This document shows positions 1-64,000 of a stretch of 64,000 nt of DNA, piece by piece; positions within the stretch are counted from its first letter, which is position 1; the number at the start of each line of letters is the position of its first letter. This DNA comes from a bacterium. Its GTDB lineage: Bacteria; UBP4; UBA4092; JAOAEQ01. Made by a program: the position numbers and the translations under genes. Where the stretch lies: positions 1-64,000 of the forward strand of contig JAOAEQ010000001.1 in NCBI GenBank assembly GCA_026416715.1, in the 5' to 3' direction. The notes beneath the pieces are model-generated. The model saw only the letters and a program-made list of their open reading frames with translations, was not told where the DNA came from and ran no database searches.

Positions 1-17
1 GTCCCTACTTCAATCAA

Positions 18-662
18 CTAATTATTGATAATTTCGTTTGCGATTCCGTTCGGATAATCGAGTTTGCCTGGTCCGCCGAATCGAATAATATCTCCATTAC
101 TAATGGTTCCATTCGTCGGGTCATAATAGTTTGGCCAACCTGTTACCCCTGAAGACCATGGTTTCCAAGTTCCATAAGGTGAATCCCATGATTTTGCATA
201 GTCTTGCTTTAAATCTGGACCCGCACTCGACATTCGCCACGCTCGACCCCAAGTATGCCCACCCCATGATTGTCGTGGATTTGACGAAACATCAATAAAA
301 TACTGTTCATCAAAATAATCATAGGTATCGTAGATAAACGGGTCTCGTGCTGGGTCTGGGAACGGATCTTTTGGTACGCGAGTAATATATGCTACTGGTG
401 TAGTAATCGCCCAGAACCGCCAGCTACACGGTCTACCTTGAGGGGTAGAAGGAGTCCAACGATAACTAGGATAACAGTTATAATCGGTATAATAAGCTTC
501 GCAACCAGTAGCAAGCGTCTTCATTTCACCTTTGGCACGGGATACTTTCGACCGAGTCTGTGCAGCGAGAAAGTTCGGAATCGCAATTGCCGCTAAAATC
601 GCAATAATCGCTACGACAATTAACAACTCAATTAAGGTAAATCCATATTTTTGTTTATGCAT
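18..662 (-). CDS. Type IV prepilin / GspG-like pseudopilin
   Basis: Exported pilin-like subunit that would be cleaved and N-methylated by a prepilin peptidase and assembled into a type IV pilus or type II pseudopilus. Seen: a short basic leader ending in G, then the FTLIELLIVVAIIAILAAIA hydrophobic helix with Glu at mature position 5, followed by 'FLAAQTRSK' and an aromatic-rich globular C-terminal domain of about 170 residues containing many D/P/W/Y residues. The start chosen is the ATG at 662, seven bases downstream of AGGAGGTG. A GTG four codons further upstream overlaps that Shine-Dalgarno sequence and is unlikely. A sigma70-like promoter lies just upstream. A PilP/PilQ-like secretin operon is at the other end of the window, so this could be its substrate, but adjacency does not prove it. 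Product class is secure; pilus versus pseudopilus is not. Confidence 0.88.
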   Translation of the reverse strand: MHKQKYGFTLIELLIVVAIIAILAAIAIPNFLAAQTRSKVSRAKGEMKTLATGCEAYYTDYNCYPSYRWTPSTPQGRPCSWRFWAITTPVAYITRVPKDPFPDPARDPFIYDTYDYFDEQYFIDVSSNPRQSWGGHTWGRAWRMSSAGPDLKQDYAKSWDSPYGTWKPWSSGVTGWPNYYDPTNGTISNGDIIRFGGPGKLDYPNGIANEIINN

Positions 663-715
663 GTTTGATTTCACCTCCTTTTTGATATAAATTCTGTTTC
701 GGATTTCAATTTATA

Positions 716-744
716 ACTATAGCACTTTTAATTAAATTAGTCAA
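716..744 (-). promoter_or_regulatory. Sigma70-type promoter of the prepilin gene
   Basis: On the minus strand, TTGACT (739-744) and TATAGT (716-721) are separated by exactly 17 bases, and the -10 box is preceded by TGC, so it is also an extended -10. Transcription would start near 709 and give a leader of about 45 bases carrying the AGGAGGTG of the pilin. This is the best consensus promoter in the window. Confidence 0.7.
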
Positions 745-834
745 GTAGGAAAAGATATTTTAGGGGGTAATCTGATAAATTCGGATTATTCCAATATTGC
801 AGAGATAAAAGAATAATCAATCGAGGAGGAAGAT

Positions 835-1131
835 TTACTCCGATTTCTTTTGAGAGGTTTCTTTCTGAACTGAAGAAGTATCAGCGGATTTACTTGATGA
901 AGAAGCATCGGTTTTTTCTGCGGAAGCTTTCTTTTTATAATCTTCGCTACGATAATCGGTAATATAGAAACCGCTACCTTTAAAAATAAATCCTGCTCCC
1001 GGACTAATCAACCGTTGAACTTTTCCGTTCCGTTTACATTTCGGACAAGTTCGAATCGGTGGTTCCGTTATTTTTTGAAATTCTTCAAACTTATATCCGC
1101 AATGTTCACAGAGATATTCGTAGGTTGGCAT
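835..1131 (-). CDS. FmdB-family putative regulatory zinc-ribbon protein
   Basis: Small zinc-ribbon protein. The family is named after FmdB of methylotrophs but has no firmly established function. Seen: it begins MPTYEYLCEHCG, the family hallmark, with CxxC (EHCG) and CPKC pairs about 20 residues apart forming one zinc site, followed by the typical RLISPGAGFIFKGSGFY segment. The C-terminal 30 residues are low-complexity Ser/Lys/Thr. I start at 1131 because the family always begins at MPTYEY; 14 further codons upstream are open but run into the intergenic hairpin. It lies downstream of groES-groEL on the same strand, and its Shine-Dalgarno AGGA sits inside the 3' arm of a stable hairpin (1142-1197). 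Confidence 0.85.
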   Translation of the reverse strand: MPTYEYLCEHCGYKFEEFQKITEPPIRTCPKCKRNGKVQRLISPGAGFIFKGSGFYITDYRSEDYKKKASAEKTDASSSSKSADTSSVQKETSQKKSE

Positions 1132-1141
1132 ATGAAAAACA

Positions 1142-1197
1142 GTCCTAAGTTCTAAGGCATTCGTCTCAACCACAGACGATACCCTAGAACTTAGGAC
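1142..1197 (-). promoter_or_regulatory. Hairpin between groEL and fmdB that covers the fmdB ribosome-binding site
   Basis: A 13-base perfect inverted repeat (1142-1154 with 1185-1197), extended by two more G-C pairs after one mismatch, encloses a second 6-bp stem (1161-1166 with 1174-1179). In the transcript the 3' arm ends TTAGGAC, followed by TGTTTTT and the fmdB ATG. The structure could act as a leaky terminator after groEL, as an RBS-occluding element, or both. Confidence 0.5.
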
Positions 1198-1248
1198 GAA
1201 CTTATCTACTTACGAATTTTGATGCGACTTTTGCCGCCTTTTAACCTT

Positions 1249-2904
<1,656 letters not shown>

Positions 2905-2912
2905 TTAAACCT

Positions 2913-2998
2913 CCAAATCCAAAATTTACACTCCAAAGTCCAAATAAATCATTTTAATCCTTGATTGATTAAGTGATTTATTTGACATTTGGATTTGG
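2913..2998. repeat. Long imperfect palindrome in the groES-groEL spacer
   Basis: Outer arms CCAAATCCAAA (2913-2923) and TTTGGATTTGG (2988-2998) are perfect complements, as are the inner arms 2941-2951 and 2974-2984 (CAAATAAATCA / TGATTTATTTG). It lies inside an expected bicistronic mRNA, without a T-run, so it looks like a processing or stability element, or a REP-like insertion, rather than a terminator. Confidence 0.6.
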
Positions 2999-3008
2999 GA
3001 TTTTCCAT

Positions 3009-3302
3009 TTATTCTATGATTCCTAAAACATCTTCTTCCCGCATGATGAGATATTCTTCATCACCGAGTTTAACTTCATTACCTGAATATTTCCCGAATA
3101 GGATTTTATCACCTTTTTTAAGTTCCATCGGGATTTTCTTGCCGGAATCATCAACTCGACCCGGACCAACCGCAATCACTTCACCCTGTTGCGGTTTTTC
3201 TTTTGCGGTATCCGGAATAATGATTCCGCCTTTTTTAACTTCTTCTTCTTCAATTCGTTTGACCAGAATACGGTCACCTAATGGTTTTATCTTAATTGCC
3301 AT
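3009..3302 (-). CDS. groES: Co-chaperonin GroES (Hsp10)
   Basis: Heptameric lid of the GroEL chamber. The 97 residues match the family length. It starts [16 protein letters not shown], contains the mobile-loop region ([31 protein letters not shown]) and the [23 protein letters not shown] roof and core strands. The Shine-Dalgarno GAAAGGAG is 10 bases upstream of ATG. It is the first gene of the groES-groEL pair; fmdB may be co-transcribed behind them. A second strong Shine-Dalgarno-like AAGGAGGTG occurs about 80 bases upstream but is not followed by a usable start codon. Confidence 0.97.
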
Positions 3303-3933
3303 AATGTTCTTCGACTCCTTTCCTCAAAAATTTTTTAGCGTAACTAGGTTTGGTTAGTTCAAGGTTGGGTAATAATGAATTCACCTCCTTTTCAACACAT
3401 AATTTATCGTTGTAAATAATAACTATTATGGTATTGATTTATCTAGGGTTATGTTTTATAGATATTATTGAGACTGGCTATATAATAAGAAATGGCGTAC
3501 CATTGAAAAGCAACTTCTATGCCGATAAAAAATAATTTATTATTTGCCTAGGGTAATCTTGTTCATGCATTTAATAAACGATTGAATTTATTGAGTATTA
3601 TAGTTGACCAAGTTATTGTCAAATTTTTATAACTTTTTTTCATGGTCGAAAGATACTGTTGCGACTACGCCATTTTGGCACGAACGCCCAGACAAGTGCA
3701 TCCTATTCTCTGTCATATTGGCTATTGTATCTGATTTATACTGGAGAGGAAACGGAATTGAACTGATCAATTCCGTTCCAAAGCCGTTTGATGTAAACAA
3801 TGCTTAATAAAATGATATTGATTTTTTTCCATAGAGACGCCAATCTTACTTATGATGAGAAATAAGTCACATACTTTATTGGTTTTTTGAAAAGAAAATT
3901 ATAGAATATAATAATTCTGATAATTAAATATTG
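3303..3933. other. Long intergenic region without a convincing gene
   Basis: About 650 bases between the divergent groES and DUF1460 genes. The only open frame (3604-3807, TTG start) has no Shine-Dalgarno sequence and protein-unlike composition. What stands out is a strong hairpin at 3748-3779 (14-base and 13-base arms with one bulge, loop ACTGA). The groES promoter must lie here, but no good -35/-10 pair and no CIRCE was seen. Confidence 0.5.
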
Positions 3934-3942
3934 TGCTACAAT
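3934..3942 (+). promoter_or_regulatory. Extended -10 promoter of the DUF1460 gene
   Basis: TGC-TACAAT lies about 34 bases before the ATG, leaving room for a short leader that carries GAAAGGAAA. No recognisable -35 box, as is usual for extended -10 promoters. Confidence 0.4.
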
Positions 3943-3975
3943 ATTACCCAAAACTGTTAAGAAAGGAAACTGTTT

Positions 3976-5076
3976 ATGTTTCGGAATTACCCAATGTATC
4001 TATCAGTATTTACGTTCTATTTCATTTTTCTTGGTTTGAGCTATAGTATCGCAAAAACGAAAATAACTCTTACTGAACAGGATAAACTCATTGCGCTTGA
4101 ACTGAACATCAAACCGGATAAACTCGCTGAATTAAAAGCAAAACCGATGTATAAATTTTCAGAGAAAGATTTAGATATTTATCTCGGGTATATCCAAAAA
4201 GCGGAACCGAACCTACGTAATCGCGTTGTCCATCTTGGCCGGAAAAATATCGGACAACCATATAAAATATATCTACTCGGTGAGTTCCCGTTCGAACTCT
4301 ATGATGCTGACCCGATGTATTGCTTGAAACAGAGCGATTGTGTCGTTTTCTCTGAGCATACGTATGCGATGGCGTTAGCGAAAAACTGGCGTGAATTTTT
4401 CGTTCTCTTGCAACGGATACGATACAAAAATGGCGAAATCGGTATGCTTACTCGTAACCATTACACGGAAGCAGATTGGGATATTAACAACTCTTGGTTG
4501 GTAGAAGATATCACGGAAGAATTGGTCGGGAACCGAGCGGCAACGTTCTCTGCGGATATCAACCGGGCAGCATTTTTCGAAAAATATCATATCGGACAAG
4601 ATATTCCGATTCAGAAATTTTCAACGAAATATATCCCCTGCGAACTTATTCCGGAAGTTCTTGATAAATTGCAAAACGGCGATTTCGTTAATGTGGTTCG
4701 TGGTTACGATGCCCCGAGTTGGGTCGGCCATACCGGATTGATCGCTATCGCTCCAGATGGCACAGTCGATTTCCTGCATTCAACTCCACCGAAAGTAACT
4801 GAACAACCGCTATTAGAATATATGAATAAAGCGGTTAGCCGCTGGGCTGAAATTGATAAACATAACGCGTATGTTGATGAAATGAAGAAAAAAGGGATAA
4901 CCTATGAACGGAAAGGGTTTTTCCGTAAAAAAGTAGCATTAAAAAAACAAGCGAAATTATACGGATTCAAATTTTTACGGCTGCGCGATAATCCGCTTGA
5001 TGAACTTCGTAAACTCGATGGAGCTGATACTCCTCGAGTGACTGCACCATTAGGATTATTGAAAAACCATGAATAA
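3976..5076 (+). CDS. DUF1460 family, N-acetylmuramoyl-L-alanine amidase-like exported protein
   Basis: Predicted periplasmic NlpC/P60-superfamily cysteine hydrolase, probably acting on peptidoglycan stem peptides (family inference). Seen: a signal peptide or anchor helix (residues about 8-26), the catalytic-Cys motif SDCVVFSEHTYAMAL with Cys122, and a conserved GHTGLIAIAPDG segment around residue 252 that would supply the catalytic His. The 366-residue length fits the family. The GAAAGGAAA ribosome-binding site precedes ATG. The C-terminal 80 residues are rich in Lys/Arg and have no recognised motif. It is followed by an intergenic palindrome and then, on the same strand, an MBL exonuclease-like gene; co-transcription is uncertain. 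Confidence 0.8.
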   Translation: MFRNYPMYLSVFTFYFIFLGLSYSIAKTKITLTEQDKLIALELNIKPDKLAELKAKPMYKFSEKDLDIYLGYIQKAEPNLRNRVVHLGRKNIGQPYKIYLLGEFPFELYDADPMYCLKQSDCVVFSEHTYAMALAKNWREFFVLLQRIRYKNGEIGMLTRNHYTEADWDINNSWLVEDITEELVGNRAATFSADINRAAFFEKYHIGQDIPIQKFSTKYIPCELIPEVLDKLQNGDFVNVVRGYDAPSWVGHTGLIAIAPDGTVDFLHSTPPKVTEQPLLEYMNKAVSRWAEIDKHNAYVDEMKKKGITYERKGFFRKKVALKKQAKLYGFKFLRLRDNPLDELRKLDGADTPRVTAPLGLLKNHE

Positions 5077-5105
5077 TGCTAAGCGTTTTTTACAGACGAA
5101 TTTTT

Positions 5106-5179
5106 TTGCGCGCTTTGCGATTTGCTTTCTTATATAATTTAACCGCAAAGAACGCAAAGTATATGCGCAAAGTTCGCAA
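5106..5179. repeat. Intergenic palindrome, 'ACCGCAAAGAACGCAAAG' family
   Basis: Arms 5106-5119 (TTGCGCGCTTTGCG) and 5166-5179 (CGCAAAGTTCGCAA) are complementary at 12 of 14 positions. The right half contains the word AACCGCAAAGAACGCAAAG, which recurs in variant form at several other gene junctions in the window. Confidence 0.65.
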
Positions 5180-5193
5180 CGTAAATCTTATCA

Positions 5194-6189
5194 ATGAAAT
5201 TAAGTCATCGGATTGAGTGGGATAACGGGGTTCATATTAATGGATTAAATTTAGTGCTGGATGCAACGAAATCGGTTCCGTGTGCATTCGTTTCCCATGC
5301 GCATACTGACCATTTCGCTAACCATGGATCGATTCTCGCTTCTGCACCAACCGCGAAACTTTGCGCCGCCCGACTGAAGTCGAAATCACGCCTACCGAAA
5401 TTTAAGGAAATGAGATATAACCATCCTATCTTGTTTCATGATACCCACGTAGAACTACTTCCTGCAGGACATATTCTCGGTTCATCGCAGATTCGAATTA
5501 CTTCAGGAAATCAAACGCTACTCTACACTGGCGATTTCAGATTATATCCGAGTTTAACCGCTGAACCGATTATCATCAAATCGGCGGATATTCTGGTTAT
5601 GGATGCAACCTATGGTGACCCGATGTACATTTTCCCTCCCCGAGAAAGAGAATTGATCCGATTAACGAATTACCTTGATACCTGCTTATCGCATCACGTT
5701 ACCCCGGTTCTATTAGCGTATACGCTCGGGAAAGCGCAGGAGATACTTAAATACCTTGGCGATATCGGCTATCATTTAACTGTCCACCCTAAAATTGCAG
5801 AGTTAGCTGATGTATATACCCAATTCGGAATCACGTTTGCACCCTATAAGAAATTGAATGAAAAAACAGTCGCTCTACCCAACCGAGTTCTACTTGTTCC
5901 ACCGAATGGGCAGAAGAATGAACTCGTTGGTTCTATTCGGAAGAAAAGTGTTGCAATTCTTACCGGCTGGGCAGTAGATGATTCTGCAAAATATCGCTAT
6001 CACGCCGATGAACAATTCATTATTAGTGACCATGCAGATTTTCAAGAACTGATTGATTTCGTTCAGTTGGTTAATCCGCGATTGGTTTATATCTGTAATG
6101 GAGAAAAGAATTTCGTTAAATATCTCAGAAAATTAGGATTCAATGCTCAACTGCTGGAACGAACTAGACAACTGAATCTATTTGAATAA
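5194..6189 (+). CDS. MBL-fold beta-CASP-like exonuclease / mRNA 3'-processing-factor family protein
   Basis: Cytosolic metallo-beta-lactamase-fold nuclease related to the YSH1/CPSF and DNA-ligase-associated exonuclease families; the substrate here is unknown. Seen: the di-zinc motif HAHTDH at residues 35-40, AGHILGS near 100, a TGDFR metal-binding segment near 118, and the late SDHADF motif near 280 typical of beta-CASP-type enzymes. The 331 residues match the short members. There is no signal peptide. No DNA ligase gene lies beside it, so the ligase-linked role cannot be assigned. It ends just before another palindrome. Confidence 0.8.
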   Translation: MKLSHRIEWDNGVHINGLNLVLDATKSVPCAFVSHAHTDHFANHGSILASAPTAKLCAARLKSKSRLPKFKEMRYNHPILFHDTHVELLPAGHILGSSQIRITSGNQTLLYTGDFRLYPSLTAEPIIIKSADILVMDATYGDPMYIFPPRERELIRLTNYLDTCLSHHVTPVLLAYTLGKAQEILKYLGDIGYHLTVHPKIAELADVYTQFGITFAPYKKLNEKTVALPNRVLLVPPNGQKNELVGSIRKKSVAILTGWAVDDSAKYRYHADEQFIISDHADFQELIDFVQLVNPRLVYICNGEKNFVKYLRKLGFNAQLLERTRQLNLFE

Positions 6190-6197
6190 CTTAATAG

Positions 6198-6271
6198 CGA
6201 ATATCTCGAATGATAACTAATAACGCGAACAATTACTCATTCAATAGAATCGTTATCGTTCGAGTTATTCG
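6198..6271. repeat. Imperfect palindrome between the MBL and nitroreductase genes
   Basis: Twenty-base arms 6198-6217 and 6252-6271 are complementary at 18 of 20 positions (CGAATATCTCGAATGATAAC against GTTATCGTTCGAGTTATTCG), with a 34-base loop. No T-run follows. Confidence 0.65.
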
Positions 6272-6288
6272 TTCATGGGAGGTTACCA

Positions 6289-6864
6289 ATGAATGTTTAC
6301 GAAGCTATAATCAATCGCCGGTCTATCCGCCGGTATCAGCAGAAACCGATTGATGAAACGATTCTCGAAAAACTGGTTAACGCTGCGCGATTAGCGCCCT
6401 CCGCAGCGAATTTGCAACCCTGCGAATATATTATTGTTCATGATAAAGCTATTGTTGACCAAATTTTCCCTTGTTTAAAATGGGCGGGATATATTGCGCC
6501 GGCTGGCAATCCGCCGGAAGGAGAACGACCAGTAGCATACATCGTGGTTCTCTTAAATCGGAACTGGCGAAAAGAAGGCGGTGAAGTTGATGCAGCCGCT
6601 GCAATCGAGAATATCCTGTTAACTGCGCTTGAAGAAGGCATTGCTTCCTGCTGGATTGTTTCCGTTGATAAACCGAAAGTCCGGCAAATTCTCAATGTTC
6701 CTGATTACTGCGATATAGATTCAGTTATTGCGCTCGGCTATCCGAATGAGAAATCGGTTGTTGAAGAAATGACTGATTCGGTTAAATATTGGAAAGATGA
6801 TTCTGGGATATTCCACGTCCCCAAGCGGAACCTGAACACTATCCTGCACAAGAACAAATATTGA
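6289..6864 (+). CDS. Nitroreductase family protein (FMN-dependent)
   Basis: Flavin oxidoreductase of the NAD(P)H nitroreductase superfamily; the physiological substrate is not predictable. Seen: the N-terminal RRSIRRYQQKPI motif that contacts FMN phosphate, APSAANLQP near residue 45, a dimer-interface helix (AAAIENILLTALEEGIASCW) and the C-terminal VIALGYPNE. It has 191 residues, at the short end of the family, with no ferredoxin domain. GGGAGGTTACCA gives a clear ribosome-binding site. The C-terminal part after YWKD is short and tail-like. Confidence 0.9.
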   Translation: MNVYEAIINRRSIRRYQQKPIDETILEKLVNAARLAPSAANLQPCEYIIVHDKAIVDQIFPCLKWAGYIAPAGNPPEGERPVAYIVVLLNRNWRKEGGEVDAAAAIENILLTALEEGIASCWIVSVDKPKVRQILNVPDYCDIDSVIALGYPNEKSVVEEMTDSVKYWKDDSGIFHVPKRNLNTILHKNKY

Positions 6865-7016
6865 GTAGAAGCCAGGAATCCAGGCAAGTAACCATACAAA
6901 AGGTTCCATTAGCAATGCTCAATTAAAAAAATGAACCTGGAGAATTGAATATTTACGGCGCATATCGTCGAGGATTCCCGGATTCACCCTATATTAAGGT
7001 TAGTTTTATGTTTTTC

Positions 7017-10000
7017 TTATGCCATGCTTTCGTGGTCAGCAACAGGTTTTCTGCGGAAGTGCTGGAGGAATCTTCCGAACTTCTTACTAAATGATTCCAT
7101 ATAGATATAAAACACTGGGGTGATATAGAGGGTAACGAACTGCGAGAAGATTAATCCACCAACGACCGCGAGCCCGAGCGGCTGTCGGGTCTGACCACCG
7201 GCACCAACCCCAAGCGCTATGGGCAGCGTGCCCATTAACGCACACATCGTGGTCATCATAATCGGTCGGAACCGAATCAAACAACCCTGATATATCGCTT
7301 CCGCTGGGGTTTTCCCCTGAGTTCGTTGCGCTTCTAATGCAAAATCAATCATCATAATCGCATTCTTTTTCACCAAGCCAACCAACATTATCACACCGAC
7401 AAACGAATAGATGTTCAGTTCAACTCCGAATAGTAATAGAGTCAATAACGCACCGATTCCAGCAGATGGTAACCCTGATAAAATCGTTATCGGATGTGCA
7501 TAACTTTCATACAGTATTCCCAAAACGAGATAAATCACTAGAATTGCCATAACCAACAATATCCCTAACCCCTTCATCGACGACTGGAACGCTTGTGCGC
7601 TGCCAGCGAAATTGGTGCTGATTGAATCAGGTAAAACTTGTCGCGCCGCCGCTTGCACCTTATCCACCGCTTCACCTAAACTCACGCCCGGTTTTAGATT
7701 GAATGAGAGTGTTACGGAAGGTAGCTGCCCAGCATGATTGATTGATTGTGGACCTAACCCTTGAGATACATTCGCTACCGCATCTAACGGAACCAGATTT
7801 CCATTACTCGACCGAATATAAAGCATCGATAACGATGAGGGGTCGGCTTGATATTGGTCTTCGATTTCCATAATCACTGGATAATCGTTATTCGGTGCGT
7901 AAATGGTTGAAATCTGCCGAGAGCCATATGCGGTATAGAGCGTCTGCTCAAGCTGGTGCGGAGTTATTCCAAGCGCCATCGCTTTGTCCCGATTAATCTG
8001 AATATTCAGTTGTGGATTTCTTAACTGCAAATCACTGGCTACATCTTCTAATTCTGGCATCATTTTCAGCCGCTGCTCGAATAAACTTGCATAATAATAG
8101 AGTTCTCTGGTATCCGGACTCTGGAGCGTAAATTGATAGAGACTCCGCGAAGAAATACCACCGATTCGAATCGGAGGCGGATTGGTAAGATAAACTTTAA
8201 TCCCGGGAATTTTCGCTAGTTTCGGCCGGAGTTCTTGAATAATCTGGTCAGGGGTAAGTTTCCGTTCTTCTCTGGGTTTCAGTCGCATCGAAATCCCGCC
8301 GGAATTACCGCTTACCCGTGACATAAATCTATCGATATTCGGATTGTTGCGAATAATATCGACTACTGCTTGTTGATGTCGTACCATTTCAGGATATGGT
8401 ATTCCTTGCATCGCTTCAATAGATGCGGTTATCATACCGACATCTCCACTCGGAAGAAATCCTTTTGGGATAATGATAAAGAGGTACACGGTAACTATCA
8501 GCATCAATAGAGCCGAGATTATAGTTGCCCGTCGATATTTCAGCACAAGTTTCAAACTCCAATCATACGCATTCAACATCGCTTTAAATGCTTTTTCAGA
8601 TGCAATAAATAGCCGGCTATGTTTCATCTCTCCCGGTGGACGGAGAAATCGACCGCTTAGCATCGGGGTTAACGTTAACGAAACAACCCCGGAAACGAGA
8701 ATCGCTGAAGTGATAGTCACGGCAAACTCGTGAAATAATCGCCCGATAATCCCACCCATGAAAAGGATGGGGATAAATACCGCAGCGAGCGATAGGGTCA
8801 TCGAGAGAATCGTAAACCCGATTTCTTTCGACCCTTTAAACGCTGCTTCTAACGGTTTCTCTCCTTGTTCCATATGCCGCACAATGTTTTCTAGCATAAC
8901 AATTGCATCATCCACCACGAATCCGACTGATAGCGTTAATGCCATGAGCGACAAATTATCTAAGCTATATCCGAATAGATACATCACCGCAAACGTTCCG
9001 ACAATTGATATTGGTAGTGCTAGACTCGGAATAATTGTTGCGGATACATTCCGTAAAAAGAGAAAGATTACCAGGATAACTAGGAAAACAGTCAGGGTTA
9101 GTGTAAATTTAACATCATTAACCGATTCTTTGATTGACTCCGAGCGGTCATAGAGAATTTCCATATTGACTGAAGCTGGGATATACTGGCGTAATGTTGG
9201 CAGCAATTCTCGAATTGCATTTGCTACTTCAACCGTATTCGTTCCCGGTTGACGTTGAATTGCGAGAACGATTGCGCGTTTATCGATATACCAAGCAGCG
9301 GACCGTTTATTCTCTACACTATCAACGACCTTCGCAATCGCTTCTAAACGGACAGGACTTCCATTCTTATACGTTACAATAACCGGACGATACGCTTCCG
9401 CTTCTGTAATCTGCCCATCCGCTTCAATAGTCAGTGTCTGCTGGGCGCCATAAAGGGTTCCGGTAGGCATATTTACGTTTGCTTTCTGTACTGCGGAGAC
9501 AACTTCATCAATCGCAATACCTTTTGCCGCCAGCAATTGCGGAGCAAGTTGAATCCTGACCGCATATTTCTGTCCACCGTATACCATAACTTGGGCAACG
9601 CCATTCACCATTGAAAGACGTTGCGCTAAAATGGTTTCTGCATATTCATTGAGCATATACAGCGGGAGTGTGGACGAATATAATGCAATCATAACAATCG
9701 GCGCATCCGCTGGATTAACTTTTTGGAACGATGGCGGGGTCGGCATTTCGGACGGAAGCGACCGAAGTGCACGAGATATCGCCGCTTGTACATCTTGTGC
9801 CGCAGCGTCAATATCTCGACTTAAATTGAACTGGATGGTTATTTGAGTATTCCCCTGCGAACTAACGGAGTTCATTGAATCTATTCCTGCGATAGTCGAA
9901 AACCGTTTCTCTAATGGGGTAGCAACAGACGCCGCCATCGTTTCCGGACTGGCACCGGGGAGACTTGCAGAAACCTGTATTGTCGGGAAATCTACGTTCG

Positions 10001-10112
10001 GTAGGTCGCTTACTGGCAACGACCGATACCCGATTATGCCAAATATCATTATTCCGAGCATAACCAGACTGGTCATTACCGGCCGACGTATGAAAATCTC
10101 TGAAATGTTCAT
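7017..10112 (-). CDS. RND multidrug efflux pump, inner-membrane permease (HAE1 / MdtB-like)
   Basis: Proton-driven inner-membrane component of a tripartite exporter (AcrB/MdtBC superfamily). Seen: the N-terminal NISEIFIRRPVMTSLVM start, twelve-helix RND architecture with two large periplasmic loops, and the FVVDDAIVMLEN motif in TM4 with the paired Asp proton relay. FVGVIMLVGLVKKNAIMMIDFA lies in the second half. I use the ATG at 10112; eight further upstream codons begin with TTG. It is the last gene of a minus-strand operon after an outer-membrane channel and a lipoprotein adaptor, so the three can form one complete pump. The sequence around LPVSDLPNVDFPTIQV resembles the MdtB/MdtC branch; drugs versus lipids as substrates cannot be told. 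Confidence 0.96.
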   Translation of the reverse strand: MNISEIFIRRPVMTSLVMLGIMIFGIIGYRSLPVSDLPNVDFPTIQVSASLPGASPETMAASVATPLEKRFSTIAGIDSMNSVSSQGNTQITIQFNLSRDIDAAAQDVQAAISRALRSLPSEMPTPPSFQKVNPADAPIVMIALYSSTLPLYMLNEYAETILAQRLSMVNGVAQVMVYGGQKYAVRIQLAPQLLAAKGIAIDEVVSAVQKANVNMPTGTLYGAQQTLTIEADGQITEAEAYRPVIVTYKNGSPVRLEAIAKVVDSVENKRSAAWYIDKRAIVLAIQRQPGTNTVEVANAIRELLPTLRQYIPASVNMEILYDRSESIKESVNDVKFTLTLTVFLVILVIFLFLRNVSATIIPSLALPISIVGTFAVMYLFGYSLDNLSLMALTLSVGFVVDDAIVMLENIVRHMEQGEKPLEAAFKGSKEIGFTILSMTLSLAAVFIPILFMGGIIGRLFHEFAVTITSAILVSGVVSLTLTPMLSGRFLRPPGEMKHSRLFIASEKAFKAMLNAYDWSLKLVLKYRRATIISALLMLIVTVYLFIIIPKGFLPSGDVGMITASIEAMQGIPYPEMVRHQQAVVDIIRNNPNIDRFMSRVSGNSGGISMRLKPREERKLTPDQIIQELRPKLAKIPGIKVYLTNPPPIRIGGISSRSLYQFTLQSPDTRELYYYASLFEQRLKMMPELEDVASDLQLRNPQLNIQINRDKAMALGITPHQLEQTLYTAYGSRQISTIYAPNNDYPVIMEIEDQYQADPSSLSMLYIRSSNGNLVPLDAVANVSQGLGPQSINHAGQLPSVTLSFNLKPGVSLGEAVDKVQAAARQVLPDSISTNFAGSAQAFQSSMKGLGILLVMAILVIYLVLGILYESYAHPITILSGLPSAGIGALLTLLLFGVELNIYSFVGVIMLVGLVKKNAIMMIDFALEAQRTQGKTPAEAIYQGCLIRFRPIMMTTMCALMGTLPIALGVGAGGQTRQPLGLAVVGGLIFSQFVTLYITPVFYIYMESFSKKFGRFLQHFRRKPVADHESMA

Positions 10113-10231
10113 TAGAAAACCAAACGCTAAATGCAATCTTCGCTAGACTAAAGTTAAAAATGCTCTGCTATTTTATGCACTTAGCGCACTTATCTTTGCG
10201 TTTTTGTAGGTGAAAATTCTTAATTTTAAAT

Positions 10232-11425
10232 TTATTTTTTTATTTCTATTTTCGCGCCAGGTGTGAGTCGTAACTGCCCATCAGTTACTACAATTTCCCC
10301 CGGTTGTACTCCTTGTTCAACAACCGATTCCGAACCATATCGCCGTCGGACGACTATCGGCCGTAATTCAACCGTATTATCCGACTTAACAATATAAACA
10401 AATTGCCCTTCTGGACCAGTTTGAATCGCTTCGTTCGGAACCACTACCATATTTAACTCCGTTGTCAGTGTTAGAATTACATCAACAAACTGCCCAGGCC
10501 AAAGGCGGTGGTCAGCATTTGGAAATATCGCTTTCAACCGAATCGTTCCCGTTGTTCGGTCAATCGCATTATCAAGGAAACTTAACGTTCCGGGTACCCG
10601 ATGCTTCGCTTCGTTTTGGATAACTGCTTCTACGTTCAGCTGTTTTAATCGCATATATTTTTTCAATTGCGATAAATCCTGTTCCGGAAGAGCGAACGAA
10701 ACATATATCGGATTCACCTGATTGATAGCTACAACTGGTTTATCATTGGCTTTTACAACCGAACCCTGATTGATTAAAAGACTACCGGTGCGACCGGAGA
10801 TTGGCGAACGAACATAACAATATCCGAGTTGGATTTTCGCATTTTCTACTGCTGACCGAGCTGCGTTAATCGTCGCTTCTGAAGTCTTAATCGCAGCACG
10901 GTCGGCTTGCAATGTTGCTAATAATGATTCTACGTTGGTTTTCGTCTGGTCATACTCTGCTTGGGTAATCACACCGGCTTCCAATAATTCCGCCGCTCGA
11001 TTGAGTTCAACCTTCGCATTCTCAAATTGCACCGAGTCCCGAATATAATTCGCTTCCGTTTGCGCATGTTGTGCAATACTTCGTTCAAGTTCAGCTTCAG
11101 CTTGTTTCAGCGCAAGTTGATACGGTTCAGGGTCAATGATAAATAATAGGTCACCTTTTTTAACCTCTTGCCCTTCTTGAAATTTCACCTGGAATAATGT
11201 CCCACCAACTTGGGGAACAACGGATATCGTTGAATATGATTCTACACTTCCAATTGTATTTCGTTGCAGCGGAACATCTTTTCGGATAACCGTAGCTACA
11301 GTTACCGGCACCATTTCAGGATTTTTTGGTTTTTTCGATTTTTCTGATTTACCACAAGAGTATAAAATCAAAAGGAGAGCTAACCCAACGACTGCAAAGC
11401 ATATCCGTACTATGAATTTATGCAT
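10232..11425 (-). CDS. RND efflux periplasmic adaptor lipoprotein
   Basis: Membrane-fusion protein linking the RND pump to the TolC-type channel. Seen: a signal sequence ending in a lipobox (LLILYSC), so it is probably an inner-membrane-tethered lipoprotein. This is followed by a barrel-sandwich lipoyl half (GGTLFQVKFQEGQEVKKGD), a long alpha-helical hairpin rich in Glu/Ala/Gln (about residues 95-185), the second lipoyl half (YVRSPISGRTGSLL) and the beta-barrel and membrane-proximal domains. The ATG at 11425 is preceded by GGAGA; a GTG six codons upstream is less likely. It lies between tolC-like and pump genes on the same strand. Confidence 0.94.
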   Translation of the reverse strand: MHKFIVRICFAVVGLALLLILYSCGKSEKSKKPKNPEMVPVTVATVIRKDVPLQRNTIGSVESYSTISVVPQVGGTLFQVKFQEGQEVKKGDLLFIIDPEPYQLALKQAEAELERSIAQHAQTEANYIRDSVQFENAKVELNRAAELLEAGVITQAEYDQTKTNVESLLATLQADRAAIKTSEATINAARSAVENAKIQLGYCYVRSPISGRTGSLLINQGSVVKANDKPVVAINQVNPIYVSFALPEQDLSQLKKYMRLKQLNVEAVIQNEAKHRVPGTLSFLDNAIDRTTGTIRLKAIFPNADHRLWPGQFVDVILTLTTELNMVVVPNEAIQTGPEGQFVYIVKSDNTVELRPIVVRRRYGSESVVEQGVQPGEIVVTDGQLRLTPGAKIEIKK

Positions 11426-11531
11426 AAAATATATTCTCCACACTTGTTAAATTCCACTCCGCCGTAGCGGATAAATAAATGCTCATACCCGATGTTTAAG
11501 TCTTTTGTAAATAATAAAGCTTATCTGAAAT

Positions 11532-12881
11532 TCATTTAGAACTTTGCGATTGGATTTGGACATTTGCTTTGCCCGTATCGATTCCCATTACTTTTTTCAA
11601 CTTGGCGATTGCTACAATGTAATTATAGACCGCAGTTGCATAATTCGTTTGGGCGGTTGTTAAGGATAATTCTGCATCCGATACTTCCAAACTTGTTGCC
11701 CGGCCGACCGCAAAACTTTTCTGCGCCATTGAAAGCGATAATTTTGCTAATTCGACTGCTTCTTTTGAAGCGAGAATCAATTCTTTCTGCTGATTCAATT
11801 CTAGGAGCGCTTGTTCAACTTCAGTTTGTGCAGCGGTTACTCCTTGGGCATACGCTAATTTCGCTTGATTGAGTTTTGCGGTTGCTTCTCGAATCTGTCC
11901 GGCGATATACCCACCATCGAGAATCGGTAGATTGAATTTCAGATTTACTGACCAATCCTGGATATCATTCGCTTGTACGCCATCATATTCGGTATGTTCA
12001 ATTGAATATTCGGCACCAAGAGTTATATCAGGGAAATATAACGATTTTTTATACCGTAGATTCATTTCATAAAGTTTTACGCTTAGCAATAGGCTTTTTA
12101 TATCCGGACGGTTCTCCTGGGCTAGATTCCATGCGTTTTCAAACTCAGGAAGTTCTATCGGTTCTTCTAATGTCCCAATTAATGTAAGTGGAGTATTTGG
12201 GGGAAGATTCAATAATTGATTGAAGTTTTGGCGAGATTTAATTAACGTATTTCTTGCGGAAATCAACGCAGGTTTCCGATTTGCTAAATCTACTTTCGCG
12301 CGCGCGACGTCAGCTAAGGTATTAACTCCTTTATCAAACCGGATTTGTGCTGTTTGAAGATGTTCTTGTGCGGTTACAACCGCAGATTCGTTTACTTTAA
12401 CCAATTCTTCTTGAAGGAGGATTGCATAAAATGCAGCGGTAACGTCATAGGTAATGGTTAGTTTCGATTGGGCTAATTCCATTTCTTGTACTTGGATGTT
12501 GTATCGCGCGATAGATTGCAAATAATTCTGTTTGTGGAACAAATCAAGCGATTGCGCCGCTTGGAATGCAGAGTACGCTCGATCACCGGTTCTTCCAGCA
12601 TTCCCGGCGATGCTATCCAAATGTTCACCTACCGCAGTTAAATCTAGTTGTGGTAAAGATGTTGACCGAGTTTGCTGAAATTGCGCTTTAGCCGCAAGCA
12701 CCGCTTCGCGCTGCTTCTGAAACTCCAAATTATGCTCAAGTGCATAGGAAATTGCTTGGTCTAGGGTAAACGAAGTCGGTAAGTTTTCCGCACTATACCC
12801 AAAACTTCCAAATAAAAAAATCAGCACCAAGGTTAATTCTCCAGTACAACGTTTCACTAACAATTTCAGATTATCTACCAT
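11532..12881 (-). CDS. TolC-family outer-membrane efflux channel
   Basis: Outer-membrane channel of the RND system encoded downstream. Seen: a signal peptide (about residues 12-30), then two OEP repeats of long amphipathic helices rich in Gln/Ala/Leu (QAISYALEHNLEFQKQREAVLAAK; later LDGGYIAGQIREATAKLNQAK), with beta segments such as DITLGAEYSIEHTEYDG between them. The 449-residue length is normal. The N-terminus has no clear Shine-Dalgarno sequence, consistent with the short leader implied by the extended -10 promoter just upstream. It is first in the three-gene efflux operon and divergent from lysS. Confidence 0.93.
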   Translation of the reverse strand: MVDNLKLLVKRCTGELTLVLIFLFGSFGYSAENLPTSFTLDQAISYALEHNLEFQKQREAVLAAKAQFQQTRSTSLPQLDLTAVGEHLDSIAGNAGRTGDRAYSAFQAAQSLDLFHKQNYLQSIARYNIQVQEMELAQSKLTITYDVTAAFYAILLQEELVKVNESAVVTAQEHLQTAQIRFDKGVNTLADVARAKVDLANRKPALISARNTLIKSRQNFNQLLNLPPNTPLTLIGTLEEPIELPEFENAWNLAQENRPDIKSLLLSVKLYEMNLRYKKSLYFPDITLGAEYSIEHTEYDGVQANDIQDWSVNLKFNLPILDGGYIAGQIREATAKLNQAKLAYAQGVTAAQTEVEQALLELNQQKELILASKEAVELAKLSLSMAQKSFAVGRATSLEVSDAELSLTTAQTNYATAVYNYIVAIAKLKKVMGIDTGKANVQIQSQSSK

Positions 12882-12913
12882 AGTATTTGCGATAAAAATT
12901 AAATTTAGAGTTT

Positions 12914-12922
12914 ATTATACCA
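12914..12922 (-). promoter_or_regulatory. Extended -10 promoter of the RND efflux operon
   Basis: Minus-strand TGG-TATAAT, placing the transcription start about 25 bases before the TolC ATG. No -35 match. No operator or adjacent regulator gene is visible. Confidence 0.5.
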
Positions 12923-13040
12923 TAAGACGAATTGGTACCTCGGATGGTTCCTTTTTAAGGTTGTTCGGTAACCTATGCCATGGCAAAAGTGAGACCATTT
13001 ATTTTTGTTTAACTGTAGATTACCTTGACAAAATACTGCA

Positions 13041-13068
13041 TTGAATGAAATGATAATTATTCTATAAT
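13041..13068 (+). promoter_or_regulatory. Probable promoter of lysS
   Basis: TTGAAT (13041-13046) and TATAAT (13063-13068) are spaced 16 bases apart, about 65 bases upstream of the lysS start. A TTGACA lies 17 bases further upstream but is too far from this -10. Confidence 0.45.
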
Positions 13069-13139
13069 ATATTTCAACTACACAATGAATTTTGCACATT
13101 TGTAAGAAATGATTTGGGTATCTACCGCTAACATTCAAT

Positions 13140-14612
13140 ATGAGCATAAGTGATATATATCAAAAAAAATTGCAGTTATGGCAGAATTGGGGCATTGATC
13201 CCTATGTACATAAGTATGACCGCAGTCATACCGCACGAGACATTATTAATAGCGCACAAGAATTCGAACAGTCCGGCGCCACAGTTTCAGTTGCCGGTCG
13301 ATTACTCACTTTCCGGACACATGGGAAAAGTTGTTTCGGTCATATTCTGGATAGTTCTGGTAAAATCCAGATTTATGCCCGATTCGATGACCTCGGTGAA
13401 CTGCAATATCATCAGTTTAAACATCTCGATCTCGGCGATATTATTGGCGTAAAAGGAACGGTATTTAAAACCCATACTGGGGAAATAACGATTCGCGTTA
13501 GTTCCTATACGCTCCTCGCAAAAGCATTACTACCGTTACCTGAAAAATGGCACGGATTGAAAGATATTGAAACCCGGTATCGACAGCGATATCTCGATTT
13601 AATTTGTAATGAATCGGTCAGACAGACTTTTTTAATCAGAACGAAAATTATTGCCGCAATCCGAGAATTCCTCGATACCCGTGGCTATCTTGAAGTAGAA
13701 ACTCCGATGATGCAACCACTTTTCGGCGGTGCCACCGCTAAACCGTTCAAAACGTTTCATAACGCATTATCGTTACCGCTCTATCTGCGGATAGCACCGG
13801 AATTATATCTCAAGCGGCTGGTAGTGGGTGGATTTGAAAAAGTATACGAAATCAACCGCAATTTCCGGAACGAAGGAATATCAACGAAACATAATCCTGA
13901 GTTTACCATGCTTGAACTCTACACGGCATATTTCGACTATAATGATACAATGGATTTAACGGAAACGATGGTTAAGTTTGTTTGCCAGAAAGTGCATGGT
14001 ACACTCCAAATAACGTATCAAGGAAAACCAGTTGATTTAGCGTCGAGTTGGGAACGATTAACGATTCTGGAAGCAATCCAGAAATATACCGGTATTGCTT
14101 TTGATTGGAAAGAAAATATTGAATCGGTTAAACAAAAAGCTCTTCCACTTTGCGGAATCCCAACCGAATTAAAAACAACCGATGAAATTATTCTACATGT
14201 TTTTGAAGAAACGGTTGAAAAAAAACTCATTTGTCCGACATTTATTAAGGATTATCCGGCGTCATTATCTCCATTGGCAAAAGCCCACGATGCCAACCCG
14301 CATATTGCAGAACGATTTGAACTATATATTGCTGGCCAGGAATTGGGAAATGCCTATTCGGAACAGAACGACCCTATTCTACAACGAAAAGCGTTTGAAG
14401 ACCAAATTGCTGCACATCCAGGAAGTGAAGAAATTGAACCGGTTATTGATGAAGATTATCTTCGCGCATTAGAACATGGGATGCCACCAACAAGTGGGCT
14501 TGGTATCGGGATTGACCGACTGGTAATGCTATTGACTGATAGCGCATCGATTCGAGATGTGATTCTATTCCCCTTACTTAAACCAGAATCATACGAACCG
14601 GACAATCGGTGA
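13140..14612 (+). CDS. lysS: Lysine--tRNA ligase, class II
   Basis: Charges tRNA-Lys with lysine in the cytosol. Seen: N-terminal OB-fold anticodon-binding domain ([26 protein letters not shown], residues about 50-75), class II motif 1 around [16 protein letters not shown], the GGATAKPF segment, motif 2 (FRNEGIS) near residue 240 and motif 3 ([13 protein letters not shown]) near 460. The 490 residues equal the usual length. The start has no strong Shine-Dalgarno sequence but gives the expected N-terminus. guaB3 follows 74 bases downstream after a palindrome, with its own strong ribosome-binding site. Confidence 0.97.
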
Positions 14613-14665
14613 ATCGGTGAATTAGTGAAGCAACACCTATTCACTTTGTTTTCCATTCGCCGATT
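14612..14665. repeat. Palindrome overlapping the lysS stop codon
   Basis: Arms 14612-14622 (AATCGGTGAAT) and 14655-14665 (ATTCGCCGATT) pair with one G-U. The left arm starts on the last base of the lysS stop codon and holds a direct repeat of GAATCGGTGAAT. Confidence 0.55.
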
Positions 14666-14686
14666 CGAATTCAAGGAGGTTGAACT

Positions 14687-15847
14687 ATGGGTGAATTTAT
14701 TGGTCGAGGAAGAAAAGCGCGACGCGCATATGGTTTTGACGAAATTGCGTTAGCGCCTGGTGTATTAACCATCAATCCGGATGAAGTAGATATTTCATTT
14801 ACAATCCGGGATAAAACATTTGAAATACCCATTATTGCGGCTGCGATGGATGGCGTTGTAGATACTAAATTCGCAATTGAAATGGGAAAGCTAGGTGGAT
14901 TAGCGGTTTTGAATTTGGAAGGTATCCAAACCCGATATCGTAATCCGGAGGAAGTAATTGACCGATTTCTTAAAGCGGAACCCGAACAAGCAACAGAGCT
15001 GGTGCAAGAGATATATCGTGAGCCAATCAAAGAAGAATTGATTGTTGAACGAATCCAGGAGATAAAAAAAGCAAATGTTCCCGCCGTGGTTTCAGCAATT
15101 CCACAACGCGCAGAACGGTTCGGTAAAATTGCACAAGAGGCTGGTGCAGATATGTTCGTTGTTCAATCTACGGTCGCTACGGTTCGGCATATTTCCACTA
15201 AATATCCAGTATTAGATATAGCGAAATTCTGTAAAGAAATGAAAATCCCGGTTATCGTAGGTAACTGTGTAACCTATGAAGCAGCGTTAGAATTGATTGC
15301 TACTGGAATTGATGCATTACTGGTTGGAGTTGGTCCGGGAGCAGCGTGTACTACCCGAGGAGTTCTCGGCATTGGGGTTCCGCAAGTTACCGCTACTGCG
15401 GATTGTGCTGCTGCGCGCGACTTTTATTTCCAACGGTATGGAAAGTATGTTCCGATAATTACTGATGGTGGGATGAATGTTGGTGGGGATATTTGTAAAG
15501 CGTTTGCTTGTGGCGCTGATGCGGTGATGATTGGGTCAGCGTTTGCAAAAGCAAAAGAAGCGCCAGGAAAAGGTTATCATTGGGGAATGGCGACTCCGCA
15601 TCAGAATCTCCCACGTGGAACTCGTATCTATGTGGGAGTAACCGGTACTTTAGAAGAAATTCTTTATGGTCCAGCACGATTAGATGATGGGTCGCAAAAC
15701 CTGGTTGGTGCTTTACGTACCGCTATGGGGAATGTTGGCGCTCGAAATATCCGCGAAATGCATTTAACTGAACTGGTTATTGCACCGGCAATTAAAACGG
15801 AAGGGAAAATTTTTCAGAAAGCACAACGAGTCGGAATGGGTAAGTAA
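14687..15847 (+). CDS. guaB3: GuaB3 family IMP dehydrogenase-related protein
   Basis: Member of the IMPDH/GMP-reductase TIM-barrel superfamily without a CBS pair. The GuaB3 branch is known from actinobacteria and cyanobacteria, and characterised cyanobacterial members act as GMP reductases. Seen: MGEFIGRGRKARRAYGFDEIALAPG at the N-terminus, the phosphate and flavin-like loop GVGPGAACTTRGVLGIG with the catalytic Cys of the active-site loop near residue 225, and IITDGGMNVGGDICKAFACGADAVMIGSAFA. It has 386 residues, the expected size. AAGGAGGTTGAACT is an excellent ribosome-binding site. It lies after lysS and before an uncharacterised PLP enzyme, which suggests only general metabolism. Confidence 0.9.
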   Translation: MGEFIGRGRKARRAYGFDEIALAPGVLTINPDEVDISFTIRDKTFEIPIIAAAMDGVVDTKFAIEMGKLGGLAVLNLEGIQTRYRNPEEVIDRFLKAEPEQATELVQEIYREPIKEELIVERIQEIKKANVPAVVSAIPQRAERFGKIAQEAGADMFVVQSTVATVRHISTKYPVLDIAKFCKEMKIPVIVGNCVTYEAALELIATGIDALLVGVGPGAACTTRGVLGIGVPQVTATADCAAARDFYFQRYGKYVPIITDGGMNVGGDICKAFACGADAVMIGSAFAKAKEAPGKGYHWGMATPHQNLPRGTRIYVGVTGTLEEILYGPARLDDGSQNLVGALRTAMGNVGARNIREMHLTELVIAPAIKTEGKIFQKAQRVGMGK

Positions 15848-15856
15848 AATATAAAC

Positions 15857-15931
15857 TACCTACGAAGTACCAAAACATGAATCGGGTCATGATGCATTGG
15901 GGATACCGAAATTGGTACTTGATACGAGGTA
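15857..15931. repeat. Palindrome between guaB3 and the PLP-enzyme gene
   Basis: TACCTACGAAGTACCAA (15857-15873) is complementary to TTGGTACTT...CGAGGTA (15912-15931), with a 3-base insertion in the right arm. The loop contains a second small repeat built on CATGA. Confidence 0.55.
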
Positions 15932-15946
15932 TTTATCACCTGAAAC

Positions 15947-17422
15947 ATGATTGATTTAACGATTAACGAAGAACAACTGAACCGAACGATCCAACGAGCG
16001 CGAGAAAAAAACATCGTTATCCCTACGTTTGAACAGATGAAAAATCCGAACCTTATCCCCGATACAATCAAGGATAAGTTAAAAAATATCGGGTTATGGG
16101 ATATTAACGCTTATAATCTTTTTCGGATAACCTGGAAAAATGAACCGGTTACAAAAGGAGGACTTTTTAACGGGGTTAATTTTATTGAATTACCATCTGA
16201 ACTAACCGGCGTTAAAGCCCGAATTATCGGTCTGCTGGGAAAATGGTTTCCTACCGGCGCACATAAGGTTGGTGCTACGTTTGGCTGTCTAGTTCCCAGA
16301 TTGGTTACTGGACAGTTTGACCCTACTTCGCAAAAAGCAGTCTGGCCTTCTACCGGAAATTTTTGTCGTGGTGGCGCTTATATTTCTGAACTTCTCTCCT
16401 GCGAATCTATTGCCATCTTACCAGAAGGAATGAGCCAAGAACGGTTTGAATGGTTATCGAAAGTAGCTGGCGAAGTAATCCAAACTTCAGGAACTGAAAG
16501 TAATGTCAAAGAAATTTTTGATAAAACTTGGGAATTGAGGAAGACGAGAGATAACGTCGTCATATTCAATCAGTTCGAAGAATTAGGTAATCATCTCTGG
16601 CACTACGCGGTTACTGGTCATGCGATGGAAGAGGTGTTATCTCAAGTAATGGGTTCGAAAGAACGGTATGCAGGCGTGGTTCTCACCACTGGCTCATCTG
16701 GCACAATTGCCTGTGGCGATTATCTAAAAGAAAAATTTCCAACGAGTAAAATAGCTGCTGGTGAAGCTTTACAATGCCCGACCCTTCTGCTGAACGGTTT
16801 TGGCAGCCATCGCATTGAAGGAATTGGAGATAAGCATATTCCCTGGATCCATAATGTAAAAAATACCGATATGGTTATTGCGGTTGACGATAATAATACT
16901 ATGGGAATCATCCGACTATTCAATGAACCGCTCGGGCTGGAATATTTAAGAAAAAAAGGCATACCGCTAGCGATACTTGATAAATTGCCGCTGCTAGGTA
17001 TTTCCAGTGTAGCTAATATGATTATGGCAATCAAATTTGCTAAATATTTCGAACTGACTAACCAGGATATCATTTTAACCGTTTTTACTGATTCGATGGA
17101 ATTGTACGGCTCTAGATTAAAAGAACTGGAAAGAAAATTTGGTTCTTACGATACTACGGATGCAGCTATTGATTTCCATCGTAACCTTCAGGCATTAACG
17201 ACTGACTATATGCAAGAATTAACCTATCCGGATAAAAAAAGAATCCATAATCTAAAATATTTCACCTGGATCGAACAACAGGGAAAGAACTTAGAGGAGC
17301 TAGAAGCCCAATGGTATGACCATGAAAATTACTGGGGTAATATTCACCGCCAAGTTGATGAGATCGATAGATTAATTAAAGAATTTAATAAGCGAACCGG
17401 AGTTTTAAACCAATTAGTCTAA
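15947..17422 (+). CDS. PLP-dependent enzyme, tryptophan-synthase-beta / cysteine-synthase fold, function unknown
   Basis: Fold-type II pyridoxal-phosphate enzyme by motif. Seen: the Schiff-base lysine in PTGAHKVGATFG (Lys107), a substrate-loop-like PSTGNFCRGGAY segment near 135, and a phosphate-binding glycine/serine loop TTGSSGTIACGD near 247. The 491-residue length is well above the 300-330 of cysteine synthase or threonine synthase. The N-terminal 70 residues and a C-terminal 100-residue extension rich in aromatic and acidic residues are unassigned. The reaction cannot be named; candidates are a lyase or synthase of amino-acid metabolism. It is followed by a clear terminator. Confidence 0.7.
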   Translation: MIDLTINEEQLNRTIQRAREKNIVIPTFEQMKNPNLIPDTIKDKLKNIGLWDINAYNLFRITWKNEPVTKGGLFNGVNFIELPSELTGVKARIIGLLGKWFPTGAHKVGATFGCLVPRLVTGQFDPTSQKAVWPSTGNFCRGGAYISELLSCESIAILPEGMSQERFEWLSKVAGEVIQTSGTESNVKEIFDKTWELRKTRDNVVIFNQFEELGNHLWHYAVTGHAMEEVLSQVMGSKERYAGVVLTTGSSGTIACGDYLKEKFPTSKIAAGEALQCPTLLLNGFGSHRIEGIGDKHIPWIHNVKNTDMVIAVDDNNTMGIIRLFNEPLGLEYLRKKGIPLAILDKLPLLGISSVANMIMAIKFAKYFELTNQDIILTVFTDSMELYGSRLKELERKFGSYDTTDAAIDFHRNLQALTTDYMQELTYPDKKRIHNLKYFTWIEQQGKNLEELEAQWYDHENYWGNIHRQVDEIDRLIKEFNKRTGVLNQLV

Positions 17423-17457
17423 TTAGACTGATTTATCAGAAGAATTGACTTACCGAA

Positions 17458-17490
17458 AGCAAATTATCCATTGGATAATTTGCTTTTTTT
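17458..17490 (+). terminator. Rho-independent terminator after the PLP-enzyme gene
   Basis: Perfect 12-bp stem AGCAAATTATCC / GGATAATTTGCT with loop ATT, followed directly by a run of T (17485-17490). Ends the lysS-guaB3-PLP gene line. Confidence 0.9.
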
Positions 17491-17615
17491 ATTCCCCTTG
17501 TCTAACTTCATAAATATCGCAAAGACACTCATACCCTCTTCAGTCGCGATAAAGTAATTATACCAATCCGCATCGTAGGATTGGCATTTTATCGGGAAAG
17601 GAGGGGTGATAACCA

Positions 17616-17966
17616 ATGATTTCTGTAGAACAAATCATTCCATTACTAGCTGGTTTTTCCAATCGAGTTAACGGACATAAGTTTTCGTTCCATTTTCTTC
17701 TAGAGCTCGTTAAAGAAGTAGTTGAAGCAGTCGAACAAGTTTATTGTCTATCTCGAGAAGGAAACAGCAAGGAAAAGAAACAAATCGCATTAGATACAAT
17801 CGAACATCTTTATCGGCAAATGGGAATTGATATTCCTAAAATACCCGTTTGGCTTGAACTATGGTTTGTTCGCACGATAACCAGCGTAATTATTGATTGG
17901 TTAGTAAGCGTATATAACGAGAAAAAGATTTTTAATCATACCCGAACGGTATCAGAAAAAACATAG
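17616..17966 (+). CDS. Small protein, possible LLH-type holin-like; function unknown
   Basis: A 116-residue protein with a very strong ribosome-binding site (GAAAGGAGGGGTGATAACCA). Seen: amphipathic helix LLELVKEVVEAVEQVY, a Lys/Glu-rich turn, IEHLYRQMGIDIPKIP, then a hydrophobic helix around IDWLVSVYNE. The pattern of an 'EAVEQVY' helix, an 'EKK..AL' turn, a 'GI' and a C-terminal helix ending in N resembles LLH-family phage holins, but no phage genes are near and the match is by eye only. The gene stands alone between two strong terminators, with a hairpin (CCAATCC/GGATTGG, 17561-17582) in its upstream region. It is real as a gene by codon style and ribosome-binding site; the assignment is weak. 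Confidence 0.6.
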   Translation: MISVEQIIPLLAGFSNRVNGHKFSFHFLLELVKEVVEAVEQVYCLSREGNSKEKKQIALDTIEHLYRQMGIDIPKIPVWLELWFVRTITSVIIDWLVSVYNEKKIFNHTRTVSEKT

Positions 17967-17995
17967 TTCCAGCTCTTACCTCTGGCATTCATGGC

Positions 17996-18025
17996 GGACG
18001 AGGTTCATTAACCTCGTCCGATTTT
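17996..18025 (+). terminator. Terminator after the small holin-like gene
   Basis: Perfect 10-bp stem GGACGAGGTT / AACCTCGTCC with loop CATT, followed by GATTTTATT. It sits between convergent genes; the T-rich tail supports the plus-strand direction. Confidence 0.75.
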
Positions 18026-18026
18026 A

Positions 18027-19418
18027 TTAAAGATAATCACTGATGCGAATCTGGGCTTCTTCTGGATCAATAACTTGTTCTATAAATACTGGATAGATAT
18101 TTTCTATTTCATCTTTTTCTGCCAAATCTACCAATACAATGTCTGAATATTTCTGCCCATGTTTATCTGCTATAATCCGGACTTTCGGATGCTCCGGGTC
18201 ATCTGAATTGGTCTGGAGTACAAGCGCTAACTCACCGGTATTAAGTCTAACCAAACTGCCAACGGGATATGCACCGAGAATGTTTGCAAAATGTTTAACT
18301 AATACAGGGTCAAAATCTACTCCTGCCATTTTTTTCATAACTCCTATGGCTTCACTCGGGAGATGTAATCGATTATAGGGGCGATTCGTTGTTATTGCAT
18401 CATAGCAATCGGAAATTGATACGATTCCAACGAAGCGGTTCCAATCAGTTTTTCGCGATATTGCCGGATAGCCACCGGAATAGTTATATTTCCAATGATG
18501 GCCATAAATTAACAATGCCGGAAGTTGCGTGACATATTTTGATTTCAAGATTAATTTCATTCCTTCAACAGGATGTTGTTTCATTATTTCCCATTCATCA
18601 TCAGAGAGTTTCCCTGGCTTATTCAAAATTTCCGCAGGAATAAATGTTTTCCCTAAATCGTGAAGTAAAGCGCCCATGCCTAATTGGAGAATAAACTCCG
18701 CATCTAAGCTTAAATGTATCGCCTGCGCTAAACTTAATATGCAAACATTTACACTATGGGAAAACAAATAGGTATCAAAACTTTTTATTGATGCGAGACT
18801 CATTAAAATCGAAGGGTCATCCATTAAACTCTCAACTATCTGCTTGACAATTGGTTTAACGCTATCGACATTAATAACCTTTTCCGTTGAAGCGGTTAAC
18901 ATCGTACTTTCAACCAATTTCGTCGTAGCAGCATAAATCTGTTTCGCCTCTTCCCAGCGCGATTGGGTACTCGATGTTTTCTTTTGTTTTGCCGGTCTAC
19001 TCACCTGAATATGTGTTACATTACGTCGTAATAATTCATTGTGAAATGCATTCTCAATTTCATCCATTTTCTCTACCGCATGTACCGCATAGACAAATGA
19101 CCGTAATTCTTCAAATTCTAGTCCAGATAAAAAGGTTATGCTCCCCACTCCGCGCTTCTTAAATAACCCAACAAACTGATGGATTAAAAACGAAGTTTCC
19201 ATAATCGGTTCGTTCTGATAGAGCAGCTCTTCTTCAACAAAGACAAACGTTACTTCCTTTGATACTTTAATCAAATCAACTAAATTTGCATATACATTTT
19301 TTAACCCTTGGTCAACAATCGGATGCCCAGGCGGGTATAATAATGCGTTACTTAATGCAAAATTGAGTTGGGTTATCGTTTCGTTCAATTGTTTAACGGT
19401 TATTTCTGAAAGAGCCAT
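18027..19418 (-). CDS. HD-GYP domain protein with a novel N-terminal domain
   Basis: Likely c-di-GMP phosphodiesterase or a derived HD phosphohydrolase. Seen: an N-terminal domain (residues 10-140) that matches the neighbouring HEAT protein (YPPGHPIV near 28, LLYQNEPI near 65, FKKRGVGSITFLSG near 86, THIQV near 135), then an HD-GYP core with HS at 220-221, HDLGK at 253-257 and QHPVEG at 281-286. The signature usually read as HHExxDGxGYP is HHWKYNYSGGYP at 307-318, so the acidic residue after HH and the Asp are changed; activity may be altered. The family-wide IxxxDxYDAxTxxRPYN motif (SDCYDAITTNRPYN) is intact. A basic linker (KQKK) joins the two halves. There is no membrane segment or receiver domain, so the N-terminal domain is the probable input. 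Confidence 0.88.
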   Translation of the reverse strand: MALSEITVKQLNETITQLNFALSNALLYPPGHPIVDQGLKNVYANLVDLIKVSKEVTFVFVEEELLYQNEPIMETSFLIHQFVGLFKKRGVGSITFLSGLEFEELRSFVYAVHAVEKMDEIENAFHNELLRRNVTHIQVSRPAKQKKTSSTQSRWEEAKQIYAATTKLVESTMLTASTEKVINVDSVKPIVKQIVESLMDDPSILMSLASIKSFDTYLFSHSVNVCILSLAQAIHLSLDAEFILQLGMGALLHDLGKTFIPAEILNKPGKLSDDEWEIMKQHPVEGMKLILKSKYVTQLPALLIYGHHWKYNYSGGYPAISRKTDWNRFVGIVSISDCYDAITTNRPYNRLHLPSEAIGVMKKMAGVDFDPVLVKHFANILGAYPVGSLVRLNTGELALVLQTNSDDPEHPKVRIIADKHGQKYSDIVLVDLAEKDEIENIYPVFIEQVIDPEEAQIRISDYL

Positions 19419-19559
19419 AACTCATTGAATTCGAAAAACAAACCTAAAGACCGAAAACAGGTCAACCTGCTCTGAAAAAGCTGGCATGAGAGTTTGGTTT
19501 TGCCGTTTTTGAGGTTTTACGTTTATCTTTGATGGTAATATTTGATAATCAAATTTGCT

Positions 19560-21752
19560 TTATAGTTGTTTCTCTAATGTTTCACAAACGGTTCGTACCG
19601 CCGTCCGTTTATCCTTACATCCTGAACGAATCGTCGCCTTAGCTTCTTCTGTACCGATAAAGGCTAATGCTCGGGCGACCTCAATGCGAAGTAAATCATA
19701 CTGTTGAGCGAATAACCAGTGTTTTTGCTGAAATAATTTTATCAAAGTCGGAACCGCTTGTTCAATCTTATGTTTACCGAGTAGCTGTATTGCCCGCAGT
19801 TGAAAACTTCGATTCTTTTTATTTGTTTTCCGTTGCCCAGCATAAGTTATGAGAAACTTTATTGCTTCATCATTGTTCAAGTTAGCGATTCCATCTAATG
19901 CAGTTAGCCGAAGTTCCGGATCTTTCTCATTATTAAACCGATCAACCAGCCAGGCAAACGACTGTTGATTAGAAAATTGACTAATCATATAAATCGCTTG
20001 TTTCCGCACCGCAGGATGTAATCGCGGAAGAAGATTTATAATCGCGGTTTGCGCTCGTTGCGTAGCAATTTTACCGATGATAAATATGATGTGTTCCTGA
20101 ACCCGCTCTGAATCCAAATGAACCGATGATTCTAAATATGGAACCGAACTATCTCCGAATCGAACTAGCAGCATTTGTAATGGTTGATATATCGTATGTC
20201 CGATACCAATTTTATTAAGTCTATCAACTATTCCGGGGATTGCCGGAGTCCCAATAAGAGTTAATAGCTCGAGGATAATTTGTTGGTTTTCCAATCCAGA
20301 AATATCGCTCGATTTTTCTGGAGATAGCGGATACTGACCTGGTACAGGTTGAAATGGTTGAGTTGAAACGGTTTCTAATGCGGTTAATAACTGATTGATT
20401 TTTTGCGGATCAATGAGCCAGGTATAGAAATCATGAAGTTTTTGTTGCAATTGTTGTTTTTCTTCGGAGAAATCGCCGAGCTGAACAGATTGCATTAACC
20501 GATGTATCGTTCGATATACATCATACAAACAAGTATATTGTCGTGCTTCAAATAATTGATTTACCCCGGTTTGTAGCGCTTGGAGTAATTGGAAAAATGA
20601 TTCTTTATCTGTCTCTTTTTCTAACATTTCTAGGAGAATAATCACCGATTGTGTCAGCATTCGATAAGTCGGATACTGATTTAATTCCTGCTGAAGTTTA
20701 GTAAATTGTAATTCATCTTCTTCCAGCTGACGTCGTTTAATCAATAAATCCATATATTTATTGATTAATCTTTCGGTTCTTTCCCCATCAAGTGGAAGCT
20801 GATAGAACAATGAACTGATTTCTTCTAACTGGGCGTGCTGTTCAGATTCACTTGCGGTAATTAAATTAATTAATTCCGAATCATCCAATTTATTCAGGAT
20901 TTGTTTCACCGCATCAAGTTGTGTTTTATCCACGTGCTTTCCAGTAGTTATGGTATGCAACGCTACCGTTGGGTCTTGATGTAATAGACTTAGCGCTAGT
21001 TTCCGGTGTAGTCTGTTTTTTTCTTCTTCAGGACAATTTTCGATAAAATTCTGGATTCGGTTTATCACATTCCGAGTAAGCTCAGCTAACCTCGATACCG
21101 AAGCACTACCTTCCAATTGGACGGTTTGTTGAACAGTTTGTGCTTGTAATTCTGCGATTCGCATCGGGTCGTTCATAAACTCGGTTAATAACTGCATTTC
21201 AACAGTATCTAATTCTGGAATTGTACCCTGCAGGTATTGGATAATATTCGCAATCCGGTCAGGGGTTGCTTCTAACATCGTAAACGTATCAGGTTCATCT
21301 TCGGTAGTTCCAGAACCAGGTGAACCTGGTTGATATTGATATTCCGTGACATCAATGTGCGTAATTTCACGGGAAGCAAGTGCCGGTTTGATTCCGCCTT
21401 GATTCCGCAGAAGTTTTACATCAAGTGAAAGCACTTGAATGAATTCTTCCAATTCCTGTAAACTTACCCCGGAATAAAATAAGATACTATTGATCCGTCG
21501 TTTTTTTAATTGTCGAACAAATCCACGTACATTTTCATCTTTCATCGAAAGTGGAATTGCACCAAGGTAAAGATTCTCGCCCGAAATATTGAACAGAAGA
21601 TAACCCTCTGCTGGTATGATCGTCTGAAGTTGTGCCGCTATTTTCTGTAATGTATCTCTTACTGCGGGATGCGATGGTGAATAGAACCAGGTCAGTTTAA
21701 GAATACGATTTAAATCACGAACTAGTTGTTCGGTCTCTTTCATTGATTCCAT
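19560..21752 (-). CDS. HEAT-repeat protein sharing its N-terminal domain with the HD-GYP neighbour
   Basis: Large soluble helical-repeat protein of unknown function. Seen: residues 5-140 follow the same plan as the downstream HD-GYP protein (FYSPSHPAV, ENLYLGAIPL, QLKKRRINSILFYSGVSLQEL, THIDV). Next comes a long helical, Gln/Leu-rich middle with Pro/Gly linkers, then at least four HEAT-like repeats from about residue 520 (VPYLESSVHLDSERVQEHI; LLPRLHPAVRKQAIYMIS; RFNNEKDPELRLTALDGI; LKLFQQKHW). It is upstream of the HD-GYP gene on the same strand, with a 141-base gap containing a loose palindrome. Inference: the pair may sense the same input through the shared domain, with HEAT repeats as a scaffold. 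It has no catalytic motif. Confidence 0.75.
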   Translation of the reverse strand: MESMKETEQLVRDLNRILKLTWFYSPSHPAVRDTLQKIAAQLQTIIPAEGYLLFNISGENLYLGAIPLSMKDENVRGFVRQLKKRRINSILFYSGVSLQELEEFIQVLSLDVKLLRNQGGIKPALASREITHIDVTEYQYQPGSPGSGTTEDEPDTFTMLEATPDRIANIIQYLQGTIPELDTVEMQLLTEFMNDPMRIAELQAQTVQQTVQLEGSASVSRLAELTRNVINRIQNFIENCPEEEKNRLHRKLALSLLHQDPTVALHTITTGKHVDKTQLDAVKQILNKLDDSELINLITASESEQHAQLEEISSLFYQLPLDGERTERLINKYMDLLIKRRQLEEDELQFTKLQQELNQYPTYRMLTQSVIILLEMLEKETDKESFFQLLQALQTGVNQLFEARQYTCLYDVYRTIHRLMQSVQLGDFSEEKQQLQQKLHDFYTWLIDPQKINQLLTALETVSTQPFQPVPGQYPLSPEKSSDISGLENQQIILELLTLIGTPAIPGIVDRLNKIGIGHTIYQPLQMLLVRFGDSSVPYLESSVHLDSERVQEHIIFIIGKIATQRAQTAIINLLPRLHPAVRKQAIYMISQFSNQQSFAWLVDRFNNEKDPELRLTALDGIANLNNDEAIKFLITYAGQRKTNKKNRSFQLRAIQLLGKHKIEQAVPTLIKLFQQKHWLFAQQYDLLRIEVARALAFIGTEEAKATIRSGCKDKRTAVRTVCETLEKQL

Positions 21753-21932
21753 GAATTGCTGCTATAAACATTAAATGATTAATGGCCTCTGCCAATTCTT
21801 GCTTTTAGTATATCCGAGAAGAGACTGGCGGTCAACTAAATTCACTAGGAAATAAAAATTAGATACATAGTAAATATTGTTTCCCGAATATTTGCTAACC
21901 AGAACAATACGGTATAATATTTGATTATAGGT

Positions 21933-23540
21933 ATGAATACTGGTTTTACTTTCCATAAAATAGATAATTCTTGGTTACTATTAAGCTTAGGAATATGTAG
22001 TTATTTTATCCTAATGGTTACGTTCATTTCAACCGCATATCTCGATTTCGGAGATGGGAATTATCTTTATATCTCACAACGGATGTTGCAAGGGATAATA
22101 ATCTATAAGGAAATCTTGTCTCCGCAACCGCCATTACATTTATTTCTTGGTGTTCTTCTCCTGAAGCTCGGGGCGTGGATTGGGAATCCCTTATTTATTA
22201 TCCGTTTATATACGATTTTTCTGCGCATAAGTCATGCGCTACTTATTTATGTCGTGTGCCAGAAAATATTTGCATCTGACGATAACAAAAAACATATCGG
22301 GTCGTTAGCTGGAATACTCTATTTATTTCTACCGATAGGATTCTGGTGGAGTCGCGGATTCCAAACCGAACCAGAAGAAATCGCATTAATGTTGGCAACC
22401 TTATTATTTTTCCTTCGGTTTGATGTTAAAGGAATGGTTCTTGCCAGCGTTTTATCTGCATTCGGTATTTTAACTAATATGACTTTCGCACCATATTTTT
22501 GTTTAAATCTTTTTTATGTATTTATCCGTAGTTGGATATCTCAAAAAAAGGTTCCAAATGAGCAATCAAAAAAAATAACATTCCAATCCAGAATTAAATC
22601 CTTCCGACTGGTTTTTGCTTATTTATTTCCTGCAATAAGTATTTTGGGGCTAGTCTCTATTGTCATGACACTCTATACTGATGGACAATTTCTGCAGAAT
22701 GTCATTTTCGACCAGGTTGGCACTTATCCTAAAGAAAATACTCTCCCGTATATGCTTGGAAAAATGAAATGGATTATCGGAATTATCTTAACTCTTGAAG
22801 GACCGCTAATTGTATCCGCATTGGTCGGTTTATTTTTTTATCTCCGAAAAGCTAACGATAACCAACAGCATTTTATTCTTCGTCCATCGTCCTATATTTT
22901 TATCTATAGTCTCGCGTCTCTCGGTTCATTCATCTTCGCTACCAAAGGCGGGACTGTAGATTATATTTTTACTCTCGGCGAACCTATCGTAGCAATTTTC
23001 AGTGCGTTCACGATAATTCTAATCATCGATACATTAACTATATGGATTAAACCGTTATATAGTTGGTCGGTTGGAATAATTCTTATTTTCTTGTTATCAT
23101 CTCCAGGGATTAAGCAAGATATCTGTACCCTACAGGGAACCAACTATGAATTAGATGAAAAAACAGTCGATAAGGTAGTTACCGCAATTCAGGAATATAC
23201 GCTACCGGAGGAATTGATATTCGCGCCACCATATTTTGCATTCCTTGCAGAACGGAAAATTGTCGGTGAGTTCTCGGAACAATTTGTCTGGTTTATGAAA
23301 TATTATAATTATATTCGGTATCGGGAAGGGAACCCGCAGACGATACAATGGATTGCGGCTATGGCACGTGAATTCGAAAATAAACAGGTTAAATTTGTTA
23401 TGTTAAATATTGACCCGACTCGGGGTCAACAGACTGGGAAAATTTATCCGATTAGGAAAGCAGTGGATGACCATTACCAGCCGATAGGAGAAATTCGGAT
23501 GCGCAACGAAACATTGACCATATTTTTACCGAAAGAATAA
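21933..23540 (+). CDS. Multipass membrane glycosyltransferase, GT39/PMT-like (ArnT-type)
   Basis: Polytopic inner-membrane protein with about 10-11 predicted helices. The first periplasmic loop contains 'DFGDGNYLYISQRMLQG', the acidic position typical of GT-C glycosyltransferases, and continues IIYKEILSPQPPL, a common motif in PMT_2-type proteins. The donor is presumably polyprenyl-phosphate sugar; the acceptor is unknown. The start at 21933 (ATG) is chosen over the TTG at 21921; a TATAAT lies just upstream at 21913-21918. C-terminal residues after the last helix form a soluble domain of about 140 residues (GTNYELDEKTVDKVV...). It is divergent from the HEAT gene and upstream of a sugar-binding lipoprotein. 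Confidence 0.78.
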   Translation: MNTGFTFHKIDNSWLLLSLGICSYFILMVTFISTAYLDFGDGNYLYISQRMLQGIIIYKEILSPQPPLHLFLGVLLLKLGAWIGNPLFIIRLYTIFLRISHALLIYVVCQKIFASDDNKKHIGSLAGILYLFLPIGFWWSRGFQTEPEEIALMLATLLFFLRFDVKGMVLASVLSAFGILTNMTFAPYFCLNLFYVFIRSWISQKKVPNEQSKKITFQSRIKSFRLVFAYLFPAISILGLVSIVMTLYTDGQFLQNVIFDQVGTYPKENTLPYMLGKMKWIIGIILTLEGPLIVSALVGLFFYLRKANDNQQHFILRPSSYIFIYSLASLGSFIFATKGGTVDYIFTLGEPIVAIFSAFTIILIIDTLTIWIKPLYSWSVGIILIFLLSSPGIKQDICTLQGTNYELDEKTVDKVVTAIQEYTLPEELIFAPPYFAFLAERKIVGEFSEQFVWFMKYYNYIRYREGNPQTIQWIAAMAREFENKQVKFVMLNIDPTRGQQTGKIYPIRKAVDDHYQPIGEIRMRNETLTIFLPKE

Positions 23541-23608
23541 CCGCAGAGAACGCTAAGTTTACGGAGAAAACATAAAATTCTCTGCGAGCGCTGCGAACGC
23601 TGCGGTTA
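23538..23608. repeat. Intergenic palindrome, 'TAACCGCAGAGAACGC' family
   Basis: Starts at the stop codon of the glycosyltransferase gene. Left arm TAACCGCAGAGAACGC and right arm GCGAACGCTGCGGTTA are mostly complementary. It is the clearest example of the repeat family also seen at 30767, 36924, 37345 and 42466. Confidence 0.7.
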
Positions 23609-23613
23609 AATTA

Positions 23614-24885
23614 ATGTATATGAGTTCCTATATTAAAATATTAGGGGTATATGTTCTCGTATTATTATGCATCGGTTGCGGTAAACCAATTGAACAGGGA
23701 AATAAAAAGGTTAAAATCCGCTATCTGACGTATGAGGTTATGCCGGAACAGCAGAAGTATCTAAAGCAGATTGAACAGAAGTTCGAGCAAGCATACCCGA
23801 ATATCGACTTAAAAATCGAGACCTCAACCAGCGGGCTGCAGAAACTCTTGATTATGCTCGCGGGCGGTGATGCGCCGGATGTGTTCCTCTGGAACGATGA
23901 AAATATGACCCCGTTAGTTGAAAAAGACGTCATAGCGGATTTAACCCCGTTGATTAACGCTGATAATCTGGATTTAAATGCTTATTTTCCAGAAGTTACA
24001 AACGCATTTACGTTTGAGAGTGGTATTTATGGTTTACCGGTTCAATTCGATACCGATGCACTTTACTATAATAAGAATCTATTTGATGCCGCGAACCTGC
24101 CGTATCCAAACGAGAACTGGACTTGGGACGATTTCTTAGCCGCAGCAAAAAAGCTCACGAAAGATACTAACCACGATGGTAAACCAGACCAATTCGGCTG
24201 TTTGCGACCGGATTATCTATTGGTTGCACGAAGTAACGGCGTTAGACTCTTTAGTCCAGATTTAAAAAAATGTATCTTGAATACTCCAGAAGCAGTCGCA
24301 AGTTTAAAGTTCGTTGCAGATATCGAAACCAAATATAAAGTCTGCCCGACGCAGGAGCAGATGCGTGACCGTGCAGGGATTCAGGGTGAAAATCTCTTTG
24401 CGACCGGTAAAATTGCGATGTTCGTTGGTCGAACCTATCAAGTAGTTGAATTAACTAAGGTAAAAGAGTTCGATTGGGATATCTGTCCGTTCCCGAAAGG
24501 GAAACAAGGAAGGGCATCGCGATTACAGGCGGAAGCGAATTGTATGTGGGTTGGAACCAAGCATCCGAATGAAACCTGGGAATTTATGAAATTCTATTCT
24601 TCAGAAAAAGTATTATCTATCACTGGCGCAAAAAAGAATTCTGTTCCGGCGTTAAAATCAGTAGCGTTATCGACCGTTTACTGCAGTCCGCCACCGGAAC
24701 ATATTAAATTGTTCATTGATGCCTTAGCTTATGCGGAACCCGCACCGCGAATGACCAACTATAACGAATTTTTAGAAACGATTTTCCGCCCGGAACTGGA
24801 TTTAGTTTTCCTGAATCAAAAGAAGCCGGAACAGGCAATTAATGATATTGTCAGCAAAGCGGATAAATTCTTGCAGGGAAAATAA
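23614..24885 (+). CDS. ABC-transporter extracellular sugar-binding lipoprotein (family 1)
   Basis: Periplasmic solute receptor of the MalE/UgpB type. Seen: signal peptide with lipobox (VLLCIGC), a mature N-terminus with YLTYEVMPEQQKYLKQIEQKFEQAYPNI, the family motif GDAPDVFLWND near 90, GLPVQFDTDALYYNKNLFDAANLP near 140-160 and NENWTWDDFLAAAKKL. It has 423 residues, typical. No permease or ATPase genes are adjacent, so the transporter is incomplete here. It is followed 33 bases later by a heparinase-like polysaccharide lyase, which suggests that it binds a uronate-containing or other complex oligosaccharide. Two in-frame ATGs (23614 and 23620) are possible; the palindrome occupies the usual ribosome-binding-site position. 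Confidence 0.92.
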   Translation: MYMSSYIKILGVYVLVLLCIGCGKPIEQGNKKVKIRYLTYEVMPEQQKYLKQIEQKFEQAYPNIDLKIETSTSGLQKLLIMLAGGDAPDVFLWNDENMTPLVEKDVIADLTPLINADNLDLNAYFPEVTNAFTFESGIYGLPVQFDTDALYYNKNLFDAANLPYPNENWTWDDFLAAAKKLTKDTNHDGKPDQFGCLRPDYLLVARSNGVRLFSPDLKKCILNTPEAVASLKFVADIETKYKVCPTQEQMRDRAGIQGENLFATGKIAMFVGRTYQVVELTKVKEFDWDICPFPKGKQGRASRLQAEANCMWVGTKHPNETWEFMKFYSSEKVLSITGAKKNSVPALKSVALSTVYCSPPPEHIKLFIDALAYAEPAPRMTNYNEFLETIFRPELDLVFLNQKKPEQAINDIVSKADKFLQGK

Positions 24886-24918
24886 GCATATTGAAATTAA
24901 TAACTTTGGTTAATTTGT

Positions 24919-27900
24919 ATGCGATTGCAAATTATTATCCTAATCGTTTTCCTTCTTGTCCCCACCATTCTTTTTGCTAAAGAGGTTTGGAAACCGTTAT
25001 CGCCTGAAACCGTTTTGGTTCAGAGCGAACAAGAATGGAAAGCGACAAAAATTGCGAAAAATGTATACGATCAATTAGTTATCCAGAAAAAGGTTGATTT
25101 GTCCGTTAAAGAAAAAACTTTTTTTTCATTTCGATACCAGATTCATACCAATCGAGAAATCCTTTACCTCCAGGTTACGTTAATCCCCCTAAAAGGGGAA
25201 CCCTATTTCGTTATCCTACATCGTCCGACTCCTGACGAATGGCATACCGTGACGTTATCCCGCAACGATTTCCGCACGTTCAATTATACGATTCCGAACT
25301 CGGATATGAAAATCAAAACGATTGAACTGAATTTACATACTCGCCAGAATAAATATTTTGACCCGGATTTAGCCGAGAGTTCTAAAAATTTATCCTTAAA
25401 GGGATATCAATCTTCAACTAAAGTCGAGTCGAAAAATATCATTCCAAAATCGGATGAAATAGTGATTATTGAATTCAGTGAAATCCAAATAGATAAAACA
25501 ATAAAAGAAGTAGCTAGGCTTGAATCCTTCTTCTGGCCGAAAAACGGAGAACTGGTTACCGCGAATCCGCCGTTTTTCAACTGGCAGAAAATCCCCGGGA
25601 TTGATTCCTATACTATTCAATATTCGCAAGATTCATTATTCTTTTCAGGAACGGTATATAGCTATCATATCTCCCAGAATTATTTTACTCCTGATGCTCT
25701 TCTCGATACCGGCCGATGGTATGCACGGTTGGAATATCGTAGCAATAAAAAATTAGAATATTCTTCGGTGATATCATTTCTGGTGACTAAGCATTCACGC
25801 GCATTTATTCCGCCGCATTTACCGGAGAGAATCAATCAATCGCATCCGTATTTATATATCACTCCAGATATAATGACGACATACAGAAATGAAAAGTCAG
25901 GAGTAAAAAAAGAGTTATGGTTAACGATTGATAATTACGTTCGTACTATCTCATATTGCTTCGTTCCCGAAGAACCGGAACAATATCCTAATGGAATCTG
26001 GAATTATGAATATTGGCGGAACATGGTTGATAAAAGCGGAGCGGCTCAGAACCATATTATCTTAAGTGCGTTCCATTATCTGTTAAGCGAAGATACCGTT
26101 TCCGCGGAGAATGCGAAACGGATTATGTTGGAGGTATCGAAATGGGATATTGATGGTTCAACCGCGGTTAGAAGCTGCGACCACGCTGCGCAAGCGCTCT
26201 TGTATAGTCTATCCATCGGTTATGATTGGCTCTATGACTATCTAACTCCGGAAGAACGACAGCTAATTCGGAATTGCATTGTTTCACGAGCTGAACAGAT
26301 GGCAGCACATCTTAATCCAATGCAAGCTGACCCGACAAATAATCATCCTTGGTTCAATGCGTCTGCGCTTGGTATCGCTGGACTGGCGGTATACAACGAG
26401 CTTGCGGAAGCAAAAGATTGGGTTGAATATACCAAACAACTTTATTGCGGTGTATTCCTTTGTCTCGGCGGACAAGATGGAGATTGGCACGAAGGGATAG
26501 ATTATTGGTCATATACTTTATTTTTCGTTTTCCAATGGCTCGATTGTTTACGGAGCGCTACCGGGCTGGATTTATATGCATATCCATGGCTGCAGCATAC
26601 CGCACGATATAAAATAGTTACGCATCCCCCACAAAGTTTAGGGGTTCCTTTTGGTGATAGCAAATCTCGTCCACCGAACGAATTTGATGCACTGATTATG
26701 CTGCGACTTGCCAGTCGATATCAAGATAACCTTGCGCAATGGTATGCGAAAGAAATTATTAGATCTCCAATTAGAACTTGGCATGTATATTTTTATCTCT
26801 GGGATGACCCGAGTTTACCATCATTTGCACCGATAAATCTACCGAATACTTCAGTATACCGCGATTCAGGAATTGTGGTATATCATTCGGATATGACAAA
26901 TCCTGATGAAACGATGCTCGCATTTAAATCCGGTCCATATTTTGGGAGACGGGCGGGGCACGCGCATCCTGACCAAAATAGCTTTGTTTTCTACGGTTAT
27001 GGTGACCCATTGCTGATTGATTCCGGCTACTACGATACCGGCAAGGGGAATTATTATGGCAGCCCGCATCATCGCGGTTGGACAGTTCAGACAAAGGCAC
27101 ATAATACCATTTTAGTTGATGGCTATGGTCAAGCGATATACACACCCGGCGCGGATGGCAGCATTACGCAATTTTTAAATCTCGGGACTATGGCATATTT
27201 CGCAGGAGATGCTTCAAGTCCGGAAATATATAGTAGCCGATTAACTCATTTCGTTAGGTATATTATTGCTCTCGATAACAGGTTATTTTTTATCTATGAC
27301 AACGTCGCTAGTAGTCAGCCGGTTCGATATGATTGGTTGCTCCATTCGAGCTATCCATTTTCCATTGAGAAAGAAGAAAAACGAGTTAAAATTATTGGCA
27401 AGAAAGCGAAATTGTCGTTGCAATTCCTAAATCCTGAGAGTTTAAGTTATACCTTATCATCAGGATTCTATCCTCTAGCAGAACGACCGAAACCAACCGA
27501 CTTTCCAGACCAATACCATTTCTCAGCGTATCCGCGCTTAGATGCTAAAATTGACTGGGTGAATGCATCAACGTTCGGCAATCCGGAACAATATACGAAC
27601 CAACCGTGTATTAAAAAAGAAGCGATGACGTGGCTCGCTGCAATATATCTAACTCCTCTCGGAGATACTACTGAACTAAATATTATGCCTATTTCTACCT
27701 CGAATTGGCTTGGTGGAACAATCCAATTACCGGAACAATATTATCATTATCTTCTCTCTCGGGATTCGGGGATAAATAAACTCGAATATCGGGGATATTC
27801 GTTTACCGGCAAAGGAGCGGTTATCGGGTTATCTACCACGGGGAAAGTTAATCGGTTATTCCTGCTTGAAGGTAGAGAAGTTAAAATGCTGGGAATGAGT

Positions 27901-28185
27901 ATGTTTAATTCGACTACTCCAGTGACAATATTAGGTGAAATCGAAAAGAATCACGCTAACCTGCAACTAGCAGTTACAAAAGACGCTACGATTGACTTAA
28001 TCCCCCTTGGTGAGCCGAAAGAAATTTATATCAATGGAATTCTGCAAGCATCAGGAAGCAACCTTTGGAAATATAATTCTGCAACTGGCAAAATCCAACT
28101 TTTCCTACCTGCAGGAACACATACCATTGCGGTTACCTACCTTGCCGACGAATTTGACTCGTTTAAACTCAACTCTGATAAATAA
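24919..28185 (+). CDS. DUF4962 / heparinase II/III-like polysaccharide lyase, secreted
   Basis: Exported 1088-residue carbohydrate-active protein, probably cleaving an acidic polysaccharide by beta-elimination. Seen: signal peptide (IIILIVFLLVPTILFA); a beta-rich N-terminal region to about residue 200; a fibronectin-like segment with PPFFNWQKIPG (near 220, typical of DUF4962); and an (alpha/alpha) toroid with NNHPWFNASALGIAGLA (Asn-His) and HEGIDYWSY. The heparinase II/III C-terminal beta domain follows with GHAHPDQNSFVFYGYG and the HRGWTVQTKAHNTILVDG segment. The C-terminal 250 residues are beta-sandwich-like. The gene is 33 bases behind the sugar-binding lipoprotein and probably co-transcribed. 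Substrate specificity (heparin, alginate, other) cannot be read from sequence. Confidence 0.88.
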   Translation: MRLQIIILIVFLLVPTILFAKEVWKPLSPETVLVQSEQEWKATKIAKNVYDQLVIQKKVDLSVKEKTFFSFRYQIHTNREILYLQVTLIPLKGEPYFVILHRPTPDEWHTVTLSRNDFRTFNYTIPNSDMKIKTIELNLHTRQNKYFDPDLAESSKNLSLKGYQSSTKVESKNIIPKSDEIVIIEFSEIQIDKTIKEVARLESFFWPKNGELVTANPPFFNWQKIPGIDSYTIQYSQDSLFFSGTVYSYHISQNYFTPDALLDTGRWYARLEYRSNKKLEYSSVISFLVTKHSRAFIPPHLPERINQSHPYLYITPDIMTTYRNEKSGVKKELWLTIDNYVRTISYCFVPEEPEQYPNGIWNYEYWRNMVDKSGAAQNHIILSAFHYLLSEDTVSAENAKRIMLEVSKWDIDGSTAVRSCDHAAQALLYSLSIGYDWLYDYLTPEERQLIRNCIVSRAEQMAAHLNPMQADPTNNHPWFNASALGIAGLAVYNELAEAKDWVEYTKQLYCGVFLCLGGQDGDWHEGIDYWSYTLFFVFQWLDCLRSATGLDLYAYPWLQHTARYKIVTHPPQSLGVPFGDSKSRPPNEFDALIMLRLASRYQDNLAQWYAKEIIRSPIRTWHVYFYLWDDPSLPSFAPINLPNTSVYRDSGIVVYHSDMTNPDETMLAFKSGPYFGRRAGHAHPDQNSFVFYGYGDPLLIDSGYYDTGKGNYYGSPHHRGWTVQTKAHNTILVDGYGQAIYTPGADGSITQFLNLGTMAYFAGDASSPEIYSSRLTHFVRYIIALDNRLFFIYDNVASSQPVRYDWLLHSSYPFSIEKEEKRVKIIGKKAKLSLQFLNPESLSYTLSSGFYPLAERPKPTDFPDQYHFSAYPRLDAKIDWVNASTFGNPEQYTNQPCIKKEAMTWLAAIYLTPLGDTTELNIMPISTSNWLGGTIQLPEQYYHYLLSRDSGINKLEYRGYSFTGKGAVIGLSTTGKVNRLFLLEGREVKMLGMSMFNSTTPVTILGEIEKNHANLQLAVTKDATIDLIPLGEPKEIYINGILQASGSNLWKYNSATGKIQLFLPAGTHTIAVTYLADEFDSFKLNSDK

Positions 28186-28558
28186 GACATATTTAATTAA
28201 AAATTAGTTACGAGATTAAATCTACCATGTATCAATAAAATAAGTTATTTTATGCCAAATTTTGCAATAGGCGTTCTTCTTTTCTTATATCAACTCTTGC
28301 ATAATCAGGGAATTCGGGGTTAAAACCCCAAGATTTATGTATGCACTTTTTTCTCCGAGATAAATCTCAGGGCTATTCACTCCTCGGAACAAACTAGCTC
28401 CTATCTTCAGATAGGGGAGAGAAGCGTCATCCAGAGCATTCAGAGTATCGGATATTAGTCCATTAATTGTTGCTAATGCAAAATTGGGGGGTATATGGAA
28501 TTTAAGTTGATTTGATAAAATTAAAGCAAGCGTAGTATTATTCTTAAATAGCCAGAGT
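28186..28558. other. Structured intergenic region with several hairpins, no gene
   Basis: A 373-base gap between convergent genes. It contains GGGGTT-AA-AACCCC (28316-28329), GAGAT-AA-ATCTC (28357-28368) nested inside TCCGAG...CTCGGA (28354-28359 with 28383-28388), and CTCCTATCT-TC-AGATAGGGGAG (28398-28419). No open frame, no T-run and no known RNA family was recognised. It may be a cluster of repeat remnants or a small RNA. Confidence 0.4.
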
Positions 28559-29512
28559 TTATTCTAAAATTGCCTCAAAATCAATCAGTTCAATTGGGAT
28601 AACATTTAATAATTCAGCCATAGGTATTCCGGTCGCTTGAGTTGGAGTGAACTCTAAAATCCAACCTATCGTTGGGCAGATATCGATTTGCGATCGGATT
28701 TTATTACTAACATAATTCTTTTTGAAATCCGGACCTACTGCTAAAAACATTAGATGCCGGCATCCATCGCAGTCATCTCCGTGGTGAGCGAATCCACCGT
28801 GGGTATCGCCATGCCGACCGTGGTCATTTGTTATGATTAAATCAGTATTATCCCGATAGTAAGTATCGGAAGTGATTTTACTCCAGAGATTATAAACGAG
28901 ACGGTCTGCATTGAAAATCGCACTAGTATAACTACTCCAATTACCGGAGTGACCGGCAACATCTACATCACCAAGATTAACCAAAACCAGTTTTGGATGA
29001 TAAAGGTTCATAATCGTAGTGAGTCTATCGAAAATTTCATTATCGGTACCATTTGCGGCAACCATCGCGCCATATGGAGCGCCATCGTATCCTGAGGTTG
29101 TTGTGCTATAGGAGAGGATATTCAATTTCCCTTTTCCCACCACCACCCAGGTTAAAGTAGAGTCAATTCCCTGTTGCTCGCGGTAATATTCAAAAAATGT
29201 CCGATGATATGGCCGTTGGGTTCCGTCATTAGCTATATCCTGCCACGTACCAGATTCGATACTAGCATGCCCGGAATTGGTTACCGTTATCCCGAGATTA
29301 TAGAAGCTGGTATTAATCGAACCGAGTGGTCGGAGGTCGTTCCAGATATGCGGGATAAGACAATGGTCAACATTCGATGAATTATCCCCAAACGTTTCAG
29401 TATACCGGGCACCATCTATAACAACGACAAATACATTCTGGGTTTGATATGCTCCGACTCCCGATGCGTATAAACCAATAAAACCAACTACCACAAAATA
29501 GGTTAACCGCAT
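28559..29512 (-). CDS. Secreted alkaline-phosphatase-superfamily protein with C-terminal PIELIDFEA tail
   Basis: Exported metal-dependent hydrolase of the sulfatase/phosphodiesterase/phosphatase fold. Seen: signal peptide (residues 1-21), metal and nucleophile region VVVIDGARYTETFGDNSSN with TVTNSGHASIESG near 75, LVNLGDVDVAGHSGNW near 180 and ITNDHGRHGDTHGGFAHHGDD near 230, giving the DxH/DHG metal ligands. A CDGC pair follows (HGDDCDGCRHLMF). Length 317 is short for sulfatases. The last 15 residues, VIPIELIDFEAILE, recur at the C-terminus of two NAGPA-SH3 proteins at 55.6-59.1 kb. It lies upstream of an amidohydrolase only by position, since that gene precedes it on the minus strand with a 65-base gap. 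Confidence 0.82.
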   Translation of the reverse strand: MRLTYFVVVGFIGLYASGVGAYQTQNVFVVVIDGARYTETFGDNSSNVDHCLIPHIWNDLRPLGSINTSFYNLGITVTNSGHASIESGTWQDIANDGTQRPYHRTFFEYYREQQGIDSTLTWVVVGKGKLNILSYSTTTSGYDGAPYGAMVAANGTDNEIFDRLTTIMNLYHPKLVLVNLGDVDVAGHSGNWSSYTSAIFNADRLVYNLWSKITSDTYYRDNTDLIITNDHGRHGDTHGGFAHHGDDCDGCRHLMFLAVGPDFKKNYVSNKIRSQIDICPTIGWILEFTPTQATGIPMAELLNVIPIELIDFEAILE

Positions 29513-29577
29513 AAATTTTGATTATTAATTCATTTTCCTGTATGATAATAATTTTAGCGTATTTCTTTTCCTGTGGT

Positions 29578-30351
29578 TTATCGGTTACCGAGGATTTTCT
29601 CAATATTACCAACCAATATCTGGTTGACTAACTCTTGTGAGAACGCTAAATTTTGCATAAACTGCGTATATACTTCAATAACATGTGGGATTTTTTCATA
29701 CGCAGCGTCAACGCCAAATAATAATTTTGATTGCGCTTGTTTCCAATAGACGAGATTATCGAAAAATGATGGCGGTTTATCTACTAGCGAAAATATCGCC
29801 CAGCTTAAATCGAAATATACATTCGGATTCATCGCAGCTACACAACACGCTTCATCAAACCACGGCGTACCTAGATGAGCGCCGATAATAGGTATCTCCG
29901 GAAATGCACGCGCAATTCCATCTAGATATATTGGTTGCATTGTTGCCGAATCAGTACCGTAATCTTTATCCGTTGGAATTCGGGCTGCGATTCCGGTATG
30001 AAATAAAATCGGCATTCGATACTTTGCCGCTTTTTCATAAATCGGATAGTATTCCTTTTCATTATACGGCTTACGGGGATTAATAATTTTAAGTCCTTTA
30101 AATCCTTCTTCATAAAGATAATCTACTCGGGATGGCGCATCGATACCAAGCCGAATATACCCAAATCCTACAATAAACTCTGGATATTTCTGAAACGCCT
30201 CCCGTACCGCATCATTCCCCGGCTGGGAATATTGTTCACCGCAAGCGGATAAACAGACTTTTTTTATTCCGTTCTTTTTAGCAATGTTAACCAAGGTTTC
30301 GACCGCATTCGGTTCACTGTATAAATGCTGATGTGCATCAATCAATTCCAT
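29578..30351 (-). CDS. Amidohydrolase family (COG2159-type) metal-dependent hydrolase
   Basis: TIM-barrel amidohydrolase of the decarboxylase/hydrolase branch. Seen: N-terminal metal motif DAHQHLY (residues 4-10), catalytic-strand histidines in ILFHTG (near 117) and IIGAHLG (near 155), and C-terminal metal Asp in LLFGVDAAYE (near 213). The conserved GFKGLKIINPRKPY segment binds the phosphate- or substrate-side strand. The 257 residues are close to the family's 260-290. It is cytosolic, with no signal peptide. The substrate is unknown; members include lactone hydrolases and decarboxylases. The ribosome-binding site AAAGGAAA is weakly placed. Confidence 0.85.
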   Translation of the reverse strand: MELIDAHQHLYSEPNAVETLVNIAKKNGIKKVCLSACGEQYSQPGNDAVREAFQKYPEFIVGFGYIRLGIDAPSRVDYLYEEGFKGLKIINPRKPYNEKEYYPIYEKAAKYRMPILFHTGIAARIPTDKDYGTDSATMQPIYLDGIARAFPEIPIIGAHLGTPWFDEACCVAAMNPNVYFDLSWAIFSLVDKPPSFFDNLVYWKQAQSKLLFGVDAAYEKIPHVIEVYTQFMQNLAFSQELVNQILVGNIEKILGNR

Positions 30352-30472
30352 ACCATTATTTTCCTTTCTGATAGATAACCCCGCTTTTATTCTACCTGTT
30401 TTTTGCCTAGTCAGTCAACTTTTATTAGGTGGTGTTCTATAGTAAAATGATGTAGTATAGGAATAACCGATT

Positions 30473-30799
30473 ATGCCAAACATCAGTCTTACTATTCCGC
30501 ATCACCTTAGCCGAGCAAAAGCGTTATCACGGATTAAATCGCGGTTAACTAAACTGAAATCAGAAAATCGAGAACATATCCGCGAGGTTAAAGAAGAATG
30601 GAACGGGCATATTGGCAAATTCAGCTTTCTGGCTTTAGGTATGAATTTCTGCGGGAAGATAATCGTTGAAGACAACCAAGTTCTTATTGAAGGAGAGATT
30701 CCTTTAGTGGCAATGTTCTATAAACCAGATATCGAAAAGAAAATCCGAGCAGAAGCAGAAAAGCTTTTAACCGCAGAGAAGATGAATGATTGCTGTTAA
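30473..30799 (+). CDS. Polyhydroxyalkanoate-system family small protein (PHA_gran_rgn-like)
   Basis: Member by motif of the PF09650-type family named for PHA granule clusters, though many members occur without PHA genes and their role is unknown. Seen: an N-terminal strand 'MPNISLTIPHHLSRAKALSRI', a Lys-rich helix, then FSFLALGMNFCGKIIVEDNQVLIEGEIPL and a closing helix IEKKIRAEAEKLLT. No phaC/phaR-type gene is present in the window. The last 11 codons (TAEKMNDCC region) lie within a copy of the TTAACCGCAGAGAA intergenic palindrome, so the natural C-terminus has been replaced or extended by repeat sequence. Confidence 0.7.
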   Translation: MPNISLTIPHHLSRAKALSRIKSRLTKLKSENREHIREVKEEWNGHIGKFSFLALGMNFCGKIIVEDNQVLIEGEIPLVAMFYKPDIEKKIRAEAEKLLTAEKMNDCC

Positions 30800-30855
30800 G
30801 ATGGTAAGAATATATGAAGTTATGGTTCTCAGCGTACGCTGCGAACTCTGTGGTA
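30767..30855. repeat. Palindrome of the TTAACCGCAGAGAA family extending into a coding region
   Basis: The left arm (30767-30780) is translated as the end of the PHA-type protein; the right arm includes TTCTCAGCGTACGCTGCGAACTCTGTGGTAA (30825-30855), ending just before the MacB-like permease stop. It occupies the entire space between convergent genes. Confidence 0.6.
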
Positions 30856-30863
30856 AGATAGTC

Positions 30864-32087
30864 TTATTCGTAACGAAGTGCATCAATCGGGTCGAGTTCC
30901 GCTGCTTTCCGTGCAGGATACATGCCAAAAATAATCCCTACCCCAGCAGAAATACCGAACGCCATGATTATCGCTTTCATACTGACAATCGTCGTCCATT
31001 TTGCATAGAAGGTTATCGCTTGGCCTAATCCAACACCTAGGAGAACACCAATCAATCCGCCGATGATACTGATGATTAAACATTCTATCAGAAACTGACC
31101 AAGGATATCGCGTTTGGAAGCGCCAACCGCACGACGTATCCCAATTTCTCGAGTTCGTTGGGTTACCGTTGCCAGCATGATATTCATTATTCCGATACCG
31201 CCAACTAATAGCGAGATGCCAGCGATTGCGCCCATAACGATATTAAATATCCGCTGAGTCCGTTGGCTCTGTTTCAATAATTCTTCTGGGATAACCAAGT
31301 CATAATCACCGATACCGTTATGTCGTCGCGATAACGCAGCATTAATTAAATTCGCCACTTCTTTAATATGCTCAGAATCAGTCACCTGGATATTAATTTC
31401 GTTTAATCCTTTCGACCCGCCAAACCGCATTATCGCAGTGCTAATTGGAATATAAATATCTTTATTGACATCACGTAAACTAGCCGCAGCGATACTTTGC
31501 GATACTCGCCGGTCTTGCATAACACCAATTACCGTATACCAGCTATTACTGATTTTAATTTCTTTCCCGATCGGATTTTCTAACGGGAAAAACTGTTTTG
31601 CAACTTCTGCACCAAGCACCGCTACTTTCCGCTCTTCAGCAATATCGTCGTTATTCAAAAATCTTCCCTGTTTAACCGGATAATTGGTTAACATAGGATA
31701 TTGCGGACTGGTTCCAACAATTCGCGATTTCGGAAATTTCCGACCGAGCCGCGCTTTTGAATTCACTTCTTTCACCGGAACTGAATAGACTATCAGATTG
31801 GTTAAACTTGATAGATATTGGGCATCTTCTAAGGTCAGACCATCCGGACTAAGTTGTTTTGCCCGTTCTTTTTCCGGTCCTTCCAGCTCAACTTTTTTTA
31901 TCAGGATATTATTAGTCCCCATCAATTCAATCTGGCGAATTGTTTCTTGCCGGGCGCCTTCTCCAATACTTACCATCGCAATCACCGCAGCTACTCCGAA
32001 AATCACACCCAACATCGTTAATAACGACCGCAGTTTATGACTTAATATCCCTCGTAACCCAAGTTGGATACTTTCACTGATATTCAT
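30864..32087 (-). CDS. MacB-like ABC transporter permease (FtsX fold), no ATPase domain
   Basis: Mechanotransmission-type permease with four transmembrane helices and a large periplasmic domain. Seen: N-terminal LRSLLTMLGVIFGVAAVIAMVSIGEGAR helix, the MacB_PCD periplasmic region (SRIVGTSPQYPMLTNYPVKQGRFLNNDD), and the FtsX C-terminal triplet with NIMLATVTQRTREIGIRRAVGA and FGMYPARKAAELDPIDALRYE. In many organisms a separate LolD/MacB-type ATPase is encoded next to such a permease; none is found here. It is last in a minus-strand run of TolC, adaptor, adaptor, permease and would export a peptide, lipid or small molecule across both membranes. Confidence 0.93.
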   Translation of the reverse strand: MNISESIQLGLRGILSHKLRSLLTMLGVIFGVAAVIAMVSIGEGARQETIRQIELMGTNNILIKKVELEGPEKERAKQLSPDGLTLEDAQYLSSLTNLIVYSVPVKEVNSKARLGRKFPKSRIVGTSPQYPMLTNYPVKQGRFLNNDDIAEERKVAVLGAEVAKQFFPLENPIGKEIKISNSWYTVIGVMQDRRVSQSIAAASLRDVNKDIYIPISTAIMRFGGSKGLNEINIQVTDSEHIKEVANLINAALSRRHNGIGDYDLVIPEELLKQSQRTQRIFNIVMGAIAGISLLVGGIGIMNIMLATVTQRTREIGIRRAVGASKRDILGQFLIECLIISIIGGLIGVLLGVGLGQAITFYAKWTTIVSMKAIIMAFGISAGVGIIFGMYPARKAAELDPIDALRYE

Positions 32088-32133
32088 AGATTCAAGTTAG
32101 CAGTTCGAAAAGAAAACCTTGAAAACTCTCAAT

Positions 32134-32194
32134 AAATATTCAATATTCAATATTTAATTTTCATTTTAAATTAAAATTTGCTCATTGAATATTT
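32134..32194. repeat. AT-rich palindrome between permease and adaptor genes
   Basis: AAATATTCAAT (32134-32144) pairs with ATTGAATATTT (32184-32194); the loop holds CATTTTAAATTAAAATTTG. It shares words with the AT-rich repeats at 44197 and about 51457. Confidence 0.5.
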
Positions 32195-32265
32195 TACATT
32201 GCATGTTTTTTTATCGACTCTTTCAAATCGCTAGTACCAAATTGCTCAACTATTGCCTATCTATC

Positions 32266-33588
32266 CTATTCTGCTTCTTCCTGCGGTAACAATATCTCTT
32301 CGCCACCTTGCAGCCCTCGGGTAACCATAACAAATTTATCATTTTCCTTACCCAACGTTACTTCACGCCGTTCCCGTTTCCCATCCTTTTTCTTGACATA
32401 GACAATTTGTTTCCCTTGTTCAGTTACTACCGCATCTATCGGTACATATACCGCTTGTGGAACCGTATCTAAAATAATCTCCACTTTACCCGTCATTCCC
32501 GGACGAAGCCGAGTATCGGATTTATCAAGTTTAACAGTTATTTCAAACACCTTAAATCCGCTCGATTCTTCTTCTGAAACATAACCTGCTCCTTGCGATC
32601 GGGTTCGGTCAATAGCTAAATTTCCAATCTGAGTCACGGTACCGTAGAGAATCAAATCGGGTATCGCATCAAGTCGAACGCGCACCGGTTGACCAATATA
32701 AACTTTCTGCCGGTCAGTTTCATCAACCTGTGTCATCACGACTACTTCGCGCAAATCCGGAATCATCAAAATATCGTTTCCCGGCCAGACCTGGTCACCT
32801 TCTTTAATCGGCTGCATTCGCCCGCTACGCCAAGTCTTCAAATAAACCACTAATCCGTCAGCTGGCGCAAATACCGTAGTTTTACTTAATGATTCCATTA
32901 ATTCTTTATAGTCTTTTTCATACCGGCGCGCTCTATCTTCAGTCAACTGAATATCAATTTCCTTAACGATTTCATCCGTACTCTCCGACTCTAATGCTTT
33001 CAGATAATTCGCTTCTGCGGTTTCTGCCCGCAGCTGCGCACGACGATACGCAGATTCAGTATCTTCTACCTGCCGAAGTGGAACTAATTCTAGTTTCGCT
33101 AATCGCTGCATTTTTTCATATTTCTTTCTCGCTTCTTCGAGTTGGACTTTTGCATAATCTAAGTTTGCTTTCGCTTCTTGCAAATTCAACGACCGTTTCG
33201 CCCGCGCTAACCGTTGTGATTCGAGAGTCTTTTGCAAATTCGCCTGTTGCTGTTGATACCGAAACTCCTGTTCTTTCACTTGGCGGTCTAAATCCGTTAC
33301 ATCAAACCATACTATCGGTTCACCAGCTTTGACAAAACTACCTTCCGGAACCATTTTCGTGATTTTCAATGCACCCCACGACCGTGGTATCTGCGGCGCA
33401 GTTACGGTTACCGAACGCAACGCTTGAATCACTCCGGTTTCATTTATCGCAACCACGAACTCACCTTGCTTTGCGATAACCGTGGCAGCGTCTGTTTTTT
33501 GAATTTGTTTCCGTGGAATAAACCGATATACCGCGAATGAAATGATGATGATAAGAATAAATGAAATAAATAAATGGCGTAGTTTCAT
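32266..33588 (-). CDS. HlyD/MacA-type periplasmic adaptor (second of two)
   Basis: Membrane-fusion protein of an ABC-type exporter. Seen: single N-terminal anchor helix (about residues 5-25), lipoyl half (FVVAINETGVIQ), a long coiled-coil hairpin of Arg/Gln/Ala/Glu between about 95 and 220, second lipoyl half (TTVFAPADGLVVYLKTWRSG), and the beta-barrel domain with LRPGMTGKVEIILD. It is paralogous to the adaptor encoded immediately upstream (both have the unusual 'PADGLVVY'/'PSDGIVVY...WRG/SG...EGDQVWP' block). The gap to the next gene is 178 bases and contains an AT-rich palindrome. Confidence 0.9.
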   Translation of the reverse strand: MKLRHLFISFILIIIISFAVYRFIPRKQIQKTDAATVIAKQGEFVVAINETGVIQALRSVTVTAPQIPRSWGALKITKMVPEGSFVKAGEPIVWFDVTDLDRQVKEQEFRYQQQQANLQKTLESQRLARAKRSLNLQEAKANLDYAKVQLEEARKKYEKMQRLAKLELVPLRQVEDTESAYRRAQLRAETAEANYLKALESESTDEIVKEIDIQLTEDRARRYEKDYKELMESLSKTTVFAPADGLVVYLKTWRSGRMQPIKEGDQVWPGNDILMIPDLREVVVMTQVDETDRQKVYIGQPVRVRLDAIPDLILYGTVTQIGNLAIDRTRSQGAGYVSEEESSGFKVFEITVKLDKSDTRLRPGMTGKVEIILDTVPQAVYVPIDAVVTEQGKQIVYVKKKDGKRERREVTLGKENDKFVMVTRGLQGGEEILLPQEEAE

Positions 33589-33736
33589 TAATGTAGTTCA
33601 AAGATTGACAGCGTGAAACCTATTGCAAACATTAAATTCTTGAGCTCGATACGTATCACTGGGTAATCGGAGATTATTTTGAATTTTTCTAATCTACTAA
33701 TAATTATCTCCAGTCTATCCGCTATTATTTCTATTG

Positions 33737-35194
33737 TTATCTTTCTCTACCGCCACCACCGCGTCTTCCACCAGGTATACCTGGTGGAGGACCAACCGGT
33801 GACCCCGTTGGCATTCCTGTTGGAGCGCTACCCATTTGTGATGGACTCGGTTGTGATTCTAGCTTCTTCGGCAACCCCGGTTCTTTCAACTCTTTCGTTG
33901 GATCACGTAAACAGATCGTTTCTCCGCCGTTTAATCCTTTTTCGATAATCACATAATTCCCATCATTTTTCCCAAGGATTACTTCCCGACGAACCGGCAC
34001 CTTGCTACTCATTACATAGACTACCTTTTTATCTTTATACTCGAACACGGTTTCTAATGGAACCGTAACCACATTTGTGAACCGGTCAATGATAATATCT
34101 ACTTTCACGGTCATCCCAGGTCGTAAATCATTCGAAGCACCCGATGGTTCAACATCAACAACTACTTCAAACACTTTCACGCCACTCGCTTCTCTCTGCA
34201 TCCAAAACGGGGCATCACCAGCTCCTTTATCTACCGCTAAGGTTGCAATTCGCGAAACCGTCCCTTTCAAAACCAAATCCGGTAGCGCATCAACATGGAT
34301 GATTGCTTCTTGCCCATTTTTAATTCGGGAGATATCAACTTCATCAACCTGCACAATCGCAACCATTTTCGATAAATCTGGAATTGTCATGATATTCATT
34401 CTTGGCCAGACCTGGTCACCTTCTTGAACTTTCCCGAAAGTACCGCCGCGCCAGTTCGTGCTATACACCACAATCCCATCGCTCGGCGCAGTCAATGTTG
34501 CATCTTTCAGTTGGTCTTGATACTGTTGCAACCGCCGTTGCGCTTCAGCAACACTCGCTTTCGCTTGTTGCAAATTGATTTTTGAAGATATTTCACCGGA
34601 TTTGCGGGTTTCTTCCGCTTTCGCCAGTGCTATTTCCGCATTCTGTACCGCCAATTCTGCGCCAAGCACCGCAAGTTTCGCTTCTTCTAAAGCGGTTTCT
34701 GGAGTAAGTTGCGCATCAAATAACCGTTGGGTGCGCGCAAGTTTGGTTCGTGCACTTTCTAATTCCGCTTGGGCGTTTGCTAGTTGCGATTTTGCTGATT
34801 TCACGCTCATATCATTTTGATATAAATTTAACCGTTCATTCTCTTCTGTTTTCTGATAATTCGCTTCTTCTGATTTCAGGTTTGCTTCTAAATCTTTAAT
34901 CTGCTTTTCGATTTCGGTTGTATCTAACCAGACAACTGGATCACCTTTTTTAACCGCTGTTCCTTCAGGAACCATTTTTACAATTTTCCCCTGCGTGTTT
35001 GCAGTGATATTAACCGATTTAGCAGCATCAAGTTTACCGACTTCACTAACGACAATTAAAAATTCACCTTTTTTCGCTACCGTTGTAGCAATATTCGTTG
35101 GTCTTTTACCATGTTTGTTTAGATAAAAATATACCACCACAATGAGAGCAACTATCCCTACCAGACAGCTAATTAAAATGATTTTCTTCTTCAT
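33737..35194 (-). CDS. HlyD/MacA-type periplasmic adaptor (first of two), Pro/Gly-rich tail
   Basis: Adaptor paralog of the downstream gene. Seen: N-terminal membrane anchor (KIILISCLVGIVALIVVVYFYL), lipoyl half (EFLIVVSEVGKLD; GKIVKMVPEGTAVKKGDPVVWLD), an Ala/Glu/Lys coiled coil (about 90-215), second lipoyl half (TLTAPSDGIVVYSTNWRGG), and beta-barrel LRPGMTVKVDIIID. The C-terminal 60 residues form a low-complexity Pro/Gly/Ser/Arg tail ending GGRRGGGGRER, absent in its paralog. Two related adaptors in one operon suggest a hetero-oligomeric adaptor ring or two functional states. Confidence 0.9.
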   Translation of the reverse strand: MKKKIILISCLVGIVALIVVVYFYLNKHGKRPTNIATTVAKKGEFLIVVSEVGKLDAAKSVNITANTQGKIVKMVPEGTAVKKGDPVVWLDTTEIEKQIKDLEANLKSEEANYQKTEENERLNLYQNDMSVKSAKSQLANAQAELESARTKLARTQRLFDAQLTPETALEEAKLAVLGAELAVQNAEIALAKAEETRKSGEISSKINLQQAKASVAEAQRRLQQYQDQLKDATLTAPSDGIVVYSTNWRGGTFGKVQEGDQVWPRMNIMTIPDLSKMVAIVQVDEVDISRIKNGQEAIIHVDALPDLVLKGTVSRIATLAVDKGAGDAPFWMQREASGVKVFEVVVDVEPSGASNDLRPGMTVKVDIIIDRFTNVVTVPLETVFEYKDKKVVYVMSSKVPVRREVILGKNDGNYVIIEKGLNGGETICLRDPTKELKEPGLPKKLESQPSPSQMGSAPTGMPTGSPVGPPPGIPGGRRGGGGRER

Positions 35195-35320
35195 AGTTTA
35201 AGAAAAACGCAGAATTTGATTCATTGGTTTCATGTTTGTAATCTTGCTTGAATCTAATAACCGCGTTGTGCTGCTATTGTTTCAATGTTCAATGTTCGAT
35301 ATTCGAATTTGGTTCTATTT

Positions 35321-36760
35321 TCATAAATGCGGGTCGGATGCTGTGACCCGGTCGAGGTTCGCAATTGCTCTCAAATAACTAATTAAAGCATTCGTATAAC
35401 TATTCTGCACCTCGGTATAATTATTCTGTGCACTGACCACATCCAGATATGAAACTAACGCTTCTTCATAACTTAATTTTGCTAAACGTAAACTTTCTTC
35501 CGCAGCCGCAACGCTTTTCTCAAGAATCGATAAATTCTCCTGCGCTTCAAGAACACCGAGTATCGCCTGTCTAACTTCGAGCGCGATACTTCTCCGCGTT
35601 TCTTCAAACGCAATTTCATCAAGTTTCTGCTGTGCTACCGCTTGTAGATAGCTTTCTTTTAATGAGAATCGGTTCTGCCATAACGGAACTGACCAAGATA
35701 ATGACGCTGCCCAGCTTGAATTCGATAAACTAAACGCATCACCAAAATCTGTTCCACTATCTGACCGGCTATAACTAGCATCAAAATTTATTTCCGGCAA
35801 TAACTCCCGTTTCGCAATTTTCAATTTTATTGCATCAAGCGCTAGGGTGAGTTCAGCTGCGCGGTAATCCGTCCGATTCCGATACGCTAGCGCCAGTGAA
35901 CTATCGAGATTCACTGTTCGCACAACATAGTTTATCGTAGTATCTATGGTTAATGGCGTACCCAACTCTAACCCGAGCAGATTGACAAAATTATCTAACG
36001 CACTTTCATAATTCCGTTTCGCACTTACTAACCGCGCTTGAGTTTGCGCTAGCTGAACTTCTGCCCGAATAACATCTATTTTCGCTACCAATCCTTCTTC
36101 TTTTTTCGTCTGCGCAGCTTTGAGCAGCCGTTGCGATTCATCAACTGCATCTTCGGCGATTTTGATTGACCGCTGTGCCCCGATTAGACCATAAAACGCA
36201 GCGGTTACACTATAGATGAGCGATCGTTTATTACTCTGTAATGTTCGGGAGATAGCAATTTGTTCATCATAGATTTTCCGACCGAGCGCAGTATAATAAG
36301 CATTCGTTCCACCGTAACCTTTCAATAATGGTTGCGAGAACGATAACGTTGCGCTCGAACTATATTCGGCATCACCGTTTTGGGAATGGTCAATATCTCC
36401 GGTTAAACTAGCGGTACCGCCGGTAATGAAATATTTCGATAACGAAATTCCCGCATTATCTGCCCATACGGTATCTCCGTCGCCGGAAAAACTTTCTTTT
36501 CCACTAACCGTTCCTTTTACATCCGTTTTACTTTTCGTAATCCGATAGTTCGATTCGCTGATTTTCAGCTGTTCCCGAGCTGAGCGCATATCTAGGTTGT
36601 TATATAACGCTATTTGGATACATTGGTCAAGCGATAAATTCTGATACGAACCGAGTGCTAATGTTGTCGTAGAATCACTTAGCGCAAAAGTGAAAACTGG
36701 GGTGATTAAGCTCAATAAAAATAACAAAGAACTAATTTGGTTAACTATGCGTCTCTTCAT
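35321..36760 (-). CDS. TolC-family outer-membrane channel
   Basis: Outer-membrane exit duct for the MacB-like exporter; first gene of the set. Seen: signal peptide (residues about 10-28, SSLLFLLSLITPVFTFA), OEP repeat starts YQNLSLDQCIQIALYNNLDMRSAREQLKIS and later YRNRTDYRAAELTLALDAIKLKIAKRE, and a beta-strand region SATLSFSQPLLKGYGG. The 479 residues are typical. It is distinct in sequence from the TolC at 11.5-12.9 kb, so the genome carries at least two export channels. The intergenic region to the adaptor (35195-35320) includes the phrase CAATGTTCAATGTTCGATATTCG. Confidence 0.93.
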   Translation of the reverse strand: MKRRIVNQISSLLFLLSLITPVFTFALSDSTTTLALGSYQNLSLDQCIQIALYNNLDMRSAREQLKISESNYRITKSKTDVKGTVSGKESFSGDGDTVWADNAGISLSKYFITGGTASLTGDIDHSQNGDAEYSSSATLSFSQPLLKGYGGTNAYYTALGRKIYDEQIAISRTLQSNKRSLIYSVTAAFYGLIGAQRSIKIAEDAVDESQRLLKAAQTKKEEGLVAKIDVIRAEVQLAQTQARLVSAKRNYESALDNFVNLLGLELGTPLTIDTTINYVVRTVNLDSSLALAYRNRTDYRAAELTLALDAIKLKIAKRELLPEINFDASYSRSDSGTDFGDAFSLSNSSWAASLSWSVPLWQNRFSLKESYLQAVAQQKLDEIAFEETRRSIALEVRQAILGVLEAQENLSILEKSVAAAEESLRLAKLSYEEALVSYLDVVSAQNNYTEVQNSYTNALISYLRAIANLDRVTASDPHL

Positions 36761-36923
36761 TGGTTTGAAACTCCCTATTTATTAACAAGACGTAATCTAA
36801 TGAGATTTGGTTTAACTATTTATTATATACTATTATAGAGTAAAATACGGTATGCCTGTGGAAAATATCAGAATTCGTTTGCAGAACTTCGCTGATTTGA
36901 TTACAATTATTACCAGCAAAATA

Positions 36924-37009
36924 TAACCGCAGAAACCACAGAGAAAAGAATTTTTTGATGGTAAATATGAAGAATTAATCTCAGTGACCTCTATGTGCTC
37001 TGCGGTGGA
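36924..37009. repeat. Intergenic palindrome of the TAACCGCAGA family
   Basis: Left arm TAACCGCAGAAACCACAGAGA and right arm CTCTATGTGCTCTGCGGTGG are mostly complementary. It lies directly upstream of the first EutN-type gene, ending about 26 bases before its start. Confidence 0.6.
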
Positions 37010-37034
37010 CATAATATGTTGTTTGAGGTAAACA

Positions 37035-37331
37035 ATGATTTTAGGGAAAGTTATTGGCACCGTGGTATCAACGCAGAAAGACCCGAAACTTACCGGAGGG
37101 AAACTGCTCATTGTTCAGCAATATGACGTTGAAATGAAACCGATGAATTCGTTTCAGGTTGCGCTGGATTCAGTTGGGGCTGGTGATAATGAAATAGTAC
37201 TTATTGCTACCGGTAGCTCTGCACGGCTCACGGCAGTTAGTAAAGATAAACCGATTGATGCGGTGATTATGGGTATTGTTGATACTGTCGAATTAAACGG
37301 AAAAGTGGTTTATAAAAAGTTCGAGAAATAG
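37035..37331 (+). CDS. EutN/CcmL bacterial microcompartment vertex protein (BMC-P), copy 1
   Basis: Pentameric protein that caps the vertices of bacterial microcompartment shells. Seen: family start MILGKVIGTVVSTQKDPKLTGGKLLIVQ, central VGAGDNEIVLIATGSSARLTAV, and C-terminal PIDAVIMGIVDTVELNG; 98 residues, the usual length. A GAGGT ribosome-binding site precedes the ATG. A second BMC-P gene follows 153 bases later, separated by another palindrome. No BMC-H/BMC-T hexamer or signature enzyme is present in the 64 kb, so either the main BMC locus is elsewhere or these proteins work alone. Confidence 0.93.
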   Translation: MILGKVIGTVVSTQKDPKLTGGKLLIVQQYDVEMKPMNSFQVALDSVGAGDNEIVLIATGSSARLTAVSKDKPIDAVIMGIVDTVELNGKVVYKKFEK

Positions 37332-37344
37332 AAATCATAAGACT

Positions 37345-37431
37345 TTAACCGCAGAGACCGCAAAGACCGTAGAGAAAAGAGTTTATTCCGTTAAATAGTT
37401 CTCTGTGCCTTCTGCGTTCTGTGCGGTAAAA
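37345..37431. repeat. Intergenic palindrome of the TTAACCGCAGAGA family between the two BMC-P genes
   Basis: TTAACCGCAGAGACCGCAAAG against CTTCTGCGTTCTGTGCGGTAAA; the nearest relative of the copy at 36924. It is followed by GATTCCGATTC...GAGATTCGGATTC (37432-37468), a direct-repeat phrase resembling one at 49477-49515. Confidence 0.65.
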
Positions 37432-37484
37432 GATTCCGATTCTATTTCAGATTTCGAGATTCGGATTCAGAATTTGGTGTAATT

Positions 37485-37775
37485 ATGGACATTGGGAAGA
37501 TTATTGGCGTTATCGTTGCAACACAGAAAGACCCGAGTTTAGCGGGAACGAAAATCTGCATTGTCCAACCGCTAGATGAAAATCGTAATCCGGTTGGAAA
37601 ACCGATTATTGCTACCGACCATACCGCATCGGTTGGAATGGACGAAACGGTATACTATGTTACTGGCGGCGATGCTGCGGTTGCCCATCCTGACCGGGAT
37701 ATGCCGGTAGATATTGCGATAGTAGGAATCGTAGATTTCATCGATGTTTCCGCTCCAATAGAAAAATCTGGGTAA
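37485..37775 (+). CDS. EutN/CcmL bacterial microcompartment vertex protein (BMC-P), copy 2
   Basis: Second BMC-P of the pair. Seen: MDIGKIIGVIVATQKDPSLAGTKICIVQPL, then ASVGMDETVYYVTGGDAAVA and PVDIAIVGIVDFID; 96 residues. It is clearly paralogous to copy 1, with the same QKDP and GIVD blocks but a distinct 'HPDRDMPV' loop. The start has only a weak ribosome-binding site (GGTG). GDPD follows nine bases after its stop, so this gene and GDPD are probably co-transcribed, which would be an unusual pairing. Confidence 0.93.
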   Translation: MDIGKIIGVIVATQKDPSLAGTKICIVQPLDENRNPVGKPIIATDHTASVGMDETVYYVTGGDAAVAHPDRDMPVDIAIVGIVDFIDVSAPIEKSG

Positions 37776-37784
37776 TCATTTCCT

Positions 37785-38516
37785 ATGCATAGACCGATTT
37801 GTATCGCGCATCGTGGGTTTTCCGGGATTGCGCCGGAGAATACCTTGATTTCGTTCCAAAAAGCGATTGAATTAAATCCGGATGCATTCGAACTCGATGT
37901 GCATTTAAGCAAAGATGGCCAACTGATTGTTATCCATGACGATACAGTTGACCGAACGACTAATGGTAAAGGGAGGGTTAAAGAACTTACTTTATCAGAA
38001 ATAAAGAAACTGGATGCCGGCTCCTGGTTCGATACAAAATATCAAGGGGAACGAATCCCAACACTCGCTGAAGCACTAGAATTAGCCAAAGATAGAACGA
38101 TGGTTATGGTTGAGTTGAAAGCAGAAGGTACTGCGGAAAAAGCAGTGCCACTGATTGAACAATTCGATATGGTCGACCAAGTGGTTATCTTTTCATTCCA
38201 TTCCGAATATATAAAACTCGCGAAACAACTGAACCCGAACTTATCTATTCTCCATTTATTCTGGGTTAATCCGCTGGAGAAAGAAGTTATAGTTCCACAT
38301 ACCATTATCAACCGAACCTTAACCGCATTTGCGAACTGTATCGGAATCAATGGGAACGCGTTAACTCCGAAATTATTACATACTGCGCATCAGCGTGGGC
38401 TTGGGGTTATGGTATATACTATCAATGAAGAAAACGATATCAAGAAGATGCTCGATATTGGAGTAGATGCGATTGGTTCCGACCGGATAGACCGATTGCT
38501 AAAACTAGCTGGATAA
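37785..38516 (+). CDS. Glycerophosphodiester phosphodiesterase (GDPD, UgpQ-type)
   Basis: Hydrolyses glycerophosphodiesters to sn-glycerol-3-phosphate plus alcohol. Seen: HRGFSGIAPENT at residues 9-20 with catalytic His9, metal ligands in FELDVHLSKDG (Glu/Asp near 44-46), VIHDDTVDRTTNG with catalytic His near 57, and MVELKAEG near 107. It has no signal peptide, so is presumably cytosolic like UgpQ. The 243-residue length is standard. It begins nine bases after the second BMC-P gene. A short GC hairpin followed by CTTTAATTTT lies about 60 bases downstream and may terminate it. Confidence 0.95.
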   Translation: MHRPICIAHRGFSGIAPENTLISFQKAIELNPDAFELDVHLSKDGQLIVIHDDTVDRTTNGKGRVKELTLSEIKKLDAGSWFDTKYQGERIPTLAEALELAKDRTMVMVELKAEGTAEKAVPLIEQFDMVDQVVIFSFHSEYIKLAKQLNPNLSILHLFWVNPLEKEVIVPHTIINRTLTAFANCIGINGNALTPKLLHTAHQRGLGVMVYTINEENDIKKMLDIGVDAIGSDRIDRLLKLAG

Positions 38517-38964
38517 TCAGCTTATAAATTCCATTCATTTTGATTTCAAATTCACTTTATCCACCCATGCCAAAATGGCACCGACTGGTGCTTTAATTTT
38601 GATTGTAACCGGAGGGAGATATAGGGATATCGGATATCCTATATCTCTCTCTCCACTCTCAATCCAGTTGCACTCTAAATACTAAAAATGCGAAAACTGT
38701 GTTTTTGCGCTCCAATTTCGGCTTGGTATATTTTTTTGTCTTCTGGGATTTATGGGATTATGCCTGGGAATATCTTTGGTAAGAAAAAAGGTTTCGCAGT
38801 CCTTATCAGCTATTTCAGAAAAATACCAAAATTTAATTACAAAAGAATACCTCCAATTCTGATGGAGCGCTTCCTTCTTAAACTTCTTTACCCTATTTTC
38901 TGATATAATTTCATAGGAAAACCTGATTACAGCGATTAAAAACCTATTCCCACGATATTATTCT
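38517..38964. other. Intergenic region with hairpins and an rlmD promoter, no gene
   Basis: Holds a possible weak terminator (GGCACC-GACT-GGTGC then TTTAATTTT, 38577-38600), a long palindrome GGAGGGAGATATAGGGATAT / GGATATCCTATATCTCTCTCTCC (38611-38653) and an extended -10 promoter TGA-TATAAT at 38901-38909 for rlmD. An open frame at 38688-38903 has no ribosome-binding site and ends inside the promoter region; not believed. Confidence 0.45.
38901..38909 (+). promoter_or_regulatory. Extended -10 promoter of rlmD
   Basis: TGA-TATAAT about 56 bases before the rlmD ATG, with no -35 match. Confidence 0.45.
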
Positions 38965-40428
38965 ATGCCATTAAATCTACCACTAGAACCATTTGAAGTC
39001 GAAATATCGGGATTATCTTCTCATGGAGAAGGGGTTGCCCGATATGAAAACAAGGTTATCTTCGTTCTCGGAGCACTTCCTGGAGAGAAATGCAAAATTC
39101 AAATCGTTTCCCGATATCGGAAAATGGCTCGAGCGAGTATCGTTGAACTCCTGCAACCGTCTCCAGCACGAGTTAATCCTCCTTGTCCCCATTATCCAGC
39201 TTGTGGAGGGTGCCAAATTCAGCATCTCAATTATTCTGAGCAGTTAGCGTATAAACAGCAGACGGTATCCGATGCTTTATCGCATCTTGCGAAACTAGAT
39301 ATTCTGCCAACCGCAGTGATTGCAGGAAAAGAGTTTGCCTATCGGAATAAAATGACGTTTCCGCTGACGGTTGATAACGGCAGAATTGCAGTCGGTTTGC
39401 ATCCGCGGGATGCGTATCAACAAATCGTTCCGATCAAAAATTGTTTATTATTAGAAGAACCGCTCCAGCAGATTCTCGAACCGATAGTTGAAGCGATTAA
39501 TCAAGCTTTTTCTCCCGAAGATGTTTATATGCTGCAAACCGAACAGGGTAACCTGCGGTATTTAATCCTGCGGTCGTTTAATGGAATTCTCGCTGTTGGG
39601 CTTGTTCTCCGCGAAAAGAAGCTGGATAACCTGAATCAGTTTGCCCATCTTGTTAAACAACTTCCTGATATCAGCACCGTGTTTATCCATTTGAGTCCAG
39701 ACCGTAACGATTATCTCTGGACTGAAGAGAAAACTGAAATTCTGTTTGGGGAAAAACAATTCCCGATAACCCTAACCCTAGACTTAAAAGAAATACCATT
39801 CTCCGCTGAAGCAGAGTCGATCAAGCTATTTGGGTTCGCTGGAGTCTCAACATTTCTGCAGGTAAATGCCGTAGTTGCCGAGAAATTATACGAATATATT
39901 TTGCACCTGCCGATTTCAGGAAATCAGGTAGCAATAGACACCTATTGCGGAATCGGGTTATTAGCACTAGGATTGGCTAAGCGATTTAACTATGTTATTG
40001 GGATAGATTCTGATACTTCAGCAATTCGATTTGCGCATCTCGCTGTTCAATCGCAAAAGATATCAAACATCGAGTTTATCGCTGGACCTGCAGAAAAAGT
40101 GTTTCGAGTCTGGAAGAAAGAAGGGCATTTTCTAATGCCAGAGTTTTTAAGCCAAGAAACTATCCAGCGGTTGCTTGACTTGACAGACCGGATTGAATTG
40201 GTTATCCTCGACCCGCCACGGTCGGGGATTCATCCGAAAGTAATCAAACGACTCGGCGAACTGCTACCGAACGATATTATTCTGGTCTCTTGCCATCCAG
40301 CAACGTTAGCGCGAGATTTGAGTTTGATAATCCCGTTCGGATATCAGGTTCTTTCAGTTCAACCGTTTGATATGTTTCCGCAGACGTTCCATGTTGAGAC
40401 CGTAGCCCATCTCCAAAAAGAATCTTAA
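38965..40428 (+). CDS. rlmD: 23S rRNA (uracil-C5)-methyltransferase, RlmD/RumA family
   Basis: SAM-dependent 5-methyluridine methyltransferase of the RlmD/RlmCD/TrmA group; methylates 23S rRNA U1939 or U747. Seen: N-terminal TRAM domain (FEVEISGLSSHGEGVARYENKVIFV), an iron-sulfur cluster motif CPHYPACGGC (Cys74, 80, 83) with a further Cys in KNCLLLEEP, FLQVNAVVAEKLYEYI, SAM loop TYCGIGLLALGLA, LDPPRSGIHP and the catalytic Cys in LVSCHPATLARDL. Length 487 is slightly longer than E. coli RlmD. RlmD and RlmCD cannot be separated by eye. The start lacks a clear Shine-Dalgarno sequence. Confidence 0.9.
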   Translation: MPLNLPLEPFEVEISGLSSHGEGVARYENKVIFVLGALPGEKCKIQIVSRYRKMARASIVELLQPSPARVNPPCPHYPACGGCQIQHLNYSEQLAYKQQTVSDALSHLAKLDILPTAVIAGKEFAYRNKMTFPLTVDNGRIAVGLHPRDAYQQIVPIKNCLLLEEPLQQILEPIVEAINQAFSPEDVYMLQTEQGNLRYLILRSFNGILAVGLVLREKKLDNLNQFAHLVKQLPDISTVFIHLSPDRNDYLWTEEKTEILFGEKQFPITLTLDLKEIPFSAEAESIKLFGFAGVSTFLQVNAVVAEKLYEYILHLPISGNQVAIDTYCGIGLLALGLAKRFNYVIGIDSDTSAIRFAHLAVQSQKISNIEFIAGPAEKVFRVWKKEGHFLMPEFLSQETIQRLLDLTDRIELVILDPPRSGIHPKVIKRLGELLPNDIILVSCHPATLARDLSLIIPFGYQVLSVQPFDMFPQTFHVETVAHLQKES

Positions 40429-40548
40429 CAGGAGTTTGAGCGGATTAACCGGAATTTATTCTTCAAAAAGTTAGCGAAAATAATGCTTCATATAGTATTA
40501 TAATGATATCTGTTTAATCTTAAAAAATTGGTGGAGTCAATATTGAAA

Positions 40549-41343
40549 ATGAAAATTTTTATTGCAACAGATCTAGAAGGTATCAGCGGGCTTTGTTCGG
40601 AAGATCAGACATTCTCTTCTACAGGAAGGGAATACGAACTTGCGCGAAAATATATGGCTGAAGATGTTAATGCCGCTGTGGAAGGCGCGTTATCTGTAGC
40701 TCAAAATGCACAGGTTATCGTCAACGACGGGCACGGTCGCGGATATAATATGTTTATCCAAGACCTTCATCCGGCAGTGGAATTGTTCAGCGGTGAACTG
40801 CGTCAGTTTGGATTAGATGGATTAGATAAATCGGTCGATTTAATGTTCTTAATCGGATACCATGCGATGTCAGGAAGTGAAGGGCTATTAAACCATTCAA
40901 TGTCAAGCAGAACTATCAGCCGGATTTGGGTCAATGGAAAAGAGATTGGGGAAATTTTTCTATCTGCAGCCATAGCTGGTGAATTTGGCGTACCGGTTGG
41001 GTTGGTTACCGGAGATACAATTGCGGTTAAAGAAGCGCAACAACTCCTCGGACATATCGAGACGGTCGCTGTCAAAGAACCGGTCGCCCGGCAATCTGCA
41101 AAACTTCTCCCGGTTGAACTTGCACGGAATCGGATTCGAGAAGCTGCGAAACGAGCAGTTGCACGAAATCACCAATTTAAACCGTTTAAAGTAAAACCAC
41201 CGGTTGAATTGAAAATTGAATTTATATTAACGCAACATGCAGAACAACAGATGTTAATACCTGGTGTCGTCCGGCACGATGCACGAACATTAAGTTATCG
41301 GGGAAAGAATATGCTCGATGCATTCCGGTTACTTTATTTTTAA
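40549..41343 (+). CDS. M55 family D-aminopeptidase (DppA-like)
   Basis: Zinc-dependent D-aminopeptidase related to B. subtilis DppA, which removes N-terminal D-amino acids from peptides. Seen: MKIFIATDLEGISGL with the Asp/Glu metal ligands, NDGHGRGYNMF near 70, the LIGYHAMSG motif with a His ligand near 105, LNHSMSSRTISRIWVNG, and GVPVGLVTGDTIAVKEAQ. I begin at the ATG where the family starts; a TTG two codons earlier is better spaced from the GGAG at 40532-40535 and is a real alternative. A +1-frame stretch of 28 sense codons follows the stop, possibly a lost tail. M55 genes are often beside dipeptide transporters; none here. Confidence 0.88.
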   Translation: MKIFIATDLEGISGLCSEDQTFSSTGREYELARKYMAEDVNAAVEGALSVAQNAQVIVNDGHGRGYNMFIQDLHPAVELFSGELRQFGLDGLDKSVDLMFLIGYHAMSGSEGLLNHSMSSRTISRIWVNGKEIGEIFLSAAIAGEFGVPVGLVTGDTIAVKEAQQLLGHIETVAVKEPVARQSAKLLPVELARNRIREAAKRAVARNHQFKPFKVKPPVELKIEFILTQHAEQQMLIPGVVRHDARTLSYRGKNMLDAFRLLYF

Positions 41344-41499
41344 TATCGGGGATAACGAACTAACCGGACTACGTGCAATCCAGCGGTTGAGCAAGCAGTA
41401 TCTTTCTCGATTCCAATAAGGAATAGAAAAATAATCGCGCATAGTACAACAAATCCGCTTCAGATAGGAAATCGGGAAATCGCTATTCCAATAGGGAAA

Positions 41500-41934
41500 T
41501 CAGTGGACGGTTGGCGGGGGTGTTTTAGTTCCACGTTGCGCTGCGGTTCGAAGTTTTTCTAGCTGATTGACTATTTCTGCATATTGTTCCGTCAATAGTT
41601 CGCGTTTCTGTCGCAACCGTTTTTCTTCCATTCTAAACCGAGTCTGCTGCTGGAATAGACCGCTTGCCATAATGAATGCGATGATTAACATAATTAACGC
41701 TACCCAAATCAACGGCTGCATCAATATTTTCGGCTGATACCAGAACTGCGGTATATTCCAAACGGAGATAAGGAATAACAGTGCGGCAAGTGCGAGCAGT
41801 AGAAAAATATACAAGAGTCGGATTTGGCTTTTCTTCCGCATGTTTCTCACTGCAGTTTCATACTCCCGAATTGCGGCATCGAGCGCTTCTTTATGGTCAA
41901 GCATTTCGAAAGTTAACTCTTCAAACGATTTCAT
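41500..41934 (-). CDS. Small two-TM protein with coiled coils, unknown function
   Basis: A 144-residue membrane protein. Seen: an N-terminal helical segment rich in Glu/Ala (FEELTFEMLDHKEALDAAIREYETAV), two transmembrane helices (about 40-60 and 72-92), then a strongly charged coiled coil (FRMEEKRLRQKRELLTEQYAEIVNQLEKLRTAA) and a short Pro/Thr tail. It has no recognised family. It is divergently transcribed from the MetV-like gene, with an extended -10 promoter of its own about 65 bases upstream. The topology suggests a helical hairpin in the membrane with both ends cytosolic. Confidence 0.6.
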   Translation of the reverse strand: MKSFEELTFEMLDHKEALDAAIREYETAVRNMRKKSQIRLLYIFLLLALAALLFLISVWNIPQFWYQPKILMQPLIWVALIMLIIAFIMASGLFQQQTRFRMEEKRLRQKRELLTEQYAEIVNQLEKLRTAAQRGTKTPPPTVH

Positions 41935-41996
41935 ATATCAAGCACACAATTACAATTACACCGATTATTCAATCAGATTACAGAATTATTATTTTA

Positions 41997-42005
41997 ATTA
42001 TACCA
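41997..42005 (-). promoter_or_regulatory. Extended -10 promoter of the small two-TM gene
   Basis: Minus-strand TGG-TATAAT, identical in form to the efflux-operon promoter at 12914-12922; leader of about 55 bases. Confidence 0.45.
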
Positions 42006-42034
42006 TAGAGAACAGGGAAGCGAAACTGAAGATA

Positions 42035-42043
42035 TGCTATACT
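42035..42043 (+). promoter_or_regulatory. Extended -10 promoter of the MetV-like gene
   Basis: TGC-TATACT, with the ATG 37 bases further on and an AGAGGAG ribosome-binding site between. Divergent from the promoter at 41997-42005. Confidence 0.4.
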
Positions 42044-42079
42044 ATTTAGGAATTTTTATCTTGAGAGGAGCAAATCTGT

Positions 42080-42460
42080 ATGCGAGCGAAACGAGGGAGA
42101 ATTGAACGAACGGTAAGTACGACTTTTTATCTCGTGGAACGCTGCGTTAAAGAACCACTGTTTAAATGTTCGATGTGCGGGCAGTGTATTGTTCGGACGA
42201 CTGCATACGCTTGTGCGATGCGATGCCCAAAACAGTTGCGAAACGGTCCTTGCGGCGGATCAATGGAAAATAAATGCGAAGTGTATCCGGAACGGAAATG
42301 CGCCTGGTCGCGAATTTACGACCGTGCCCGATTACTCGGTGGACTTAAAAAACTTGAATGTATCCAGCCGGCAATTGATTGGTCGTTATACCGCACGTCC
42401 GCTTGGTATAATCTATTCACCGGCAAAATTACGGTGTCTGGGCAACGAATTAAGAAATAA
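42080..42460 (+). CDS. MTHFR C-terminal-type (MetV-like) cysteine-rich protein, orphan
   Basis: Homologue of the C-terminal domain family (PF12225) which in acetogens forms MetV, the partner subunit of methylenetetrahydrofolate reductase MetF. Seen: CSMCGQC, then ACAMRCPKQLRNGPCGG, KCEVYPERKCAW, giving at least seven conserved Cys and the RNGPCGG signature, probably binding Fe-S or zinc. It has 126 residues, shorter than MetV (about 200). No metF or other Wood-Ljungdahl genes are adjacent, so the partner must be elsewhere. Confidence 0.8.
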   Translation: MRAKRGRIERTVSTTFYLVERCVKEPLFKCSMCGQCIVRTTAYACAMRCPKQLRNGPCGGSMENKCEVYPERKCAWSRIYDRARLLGGLKKLECIQPAIDWSLYRTSAWYNLFTGKITVSGQRIKK

Positions 42461-42465
42461 ACTTT

Positions 42466-42561
42466 TTAACCGCAACAACGCAAAGTATTTATTATGTAGA
42501 ATAGTTGTAATAATCTGATTCCTTTTACGAACCAAGCTAAACCTTGCGAGCTTTGCGGTTA
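42466..42561. repeat. Intergenic palindrome, 'TTAACCGCAACAACGCAAAG' family
   Basis: Left arm TTAACCGCAACAACGCAAAG; right arm CCTTGCGAGCTTTGCGGTTAGC; AT-rich loop of about 60 bases. It extends to 13 bases before the ATG at 42574 of the DUF3108 gene. Confidence 0.6.
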
Positions 42562-42573
42562 GCGTTATATATC

Positions 42574-43410
42574 ATGAAAAAAATATTTATTTTTATATTT
42601 TTCTTGTTGCTTTTACTACCAGATGGATATCCGGTAAATGAAGTTTCTTCTCCCGCGACAAAGACGATTGGACAGACGTTTGATGGAGAGGAATTATTGT
42701 ATGATATCAGTTTTTTCCCGATACCGAATGCTGCCTACGGAAGGTTTACTTTTGAAAAGAACCAGAATGGTCCGGGCTATATTATTACGTTGGAAGCGCG
42801 AACCCGACATCTGGTACGTCTGTTAACCCTGATGCGGAAAGATTTATATCGGTCGTATGTAGAAGAAGTTGATGGCGGGAAACGGTTACGGTCATATCGG
42901 TTTGAAAAAGAGGTATCTTATCTCGGGAAAACCCGACGGAATATAACCTTTGCCGATTATTCCACGCATAAATTAAGCTGGAAATCTTGGGAATACGGAA
43001 AATTAATTAAAGAAGGTGAACAGGATATCGAACCAGGGAGACTACTCGATGACCCATTAGTTGCATTTTATAATCTCCGATATGGCGTGTATGGAACAAT
43101 AGATTTTGGAAAAACGATTACCATTGATTCTATCCCTATTCGAAATAAACCTGCAGAAATTATTATCCATATCGCTTCTAAAGAAACCACTAACAAAGAA
43201 CGGAAACGGTTAGTTATCCAGGAAGAACGAGACTATTATCTCAATGTCGTGTTAGCAAAGGAAACCTTCAACACGAAATCCGGAAAAATCAAAATCTGGC
43301 TCTCGAAAGAACAAGGAAACGGATACGGACCGTTCAAACCAGTCTATGGCATCGTAGAAGATGTGATTGCGATTGGTGATGTATCGGGAGTACTGAGAAT
43401 AAAAAAATAA
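42574..43410 (+). CDS. DUF3108 domain exported protein
   Basis: Periplasmic or outer-membrane-facing beta-rich protein of unknown function. Seen: signal peptide MKKIFIFIFFLLLLLPDGYP, then the DUF3108 opening GEELLYDISFFPIPNAAYGRFTF, alternating strands (TLEARTRHLVRLL; RSYRFEKEVSYLGKTRR), the LLDDPLVAFYNLRYG helix and C-terminal KIKIWLSKEQGNGYGPFKPVYGI. I start at 42574 because the signal peptide begins there; ten earlier in-frame codons are palindrome sequence. 278 residues. The family is linked by some to sugar or lipid binding, but nothing here decides this. Confidence 0.82.
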   Translation: MKKIFIFIFFLLLLLPDGYPVNEVSSPATKTIGQTFDGEELLYDISFFPIPNAAYGRFTFEKNQNGPGYIITLEARTRHLVRLLTLMRKDLYRSYVEEVDGGKRLRSYRFEKEVSYLGKTRRNITFADYSTHKLSWKSWEYGKLIKEGEQDIEPGRLLDDPLVAFYNLRYGVYGTIDFGKTITIDSIPIRNKPAEIIIHIASKETTNKERKRLVIQEERDYYLNVVLAKETFNTKSGKIKIWLSKEQGNGYGPFKPVYGIVEDVIAIGDVSGVLRIKK

Positions 43411-43418
43411 TATTAACT

Positions 43419-43486
43419 ACCACCAAGTCACCAAGAGCAATAAACACCTAATTTTTTTATACTTAGTACCTTAGTGTCTTGGCGGT
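43419..43486. repeat. Palindrome 'ACCACCAAGTCACCAAG' at the GT2 gene end
   Basis: ACCACCAAG (43419-43427) and CTTGGCGGT (43478-43486) are complementary except for one G-U. The right arm touches the GT2 stop codon. It has the same phrase-like design as the ACCGCAGAGA repeats but different words. Confidence 0.55.
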
Positions 43487-44172
43487 CAATCTTTAATTCG
43501 GTATTTCAGAAGGATATATACTGCAACGATAAAATCTCGCCAGCCGATTTTTTTCCCTTCTTCAAACGTTCGCGCTTCAAAACTAACCGGTGTTTCGATA
43601 ATCTTATATCCTCGTTTTAACACTTTTGCCGTTACTTCCGGGCAAAACTCGAATCGCGTGCAGGTCAATGGAATCTGTTTAATCACATCTGTGGTGAACG
43701 CCTTATATGCGGTCGCTTCATCCGTAATTCGTTGACCATAAAGGAGGCTCACTAACCATGCGAGAAGATAATTCGCAATCCGGTTCGGTAACCGCATCTT
43801 TTTGATACTGCCAAGAAACCGAGAGCCATAGGCAACTTTAACTTTTCCTTCGACAATCGGCTGGATTACCGCCGGAATATCTTCCGGATTATACTCTAAA
43901 TCCGCATCTTGAATGATGACAATATCGCCGGTAACATGCGCTAATCCGGTGCGAATACTCGCTCCTTTCCCCTGATTTTTTTCATGGCGGAGAATAACAG
44001 TATCAGCTGGAAACTTCGCTTTTTGCTCTTGGAGAATCTGCCAGGTTCTGTCGCTCGAACAATCATCAACTAAAATCAATTCTTTATCCAGCGGTAGTTT
44101 CCGAACGCGTTCTAACACGGTTGGCAAGAGCGCTTCTTCATTATAAATCGGAATAACAATAGAAAGTTTCAT
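43486..44172 (-). CDS. GT2 family glycosyltransferase, polyprenyl-phosphate sugar synthase-like
   Basis: Cytosolic GT-A enzyme resembling dolichyl-/undecaprenyl-phosphate mannose or glucose synthases. Seen: MKLSIVIPIYNEEALLPTVLERV, LILVDDCSSDRTW, KNQGKGASIRTGL, DADLEYNPEDIP (the DxD-like metal site) and AYGSRFLGS. It lacks the C-terminal membrane helices of DPG synthases, ending with ILLKYRIKD, 228 residues. Its product could feed the GT-C membrane glycosyltransferase at 21.9 kb (inference). Downstream of the flotillin gene on the same strand, separated by a 130-base AT-rich palindrome. Confidence 0.9.
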   Translation of the reverse strand: MKLSIVIPIYNEEALLPTVLERVRKLPLDKELILVDDCSSDRTWQILQEQKAKFPADTVILRHEKNQGKGASIRTGLAHVTGDIVIIQDADLEYNPEDIPAVIQPIVEGKVKVAYGSRFLGSIKKMRLPNRIANYLLAWLVSLLYGQRITDEATAYKAFTTDVIKQIPLTCTRFEFCPEVTAKVLKRGYKIIETPVSFEARTFEEGKKIGWRDFIVAVYILLKYRIKD

Positions 44173-44196
44173 GAATAAACAGCCACGGGGACAATT

Positions 44197-44267
44197 TTCA
44201 TTTTAAATTGAGCATTTAGCATTTTAAATTTAACAGTTGCAATGCTAAATTTGCAATTTGAAATGAA
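44197..44267. repeat. AT-rich palindrome between GT2 and flotillin genes
   Basis: TTCATTTTAAATTGAGCATTTAGCAT (44197-44222) against ATGCTAAATTTGCAATTTGAAATGAA (44242-44267), complementary at 22 of 26 positions. The words AATGCTAAATTTG and AATTTGCAATT recur at 51457-51512. Confidence 0.65.
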
Positions 44268-44302
44268 CCGTTTCTATTTTTTAGTGTCTCTGTAGCTAAA
44301 TC

Positions 44303-45793
44303 TTAGTTCTTCTTCTCTGGAGTTTGCTGTAATCCCGGAATCTTTTTAACCAATTCCTCGAGGTTAACCCCGCTCAACGCTTCAACTACCGGCGGCAATT
44401 GCGCAATTACATTCGCAATATCTTTCGTTACTTTCGCTGCACCAGCGCTATCTCCGCCGGTATTAACGATAACGATTTTTTCAGTTTTAGTTAACGGTTC
44501 CGCTATCGCTTTAGCTATTTCCGGCAGTTTCTCAATCAGAATTTGCGCGATTGCCGCTTCATTATACGCCTGCCATGCTTCCGCTTTCTTCTTATTCGCT
44601 TCCGCTTCACTAAACCCTTGCGCTTTAATAACATCCGCTTGCGCTAGTCCGCGCGCTTTATTCGCTTCCGCTTCCGCTAGTCCAGTCGCTTTAACCACAT
44701 CCGCTTGTGCGAATCCCGTCGCTTTCGTATAATCCGCCTGACCGACCGCAGTCGTCTGCAACCGATACTTTTCCGCATTCGCTAACGTTTCGACTTTATA
44801 CCGTTCCGCATCCGCCGGCTTCTCTACCATAGCGGTTAACTCTTTTTTCTTCCGTTCGATTTCTTTTTCCTGAACATTAATCGACATCTCTTTTTCAACT
44901 ACTTGCACCTGCACTTCTTCCCGTTTAACCGCTTGACTGGTTTTAAACTTCTGCAAATCATACGCTAAATCCGCTTCCGCTTTCTTCTGATTTACCGCAG
45001 CGGTATATTCCGCTACTCGCATCTGATAATCCCGTTGCGCTTCAGCAATTTTCGTATCTGCAGCGAATTTTGCGGTCTGCCCGTCCCGGTTCGCTTCCGC
45101 TGAACGAATCGTTGCATCACGTTGCGCTTCCGCTTCCCCGATAATCGCATCCCGTTTAACCTGGGCAATCCGTGGTTTTCCAAGCGCTTCCAGGTACCCC
45201 GTTTTGTCCCGAATATCGCGAATGGTGAAACTCACTATCGTTAATCCCATATTCGCTAAATCACTCGAGGCAACTTCTTGCACTTTCTGCGCAAACGCAT
45301 CCCGGTTACTATACGCTTCTTCAACGGTTAACGTACCGAGGATAGCGCGCAAATGGCCTTCAACCGTCTGGATAGCGATTCGGGTTATTTCCGGCTGGGT
45401 TTTACTCAAAAACTGTTCAGCAGCGGTCGCTATCGAAACATCATCGCCTTTAACCTTAATCTGAGCGACGCCATCAACAATAATCGGCACACCGTATTTA
45501 GTATATACTTCCGGAGTAGTTACATCGAGGGTTATCAATTCTAATGAGAGCAAATCCGACCGTTCGATAATCGGCCAGACGAACGCACCACCGCCTTTAA
45601 CCACGCGAAATCCGACCGTTCGTTTCGTTCCATCCGGATCACGAATTGTCCGTTTTCGACCGGAGATAACCAACACAGTATTCGGTCCGACTTTAACATA
45701 CCGCCGCGCATAGATTACCGCACCTAGAAAGATAACGATAACAATCGCTACTGCGCCAAGTATTACAAACGAACCACCAACTGCATCGAACAT
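44303..45793 (-). CDS. Flotillin-like SPFH/PHB domain protein
   Basis: Membrane-anchored scaffold of bacterial lipid microdomains. Seen: N-terminal transmembrane helix (residues about 8-28), SPFH domain ([62 protein letters not shown]), and a long EA-rich coiled coil. Residues about 357-400 consist of a tandem 22-residue repeat ([22 protein letters not shown] then [22 protein letters not shown]), encoded by a 66-base direct repeat. The C-terminus ([22 protein letters not shown]) is typical. It lies directly after the NfeD gene, the usual pairing for FloA/FloT-type proteins. Confidence 0.94.
44592..44723 (-). repeat. 66-base in-frame tandem repeat within the flotillin gene
   Basis: Two consecutive 66-base units with the shared word TTATTCGCTTCCGCTTC at 44592 and 44658, encoding two 22-residue EA-rich units. 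The period preserves the reading frame and the heptad pattern. Confidence 0.6.
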
Positions 45794-45987
45794 AAAATAT
45801 TAAACCTCCCTTGTTCTCAAGAATGTCTTAATGCCTAAATTCCAATGTCACATTAACCAGTAACGAAAAAATGGAAAAAAAATAAATAACTAAAAAATTA
45901 ATGTTCTAACAGGTTTTATGGTTTTCGTTTCTTCGTTCTTCAATGATTTATGACATTCGACAATATGGCATCTGGCATTATTAACAA

Positions 45988-46569
45988 TTATTCTGCTATG
46001 GTTTTTTCTTCCGCCGCTGGTTCTACGTACACCGTATTTCCAACTACTTTTACGATTTTAACACTCACGTTGCGGTCAATCGGATTACCATCAGCGGATT
46101 TCGCCGGTGATGAATATCGGCTCCCGCGCTGGATATACGCTACTTCACCTAAACCAGTTGCGCTAATCGGAGTAATCACTTCGCCAATTGTTCCGATCAA
46201 CTCACTAATCTGCGCTTCACTCGAACTTTGGGTTACACTGAACAATTTCGCAAATAGCATAAATACTATCGCAGCAATCGCTAACGCAACTACAACTGAA
46301 ACCAAAACACTTACCAGCGCAGAAACTTTTAATGCAAATAATGCAATTAATCCCATTGCACCGAATGAGGTTATAAACGTTGCTATCACCACCGGAGATA
46401 ACGGCGAAAACTGGAGTTCACCGCCGGAAACTTCTGTCCCGACATCATGTCCGCCGATATCCACTTCATGCCCACCGCCGAAATCAAAATGATGCCCGCC
46501 AAGGATAGTAGCAATAATCGCGTAAATCAATCCGACTAATAAACAGAAGAAATACAACGCCGCTAACAT
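45988..46569 (-). CDS. NfeD-like membrane protein with OB-fold domain
   Basis: Partner of flotillin in the usual nfeD-flotillin operon. Seen: an N-terminal helix (LYFFCLLVGLIYAIIATIL), a His/Gly/Asp-rich loop (GGHHFDFGGGHEVDIGGHD), two further transmembrane helices (about 65-110), and a C-terminal NfeD OB-fold segment (LIGTIGEVITPISATGLGEVAY...VSVKIVKVVGNTVYVEP). It has 193 residues, the truncated form lacking the ClpP-like protease domain. AAGGTGGTG precedes the ATG. The flotillin gene follows after 194 bases. The His-rich loop could bind metal (inference). Confidence 0.9.
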   Translation of the reverse strand: MLAALYFFCLLVGLIYAIIATILGGHHFDFGGGHEVDIGGHDVGTEVSGGELQFSPLSPVVIATFITSFGAMGLIALFALKVSALVSVLVSVVVALAIAAIVFMLFAKLFSVTQSSSEAQISELIGTIGEVITPISATGLGEVAYIQRGSRYSSPAKSADGNPIDRNVSVKIVKVVGNTVYVEPAAEEKTIAE

Positions 46570-47015
46570 TTTTGTTTCACCACCTTATGAATACTTTAAC
46601 GTTAAGTTTTACGATTTGAATTTTAGGTTTAGAATTTATTTTGATACGATTATCCTACTCCGAAAACATCAAATTTGCAAGTACAATCAATTGGTTTTGG
46701 ACAGAAATATGAATCTATCCAATAAGTTTACACCGAGTAGACAAAATTCAAAAAGTAAAGTCTGAAATTCCAACTTTTGTAGACAGGAACATATTTGCTC
46801 GACTATTGATTCTATTTCGATTATCCAGTAGATAGCTATCATATCAAATTGATTTTGTGAACAAAAACAAACTCCAGATTCCGGAGTTTGCTGGATAAGT
46901 CAATGGTTAACTTTTTGTCTTTAAAAATTTCCTTCTTCATGCAAATGTACTGAGCTCTTTTCAATCAGGTTTAAAGTTGCCAAACCCGACTGTTTTAGGT
47001 AATGATATTACATAT
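46570..47015. other. Divergent intergenic region, no gene
   Basis: About 445 bases between nfeD and the O-antigen-ligase gene. Apart from AT-rich sequence it contains one hairpin, CAAACTCC-AGATTCC-GGAGTTTG (46868-46890), resembling the one at 57266-57290. No open frame worth calling. Confidence 0.4.
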
Positions 47016-49307
47016 ATGCAACTAATCAAATGGTTAGATAAACTCTGGTTCATTGGATTAATCGTTCTATTCTTTTTTGCGCCAATCATAATGATTCGCT
47101 GGCCGGAAGGTGGGTTCCATAACTTGGTACTCAAAGAAACCTTCTGCCAAGCGCTTATCCTATTTTTTTTATTCACCGTCCTTGCGAAGAAACTCATTGA
47201 AAAGAAACTAACCTTCACCCGGTCATCGTTAGATTTCCCTTTTATCGCATTGTTAATTCTCGCTGGAATTTCGATATTCTACTCTCCGACGGTTTATACC
47301 AGTTCGCAGGAGTTTAGTAAACTGGCGCTGTTTATCATCTTCTATTTTCTCGTCATCGACCAAATTCAAGACCGAAAAACAATGTATCTCTTATTTATCC
47401 CAATCATCGCTGCAGGAATTATCACCGCTTTTTTTGCTACTTGCCAGAACCAGCAGATTTATCTCTGGGGATTTCTTCCTCGAGCGGAAGACCGGAACCG
47501 GATGATGGCAACGATGGGACATAATAATGGAGTTGCCAGCTATCTGATGATGACTAGTTTCATCTTACTCGGCTGGCTCCTGCATGCAAACCGCAAGCCA
47601 TCGAAAAACATCGGGATTATAGTTCTGCTACTCTGGTTCTTATTTGTTATCGTAGCGACGTTATCCCGTGGGGTTTGGATGGGAACATTCACTGGTCTGA
47701 TTATATTCAGTTATTTCCTGATTCAGCGATATGGTGCGAACAACCTCTGGCAAAAATATCATAAAGCGATTATCGTCGCGTTAGTTATCCTGTTTGGATT
47801 TATCGGCTTGCTATCGGTTAAAAGCCCGCTGAACCCATGGAATGTTTCGGTAGTTAAACGATTTTCTGAAACCTGGTTAACCTGGCGTACCTACGTTAGC
47901 GATACTCGGATTCGGATGTGGGCGACGACTTGGGAGATGATTCGCGACCATCCGGTTCGTGGAGTCGGCCTCGGTGCATTTAAATATCTCATCCCCCTAT
48001 ATCATGGAAAATACTTCGAACGATACCCTGATTCCAAACTTGAACCGACCAGCGCATTAACCAACCAAGCGCACCAGGAGTATCTCCAGCTCTGGGCAGA
48101 ACTCGGAATATTCGGGCTTCTCATTGGACTCAGTGCGCTATTTATCTATCTCCGCATCGGCTGGAAAACAATGAAACGAATGAATGAATTGGAAGTAAAA
48201 CATCCGGAAAATCAGGTTTCGTATGCAACGTTATTCGCCGGACTCTATGCCGGAAGTATCGGAGTTCTCATTCAATCGCTGGTAGATTTCCCGCTCCATA
48301 TTGCGCCGTTAGCATTATTATTCCTATTTATGGTCGCGTTGGTGATGAATGCGAAACGGATTATTGCAATCAAACCGAGTCCTGTAATAGATACCGAACC
48401 TTTACAACGGTTGAATACTCGGAACCTAGCTATTATCATCATTGCATTTATCATCTATGGGATTACACTCATTCCATTATCTATCGTTCTCCTAGCCAAT
48501 AAATATCAACAGAAATGCGCATATTATCTAACCCGTGCAAGTGGATTAGAAAACGACCCTGACCAATCTGAACGAATCAGGCTACTCAAGCAAGCGATTG
48601 ATGCCGGGATGAAATCAGTGCTATTGCAACCGAATTCCGGTCGAGCGCAATACTATCTCGGACTAGCGTATTTACGGTTCGGGAATTTGAATCTGGGGAT
48701 TGAACATCTCAAACTGGCGCAGAAAGATTTAGAATATCGAGATTTACATTACGAACTTGGGCTCGCGTACGAACAGCTGGAACGCTACCCTGCGGCAATA
48801 ACCGAATATAAGAAAACCGTGTTTATTTATCCGCCGTCAACCGATGCATTAGACCGACTAGCGCAAGTGTATGAAAAAATGGGGCGACCACTTGACCAGT
48901 TTGACGTGTGGAAGAAGATTCTCAAATATAACCCGAACTATATGGAAGAAACGATAGCAAAAAAAGCAGCACAATATCGGCAGATGCGACGATATGAGTT
49001 AGCGGAACAGGTTTATCTCTGGGGGATAGGAATTGATTCAACTAATACTACGTTATATCGCGGATTAACCGGATTGTATCATGCAACAAAACAATATGAT
49101 AAACTCATTTCTACCGGATTACGGTTATTGGAGCTGAATCCAAATGAACCGGTAGTATATCATCGGCTGGCTATCGGTTATCTCGCGCTAGGGAATTTCG
49201 GCAAAGCGAAACAATATGCGGAACAAGCATTACAACTGAATCCGACTAATCCGCTAGCGAAACTCGTTCTCCGCGAAGTCAACCGAAAGAACCCTGCAAA
49301 ATTATAA
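47016..49307 (+). CDS. O-antigen ligase / polymerase (Wzy_C) with C-terminal TPR repeats
   Basis: Polytopic membrane protein (about 11-12 helices) of the WaaL/Wzy_C superfamily fused to TPR repeats. Seen: MGHNNGVASYLMMTSFILLGWLL, the periplasmic loop with RMWATTWEMIRDHPVRGVGLGAFKYLIPLYHG and NQAHQEYLQLWAELGIFGLLIGLS, the hallmark of Wzy_C proteins. This is followed from residue about 515 by four or more TPR units (GRAQYYLGLAYLRFGNLNLGIEHL; ALDRLAQVYEKMGR; VVYHRLAIGYLALGNFGKA). The start is the ATG at 47016; an upstream TTG at 46977 is less likely. It acts in glycan ligation at the periplasmic face; substrate unknown. Confidence 0.88.
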   Translation: MQLIKWLDKLWFIGLIVLFFFAPIIMIRWPEGGFHNLVLKETFCQALILFFLFTVLAKKLIEKKLTFTRSSLDFPFIALLILAGISIFYSPTVYTSSQEFSKLALFIIFYFLVIDQIQDRKTMYLLFIPIIAAGIITAFFATCQNQQIYLWGFLPRAEDRNRMMATMGHNNGVASYLMMTSFILLGWLLHANRKPSKNIGIIVLLLWFLFVIVATLSRGVWMGTFTGLIIFSYFLIQRYGANNLWQKYHKAIIVALVILFGFIGLLSVKSPLNPWNVSVVKRFSETWLTWRTYVSDTRIRMWATTWEMIRDHPVRGVGLGAFKYLIPLYHGKYFERYPDSKLEPTSALTNQAHQEYLQLWAELGIFGLLIGLSALFIYLRIGWKTMKRMNELEVKHPENQVSYATLFAGLYAGSIGVLIQSLVDFPLHIAPLALLFLFMVALVMNAKRIIAIKPSPVIDTEPLQRLNTRNLAIIIIAFIIYGITLIPLSIVLLANKYQQKCAYYLTRASGLENDPDQSERIRLLKQAIDAGMKSVLLQPNSGRAQYYLGLAYLRFGNLNLGIEHLKLAQKDLEYRDLHYELGLAYEQLERYPAAITEYKKTVFIYPPSTDALDRLAQVYEKMGRPLDQFDVWKKILKYNPNYMEETIAKKAAQYRQMRRYELAEQVYLWGIGIDSTNTTLYRGLTGLYHATKQYDKLISTGLRLLELNPNEPVVYHRLAIGYLALGNFGKAKQYAEQALQLNPTNPLAKLVLREVNRKNPAKL

Positions 49308-49436
49308 CATCTGCCACCGAGACCGCAGAGAAATTTGGAGTATTATTCGTAGAACCTAAGACTACGTTTCAACTCTTTCTCGCCAAACTTGCTTGCAACG
49401 ATTTATGAATCGATTCCGCATTCTTAGCGGAGTAAA

Positions 49437-49462
49437 GATGAACGAGCTCGAGCTCGTTCATC
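49437..49462. repeat. Perfect 26-base palindrome between convergent genes
   Basis: GATGAACGAGCTC followed by its exact reverse complement GAGCTCGTTCATC. It lies 130 bases after the O-antigen-ligase stop, within a degraded TGCCACCGAGACCGCAGAGA palindrome region and followed by CCCTGTTTCGG. No poly-T, though the minus-strand side has TTTA. Confidence 0.6.
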
Positions 49463-49518
49463 CCTGTTTCGGATAGTGTTTGTTTCGGATTTCGATATTT
49501 AATATTCGGATTTGCTTT

Positions 49519-50247
49519 TCACTGCAGGTACTGCATAACGATGATTTGCGTAGGTTTCGGCAGTTTATCTTTAGAAATTTCAAGTTTAGAGACGGTAGTC
49601 TGGTCAACCTTTTCTGTTCCGCCTTTAGATAAGAACTCGGCAACGGTAGCTAACGGGAATTTGACCGCATCGGTTTTATAATGCATCGGGATAACGATAT
49701 TCGGTTTGAGTTGGTCGATAACTTTCCAAGCATCCTGCCAATCGATCGTATAGGTTCCGCCGACCGGAATCATGAGGATATTGATTTTCCCAAGCTGTTC
49801 AATCTGTGATTTGCTTAAGGTTGTGCCCAAATCACCAAGATGGCAGAAGGTAATGCTATCAATCGCGAATTTAAAAATCGTATTCTTACCCCGCTGAACC
49901 CCGAACATTTTATCGTGGAACGATTCGATACCGATAATTTCGACTTCTTTAACTTTTTGTTTTCCCGGAGAACGAAGAACGGTCGGATTGCCGCCAATTT
50001 GCTCAACATAATTATGGTCAGCATGTTCATGACTAACCGTGACCACATCGGCAGAAACGGTTATCGGTTTATATCCGATCGCGCCATCGAACCCGCCGGG
50101 TTTATACGGGTCAGTAACCACTCGGAATCCCTTTTCTCCGGTGATAACAAAACTCGATTGTCCATACCATAGCACCGTTACGGCGAAAACCGAGCTGCTT
50201 AATAGCAAACATACAATCCCAATACTCAAAATAACTATTTTTTGCAT
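49519..50247 (-). CDS. Exported MBL-fold (UlaG-like) metal-dependent hydrolase
   Basis: Metallo-beta-lactamase-fold protein of the L-ascorbate-lactonase-like branch but with a signal peptide (QKIVILSIGIVCLLLSSSVFA). Seen: TVLWYGQSSFVITG opening, metal motif HEHADH near residue 75, GDLGTTLS near 150 and IPMHYKTDAV near 200 providing the last His. 242 residues. The start is ATG at 50247, preceded by AGGAGGGG; twelve upstream in-frame codons are ignored. A good promoter lies 30-60 bases upstream. The substrate is unknown; periplasmic location suggests a phosphodiester or lactone of cell-wall glycans. Confidence 0.88.
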   Translation of the reverse strand: MQKIVILSIGIVCLLLSSSVFAVTVLWYGQSSFVITGEKGFRVVTDPYKPGGFDGAIGYKPITVSADVVTVSHEHADHNYVEQIGGNPTVLRSPGKQKVKEVEIIGIESFHDKMFGVQRGKNTIFKFAIDSITFCHLGDLGTTLSKSQIEQLGKINILMIPVGGTYTIDWQDAWKVIDQLKPNIVIPMHYKTDAVKFPLATVAEFLSKGGTEKVDQTTVSKLEISKDKLPKPTQIIVMQYLQ

Positions 50248-50278
50248 AGGATACCCCTCCTGTATTATAGGTATAGGT

Positions 50279-50308
50279 ATCATAAACCTATGTCAATGAA
50301 TTTGTCAA
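50279..50308 (-). promoter_or_regulatory. Sigma70 promoter of the UlaG-like gene
   Basis: Minus-strand TTGACA (50303-50308), 18 bases, TATGAT (50279-50284). Start near 50272, leader of about 25 bases containing AGGAGGGG. Confidence 0.65.
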
Positions 50309-50370
50309 GATGGAATATATAAAACTTTAGAAAGCGTTGCTCTCAACGACTTCTGCGGTGAATGATTTTT

Positions 50371-51432
50371 TTAGGAGAGCCATTCAGCAAGATGGGATTG
50401 AACAAACTCGTCATCGTTTAACCAAGGATACTCGCTGGCGATACGGTCTAATTCTACCGCCTGACCGGGAGATAAACATAACCTAGGGTCAAGACAATGG
50501 GAATACTGCATCAGTCCTTGCCGGCGCAGAATTTCGTTTATCCCAGGTATACAACCGGCAAAACTATTCGCCGCATCGAAGATAACCGCATTCGCATCGG
50601 TTAATGCGATATGTTTCTGGAGTAATGTAGGTGGTATCGGCTGGTTGAAATCTATAATTGTATGGATTTCCGCTAACAACTCAACCGCAGTTTTAGTCCA
50701 TACTGCCCATTGCCCGAGTAATCCGCCTTTAAACCGCAAAGTTTTTATTCCGGAATTGGTCGTGAAGCTATACGGAGTTAATAAATCGGGAATAATATTA
50801 TCATCGTTGCCGGTATAGAGTGCAATATCATGTTCTCGACCAGCCATCGCTACCGCCCGAACGACATCAAGCGTTTGGTAGCGGTTAAACGGTGCAACTT
50901 TAATTGCGACTACATTATCAAGTTCAGCAAACTTCCGCCAGAAATCAAATGAGAGGATTCTGCCACCAACCGCCGGTTGCAGATAGAATCCCATAATCGG
51001 AATGATTTGGCTAACGGTTCTGCAATGGTAAATCAACTCTGAATCAGTCGCTTCTTTCAATGCACTTAAACTTAACAAGGCAATGTCGTATCCGAGGTTC
51101 GCGGCTAATGCTGCTTCTTGAACCGCTTGTGCGGTTTTTCCGCATACACCAGCGATTTTTAGAATTGCTCGCTGATGTTTGTTACTCAACGTATCAATCG
51201 TGTTCGAAGCGAGTTCTAATAGCGGTTCAAATAACCCGAATTCGGGTTGCCGAATCTCGAATTGGGTCGTATGTACTCCAACCGCTATTCCGCCCGCTCC
51301 TGCTGCAGCATAATAACGGTATAACGCTACCTGATGTTTCTCGTCCAACTTCCGATTCGCATCGAGCGCAAGCGGTGAAGCAGGGATAACCACACCGTGC
51401 TTTAGTAATTCTAATTTAGATTGTGATAACAT
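50371..51432 (-). CDS. Dihydrodipicolinate synthase (DapA/NanA) family aldolase
   Basis: Class I Schiff-base aldolase family, TIM barrel. Seen: GVVIPASPLALDANRKLDE with the active-site-loop equivalents, the conserved Tyr in MGFYLQPAVGG near 149, and the Schiff-base Lys in VVAIKVAPFNRYQTLD near 178. It lacks the exact DapA signatures and is longer (353 residues), with a C-terminal helical extension, so it is more likely a sugar-acid aldolase or dehydratase than true DapA. It is downstream of an epimerase gene and a GH20 hexosaminidase gene on the same strand, pointing to amino-sugar or sugar-acid catabolism. Confidence 0.85.
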   Translation of the reverse strand: MLSQSKLELLKHGVVIPASPLALDANRKLDEKHQVALYRYYAAAGAGGIAVGVHTTQFEIRQPEFGLFEPLLELASNTIDTLSNKHQRAILKIAGVCGKTAQAVQEAALAANLGYDIALLSLSALKEATDSELIYHCRTVSQIIPIMGFYLQPAVGGRILSFDFWRKFAELDNVVAIKVAPFNRYQTLDVVRAVAMAGREHDIALYTGNDDNIIPDLLTPYSFTTNSGIKTLRFKGGLLGQWAVWTKTAVELLAEIHTIIDFNQPIPPTLLQKHIALTDANAVIFDAANSFAGCIPGINEILRRQGLMQYSHCLDPRLCLSPGQAVELDRIASEYPWLNDDEFVQSHLAEWLS

Positions 51433-51456
51433 TGGAGATATACTTCTGTCAAGTTA

Positions 51457-51512
51457 AATTGCAAAATTAGTATTGCAAATTTCAAAATGAAAAATGCTAA
51501 ATGCTAAATTTG
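51457..51512. repeat. AT-rich repeat of the AATGCTAAATTTG family
   Basis: AATTGCAAAATTAG...ATTGCAAATTTCAAAATG...AATGCTAAATGCTAAATTTGAAA; shares words with the palindrome at 44197-44267 but in a different arrangement. Confidence 0.45.
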
Positions 51513-51519
51513 AAACGCG

Positions 51520-52563
51520 TTATTTCTTATCCAGAAACTGTCCATCGGTAACCTGAAAATGGGTCGGTTTCCCAAGCAGTTTACCACCATGCTGAATCCA
51601 ATCCGCAATCATAGTTATCATTTCCGAAACGGACACTTTCGGTGCTCCGAATAGTCTATATGATTGACTGGGATTGCTTAAATATGCTTTTCCCGAATCG
51701 GTTCCAGTAAAGGTTACCGGAACATTAAATAATGTTCCAAACTGCTGCGCGATATATTTAACTGAGAGAATCTCTTTTCCTGTAACATTTAGAATCTTAG
51801 GCGGACTAGCGGTATGCGCTAAACATAACAACGCCCGGTTGATAGCGTCTTCTTGCCAGATAACATTCGTCCAGCTAACGGTTAAATCAACCGGTTTTCG
51901 TGCATAGACCTGTTCTGCAATGTCAACCAGAACACCATACCATTTTTCTACTGCATAATTTAATCGGAAAAGAAGAACTTTAGTTCCATATTTCTTCGAA
52001 TAATATTCAAAAATCCGTTCACGAGCTAAACAGGAATGCGCATACTCGCCGATAGGAGCTGGCGGATCTGTTTCTTTGCTGCCGCCGGATTTCGGAGAGG
52101 TTAACGCATAAACGCAGCCGGTAGAAAACGCAACGATATTAGATTCTTTAAATGTTTGGGCGACATTATTCGGAACGATAACATTAATCAGCCAGGTTAA
52201 CGGTTCAGAACCGAGTTCGCCGAATTTCCGACCAACCAGAAAAATGATGTTTTTCACCTGCGGGAGTTTCTGCACCTCTTTCAAATTCAATAGATCGCAG
52301 CGAATTAGTTTAATTCCTGCGGCGGTCAATATATGCTCTTGTTTTTCATCGAAATTGATATCTACCGCGATAATTTGTTTTTTAACTTTCGCCTGACGAC
52401 ACGCAATATCTGCCAGCATCGCTAATGACGGTCCGATTTTGCCGCCTGCACCGAGAAGCATAATATCGCCATCAAGCCGTTTCATCATCTGGAGCAATTC
52501 CGGATATGGTGTCGCTCGAGAAATAAAATTGTCTGAATCAACGGGAAGCTGTGGTTTAGTCAT
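51520..52563 (-). CDS. NAD-dependent epimerase/dehydratase (extended SDR) with altered YxxxK motif
   Basis: Extended short-chain dehydrogenase fold. Seen: nucleotide-binding IMLLGAGGKIGPS near 34, Asp-containing AVDINFDE, the ST-type FSTGCVYAL near 146, and YAHSC where the family's YxxxK is expected, so the catalytic Lys is Cys (GAGTATGCGCATTCCTGT on the coding strand). The surrounding sequence LARERIFEYYSKKYG is otherwise canonical. It begins nine bases after the GH20 gene and is followed by the DapA-like gene, so the three are probably an operon. Enzymatic activity is uncertain; the YxxxC form may still bind NAD and sugar. Confidence 0.85.
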   Translation of the reverse strand: MTKPQLPVDSDNFISRATPYPELLQMMKRLDGDIMLLGAGGKIGPSLAMLADIACRQAKVKKQIIAVDINFDEKQEHILTAAGIKLIRCDLLNLKEVQKLPQVKNIIFLVGRKFGELGSEPLTWLINVIVPNNVAQTFKESNIVAFSTGCVYALTSPKSGGSKETDPPAPIGEYAHSCLARERIFEYYSKKYGTKVLLFRLNYAVEKWYGVLVDIAEQVYARKPVDLTVSWTNVIWQEDAINRALLCLAHTASPPKILNVTGKEILSVKYIAQQFGTLFNVPVTFTGTDSGKAYLSNPSQSYRLFGAPKVSVSEMITMIADWIQHGGKLLGKPTHFQVTDGQFLDKK

Positions 52564-52572
52564 ACGGTATTT

Positions 52573-55479
52573 TTAATTTACCCCTGTAATAGCTAGAATA
52601 ACTGGACTCGCTTCGGTTCCAAATGACCGAATAGCAATTTTCGTAAGTTTCTTATCCGGATTCGGGTTCTCCCAGATAACGTCCCACATCCCGAGTGGCT
52701 GTCCCAGATTCGCGTTCCCTTGCCAAACCAGACGACATCCGAGTCCGGTTCGAACATCATTAAATGCGAAGATATTTCTGCCGTAAATTAGTTTCTGGGA
52801 GGTTTTTGTTCCATCGGTATAGAAAAAGGTTATTTCGCCAACGTCAGTATTATCATTCGTTCGAAATGCAGCGGTCATCAGAAAATGGAGTTCGGAAACG
52901 CGAAGGTGGTCTAATGCAACCTCGAGCTGTTCCGGATAGCTTCCTGTCGGATTGAATTTGCCAGAGAAAACCACAGCGGATTCGTTGCGCGAATTCGGAT
53001 GTATCAGAAATTGGGTTTCTCCAAAAAGGTTCCGGTCTTTCGGAAACGCTGATAAGTCTAAATCTCTACCATATCCGAGCCAACCAGTTTTTCGGTTATC
53101 ATCATCCAAACGACGGTTATATACTTCCTGTAAATCAATGAAAAACCCTGATTTCTTTTCCAATATTGGTTTTCGTTCTGACCATACATCGAGAAAAACC
53201 TGTTTTGCGCTAAACGGTAGTTTGCTCACTTCAAGATTATCTCCCGTCCAGGCATAATTCGCTGCCCAAAGATATGCCCAGTATTGGAACCAACTCGGCT
53301 CATTGCCGTCAATTTTAAAATTAAATCCTGCCCAGGTGGTTTGGAGATACCCTTTATTTTTATACATCCGGCAAGCTTTTGCCAAATTCCGGATATTATT
53401 CGCAAAATACCAGCCGCAACCAATCGCATCGAATCCTTCTTCTTTCCAAAGTTTTAAGGATTTGAAGGTTTCTGGAGTATCCGTTGCATCATAATGCCAA
53501 TCGCAGATAACGACATCTTTCGGAAGCAGTGCCCGCCGTTTTTTCGCTTCTGCAACCGACGGCGCAAACGCTGCTGAACTCGCTTCATCTCGATGTAAGA
53601 ACATATCGCCCCAAAGCATAACTTTTATACCCCGTTCAGTTAACCAAGTATGCAGTTTATTGATATCTTCCATAATCAAATCCGTTGCCGTTTTTCCGAA
53701 CTTTTTACTTCGATAAGGAAACCGTGCGTCAGTCGTAACTTCGTCATGTCCGATATGGAAATAGCGCGGTTTGAAAAATTCGAGCGCTTCCTGAAATATA
53801 CTGAATATAAAGGTATATGTTTCTGGATTGGTGACGCAATAGGCATAAGGTTTGTCTGGGTCTTCCGCCAAATCCAGATGCTGGCTGTTCGTAAATATCC
53901 ATTCCGTATGACCCAGAGAAGGAATTAACGGAATAAGTTCGATATGATACTTTTTTGCCGTATCAACAACTTTCTGCGCATCAGACTTAGTCATACCATA
54001 TTGAGCGCTGGCTATTTCCGGATGTGAATCCCATAACAGATATTCTACCTGCCAGATGAGTGTATTGATTTTATATCGTGCCATGAGTGTGCGAACCGCT
54101 TTCGCAATTTCATCGCCGGCATCTTTTCCAGATAGACAATGGATACCGCGAAATTCTAATGCTGGATAATCAATGATTTCAGCGCCTTTCAGATAGATAC
54201 CCTGGTCGGTAACTTTTACTAATTGGAGGAGACTGGTTAACCCATAGAATATGCCGGTATCAGTATTCGCAGTAATAAAAACATTATCTGCATCTACGCT
54301 CAGACAATACGCTTCATTATTATCCGGTAACGTTAATCCTTTCTCTTCACACTTTCTATAAGGTATCGTATATCGCAGTTTCTCACCTAATACAATTGCG
54401 GGTTCATTTTCTTTACCGGACGGCACTTCATCGTAAACAACCATCGGTTGGATCTGATATAACTCTTTTAGATCTCGTAAAAAGAATTCGATGGCATTTT
54501 CAATCGTTCCCGTTGGCTTTTTCCCAAGATATATTTTAGTTCTATTTGACACCGGAAATAGCTGACCGGTATATTTTAGATGTTTCGGAATCGGAATAAT
54601 ATAGTTCTGTTCCCAATTCGGGGTTTGCGCATTATCAACTACTTTAACTGATGGATGGATAGAAGTCATACCGGATGAAGTAGATTCGAATTTCATCTGT
54701 TGCGGAAATTTCATTGAAATTGTATATGAAATCCTTTTTTTTGGCGGAATATCTCGTTCAAGAAATCCTAGCCAAAATAACGGTTTATTTTCATCTGCCC
54801 ATTGGTTCTTCCGATAATCGAAAAACACAGGGTCACTCTGCGGGTCGGAAGTTATTTCTATAGGCCCAATACGAGAGGTCAGGATAATTCTACTAAATCC
54901 GCGAGCGACCATACTCTCAGCAATACCGCTGCTTCTCGCTTCGACTGGAATTATTCCTAGGAGAGAACGTTTTGCGGTTCCGGTTATTGCAGAATAGGAT
55001 TTCCCGATGATTAAAAATGGATTGAATCCACCGACGTTCCATTCGATAATTGCCGGAGTGTCCTGCGCTAAAGTGAATTCGATTGTAGTCGTATAGGTAT
55101 TATCCGGTAAGAGAATAAACGTTTCGGTTCCAGAAAAAGGACAATTATGTTCTGCAGATAAATAATGATACAGGGTTATCTTTTTGCCTTTCTTATACGG
55201 CTCAATTGTTGCTTCTTCCATTAATTTCGGCTGGTCATTCATACCATAAATTCGTGATAACCAGCCGGGAGTCATCACCCAGAGTGAACTGCCATTAAAA
55301 ACTGGTACACCAAATACGGTTAGTTTCACCCCTTGACCGGGAATATATTGGAAATCCATATCCCCGACTTTCTCTTTGATATCATATCTAATTGCAGAGT
55401 TCGCCATACTACTCAATGATACTCCTATACAACCAATGAGCAATACTACTATAATACTTTTGCTTATAACTAAACGCAT
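52573..55479 (-). CDS. Secreted GH20 beta-N-acetylhexosaminidase with N-terminal extension
   Basis: Exported glycoside hydrolase removing terminal GlcNAc/GalNAc, probably from chitin or peptidoglycan-derived oligomers. Seen: signal peptide (SIIVVLLIGCIGVSLSSMA), about 300 residues of beta-rich sequence without a recognised domain, a GH20b-like region (IYLGKKPTGTIENAIEFFL...DTGIFYGLTSLLQLV), and the TIM barrel with LEFRGIHC, LIPLIPSLGHTEW and the catalytic FHIGHDEVT (Asp-Glu pair) around residue 595. The C-terminal 150 residues are beta-sandwich. The Shine-Dalgarno GGAGG is 9 bases from ATG. First gene of the GH20-epimerase-DapA-like set; a probable extended -10 (TGT-TATGAT) lies at 55532-55540. 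Confidence 0.92.
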   Translation of the reverse strand: MRLVISKSIIVVLLIGCIGVSLSSMANSAIRYDIKEKVGDMDFQYIPGQGVKLTVFGVPVFNGSSLWVMTPGWLSRIYGMNDQPKLMEEATIEPYKKGKKITLYHYLSAEHNCPFSGTETFILLPDNTYTTTIEFTLAQDTPAIIEWNVGGFNPFLIIGKSYSAITGTAKRSLLGIIPVEARSSGIAESMVARGFSRIILTSRIGPIEITSDPQSDPVFFDYRKNQWADENKPLFWLGFLERDIPPKKRISYTISMKFPQQMKFESTSSGMTSIHPSVKVVDNAQTPNWEQNYIIPIPKHLKYTGQLFPVSNRTKIYLGKKPTGTIENAIEFFLRDLKELYQIQPMVVYDEVPSGKENEPAIVLGEKLRYTIPYRKCEEKGLTLPDNNEAYCLSVDADNVFITANTDTGIFYGLTSLLQLVKVTDQGIYLKGAEIIDYPALEFRGIHCLSGKDAGDEIAKAVRTLMARYKINTLIWQVEYLLWDSHPEIASAQYGMTKSDAQKVVDTAKKYHIELIPLIPSLGHTEWIFTNSQHLDLAEDPDKPYAYCVTNPETYTFIFSIFQEALEFFKPRYFHIGHDEVTTDARFPYRSKKFGKTATDLIMEDINKLHTWLTERGIKVMLWGDMFLHRDEASSAAFAPSVAEAKKRRALLPKDVVICDWHYDATDTPETFKSLKLWKEEGFDAIGCGWYFANNIRNLAKACRMYKNKGYLQTTWAGFNFKIDGNEPSWFQYWAYLWAANYAWTGDNLEVSKLPFSAKQVFLDVWSERKPILEKKSGFFIDLQEVYNRRLDDDNRKTGWLGYGRDLDLSAFPKDRNLFGETQFLIHPNSRNESAVVFSGKFNPTGSYPEQLEVALDHLRVSELHFLMTAAFRTNDNTDVGEITFFYTDGTKTSQKLIYGRNIFAFNDVRTGLGCRLVWQGNANLGQPLGMWDVIWENPNPDKKLTKIAIRSFGTEASPVILAITGVN

Positions 55480-55572
55480 CTAATGATTCCTCCAAAGAAT
55501 CAATTAAAAGAGAAAAGTACATAGTTGAAATATCATAACAAACTTCGTAATTGATAAGATAGTATAAATAAA

Positions 55573-55624
55573 AAAGCAAAGGCTACTGCTCGAATTTATC
55601 AGGATAATATTCAGCCTTTGCTTT
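55573..55624 (-). terminator. Rho-independent terminator after the NAGPA genes
   Basis: Perfect 12-bp stem AAAGCAAAGGCT (55573-55584) with AGCCTTTGCTTT (55613-55624), 28-base loop, followed on the minus strand by TTTTTTATTT. It ends the transcript of the three NAGPA paralogs. Confidence 0.8.
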
Positions 55625-55651
55625 CTATAAAATACACGACTAATTCTAATG

Positions 55652-57247
55652 CTATTCTAACATCGGCATCGGATATATCTGTTTATGTTCACCTTCTGAC
55701 CCGAAACCATGTATCCCAGCTGAAACTTCAGGATAAGCCTCGAAATCAATGAGTTGGATAGGAACGAGAGCAAACGCTCCTTCCGCAACCCAACCTACGC
55801 AACTATCGAAATCTACTCTCCACCAATATTGTCCTTTCGCATAGATACCGTTCAGGGAATGGTTGGTTACAACCCCGAGTTTATTCCCAGCAAGCGTAGT
55901 GATAACATCGTAATTCGTTCCCGGACCAAGCCGAACTTGGGTACTAGTTACGGTCGTTACAGTCGCATAAGAATAGAACAAGCTCGATTTATTCATGGGA
56001 ATAACATTAATCATCATTAACCCATTCGCATTTGCGCGTTCTGTCCCGCCGGAAGGATAGTTTTTCACCTGTCCGTTTACCCAGAGCGTTGACGACCCGC
56101 CGCCATCAAGATTAACCGCAAACTCTGCCCCGAGCGTATCCCGACAGAAATATCCAAGTTCAGGTAGCGACATCCCGATACTATTTGTAGTCCGGCCATC
56201 AGCAACAATAAAATAAATATACGTTGAATTATATGCGACACAAGTTCGTGGATGCCGCGTGGTTACAAACGAATTGGTCATAGACCAATCCGCAACCGGT
56301 ACCTGACTACTGATAACGGTATAATATTGACCGCCAACAAACGCAAATGCGCGAGTCCAATCTTGTGCAGGAATTTTGCCGGTATATGCATTCACTTTAA
56401 GATGAATCTGAATTTTAACTTGTTGGCCGGGATTGCATTGGTTCAAGAACGTGGTTTTAGTTCCACTAGCGGATAAAACTACTGCATCAAATGGTATGAA
56501 TGTTGACCCTTGATTTTTCCGTACCTGAAGGATAGTGCCGATTGAATAATAGACGTTCGTTGTTGGATAAATGAATGTCGGTTCAGTCATCTGGACTAAC
56601 ACTTCGGTTCCGGAATCATCCGTATAAGTTTTCTCCGCATATTGCGGGGTATAAAGGATAAGTTCATTTGTTCCGCGAGGACGGTTAACATGCGAAATCG
56701 TCGCTGAACCAACCGAAGTGATGATAACCAGATTCGTCGTATCTTCACCGGCAACATATCCTGCTAGTGCACAGGTTCGGTCGGATTTCCAAACGAACCC
56801 GTTCCCTTGCGGATATGTCTGACCGGAAAAAGATTTACAGAACCAGCCGGAATGAATCACGCCGTTGATAGCATCCCCCGTACTATTTATATCAAAAAAA
56901 TCACCGTTGATAACCGCAATAACCTGCGCGCGATTGCCCCAGTATTTATTATCTGACGTAGTACTTCCCCAATAGCTTAATGAATCGTTATATCGGTTTG
57001 CCATTCCACTAACCGTTTCCCGGTTATTGAAACTCCGGAGTTTCCCTTGACCGAGACAGGTATCTATATAAAGATTGGTTGATGAACGAGACATCCGCGT
57101 AACGAAAATACGCACCGGTCCAGCAATAGTATAGGAAGAATAATCTATGCCTGGTCCAACATTCTGCCAAGCAGTAAATCCAGCAGAGGTTAAAAACCAA
57201 CTTGAGATAAGTACCGCAACAGATAATACATCACCGCTTATTTTCAT
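55652..57247 (-). CDS. NAGPA-type phosphodiester glycosidase with SH3 domain and PIQLIDFEA tail (paralog C)
   Basis: Secreted protein of the PF09992 family, named for the human enzyme that uncovers mannose-6-phosphate. Bacterial members are thought to cleave exopolysaccharide or teichoic-type phosphodiesters. Seen: signal peptide region, AQVIAVINGDFFD near 100, RHPRTCVAYNSTYIYFIVADGR near 340, the catalytic-core LDGGGSST near 395, one bacterial SH3 repeat (VRLGPGTNYDVITTLAG...WWRVDFDSCVGWV) near 440-500, and then PIQLIDFEA followed by 27 residues. Shares the tail with paralog B and the 28.5-kb phosphatase-fold protein. Third of three tandem copies. Confidence 0.88.
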   Translation of the reverse strand: MKISGDVLSVAVLISSWFLTSAGFTAWQNVGPGIDYSSYTIAGPVRIFVTRMSRSSTNLYIDTCLGQGKLRSFNNRETVSGMANRYNDSLSYWGSTTSDNKYWGNRAQVIAVINGDFFDINSTGDAINGVIHSGWFCKSFSGQTYPQGNGFVWKSDRTCALAGYVAGEDTTNLVIITSVGSATISHVNRPRGTNELILYTPQYAEKTYTDDSGTEVLVQMTEPTFIYPTTNVYYSIGTILQVRKNQGSTFIPFDAVVLSASGTKTTFLNQCNPGQQVKIQIHLKVNAYTGKIPAQDWTRAFAFVGGQYYTVISSQVPVADWSMTNSFVTTRHPRTCVAYNSTYIYFIVADGRTTNSIGMSLPELGYFCRDTLGAEFAVNLDGGGSSTLWVNGQVKNYPSGGTERANANGLMMINVIPMNKSSLFYSYATVTTVTSTQVRLGPGTNYDVITTLAGNKLGVVTNHSLNGIYAKGQYWWRVDFDSCVGWVAEGAFALVPIQLIDFEAYPEVSAGIHGFGSEGEHKQIYPMPMLE

Positions 57248-57265
57248 AACAGTAAAAAATAATGT

Positions 57266-57290
57266 GCAAAGTCCAGACGCTGGAATTTGC
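57266..57290. repeat. Hairpin between NAGPA paralogs B and C
   Basis: GCAAAGTCCAG-ACG-CTGGAATTTGC, arms paired at 10 of 11 positions; a T-run occurs six bases after it on the minus strand. It may be a weak terminator or a repeat related to 46868-46890. Confidence 0.5.
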
Positions 57291-57342
57291 TCAATTCGAT
57301 TCTTATTCAGCGTAGCAGAATTAACATGAATGTTTTTTTATA

Positions 57343-59121
57343 TTATTGCCAATTTTGTTTATTATCGGGTTCAATGACAGCTTCAAAGTCAACCAATTTA
57401 ATAGGGATAGATAGTTCATTAACCCAACCTTGGACTCCACCAAAATCTACCTGCCACCAAGGTTCTCCATTCATATATATTCCATTAAGAATATGCGGAA
57501 TTATTGTTCCAACCTGCAGCGCCGGAATAGTTGTTGCTATACCAAAACCTATTCCCGGACCCAACCGAACCGGCGTAGCCATAAGTGTAGTTATCGTATC
57601 ATAAGAAGCAAATCTATTCGAATTATTCGACGGAATAAACGCAAGTTGATTTTCTGACACCCACCCTTCCGTGGAACCGAATAAACATTTCCACCAATTC
57701 TGTCCTTTTGCAAAGACGCCGTTAAGTGAATGCGAAACGACGGTGCCAACTTGCACACCCGGATATGAGCTTACAATTCCGTAATTAGTTCCCGGACCTA
57801 AATGTGCAGCAGTCGAAGCAATCGTCATAACCGTTGCGCTTGAATAAAATGTACTAGTTTTACTCATCGGTAATACATTCACCATAACCAATCCATTAGC
57901 TACATATCGTTCCGAACTATCTGACGGATAATTTACTACCCCTAATCCTTTAACCCAAAGGGTTGAAGAACCGCCTCCGTCTTGATTAACCGCAAACTGT
58001 GCTCCGAGCGAATCTCGACAGAAATAACCGAGTTGATCATAGGTCATCCCAACACTATTACTCGTTCTACCATCAACGACAACAAAATAAATATATGTTG
58101 AATTAAACGCAACTGCAGTTCTCGGATGGACATCAATGTTACCAGCCCAATCCGCTGACGGAACCTGACTGCTTACCACACAATATACGCCTCCACCAAT
58201 ACCTGCATAAGCTTTCCCCCAATCTTGATCAGCAGGTAATGGATATTGTCTAGTAGTCGGAGTTCCATAATCTTTAACATGCATATAGACCCGCACTTCC
58301 TGACCAACCGTACATTGGCTTAGCAGCGTGGTTTTATTTCCATGTCCGGAAAAAACTACACTATCAAACGGTATCGGAGTGGAACCCAGGAATTTCCGAA
58401 CTTGCACAACATTACCTCTGGCATACGATGTTCCTTGCGGAAACGGTAAATTCGGTCGATCCATTTTAACCACTACCTCAACACCACTATTATCAGTATA
58501 CGTATGCGGTCCATAGAGCGGTGTATAGAGAACCAAATCGTTTGTACCTCGAGTCCAGTTCAACCGAGTTATGGTCGCAGTACTCTGAGCAAACGCAACT
58601 AATTGCGGGAAAACATTTGGTACATCACCGTTTCGAACATCACCACCCAGAAAACAAGTTCGATTCAATTTCCACACGAACCCGCTGCCACCGTATTCGA
58701 TATACCGTTTTGCAAACCAGCCACCTTCGATTGTCCCACCGAATGCAGTGCCTGCACTATAATTATAAAAATCACCATTAATCGCCGCAACCACTTGTGA
58801 CCGATTCCCCCAATAATTTACAGTTCCTTCACCCCAATAATTAATCGTGTCATCGTAGCGGTTTGCCATTAAGCTTACACTTTCACGACCGTTATATGGT
58901 AATCCGGTTTTGTTCAACCGGCCGCACGCAGTTACACTATCAATGATACAATTCGTTGAAGCGCGACTCAACCGGGTAATAAAAATCCGATTTGGTCCTG
59001 CAATGGTTAATGATGAATACTCTATTCCTGGAGCTATCGGAATCCAATTTGCAAATACCATACTGCTTAATATCGAAAATAGCCCAAGTATAGTTCCTAA
59101 AATAATAAAGTTTTTTCTCAT
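57343..59121 (-). CDS. NAGPA-type phosphodiester glycosidase with two SH3 domains and PIKLVDFEA tail (paralog B)
   Basis: Longest of the three paralogs (592 residues). Seen: signal peptide (IILGTILGLFSILSSMVFA), SQVVAAINGDFYN, HPRTAVAFNSTYIYFVVVDGR, NQDGGGSST (DGGGS conserved, preceding residue Gln instead of Leu), then two SH3 repeats, the first (HLGPGTNYGIVSS...WWKCLFGSTEGWV) and second (VRLGPGIGFGIATT...WWQVDFGGVQGWV), and the terminal PIKLVDFEAVIEPDNKQNWQ. The duplicated SH3 may give extra glycan binding. AGAAGGAGTAATTGCT precedes the ATG. Middle gene of the trio. Confidence 0.88.
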   Translation of the reverse strand: MRKNFIILGTILGLFSILSSMVFANWIPIAPGIEYSSLTIAGPNRIFITRLSRASTNCIIDSVTACGRLNKTGLPYNGRESVSLMANRYDDTINYWGEGTVNYWGNRSQVVAAINGDFYNYSAGTAFGGTIEGGWFAKRYIEYGGSGFVWKLNRTCFLGGDVRNGDVPNVFPQLVAFAQSTATITRLNWTRGTNDLVLYTPLYGPHTYTDNSGVEVVVKMDRPNLPFPQGTSYARGNVVQVRKFLGSTPIPFDSVVFSGHGNKTTLLSQCTVGQEVRVYMHVKDYGTPTTRQYPLPADQDWGKAYAGIGGGVYCVVSSQVPSADWAGNIDVHPRTAVAFNSTYIYFVVVDGRTSNSVGMTYDQLGYFCRDSLGAQFAVNQDGGGSSTLWVKGLGVVNYPSDSSERYVANGLVMVNVLPMSKTSTFYSSATVMTIASTAAHLGPGTNYGIVSSYPGVQVGTVVSHSLNGVFAKGQNWWKCLFGSTEGWVSENQLAFIPSNNSNRFASYDTITTLMATPVRLGPGIGFGIATTIPALQVGTIIPHILNGIYMNGEPWWQVDFGGVQGWVNELSIPIKLVDFEAVIEPDNKQNWQ

Positions 59122-59291
59122 AGCAATTACTCCTTCTATATTTGAATTTGAAAGTATTTTATTTTTGCAATTATAATATACCTAAAAAGATGATTGTCGC
59201 AATATAAAACTGTATATTTGCCTTCCATAGGCGGGATCCTATCTCTTCTGCTCTTTGTTTCTTTCGTTCCTTGGTTTTTCGGTTCGCTGAT

Positions 59292-60845
59292 TTAATATTT
59301 CTTCCAATCGTTTATTTTCCCCGCAGGAACATATTCCAGATTCTCTTCTGCCGTCCATCCCTCAGTATCCGCAAATTTCCATTTCCACCAGTTTTTCCCG
59401 GTTGCATAGATGCCGTTAATCGAATGCGAAACGATTCTGCCGGTTATTCCACTCGGTGCAGTTGCAATAACGGCATAATTCGTTCCAGGACCAAGGCGAA
59501 CTTCAGCATTCGTTTTCGCCATAACCTTGTCACCGGTTGAGTAAGTAGAAGTTTTACTCATTGGGAGGATGATTGCCATAACATACCCATTAGCTACTGC
59601 TCGTTCAGTTCCATCAGACGGATTATTTTTAACCTGCCCGTTTACCCAGAGCTCGGATGACCCGCCGCCATCTTGCGCAATTGCAAATTCCGCTTGTAGC
59701 GTATCAACACAGAACTTCGCTAATTCGGTAAACAACATCCCTTCATTCGTTCCCGGTCTATCACCGTCAACAACAACAAAATAAAGATAACTACTATTGA
59801 ATGCAACCGCGGTTCGTGGTCGGCGAATCGTGTACTGAGTTTCACTCCAATTATCAAACCATGGTTTACTGCTCACCACGATATAAACCGCTCCGCCAAT
59901 ACTTGCATATACTTTACCCCAATCTTGGTCGTATGGTAACGGAGCTGGGATGTTCCATTTTTCTGACGTTGAAATCCCCCAATCTTTTATATGCATATAG
60001 ACTCGCACTTCCTGACCGACCGTACACTGACTATTGAGATAACTTGCTGCGGTTCCGTGACCGGAAAAAACTACACTATCGAACGGAATCGGCGTTGACC
60101 CTGCATTTGGTCGAATCTGGCTGACCGTTCCCAGCGCAAACCACGTCCGTTGCGGAAACGATAAATTTGGTTGAACCATCTGGACTAAAACTTCTGTTCC
60201 ATTGTTATCGGTATAAGTATAAGGACCGTATTGTGGCGTATATAAAACCAAATCGTTCGTGCTTCGGGTCGTATTCAGTTTTGTTATTGTTGCTGAGTTC
60301 CCGCCAAATGAAACTAATTGTTCAAACACGCTTGGCGCATCGCCATTGCGAACATTTCCGCCTAGATAACAGGTTCGGTTTAATTTCCAGAAGAATCCGC
60401 TATTTCCGCCATATTCCGGAAAACGTTTCGCAAACCATCCGCCGATAATCTGACCGCCGGAAGGAACCCCAGTCGTCGGATTGAAATAATCACCGTTAAT
60501 TGCTGCAACAATTTGCGTGCGTGGTCCCCAATATTGCACATACGAAGTTGTACTACCCCAATAGTTGATTGTATCCTGATATCGGTTAACCATACTACTT
60601 AGCACTTCGCGACCGGAAGCTAATCCGGTTTTATTTAATCTCCCTTGGGCAAGTATAGTATCAATCACGCAGTTGGTTGAATCGCGATGCATCCGAGTTA
60701 CATAGACATTAGTCGGTCCGGGCGGCACATACGTTAGAAACTGCTGATAATCTATTCCTGGAGCAACTGAAGTCCAATCAGCGAAAACCAAATTGAATTG
60801 CGTTAATAGGAGACATACCATGATATAAGTTAACCGTCTTTTCAT
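59292..60845 (-). CDS. NAGPA-type phosphodiester glycosidase with SH3 domain, no tail (paralog A)
   Basis: First transcribed of the three. Seen: signal peptide (MVCLLLTQFNLVFA), TQIVAAINGDYFNP, RRPRTAVAFNSSYLYFVVVDG, AQDGGGSSELW, and one SH3 repeat (VRLGPGTNYAVIAT...WWKWKFADTEGWTAEE). It ends YVPAGKINDWKKY, lacking the PIxLxDFEA tail found in B and C. A probable extended -10 promoter lies 34-42 bases upstream, and a secretin operon with its terminator is just before it, so the NAGPA set is likely a separate transcription unit. Confidence 0.88.
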   Translation of the reverse strand: MKRRLTYIMVCLLLTQFNLVFADWTSVAPGIDYQQFLTYVPPGPTNVYVTRMHRDSTNCVIDTILAQGRLNKTGLASGREVLSSMVNRYQDTINYWGSTTSYVQYWGPRTQIVAAINGDYFNPTTGVPSGGQIIGGWFAKRFPEYGGNSGFFWKLNRTCYLGGNVRNGDAPSVFEQLVSFGGNSATITKLNTTRSTNDLVLYTPQYGPYTYTDNNGTEVLVQMVQPNLSFPQRTWFALGTVSQIRPNAGSTPIPFDSVVFSGHGTAASYLNSQCTVGQEVRVYMHIKDWGISTSEKWNIPAPLPYDQDWGKVYASIGGAVYIVVSSKPWFDNWSETQYTIRRPRTAVAFNSSYLYFVVVDGDRPGTNEGMLFTELAKFCVDTLQAEFAIAQDGGGSSELWVNGQVKNNPSDGTERAVANGYVMAIILPMSKTSTYSTGDKVMAKTNAEVRLGPGTNYAVIATAPSGITGRIVSHSINGIYATGKNWWKWKFADTEGWTAEENLEYVPAGKINDWKKY

Positions 60846-60878
60846 ATCTCACACCCCATTCGTTGATTTCAAATAAAT

Positions 60879-60887
60879 ATTATATCA
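60879..60887 (-). promoter_or_regulatory. Extended -10 promoter of the NAGPA gene set
   Basis: Minus-strand TGA-TATAAT with a leader of about 25 bases carrying GGGGTGTGAG before the ATG of paralog A. Confidence 0.5.
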
Positions 60888-60931
60888 CTAAGTGAAGTTA
60901 ACAATTTATGTTTAGTGGTATGGAAAAAATG

Positions 60932-60963
60932 AAGGGCGAACTATTCATGCGTCGTTCGCCCTT
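60932..60963 (-). terminator. Terminator after the secretin gene
   Basis: Perfect 10-bp stem AAGGGCGAAC / GTTCGCCCTT with a 12-base loop; on the minus strand it is followed by CATTTTTTCC. Separates the secretin operon from the NAGPA genes. Confidence 0.8.
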
Positions 60964-61005
60964 ATCGCTAGGCTGGAAAAATGTGGGAGATAACAAGCGT
61001 TACAT

Positions 61006-63279
61006 TTACTTAATGTTTTTCATCTTTTCTGAATTCAGTTTCGAAATATCCTTCGCTGATAGAGAATTCAGTTCATCGGCGGTGCGAACCACATGCGGGG
61101 TTAGAAACACCAAGAGTTCAGTTTTCTCTTTTATGTTATTAGTGCTTTTAAATAAATGACCGAGTATCGGCAAGCTGCCTAGAATTGGTATCTTATGCAC
61201 GGTTTCAGTCCAATCATCTTTCATTAACCCGCCGATGATTACCGTTTCACCGGTTTTCACCATAACTTCAGTACTCGCTTCGCGATTTGCAATCACAGGC
61301 GCATCGAAATAAGTGGTTTCTTCAATTTTGGATATAATCGGATGGATGGTCATGGTAACAAATCCATCTGGATTAATATGCGGAGTAACGGTCAGCGTTA
61401 TCCCGACATCACGGTATTGATAGCTATAATAGATTGAGCCGGTATCGGTTACCTGTCGGCTGGTTAAAAACGGTACTTGTTCCCCGACTTTTATTGTTGC
61501 CGCAGCATTATCACTGGTTAAAATTCGTGGTGTAGATAAAATATTCAATTTACTATCTTTTTTCAACGCTTTAATAATCCCTTGAATATTTTTATTTGTT
61601 ATGGAATAGGTTAATCCTTGGGTAATTGAACCAAGGTTGAACGACGTTGATGCCACGCTACTCACCCACTCACCAAGTATTTCGCCGGATGGAAATATCG
61701 TCCATTCAGCACCAAGTTGCGTCTGGTCATTCAGTGTTTTTTCAGCTATCAATACTTCAATCAAAACTTGCGGTCGAGCAAAATCGAGTGAAGAAACTAA
61801 TTCGCGCAATCGAGCAAAATTTCGTGGAGAAGTAATAAAAATCAACGAATTAGTATCTTTATCCGCAGCAATTCGCACCTGACCGAGCAATGTATCTCCT
61901 TTAGCCACCGCTGCGGTTTGTGTAACGCGAGTAGTTGTTATATTTCTCAAATTGGTACCACCAGTCCCGGATGTTTGCGCCTGGGTTCCACTCGCTTGTA
62001 ACAAATTAGTTAACATTGTAGCTAACGTTGCGGCATCACCATGTTGCAAGTGGATGACAAGCGTTCCTTCCGGTTCAGTTTCGTCTTGGTCGAGCTTAGC
62101 AATCAAACCTTCAATTACCGCCATATCCGCTGCAGGCGCTGAAACTACTAAAGAATTCGTCCGGGTATCAACCGCTATTTTTACGGTTACCCGCGCTCGC
62201 GCCATTGCCGCTTCTGCTGCGGTTGGTTGGCTGGCTCCAGCTGTTCCTGTTTGCCCAGCAGACGTTCCCGGTGCGCCCGGTGGTCCGCCCATAAACTGTC
62301 GGAAAAATTGACCGGGACCACCACCTAGTGCGCCAGTACCGGTTGTTGTCGTAAGTGTATCCGATTTAAACAAATCATTGAGTATGGTAGCGAGTGCCTG
62401 CGCATCCGCATTAACCAATGGGAAAACCCGAATCTGGGTTACACTCGTTTGGGGAGCATCAAGTTGTTTGATAATTTCGGCAAATCGCCGAACATTCGAA
62501 GCGATGTCGGTGACAATTAACGTATTGCTACGTGCATTTGCTGATAAATCGCCTCGTTTCGGCATCAGATTTGCTAAATCGCGTTTTAATTCTGCGGCAT
62601 CAGCATAGGATAACGGGATAACCTGAGTGATAAACTCATCACTCGGTTCGATAGTATTTGGGTCTGAGCCAACTCGAACTTTTACTTCCGCTTGTTTCGC
62701 GGCATCGATAGGAACAATTTTTAAAACGTTATTTACCCGAATCGAAGTGTATCCTTTTACTGCCAGTGCTGAATTTAATGCAGATAATGCATCTTCAACC
62801 GAAATATCCTTTTCGCTTAAAATTGTTATATCGCCGGAAACTTCGGCATCTTTAACCACAGTGCATCCGGTAATATTACTGATATAGCGCAAAACCTGTT
62901 CCAGACTTGCGCGTGTAAACCGAAACGAAACCTTTTTCACCATTTCAGATTCTCGGTCTGGAACTCCGCTCATTTTATTACTGGTCGAAGTGTCAAGGTT
63001 CGAAGACTCAAGTTTAGGCGACTCTGCTTCTGAAGAAAATTGGCTATACGTTGATTCTAGCGCCAGGGTGTTTTCGGATGTCGGGTTCATTTTAGATTCA
63101 ACGACTACTGGCGGTGCAGATTGAGTATTCACCTCAGGCTCTGCCGCGAATATACCGGCTGCACATAAAGTTAATAATGAAATGCAGATACAATTTTTTA
63201 CCCCACGACGAAAGGCAACGCGTAGGTTAAAATTCAATGTCCGCGCGCAGGGATTCGTTTTGTGTAATATTCGTTTCAT
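61006..63279 (-). CDS. Secretin, PilQ/GspD type
   Basis: Outer-membrane multimeric channel of a type IV pilus or type II secretion system. Seen: signal peptide near residue 30-45, N0-type SRFT/STN-like segment (VSFRFTRASLEQVLRYIS), N1/N3-type repeats (VIPLSYADAAELKRDL; VFPLVNADAQALATIL; VIHLQHGDAATLATML), each followed by a TNSL-type ARSNTLIV segment. A Gly/Thr/Pro-rich insertion lies at about 310-350. The secretin domain carries VGEQVPFLTS, YRDVGITLTVTPHI, ETVIIGGLMKDD and PILGSLPILGHLFKS. It overlaps the preceding PilP-like gene by 4 bases (ATGA), so they are translationally coupled. Without assembly ATPases in view, T4P and T2SS cannot be told apart; the PilP-like partner favours T4P. Confidence 0.93.
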   Translation of the reverse strand: MKRILHKTNPCARTLNFNLRVAFRRGVKNCICISLLTLCAAGIFAAEPEVNTQSAPPVVVESKMNPTSENTLALESTYSQFSSEAESPKLESSNLDTSTSNKMSGVPDRESEMVKKVSFRFTRASLEQVLRYISNITGCTVVKDAEVSGDITILSEKDISVEDALSALNSALAVKGYTSIRVNNVLKIVPIDAAKQAEVKVRVGSDPNTIEPSDEFITQVIPLSYADAAELKRDLANLMPKRGDLSANARSNTLIVTDIASNVRRFAEIIKQLDAPQTSVTQIRVFPLVNADAQALATILNDLFKSDTLTTTTGTGALGGGPGQFFRQFMGGPPGAPGTSAGQTGTAGASQPTAAEAAMARARVTVKIAVDTRTNSLVVSAPAADMAVIEGLIAKLDQDETEPEGTLVIHLQHGDAATLATMLTNLLQASGTQAQTSGTGGTNLRNITTTRVTQTAAVAKGDTLLGQVRIAADKDTNSLIFITSPRNFARLRELVSSLDFARPQVLIEVLIAEKTLNDQTQLGAEWTIFPSGEILGEWVSSVASTSFNLGSITQGLTYSITNKNIQGIIKALKKDSKLNILSTPRILTSDNAAATIKVGEQVPFLTSRQVTDTGSIYYSYQYRDVGITLTVTPHINPDGFVTMTIHPIISKIEETTYFDAPVIANREASTEVMVKTGETVIIGGLMKDDWTETVHKIPILGSLPILGHLFKSTNNIKEKTELLVFLTPHVVRTADELNSLSAKDISKLNSEKMKNIK

Positions 63280-63938
63280 TTTAATTCCTCCTCTTGTTGT
63301 AGCCGCCGTTTACGTAACCGTTCTTCTAGACTATCGCCTGGCGGTAAAGGCATAGTTACAGCACCGGAAGATACGGTTTCAGTAGTAGGTGTAATAGTTT
63401 GATTCTCTATATCTGATGTATCTCCTTTTTCTGGGACTTCAGTGCGTATAGTACCGGTTCCGGGAATAGGAATTTGGTCTCCGATATAATAAGTTTTAGT
63501 CTGATTTTTCTTTTCCAGAACCACTTTATCGAAATCAATCGTGGTAATTGAATAATCAAGGAGTTGGTCGTTTACTTTCAGATAATTGGCATCACCGGAG
63601 TTCAAATTTTCAACTAAAACTAGATATTGTGTTCCATCGTAAACGATACCGGTTATGGTTAATTTCTCCGGTTCGATAACCCGTTCGATAATTGGAATCG
63701 CCGGTTGGATACTTCTGCGCATATCTGGCGGTGTGAAAATATCGGATTCAATTATCTCGGCCATGAGGTCTGGTTCGGTTTTTACTTCTGCTGGAATCAC
63801 ACTCGTTCCACTTGGTGTCGAGCGAGACAAATGTTTGTTCGCATCCGATGCTGTTGCCGATGTCGACTTGTTTGCGCACCCGAAATAGAATAGTGTATAT
63901 CCTAACAGTATAATCAGAGAATATTTTTTATAATTCAT
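63276..63938 (-). CDS. PilP-like lipoprotein of the pilus alignment complex
   Basis: Periplasmic lipoprotein linking the inner-membrane PilN/PilO to the secretin. Seen: signal peptide with lipobox (LFYFGC), a flexible Ser/Thr/Pro linker, a PilP-like core (LTITGIVYDGTQYLVLVEN...YLKVNDQLLDYSITTIDFDKVVLEK), and a charged C-terminus (EERLRKRRLQQEEEL). I begin at the ATG at 63938; a GTG 16 codons upstream lacks a ribosome-binding site. It overlaps both the upstream gene end and the secretin start. Confidence 0.78.
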   Translation of the reverse strand: MNYKKYSLIILLGYTLFYFGCANKSTSATASDANKHLSRSTPSGTSVIPAEVKTEPDLMAEIIESDIFTPPDMRRSIQPAIPIIERVIEPEKLTITGIVYDGTQYLVLVENLNSGDANYLKVNDQLLDYSITTIDFDKVVLEKKNQTKTYYIGDQIPIPGTGTIRTEVPEKGDTSDIENQTITPTTETVSSGAVTMPLPPGDSLEERLRKRRLQQEEELK

Positions 63939-64000
63939 TATTACCACTCGTTGTCGTTGATTTTTGTTTCGGAGCTGATTCCGCACGACTTAATGTAGCT
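63928..64000 (-). CDS. C-terminal end of an upstream gene, probably PilO-like (partial)
   Basis: One minus-strand frame stays open from the window edge and ends with TAA at 63928, overlapping the PilP-like start by 11 bases. It reads ...LSRAESAPKQKSTTTSGNNEL. The composition (S/T/K-rich tail) and the coupled overlap fit the end of a PilO- or GspM-type gene, but too little is visible to name it. Confidence 0.4.
   Translation of the reverse strand, partial: ATLSRAESAPKQKSTTTSGNNEL

Follow-up and report, generated by a model that had tools for sequence, protein, structure and literature searches.

Three exported proteins encoded in a 64,000-nt stretch of bacterial DNA (the whole stretch analysed, hereafter the window) end in nearly the same peptide, PIxL[IV]DFEA, and the question raised by this locus is why enzymes of different folds should share such an ending. 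The original prediction was that the tail is a sorting, anchoring or protease-recognition signal, possibly one serving a secretin system at the right edge of the window. The relevant features are:

28571..28597, minus strand: C-terminal tag PIELIDFEA, followed by ILE and the stop, on a phosphatase-fold protein (sequence reading and genome-wide pattern search)
28559..29512, minus strand: exported phosphatase/phosphodiesterase-superfamily protein with the tag (Pfam Metalloenzyme PF01676, E=2e-8)
55736..55762, minus strand: C-terminal tag PIQLIDFEA, with 27 residues after it (sequence reading and pattern search)
55652..57247, minus strand: exported NAGPA plus SH3-like protein with the tag (Pfam NAGPA PF09992, E=2.7e-25)
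57379..57405, minus strand: C-terminal tag PIKLVDFEA, with 11 residues after it (sequence reading and pattern search)
57343..59121, minus strand: exported protein with NAGPA and two SH3-like repeats, with the tag (PF09992, E=3.6e-26)
59292..60845, minus strand: third NAGPA-SH3 paralogue, exported and without the tag, with the C-terminus EYVPAGKINDWKKY; an internal contrast to the other two

All three tails were found where they had been described. The catalytic folds differ as claimed, since the first protein matches Pfam Metalloenzyme and the other two match NAGPA, and the claim that all three are exported agrees with the signal peptide recognized by reading at the N-terminus of each. Genome-wide, P[IVM]xLxDFEA matches these three tails only. 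The motif as originally written was also compared with background among the 94 non-overlapping ORFs of a larger region (C1:1-124000), giving three matches within the last 45 residues and none elsewhere, while shuffling the tails of the same ORFs gave none (0/2000 shuffles); the motif thus lies far above background and at the extreme C-terminus. The EYVPAGKINDWKKY end of the untagged paralogue is possibly a decayed tag.

Judged from sequence, the window tails PIxL[IV]DFEA represent the local form of a more general tag with the consensus [VI]-P-V-E-L-S-x-F-x-[AST], often followed by E. Tagged proteins were enumerated by pattern and profile searches, followed by reading of the matched stretches, in a lineage sample consisting of the source genome (G000) and one other genome of the same class (G001). 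Relaxed patterns identified four further exported tagged proteins (BPL_N, LamG, GHL10-like and M1 peptidase), and a profile built from the resulting seven tails found the same ending in more proteins of G000 and in G001, with examples such as VPVELSRFEALIN, VPVELSDFLAE and VPVELSSFEAE; at the loci read, none lay more than 27 residues from the stop. PVELxxF matched 21 times in G000 and 32 times in G001, versus 5 and 3 times, respectively, for a reversed-pattern control. Internal matches in real ORFs were rare, and one other tail match was a response-regulator-like ORF. There are 20 full-length tagged ORFs (≥150 aa) in G000 and 25 in G001, besides two or three remnants; in the full-length ORFs the tag lies 1 to 28 residues before the stop, and exactly one residue, almost always E, follows it in 17/25 G001 proteins. 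The search patterns fix P, L and F, so that variants of the tag escape detection and the agreement at these positions is partly ascertainment, yet positions left free are also conserved, with V/I before P in 43/45 proteins, S at position 5 in 37/45 and the terminal E in G001. These counts firmly support the tag and place it at the C-terminus. It was also seen on short or broken ORFs of G000 (C9:27458, C5:1385 and the C44 edge, with VPVELSRFEALAK, PVELSRFERN and PVKLSRFEANILP, respectively), which are probably what is left of tagged genes, or else genes cut by a contig edge.

The tagged proteins form 24 sequence clusters between which no homology is detectable apart from the tag. The original prediction had itself named a shared C-terminal domain, alongside a background frequency of the motif, as a finding that would overturn it, and these 24 families have no domain in common. 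Carrier domains include phosphodiesterase-type, NAGPA, BPL_N, Laminin_G_3, GHL10, M1, M6, papain, Exo_endo_phos with CBM4_9, Endonuclease I, polysaccharide deacetylase, amidase, Golvesin_C, LTD, beta-helix, SBBP propeller and DUF4434. A signal-peptide-like start was recognized, by a crude hydrophobicity test and reading, in 44/44 tagged proteins with a readable N-terminus; by a similar crude measure such a start is present in 55/94 ORFs of the sampled region (C1:1-124000).

Among the genomes tested, the tag is restricted to this lineage. A strict form that includes the stop, PVEL[S/T/C/R]xFxx[E/D]-stop, gave 17 matches in G001 and none in 384 other genomes (∼260 families); none were obtained in G000 itself, where this form undercounts because the tags have different or extra terminal residues. 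A scan of GTDB (84,980 species) with P[IVM]EL[IVM][DN]FEA, which may leave out the source genome's own records, returned 40 loci. About 20 of these are Bacteroidota or Kapabacteria proteins with a complete FN3-like domain, and the others are apparently unrelated or chance matches. A match in a relative (L007) was discarded as a short frame beside groES that is no gene. Within the literature searched, no paper contained any of four PVEL-type tag sequences, and VPVEL was never found together with C-terminal location and secretion. The tag appears to be an address label, so far undescribed, for cell-surface or extracellular proteins.

As with sortase-type tags, many exported proteins that are otherwise unrelated carry a short signature close to their C-terminus. 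MYXO-CTERM and GlyGly-CTERM are C-terminal tags on type II secretion system (T2SS) cargo, and both are tripartite (signature, transmembrane helix and basic cluster) and cleaved (PMC11980579). The G000/G001 tag resembles the MYXO-CTERM/myxosortase and GlyGly-CTERM/rhombosortase systems in being short, C-terminal and present throughout a lineage on many Sec-exported proteins of unrelated sequence, and PEP-CTERM/exosortase and LPXTG/sortase in that exported proteins with nothing else in common share a homologous C-terminal region. It differs from the former pair in having neither helix nor basic cluster, and from the latter in lacking the tripartite architecture. No transmembrane helix follows the tag, only 1 to 28 mostly polar residues, and no consistent basic cluster ends the proteins, which terminate mostly in E in G001 and variably in G000, some with one or a few K/R. 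A tripartite sortase-type tag is ruled out by the missing helix and basic end, both of which known sortase-type enzymes require, and the same features make sortase-type cleavage improbable, so that the tag is probably left uncleaved by an enzyme of this type.

The tail had also been likened to the P-V-E-L-x-S-F-x-A strand of FCB-group secreted proteins, a likeness that was borne out: in Bacteroidota and Kapabacteria proteins this sequence forms strand A of an FN3-like domain. At these loci the motif starts the domain, approximately 150 to 185 residues before the stop, and the region downstream of the domain resembles a type IX secretion system (T9SS) C-terminal domain. An AlphaFold2 model of the FN3-like domain, built from 17 rows, has a pLDDT of 95.9 and the motif in strand A at residues 4-14; a profile search of the PDB with the domain gave marginal matches only, and Foldseek returned FN3 domains. 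Because the model puts the motif in strand A, the tag matches this strand, placed alone at the C-terminus. The two sets of proteins are alike in strand sequence, in its location in the C-terminal part of exported multi-domain proteins, and in similar upstream modules, which end F-S-x-W/F-T-L-G before the PVEL strand in both. They differ in that the full domain and a further region follow the strand in the FCB proteins, whereas the G000/G001 proteins end after it. The other FN3 strands (W-x-T-x-S-E ... Y-Y-R-L-K-Q) were not found in the tagged proteins.

The search for SprA, the T9SS translocon, gave no match in G000 and one weak sub-threshold match in G001; it was run without a clear positive-control genome. 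With that same qualification, the missing SprA argues against the tagged proteins being T9SS cargo, as do the at most 28 residues that follow the motif, compared with ∼70-100 residues for a T9SS type A C-terminal domain. The lack of SprA and the upstream modules common to both sets could instead point to a vestigial stub, in which an ancestral PVEL-FN3 plus T9SS C-terminal domain was trimmed after loss of the T9SS, leaving a non-functional first strand. We regard this as unlikely, since ∼45 proteins in 24 families would need cuts at nearly the same residue, and since positions free in the search are conserved (V/I 43/45, S 37/45, the final E in G001). No FN3-like remnants were detected after the stop codons of the 45 tagged loci, although flanks were shorter than 200 bases for 11/45, a result that also counts against recent truncation of the PVEL-FN3 domain. 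Distant orthologue pairs in which both members are tagged further oppose a non-functional stub, though both members were found via the tag.

The reading we favour, and consider reasonably probable, is that the tag serves as a signal for sorting or retention and is recognized as an exposed beta-strand. For the receptor, the exporter and the purpose of the tag we infer the following scheme. Tagged proteins would be exported via Sec and then fold, after which the exposed amphipathic tag strand would be bound, through beta-augmentation, by a putative envelope receptor. Binding would either recruit the cargo to an outer-membrane exporter, with the T2SS as the leading candidate, or retain the protein on the surface of the cell; in both cases the C-terminal end would stay uncleaved by a sortase-type enzyme. 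The untagged NAGPA paralogue (59292-60845) in the same cluster counts against the tag being a signal.

A different role, in stability or quality control and without any part in sorting, would have the strand cap the last domain, or shield or expose the C-terminus to periplasmic proteases. In several proteins, for example LamG and BPL_N, the tag does come directly after the last domain. Since the preceding folds are unrelated, however, one fixed capping strand would hardly fit all carriers, and the tag occurs only on exported proteins, most of them of extracellular type. This role is accordingly considered quite improbable.

The FCB domain profile gave one strong match each in G000 and G001, and both begin at profile position 13-14, without strand A:

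G000 C6:26406-26933 (L083:6407-6934): stand-alone FN3-like secreted protein/lipoprotein without the canonical first strand (profile search)
G001 C62, L104:1423-1983: stand-alone FN3-like secreted protein/lipoprotein without the canonical first strand (profile search)

The two share 45% identity and are flanked by a similar gene; a lipobox is present in the G001 copy. Neither has an NCBIfam match, and the G000 copy has no Pfam match above cut-off. That the single match per genome starts without strand A suggests strand donation, whereby the tag would complete this one protein by supplying its missing strand and so gather tagged proteins non-covalently at the surface; nearly all readable relatives of the domain in other genomes do possess a PVEL-like strand A. 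AlphaFold2, however, fills the strand A position with a Ser/Thr-rich linker of the protein itself, at low to moderate confidence (block pLDDT 58-80). Three genomes in which the strict tag gave no match (G013, G161 and G084) also have stand-alone strand-less relatives, and the domain family is common, being present in 70/239 other genomes. Docking of this kind is therefore judged very unlikely. As for a repeated DNA element at gene 3′ ends that merely happens to encode the peptide, for which the shared peptide and nothing beyond it would speak, the chance is negligible: codons differ in 73/128 same-residue comparisons among seven tags and the 3′ sequences after the stop codons are unrelated, indicating that selection acts on the peptide.

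The export route under the favoured sorting or retention reading brings in the right edge of the window, where two further genes were identified:

61006..63279, minus strand: GspD-like secretin, the last gene of a complete T2SS operon and immediately upstream of the three NAGPA genes; a candidate export route
63276..63986, minus strand: GspC/PilP-like partner gene of the T2SS operon (reading and position)

The operon order was read as gspE-F-G-H-I-J-K-L-C-D, with gspE-L lying to the right of the window (L076, C1:64001+, 506-8706). The three NAGPA genes, two of them tagged, follow gspD on the same strand. Although G001 encodes a GspD 56% identical to that of G000, no tagged neighbour is present at its orthologous gspD region; a conserved T2SS-tag neighbourhood, present in G000 and absent in G001, was consequently rejected, and this absence counts against the T2SS route. 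To our knowledge, no conserved linear C-terminal signal has been established for T2SS cargo in general. The tagged proteins resemble T2SS substrates in being enzymes of extracellular type with a Sec-type start, in genomes where a T2SS is present and, in G000, adjoins two tagged genes, and the T2SS is a plausible export route for them. The original interpretation is thus supported in part: the C-terminal tag stands, and its link to the secretin system, with a complete operon directly preceding the NAGPA genes in G000 but no tagged neighbour in G001, stays circumstantial.

Shared by at least 24 unrelated protein families of a single bacterial class, a strand-like tag of ∼10 residues would represent a C-terminal sorting signal of a new type, in contrast to the sortase-type tags compared here, which are tripartite and cleaved, and to the T9SS, which uses a whole domain. 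The ∼45 candidate cargo proteins now listed bear on how the T2SS recognizes extracellular cargo, or how the surface holds it, in lineages without a T9SS, and the correspondence with strand A suggests that pieces of older domains can become sorting tags. Two local arrangements were also observed. Three tandem paralogous exported proteins in G001 (C43; L145, 1798-6271) each end in PVELSRFY[YF]E[HP], and the gene for the tagged LamG protein of G000 has a type IV pilin-like gene immediately upstream (C16, L005:2372-2929, minus strand).
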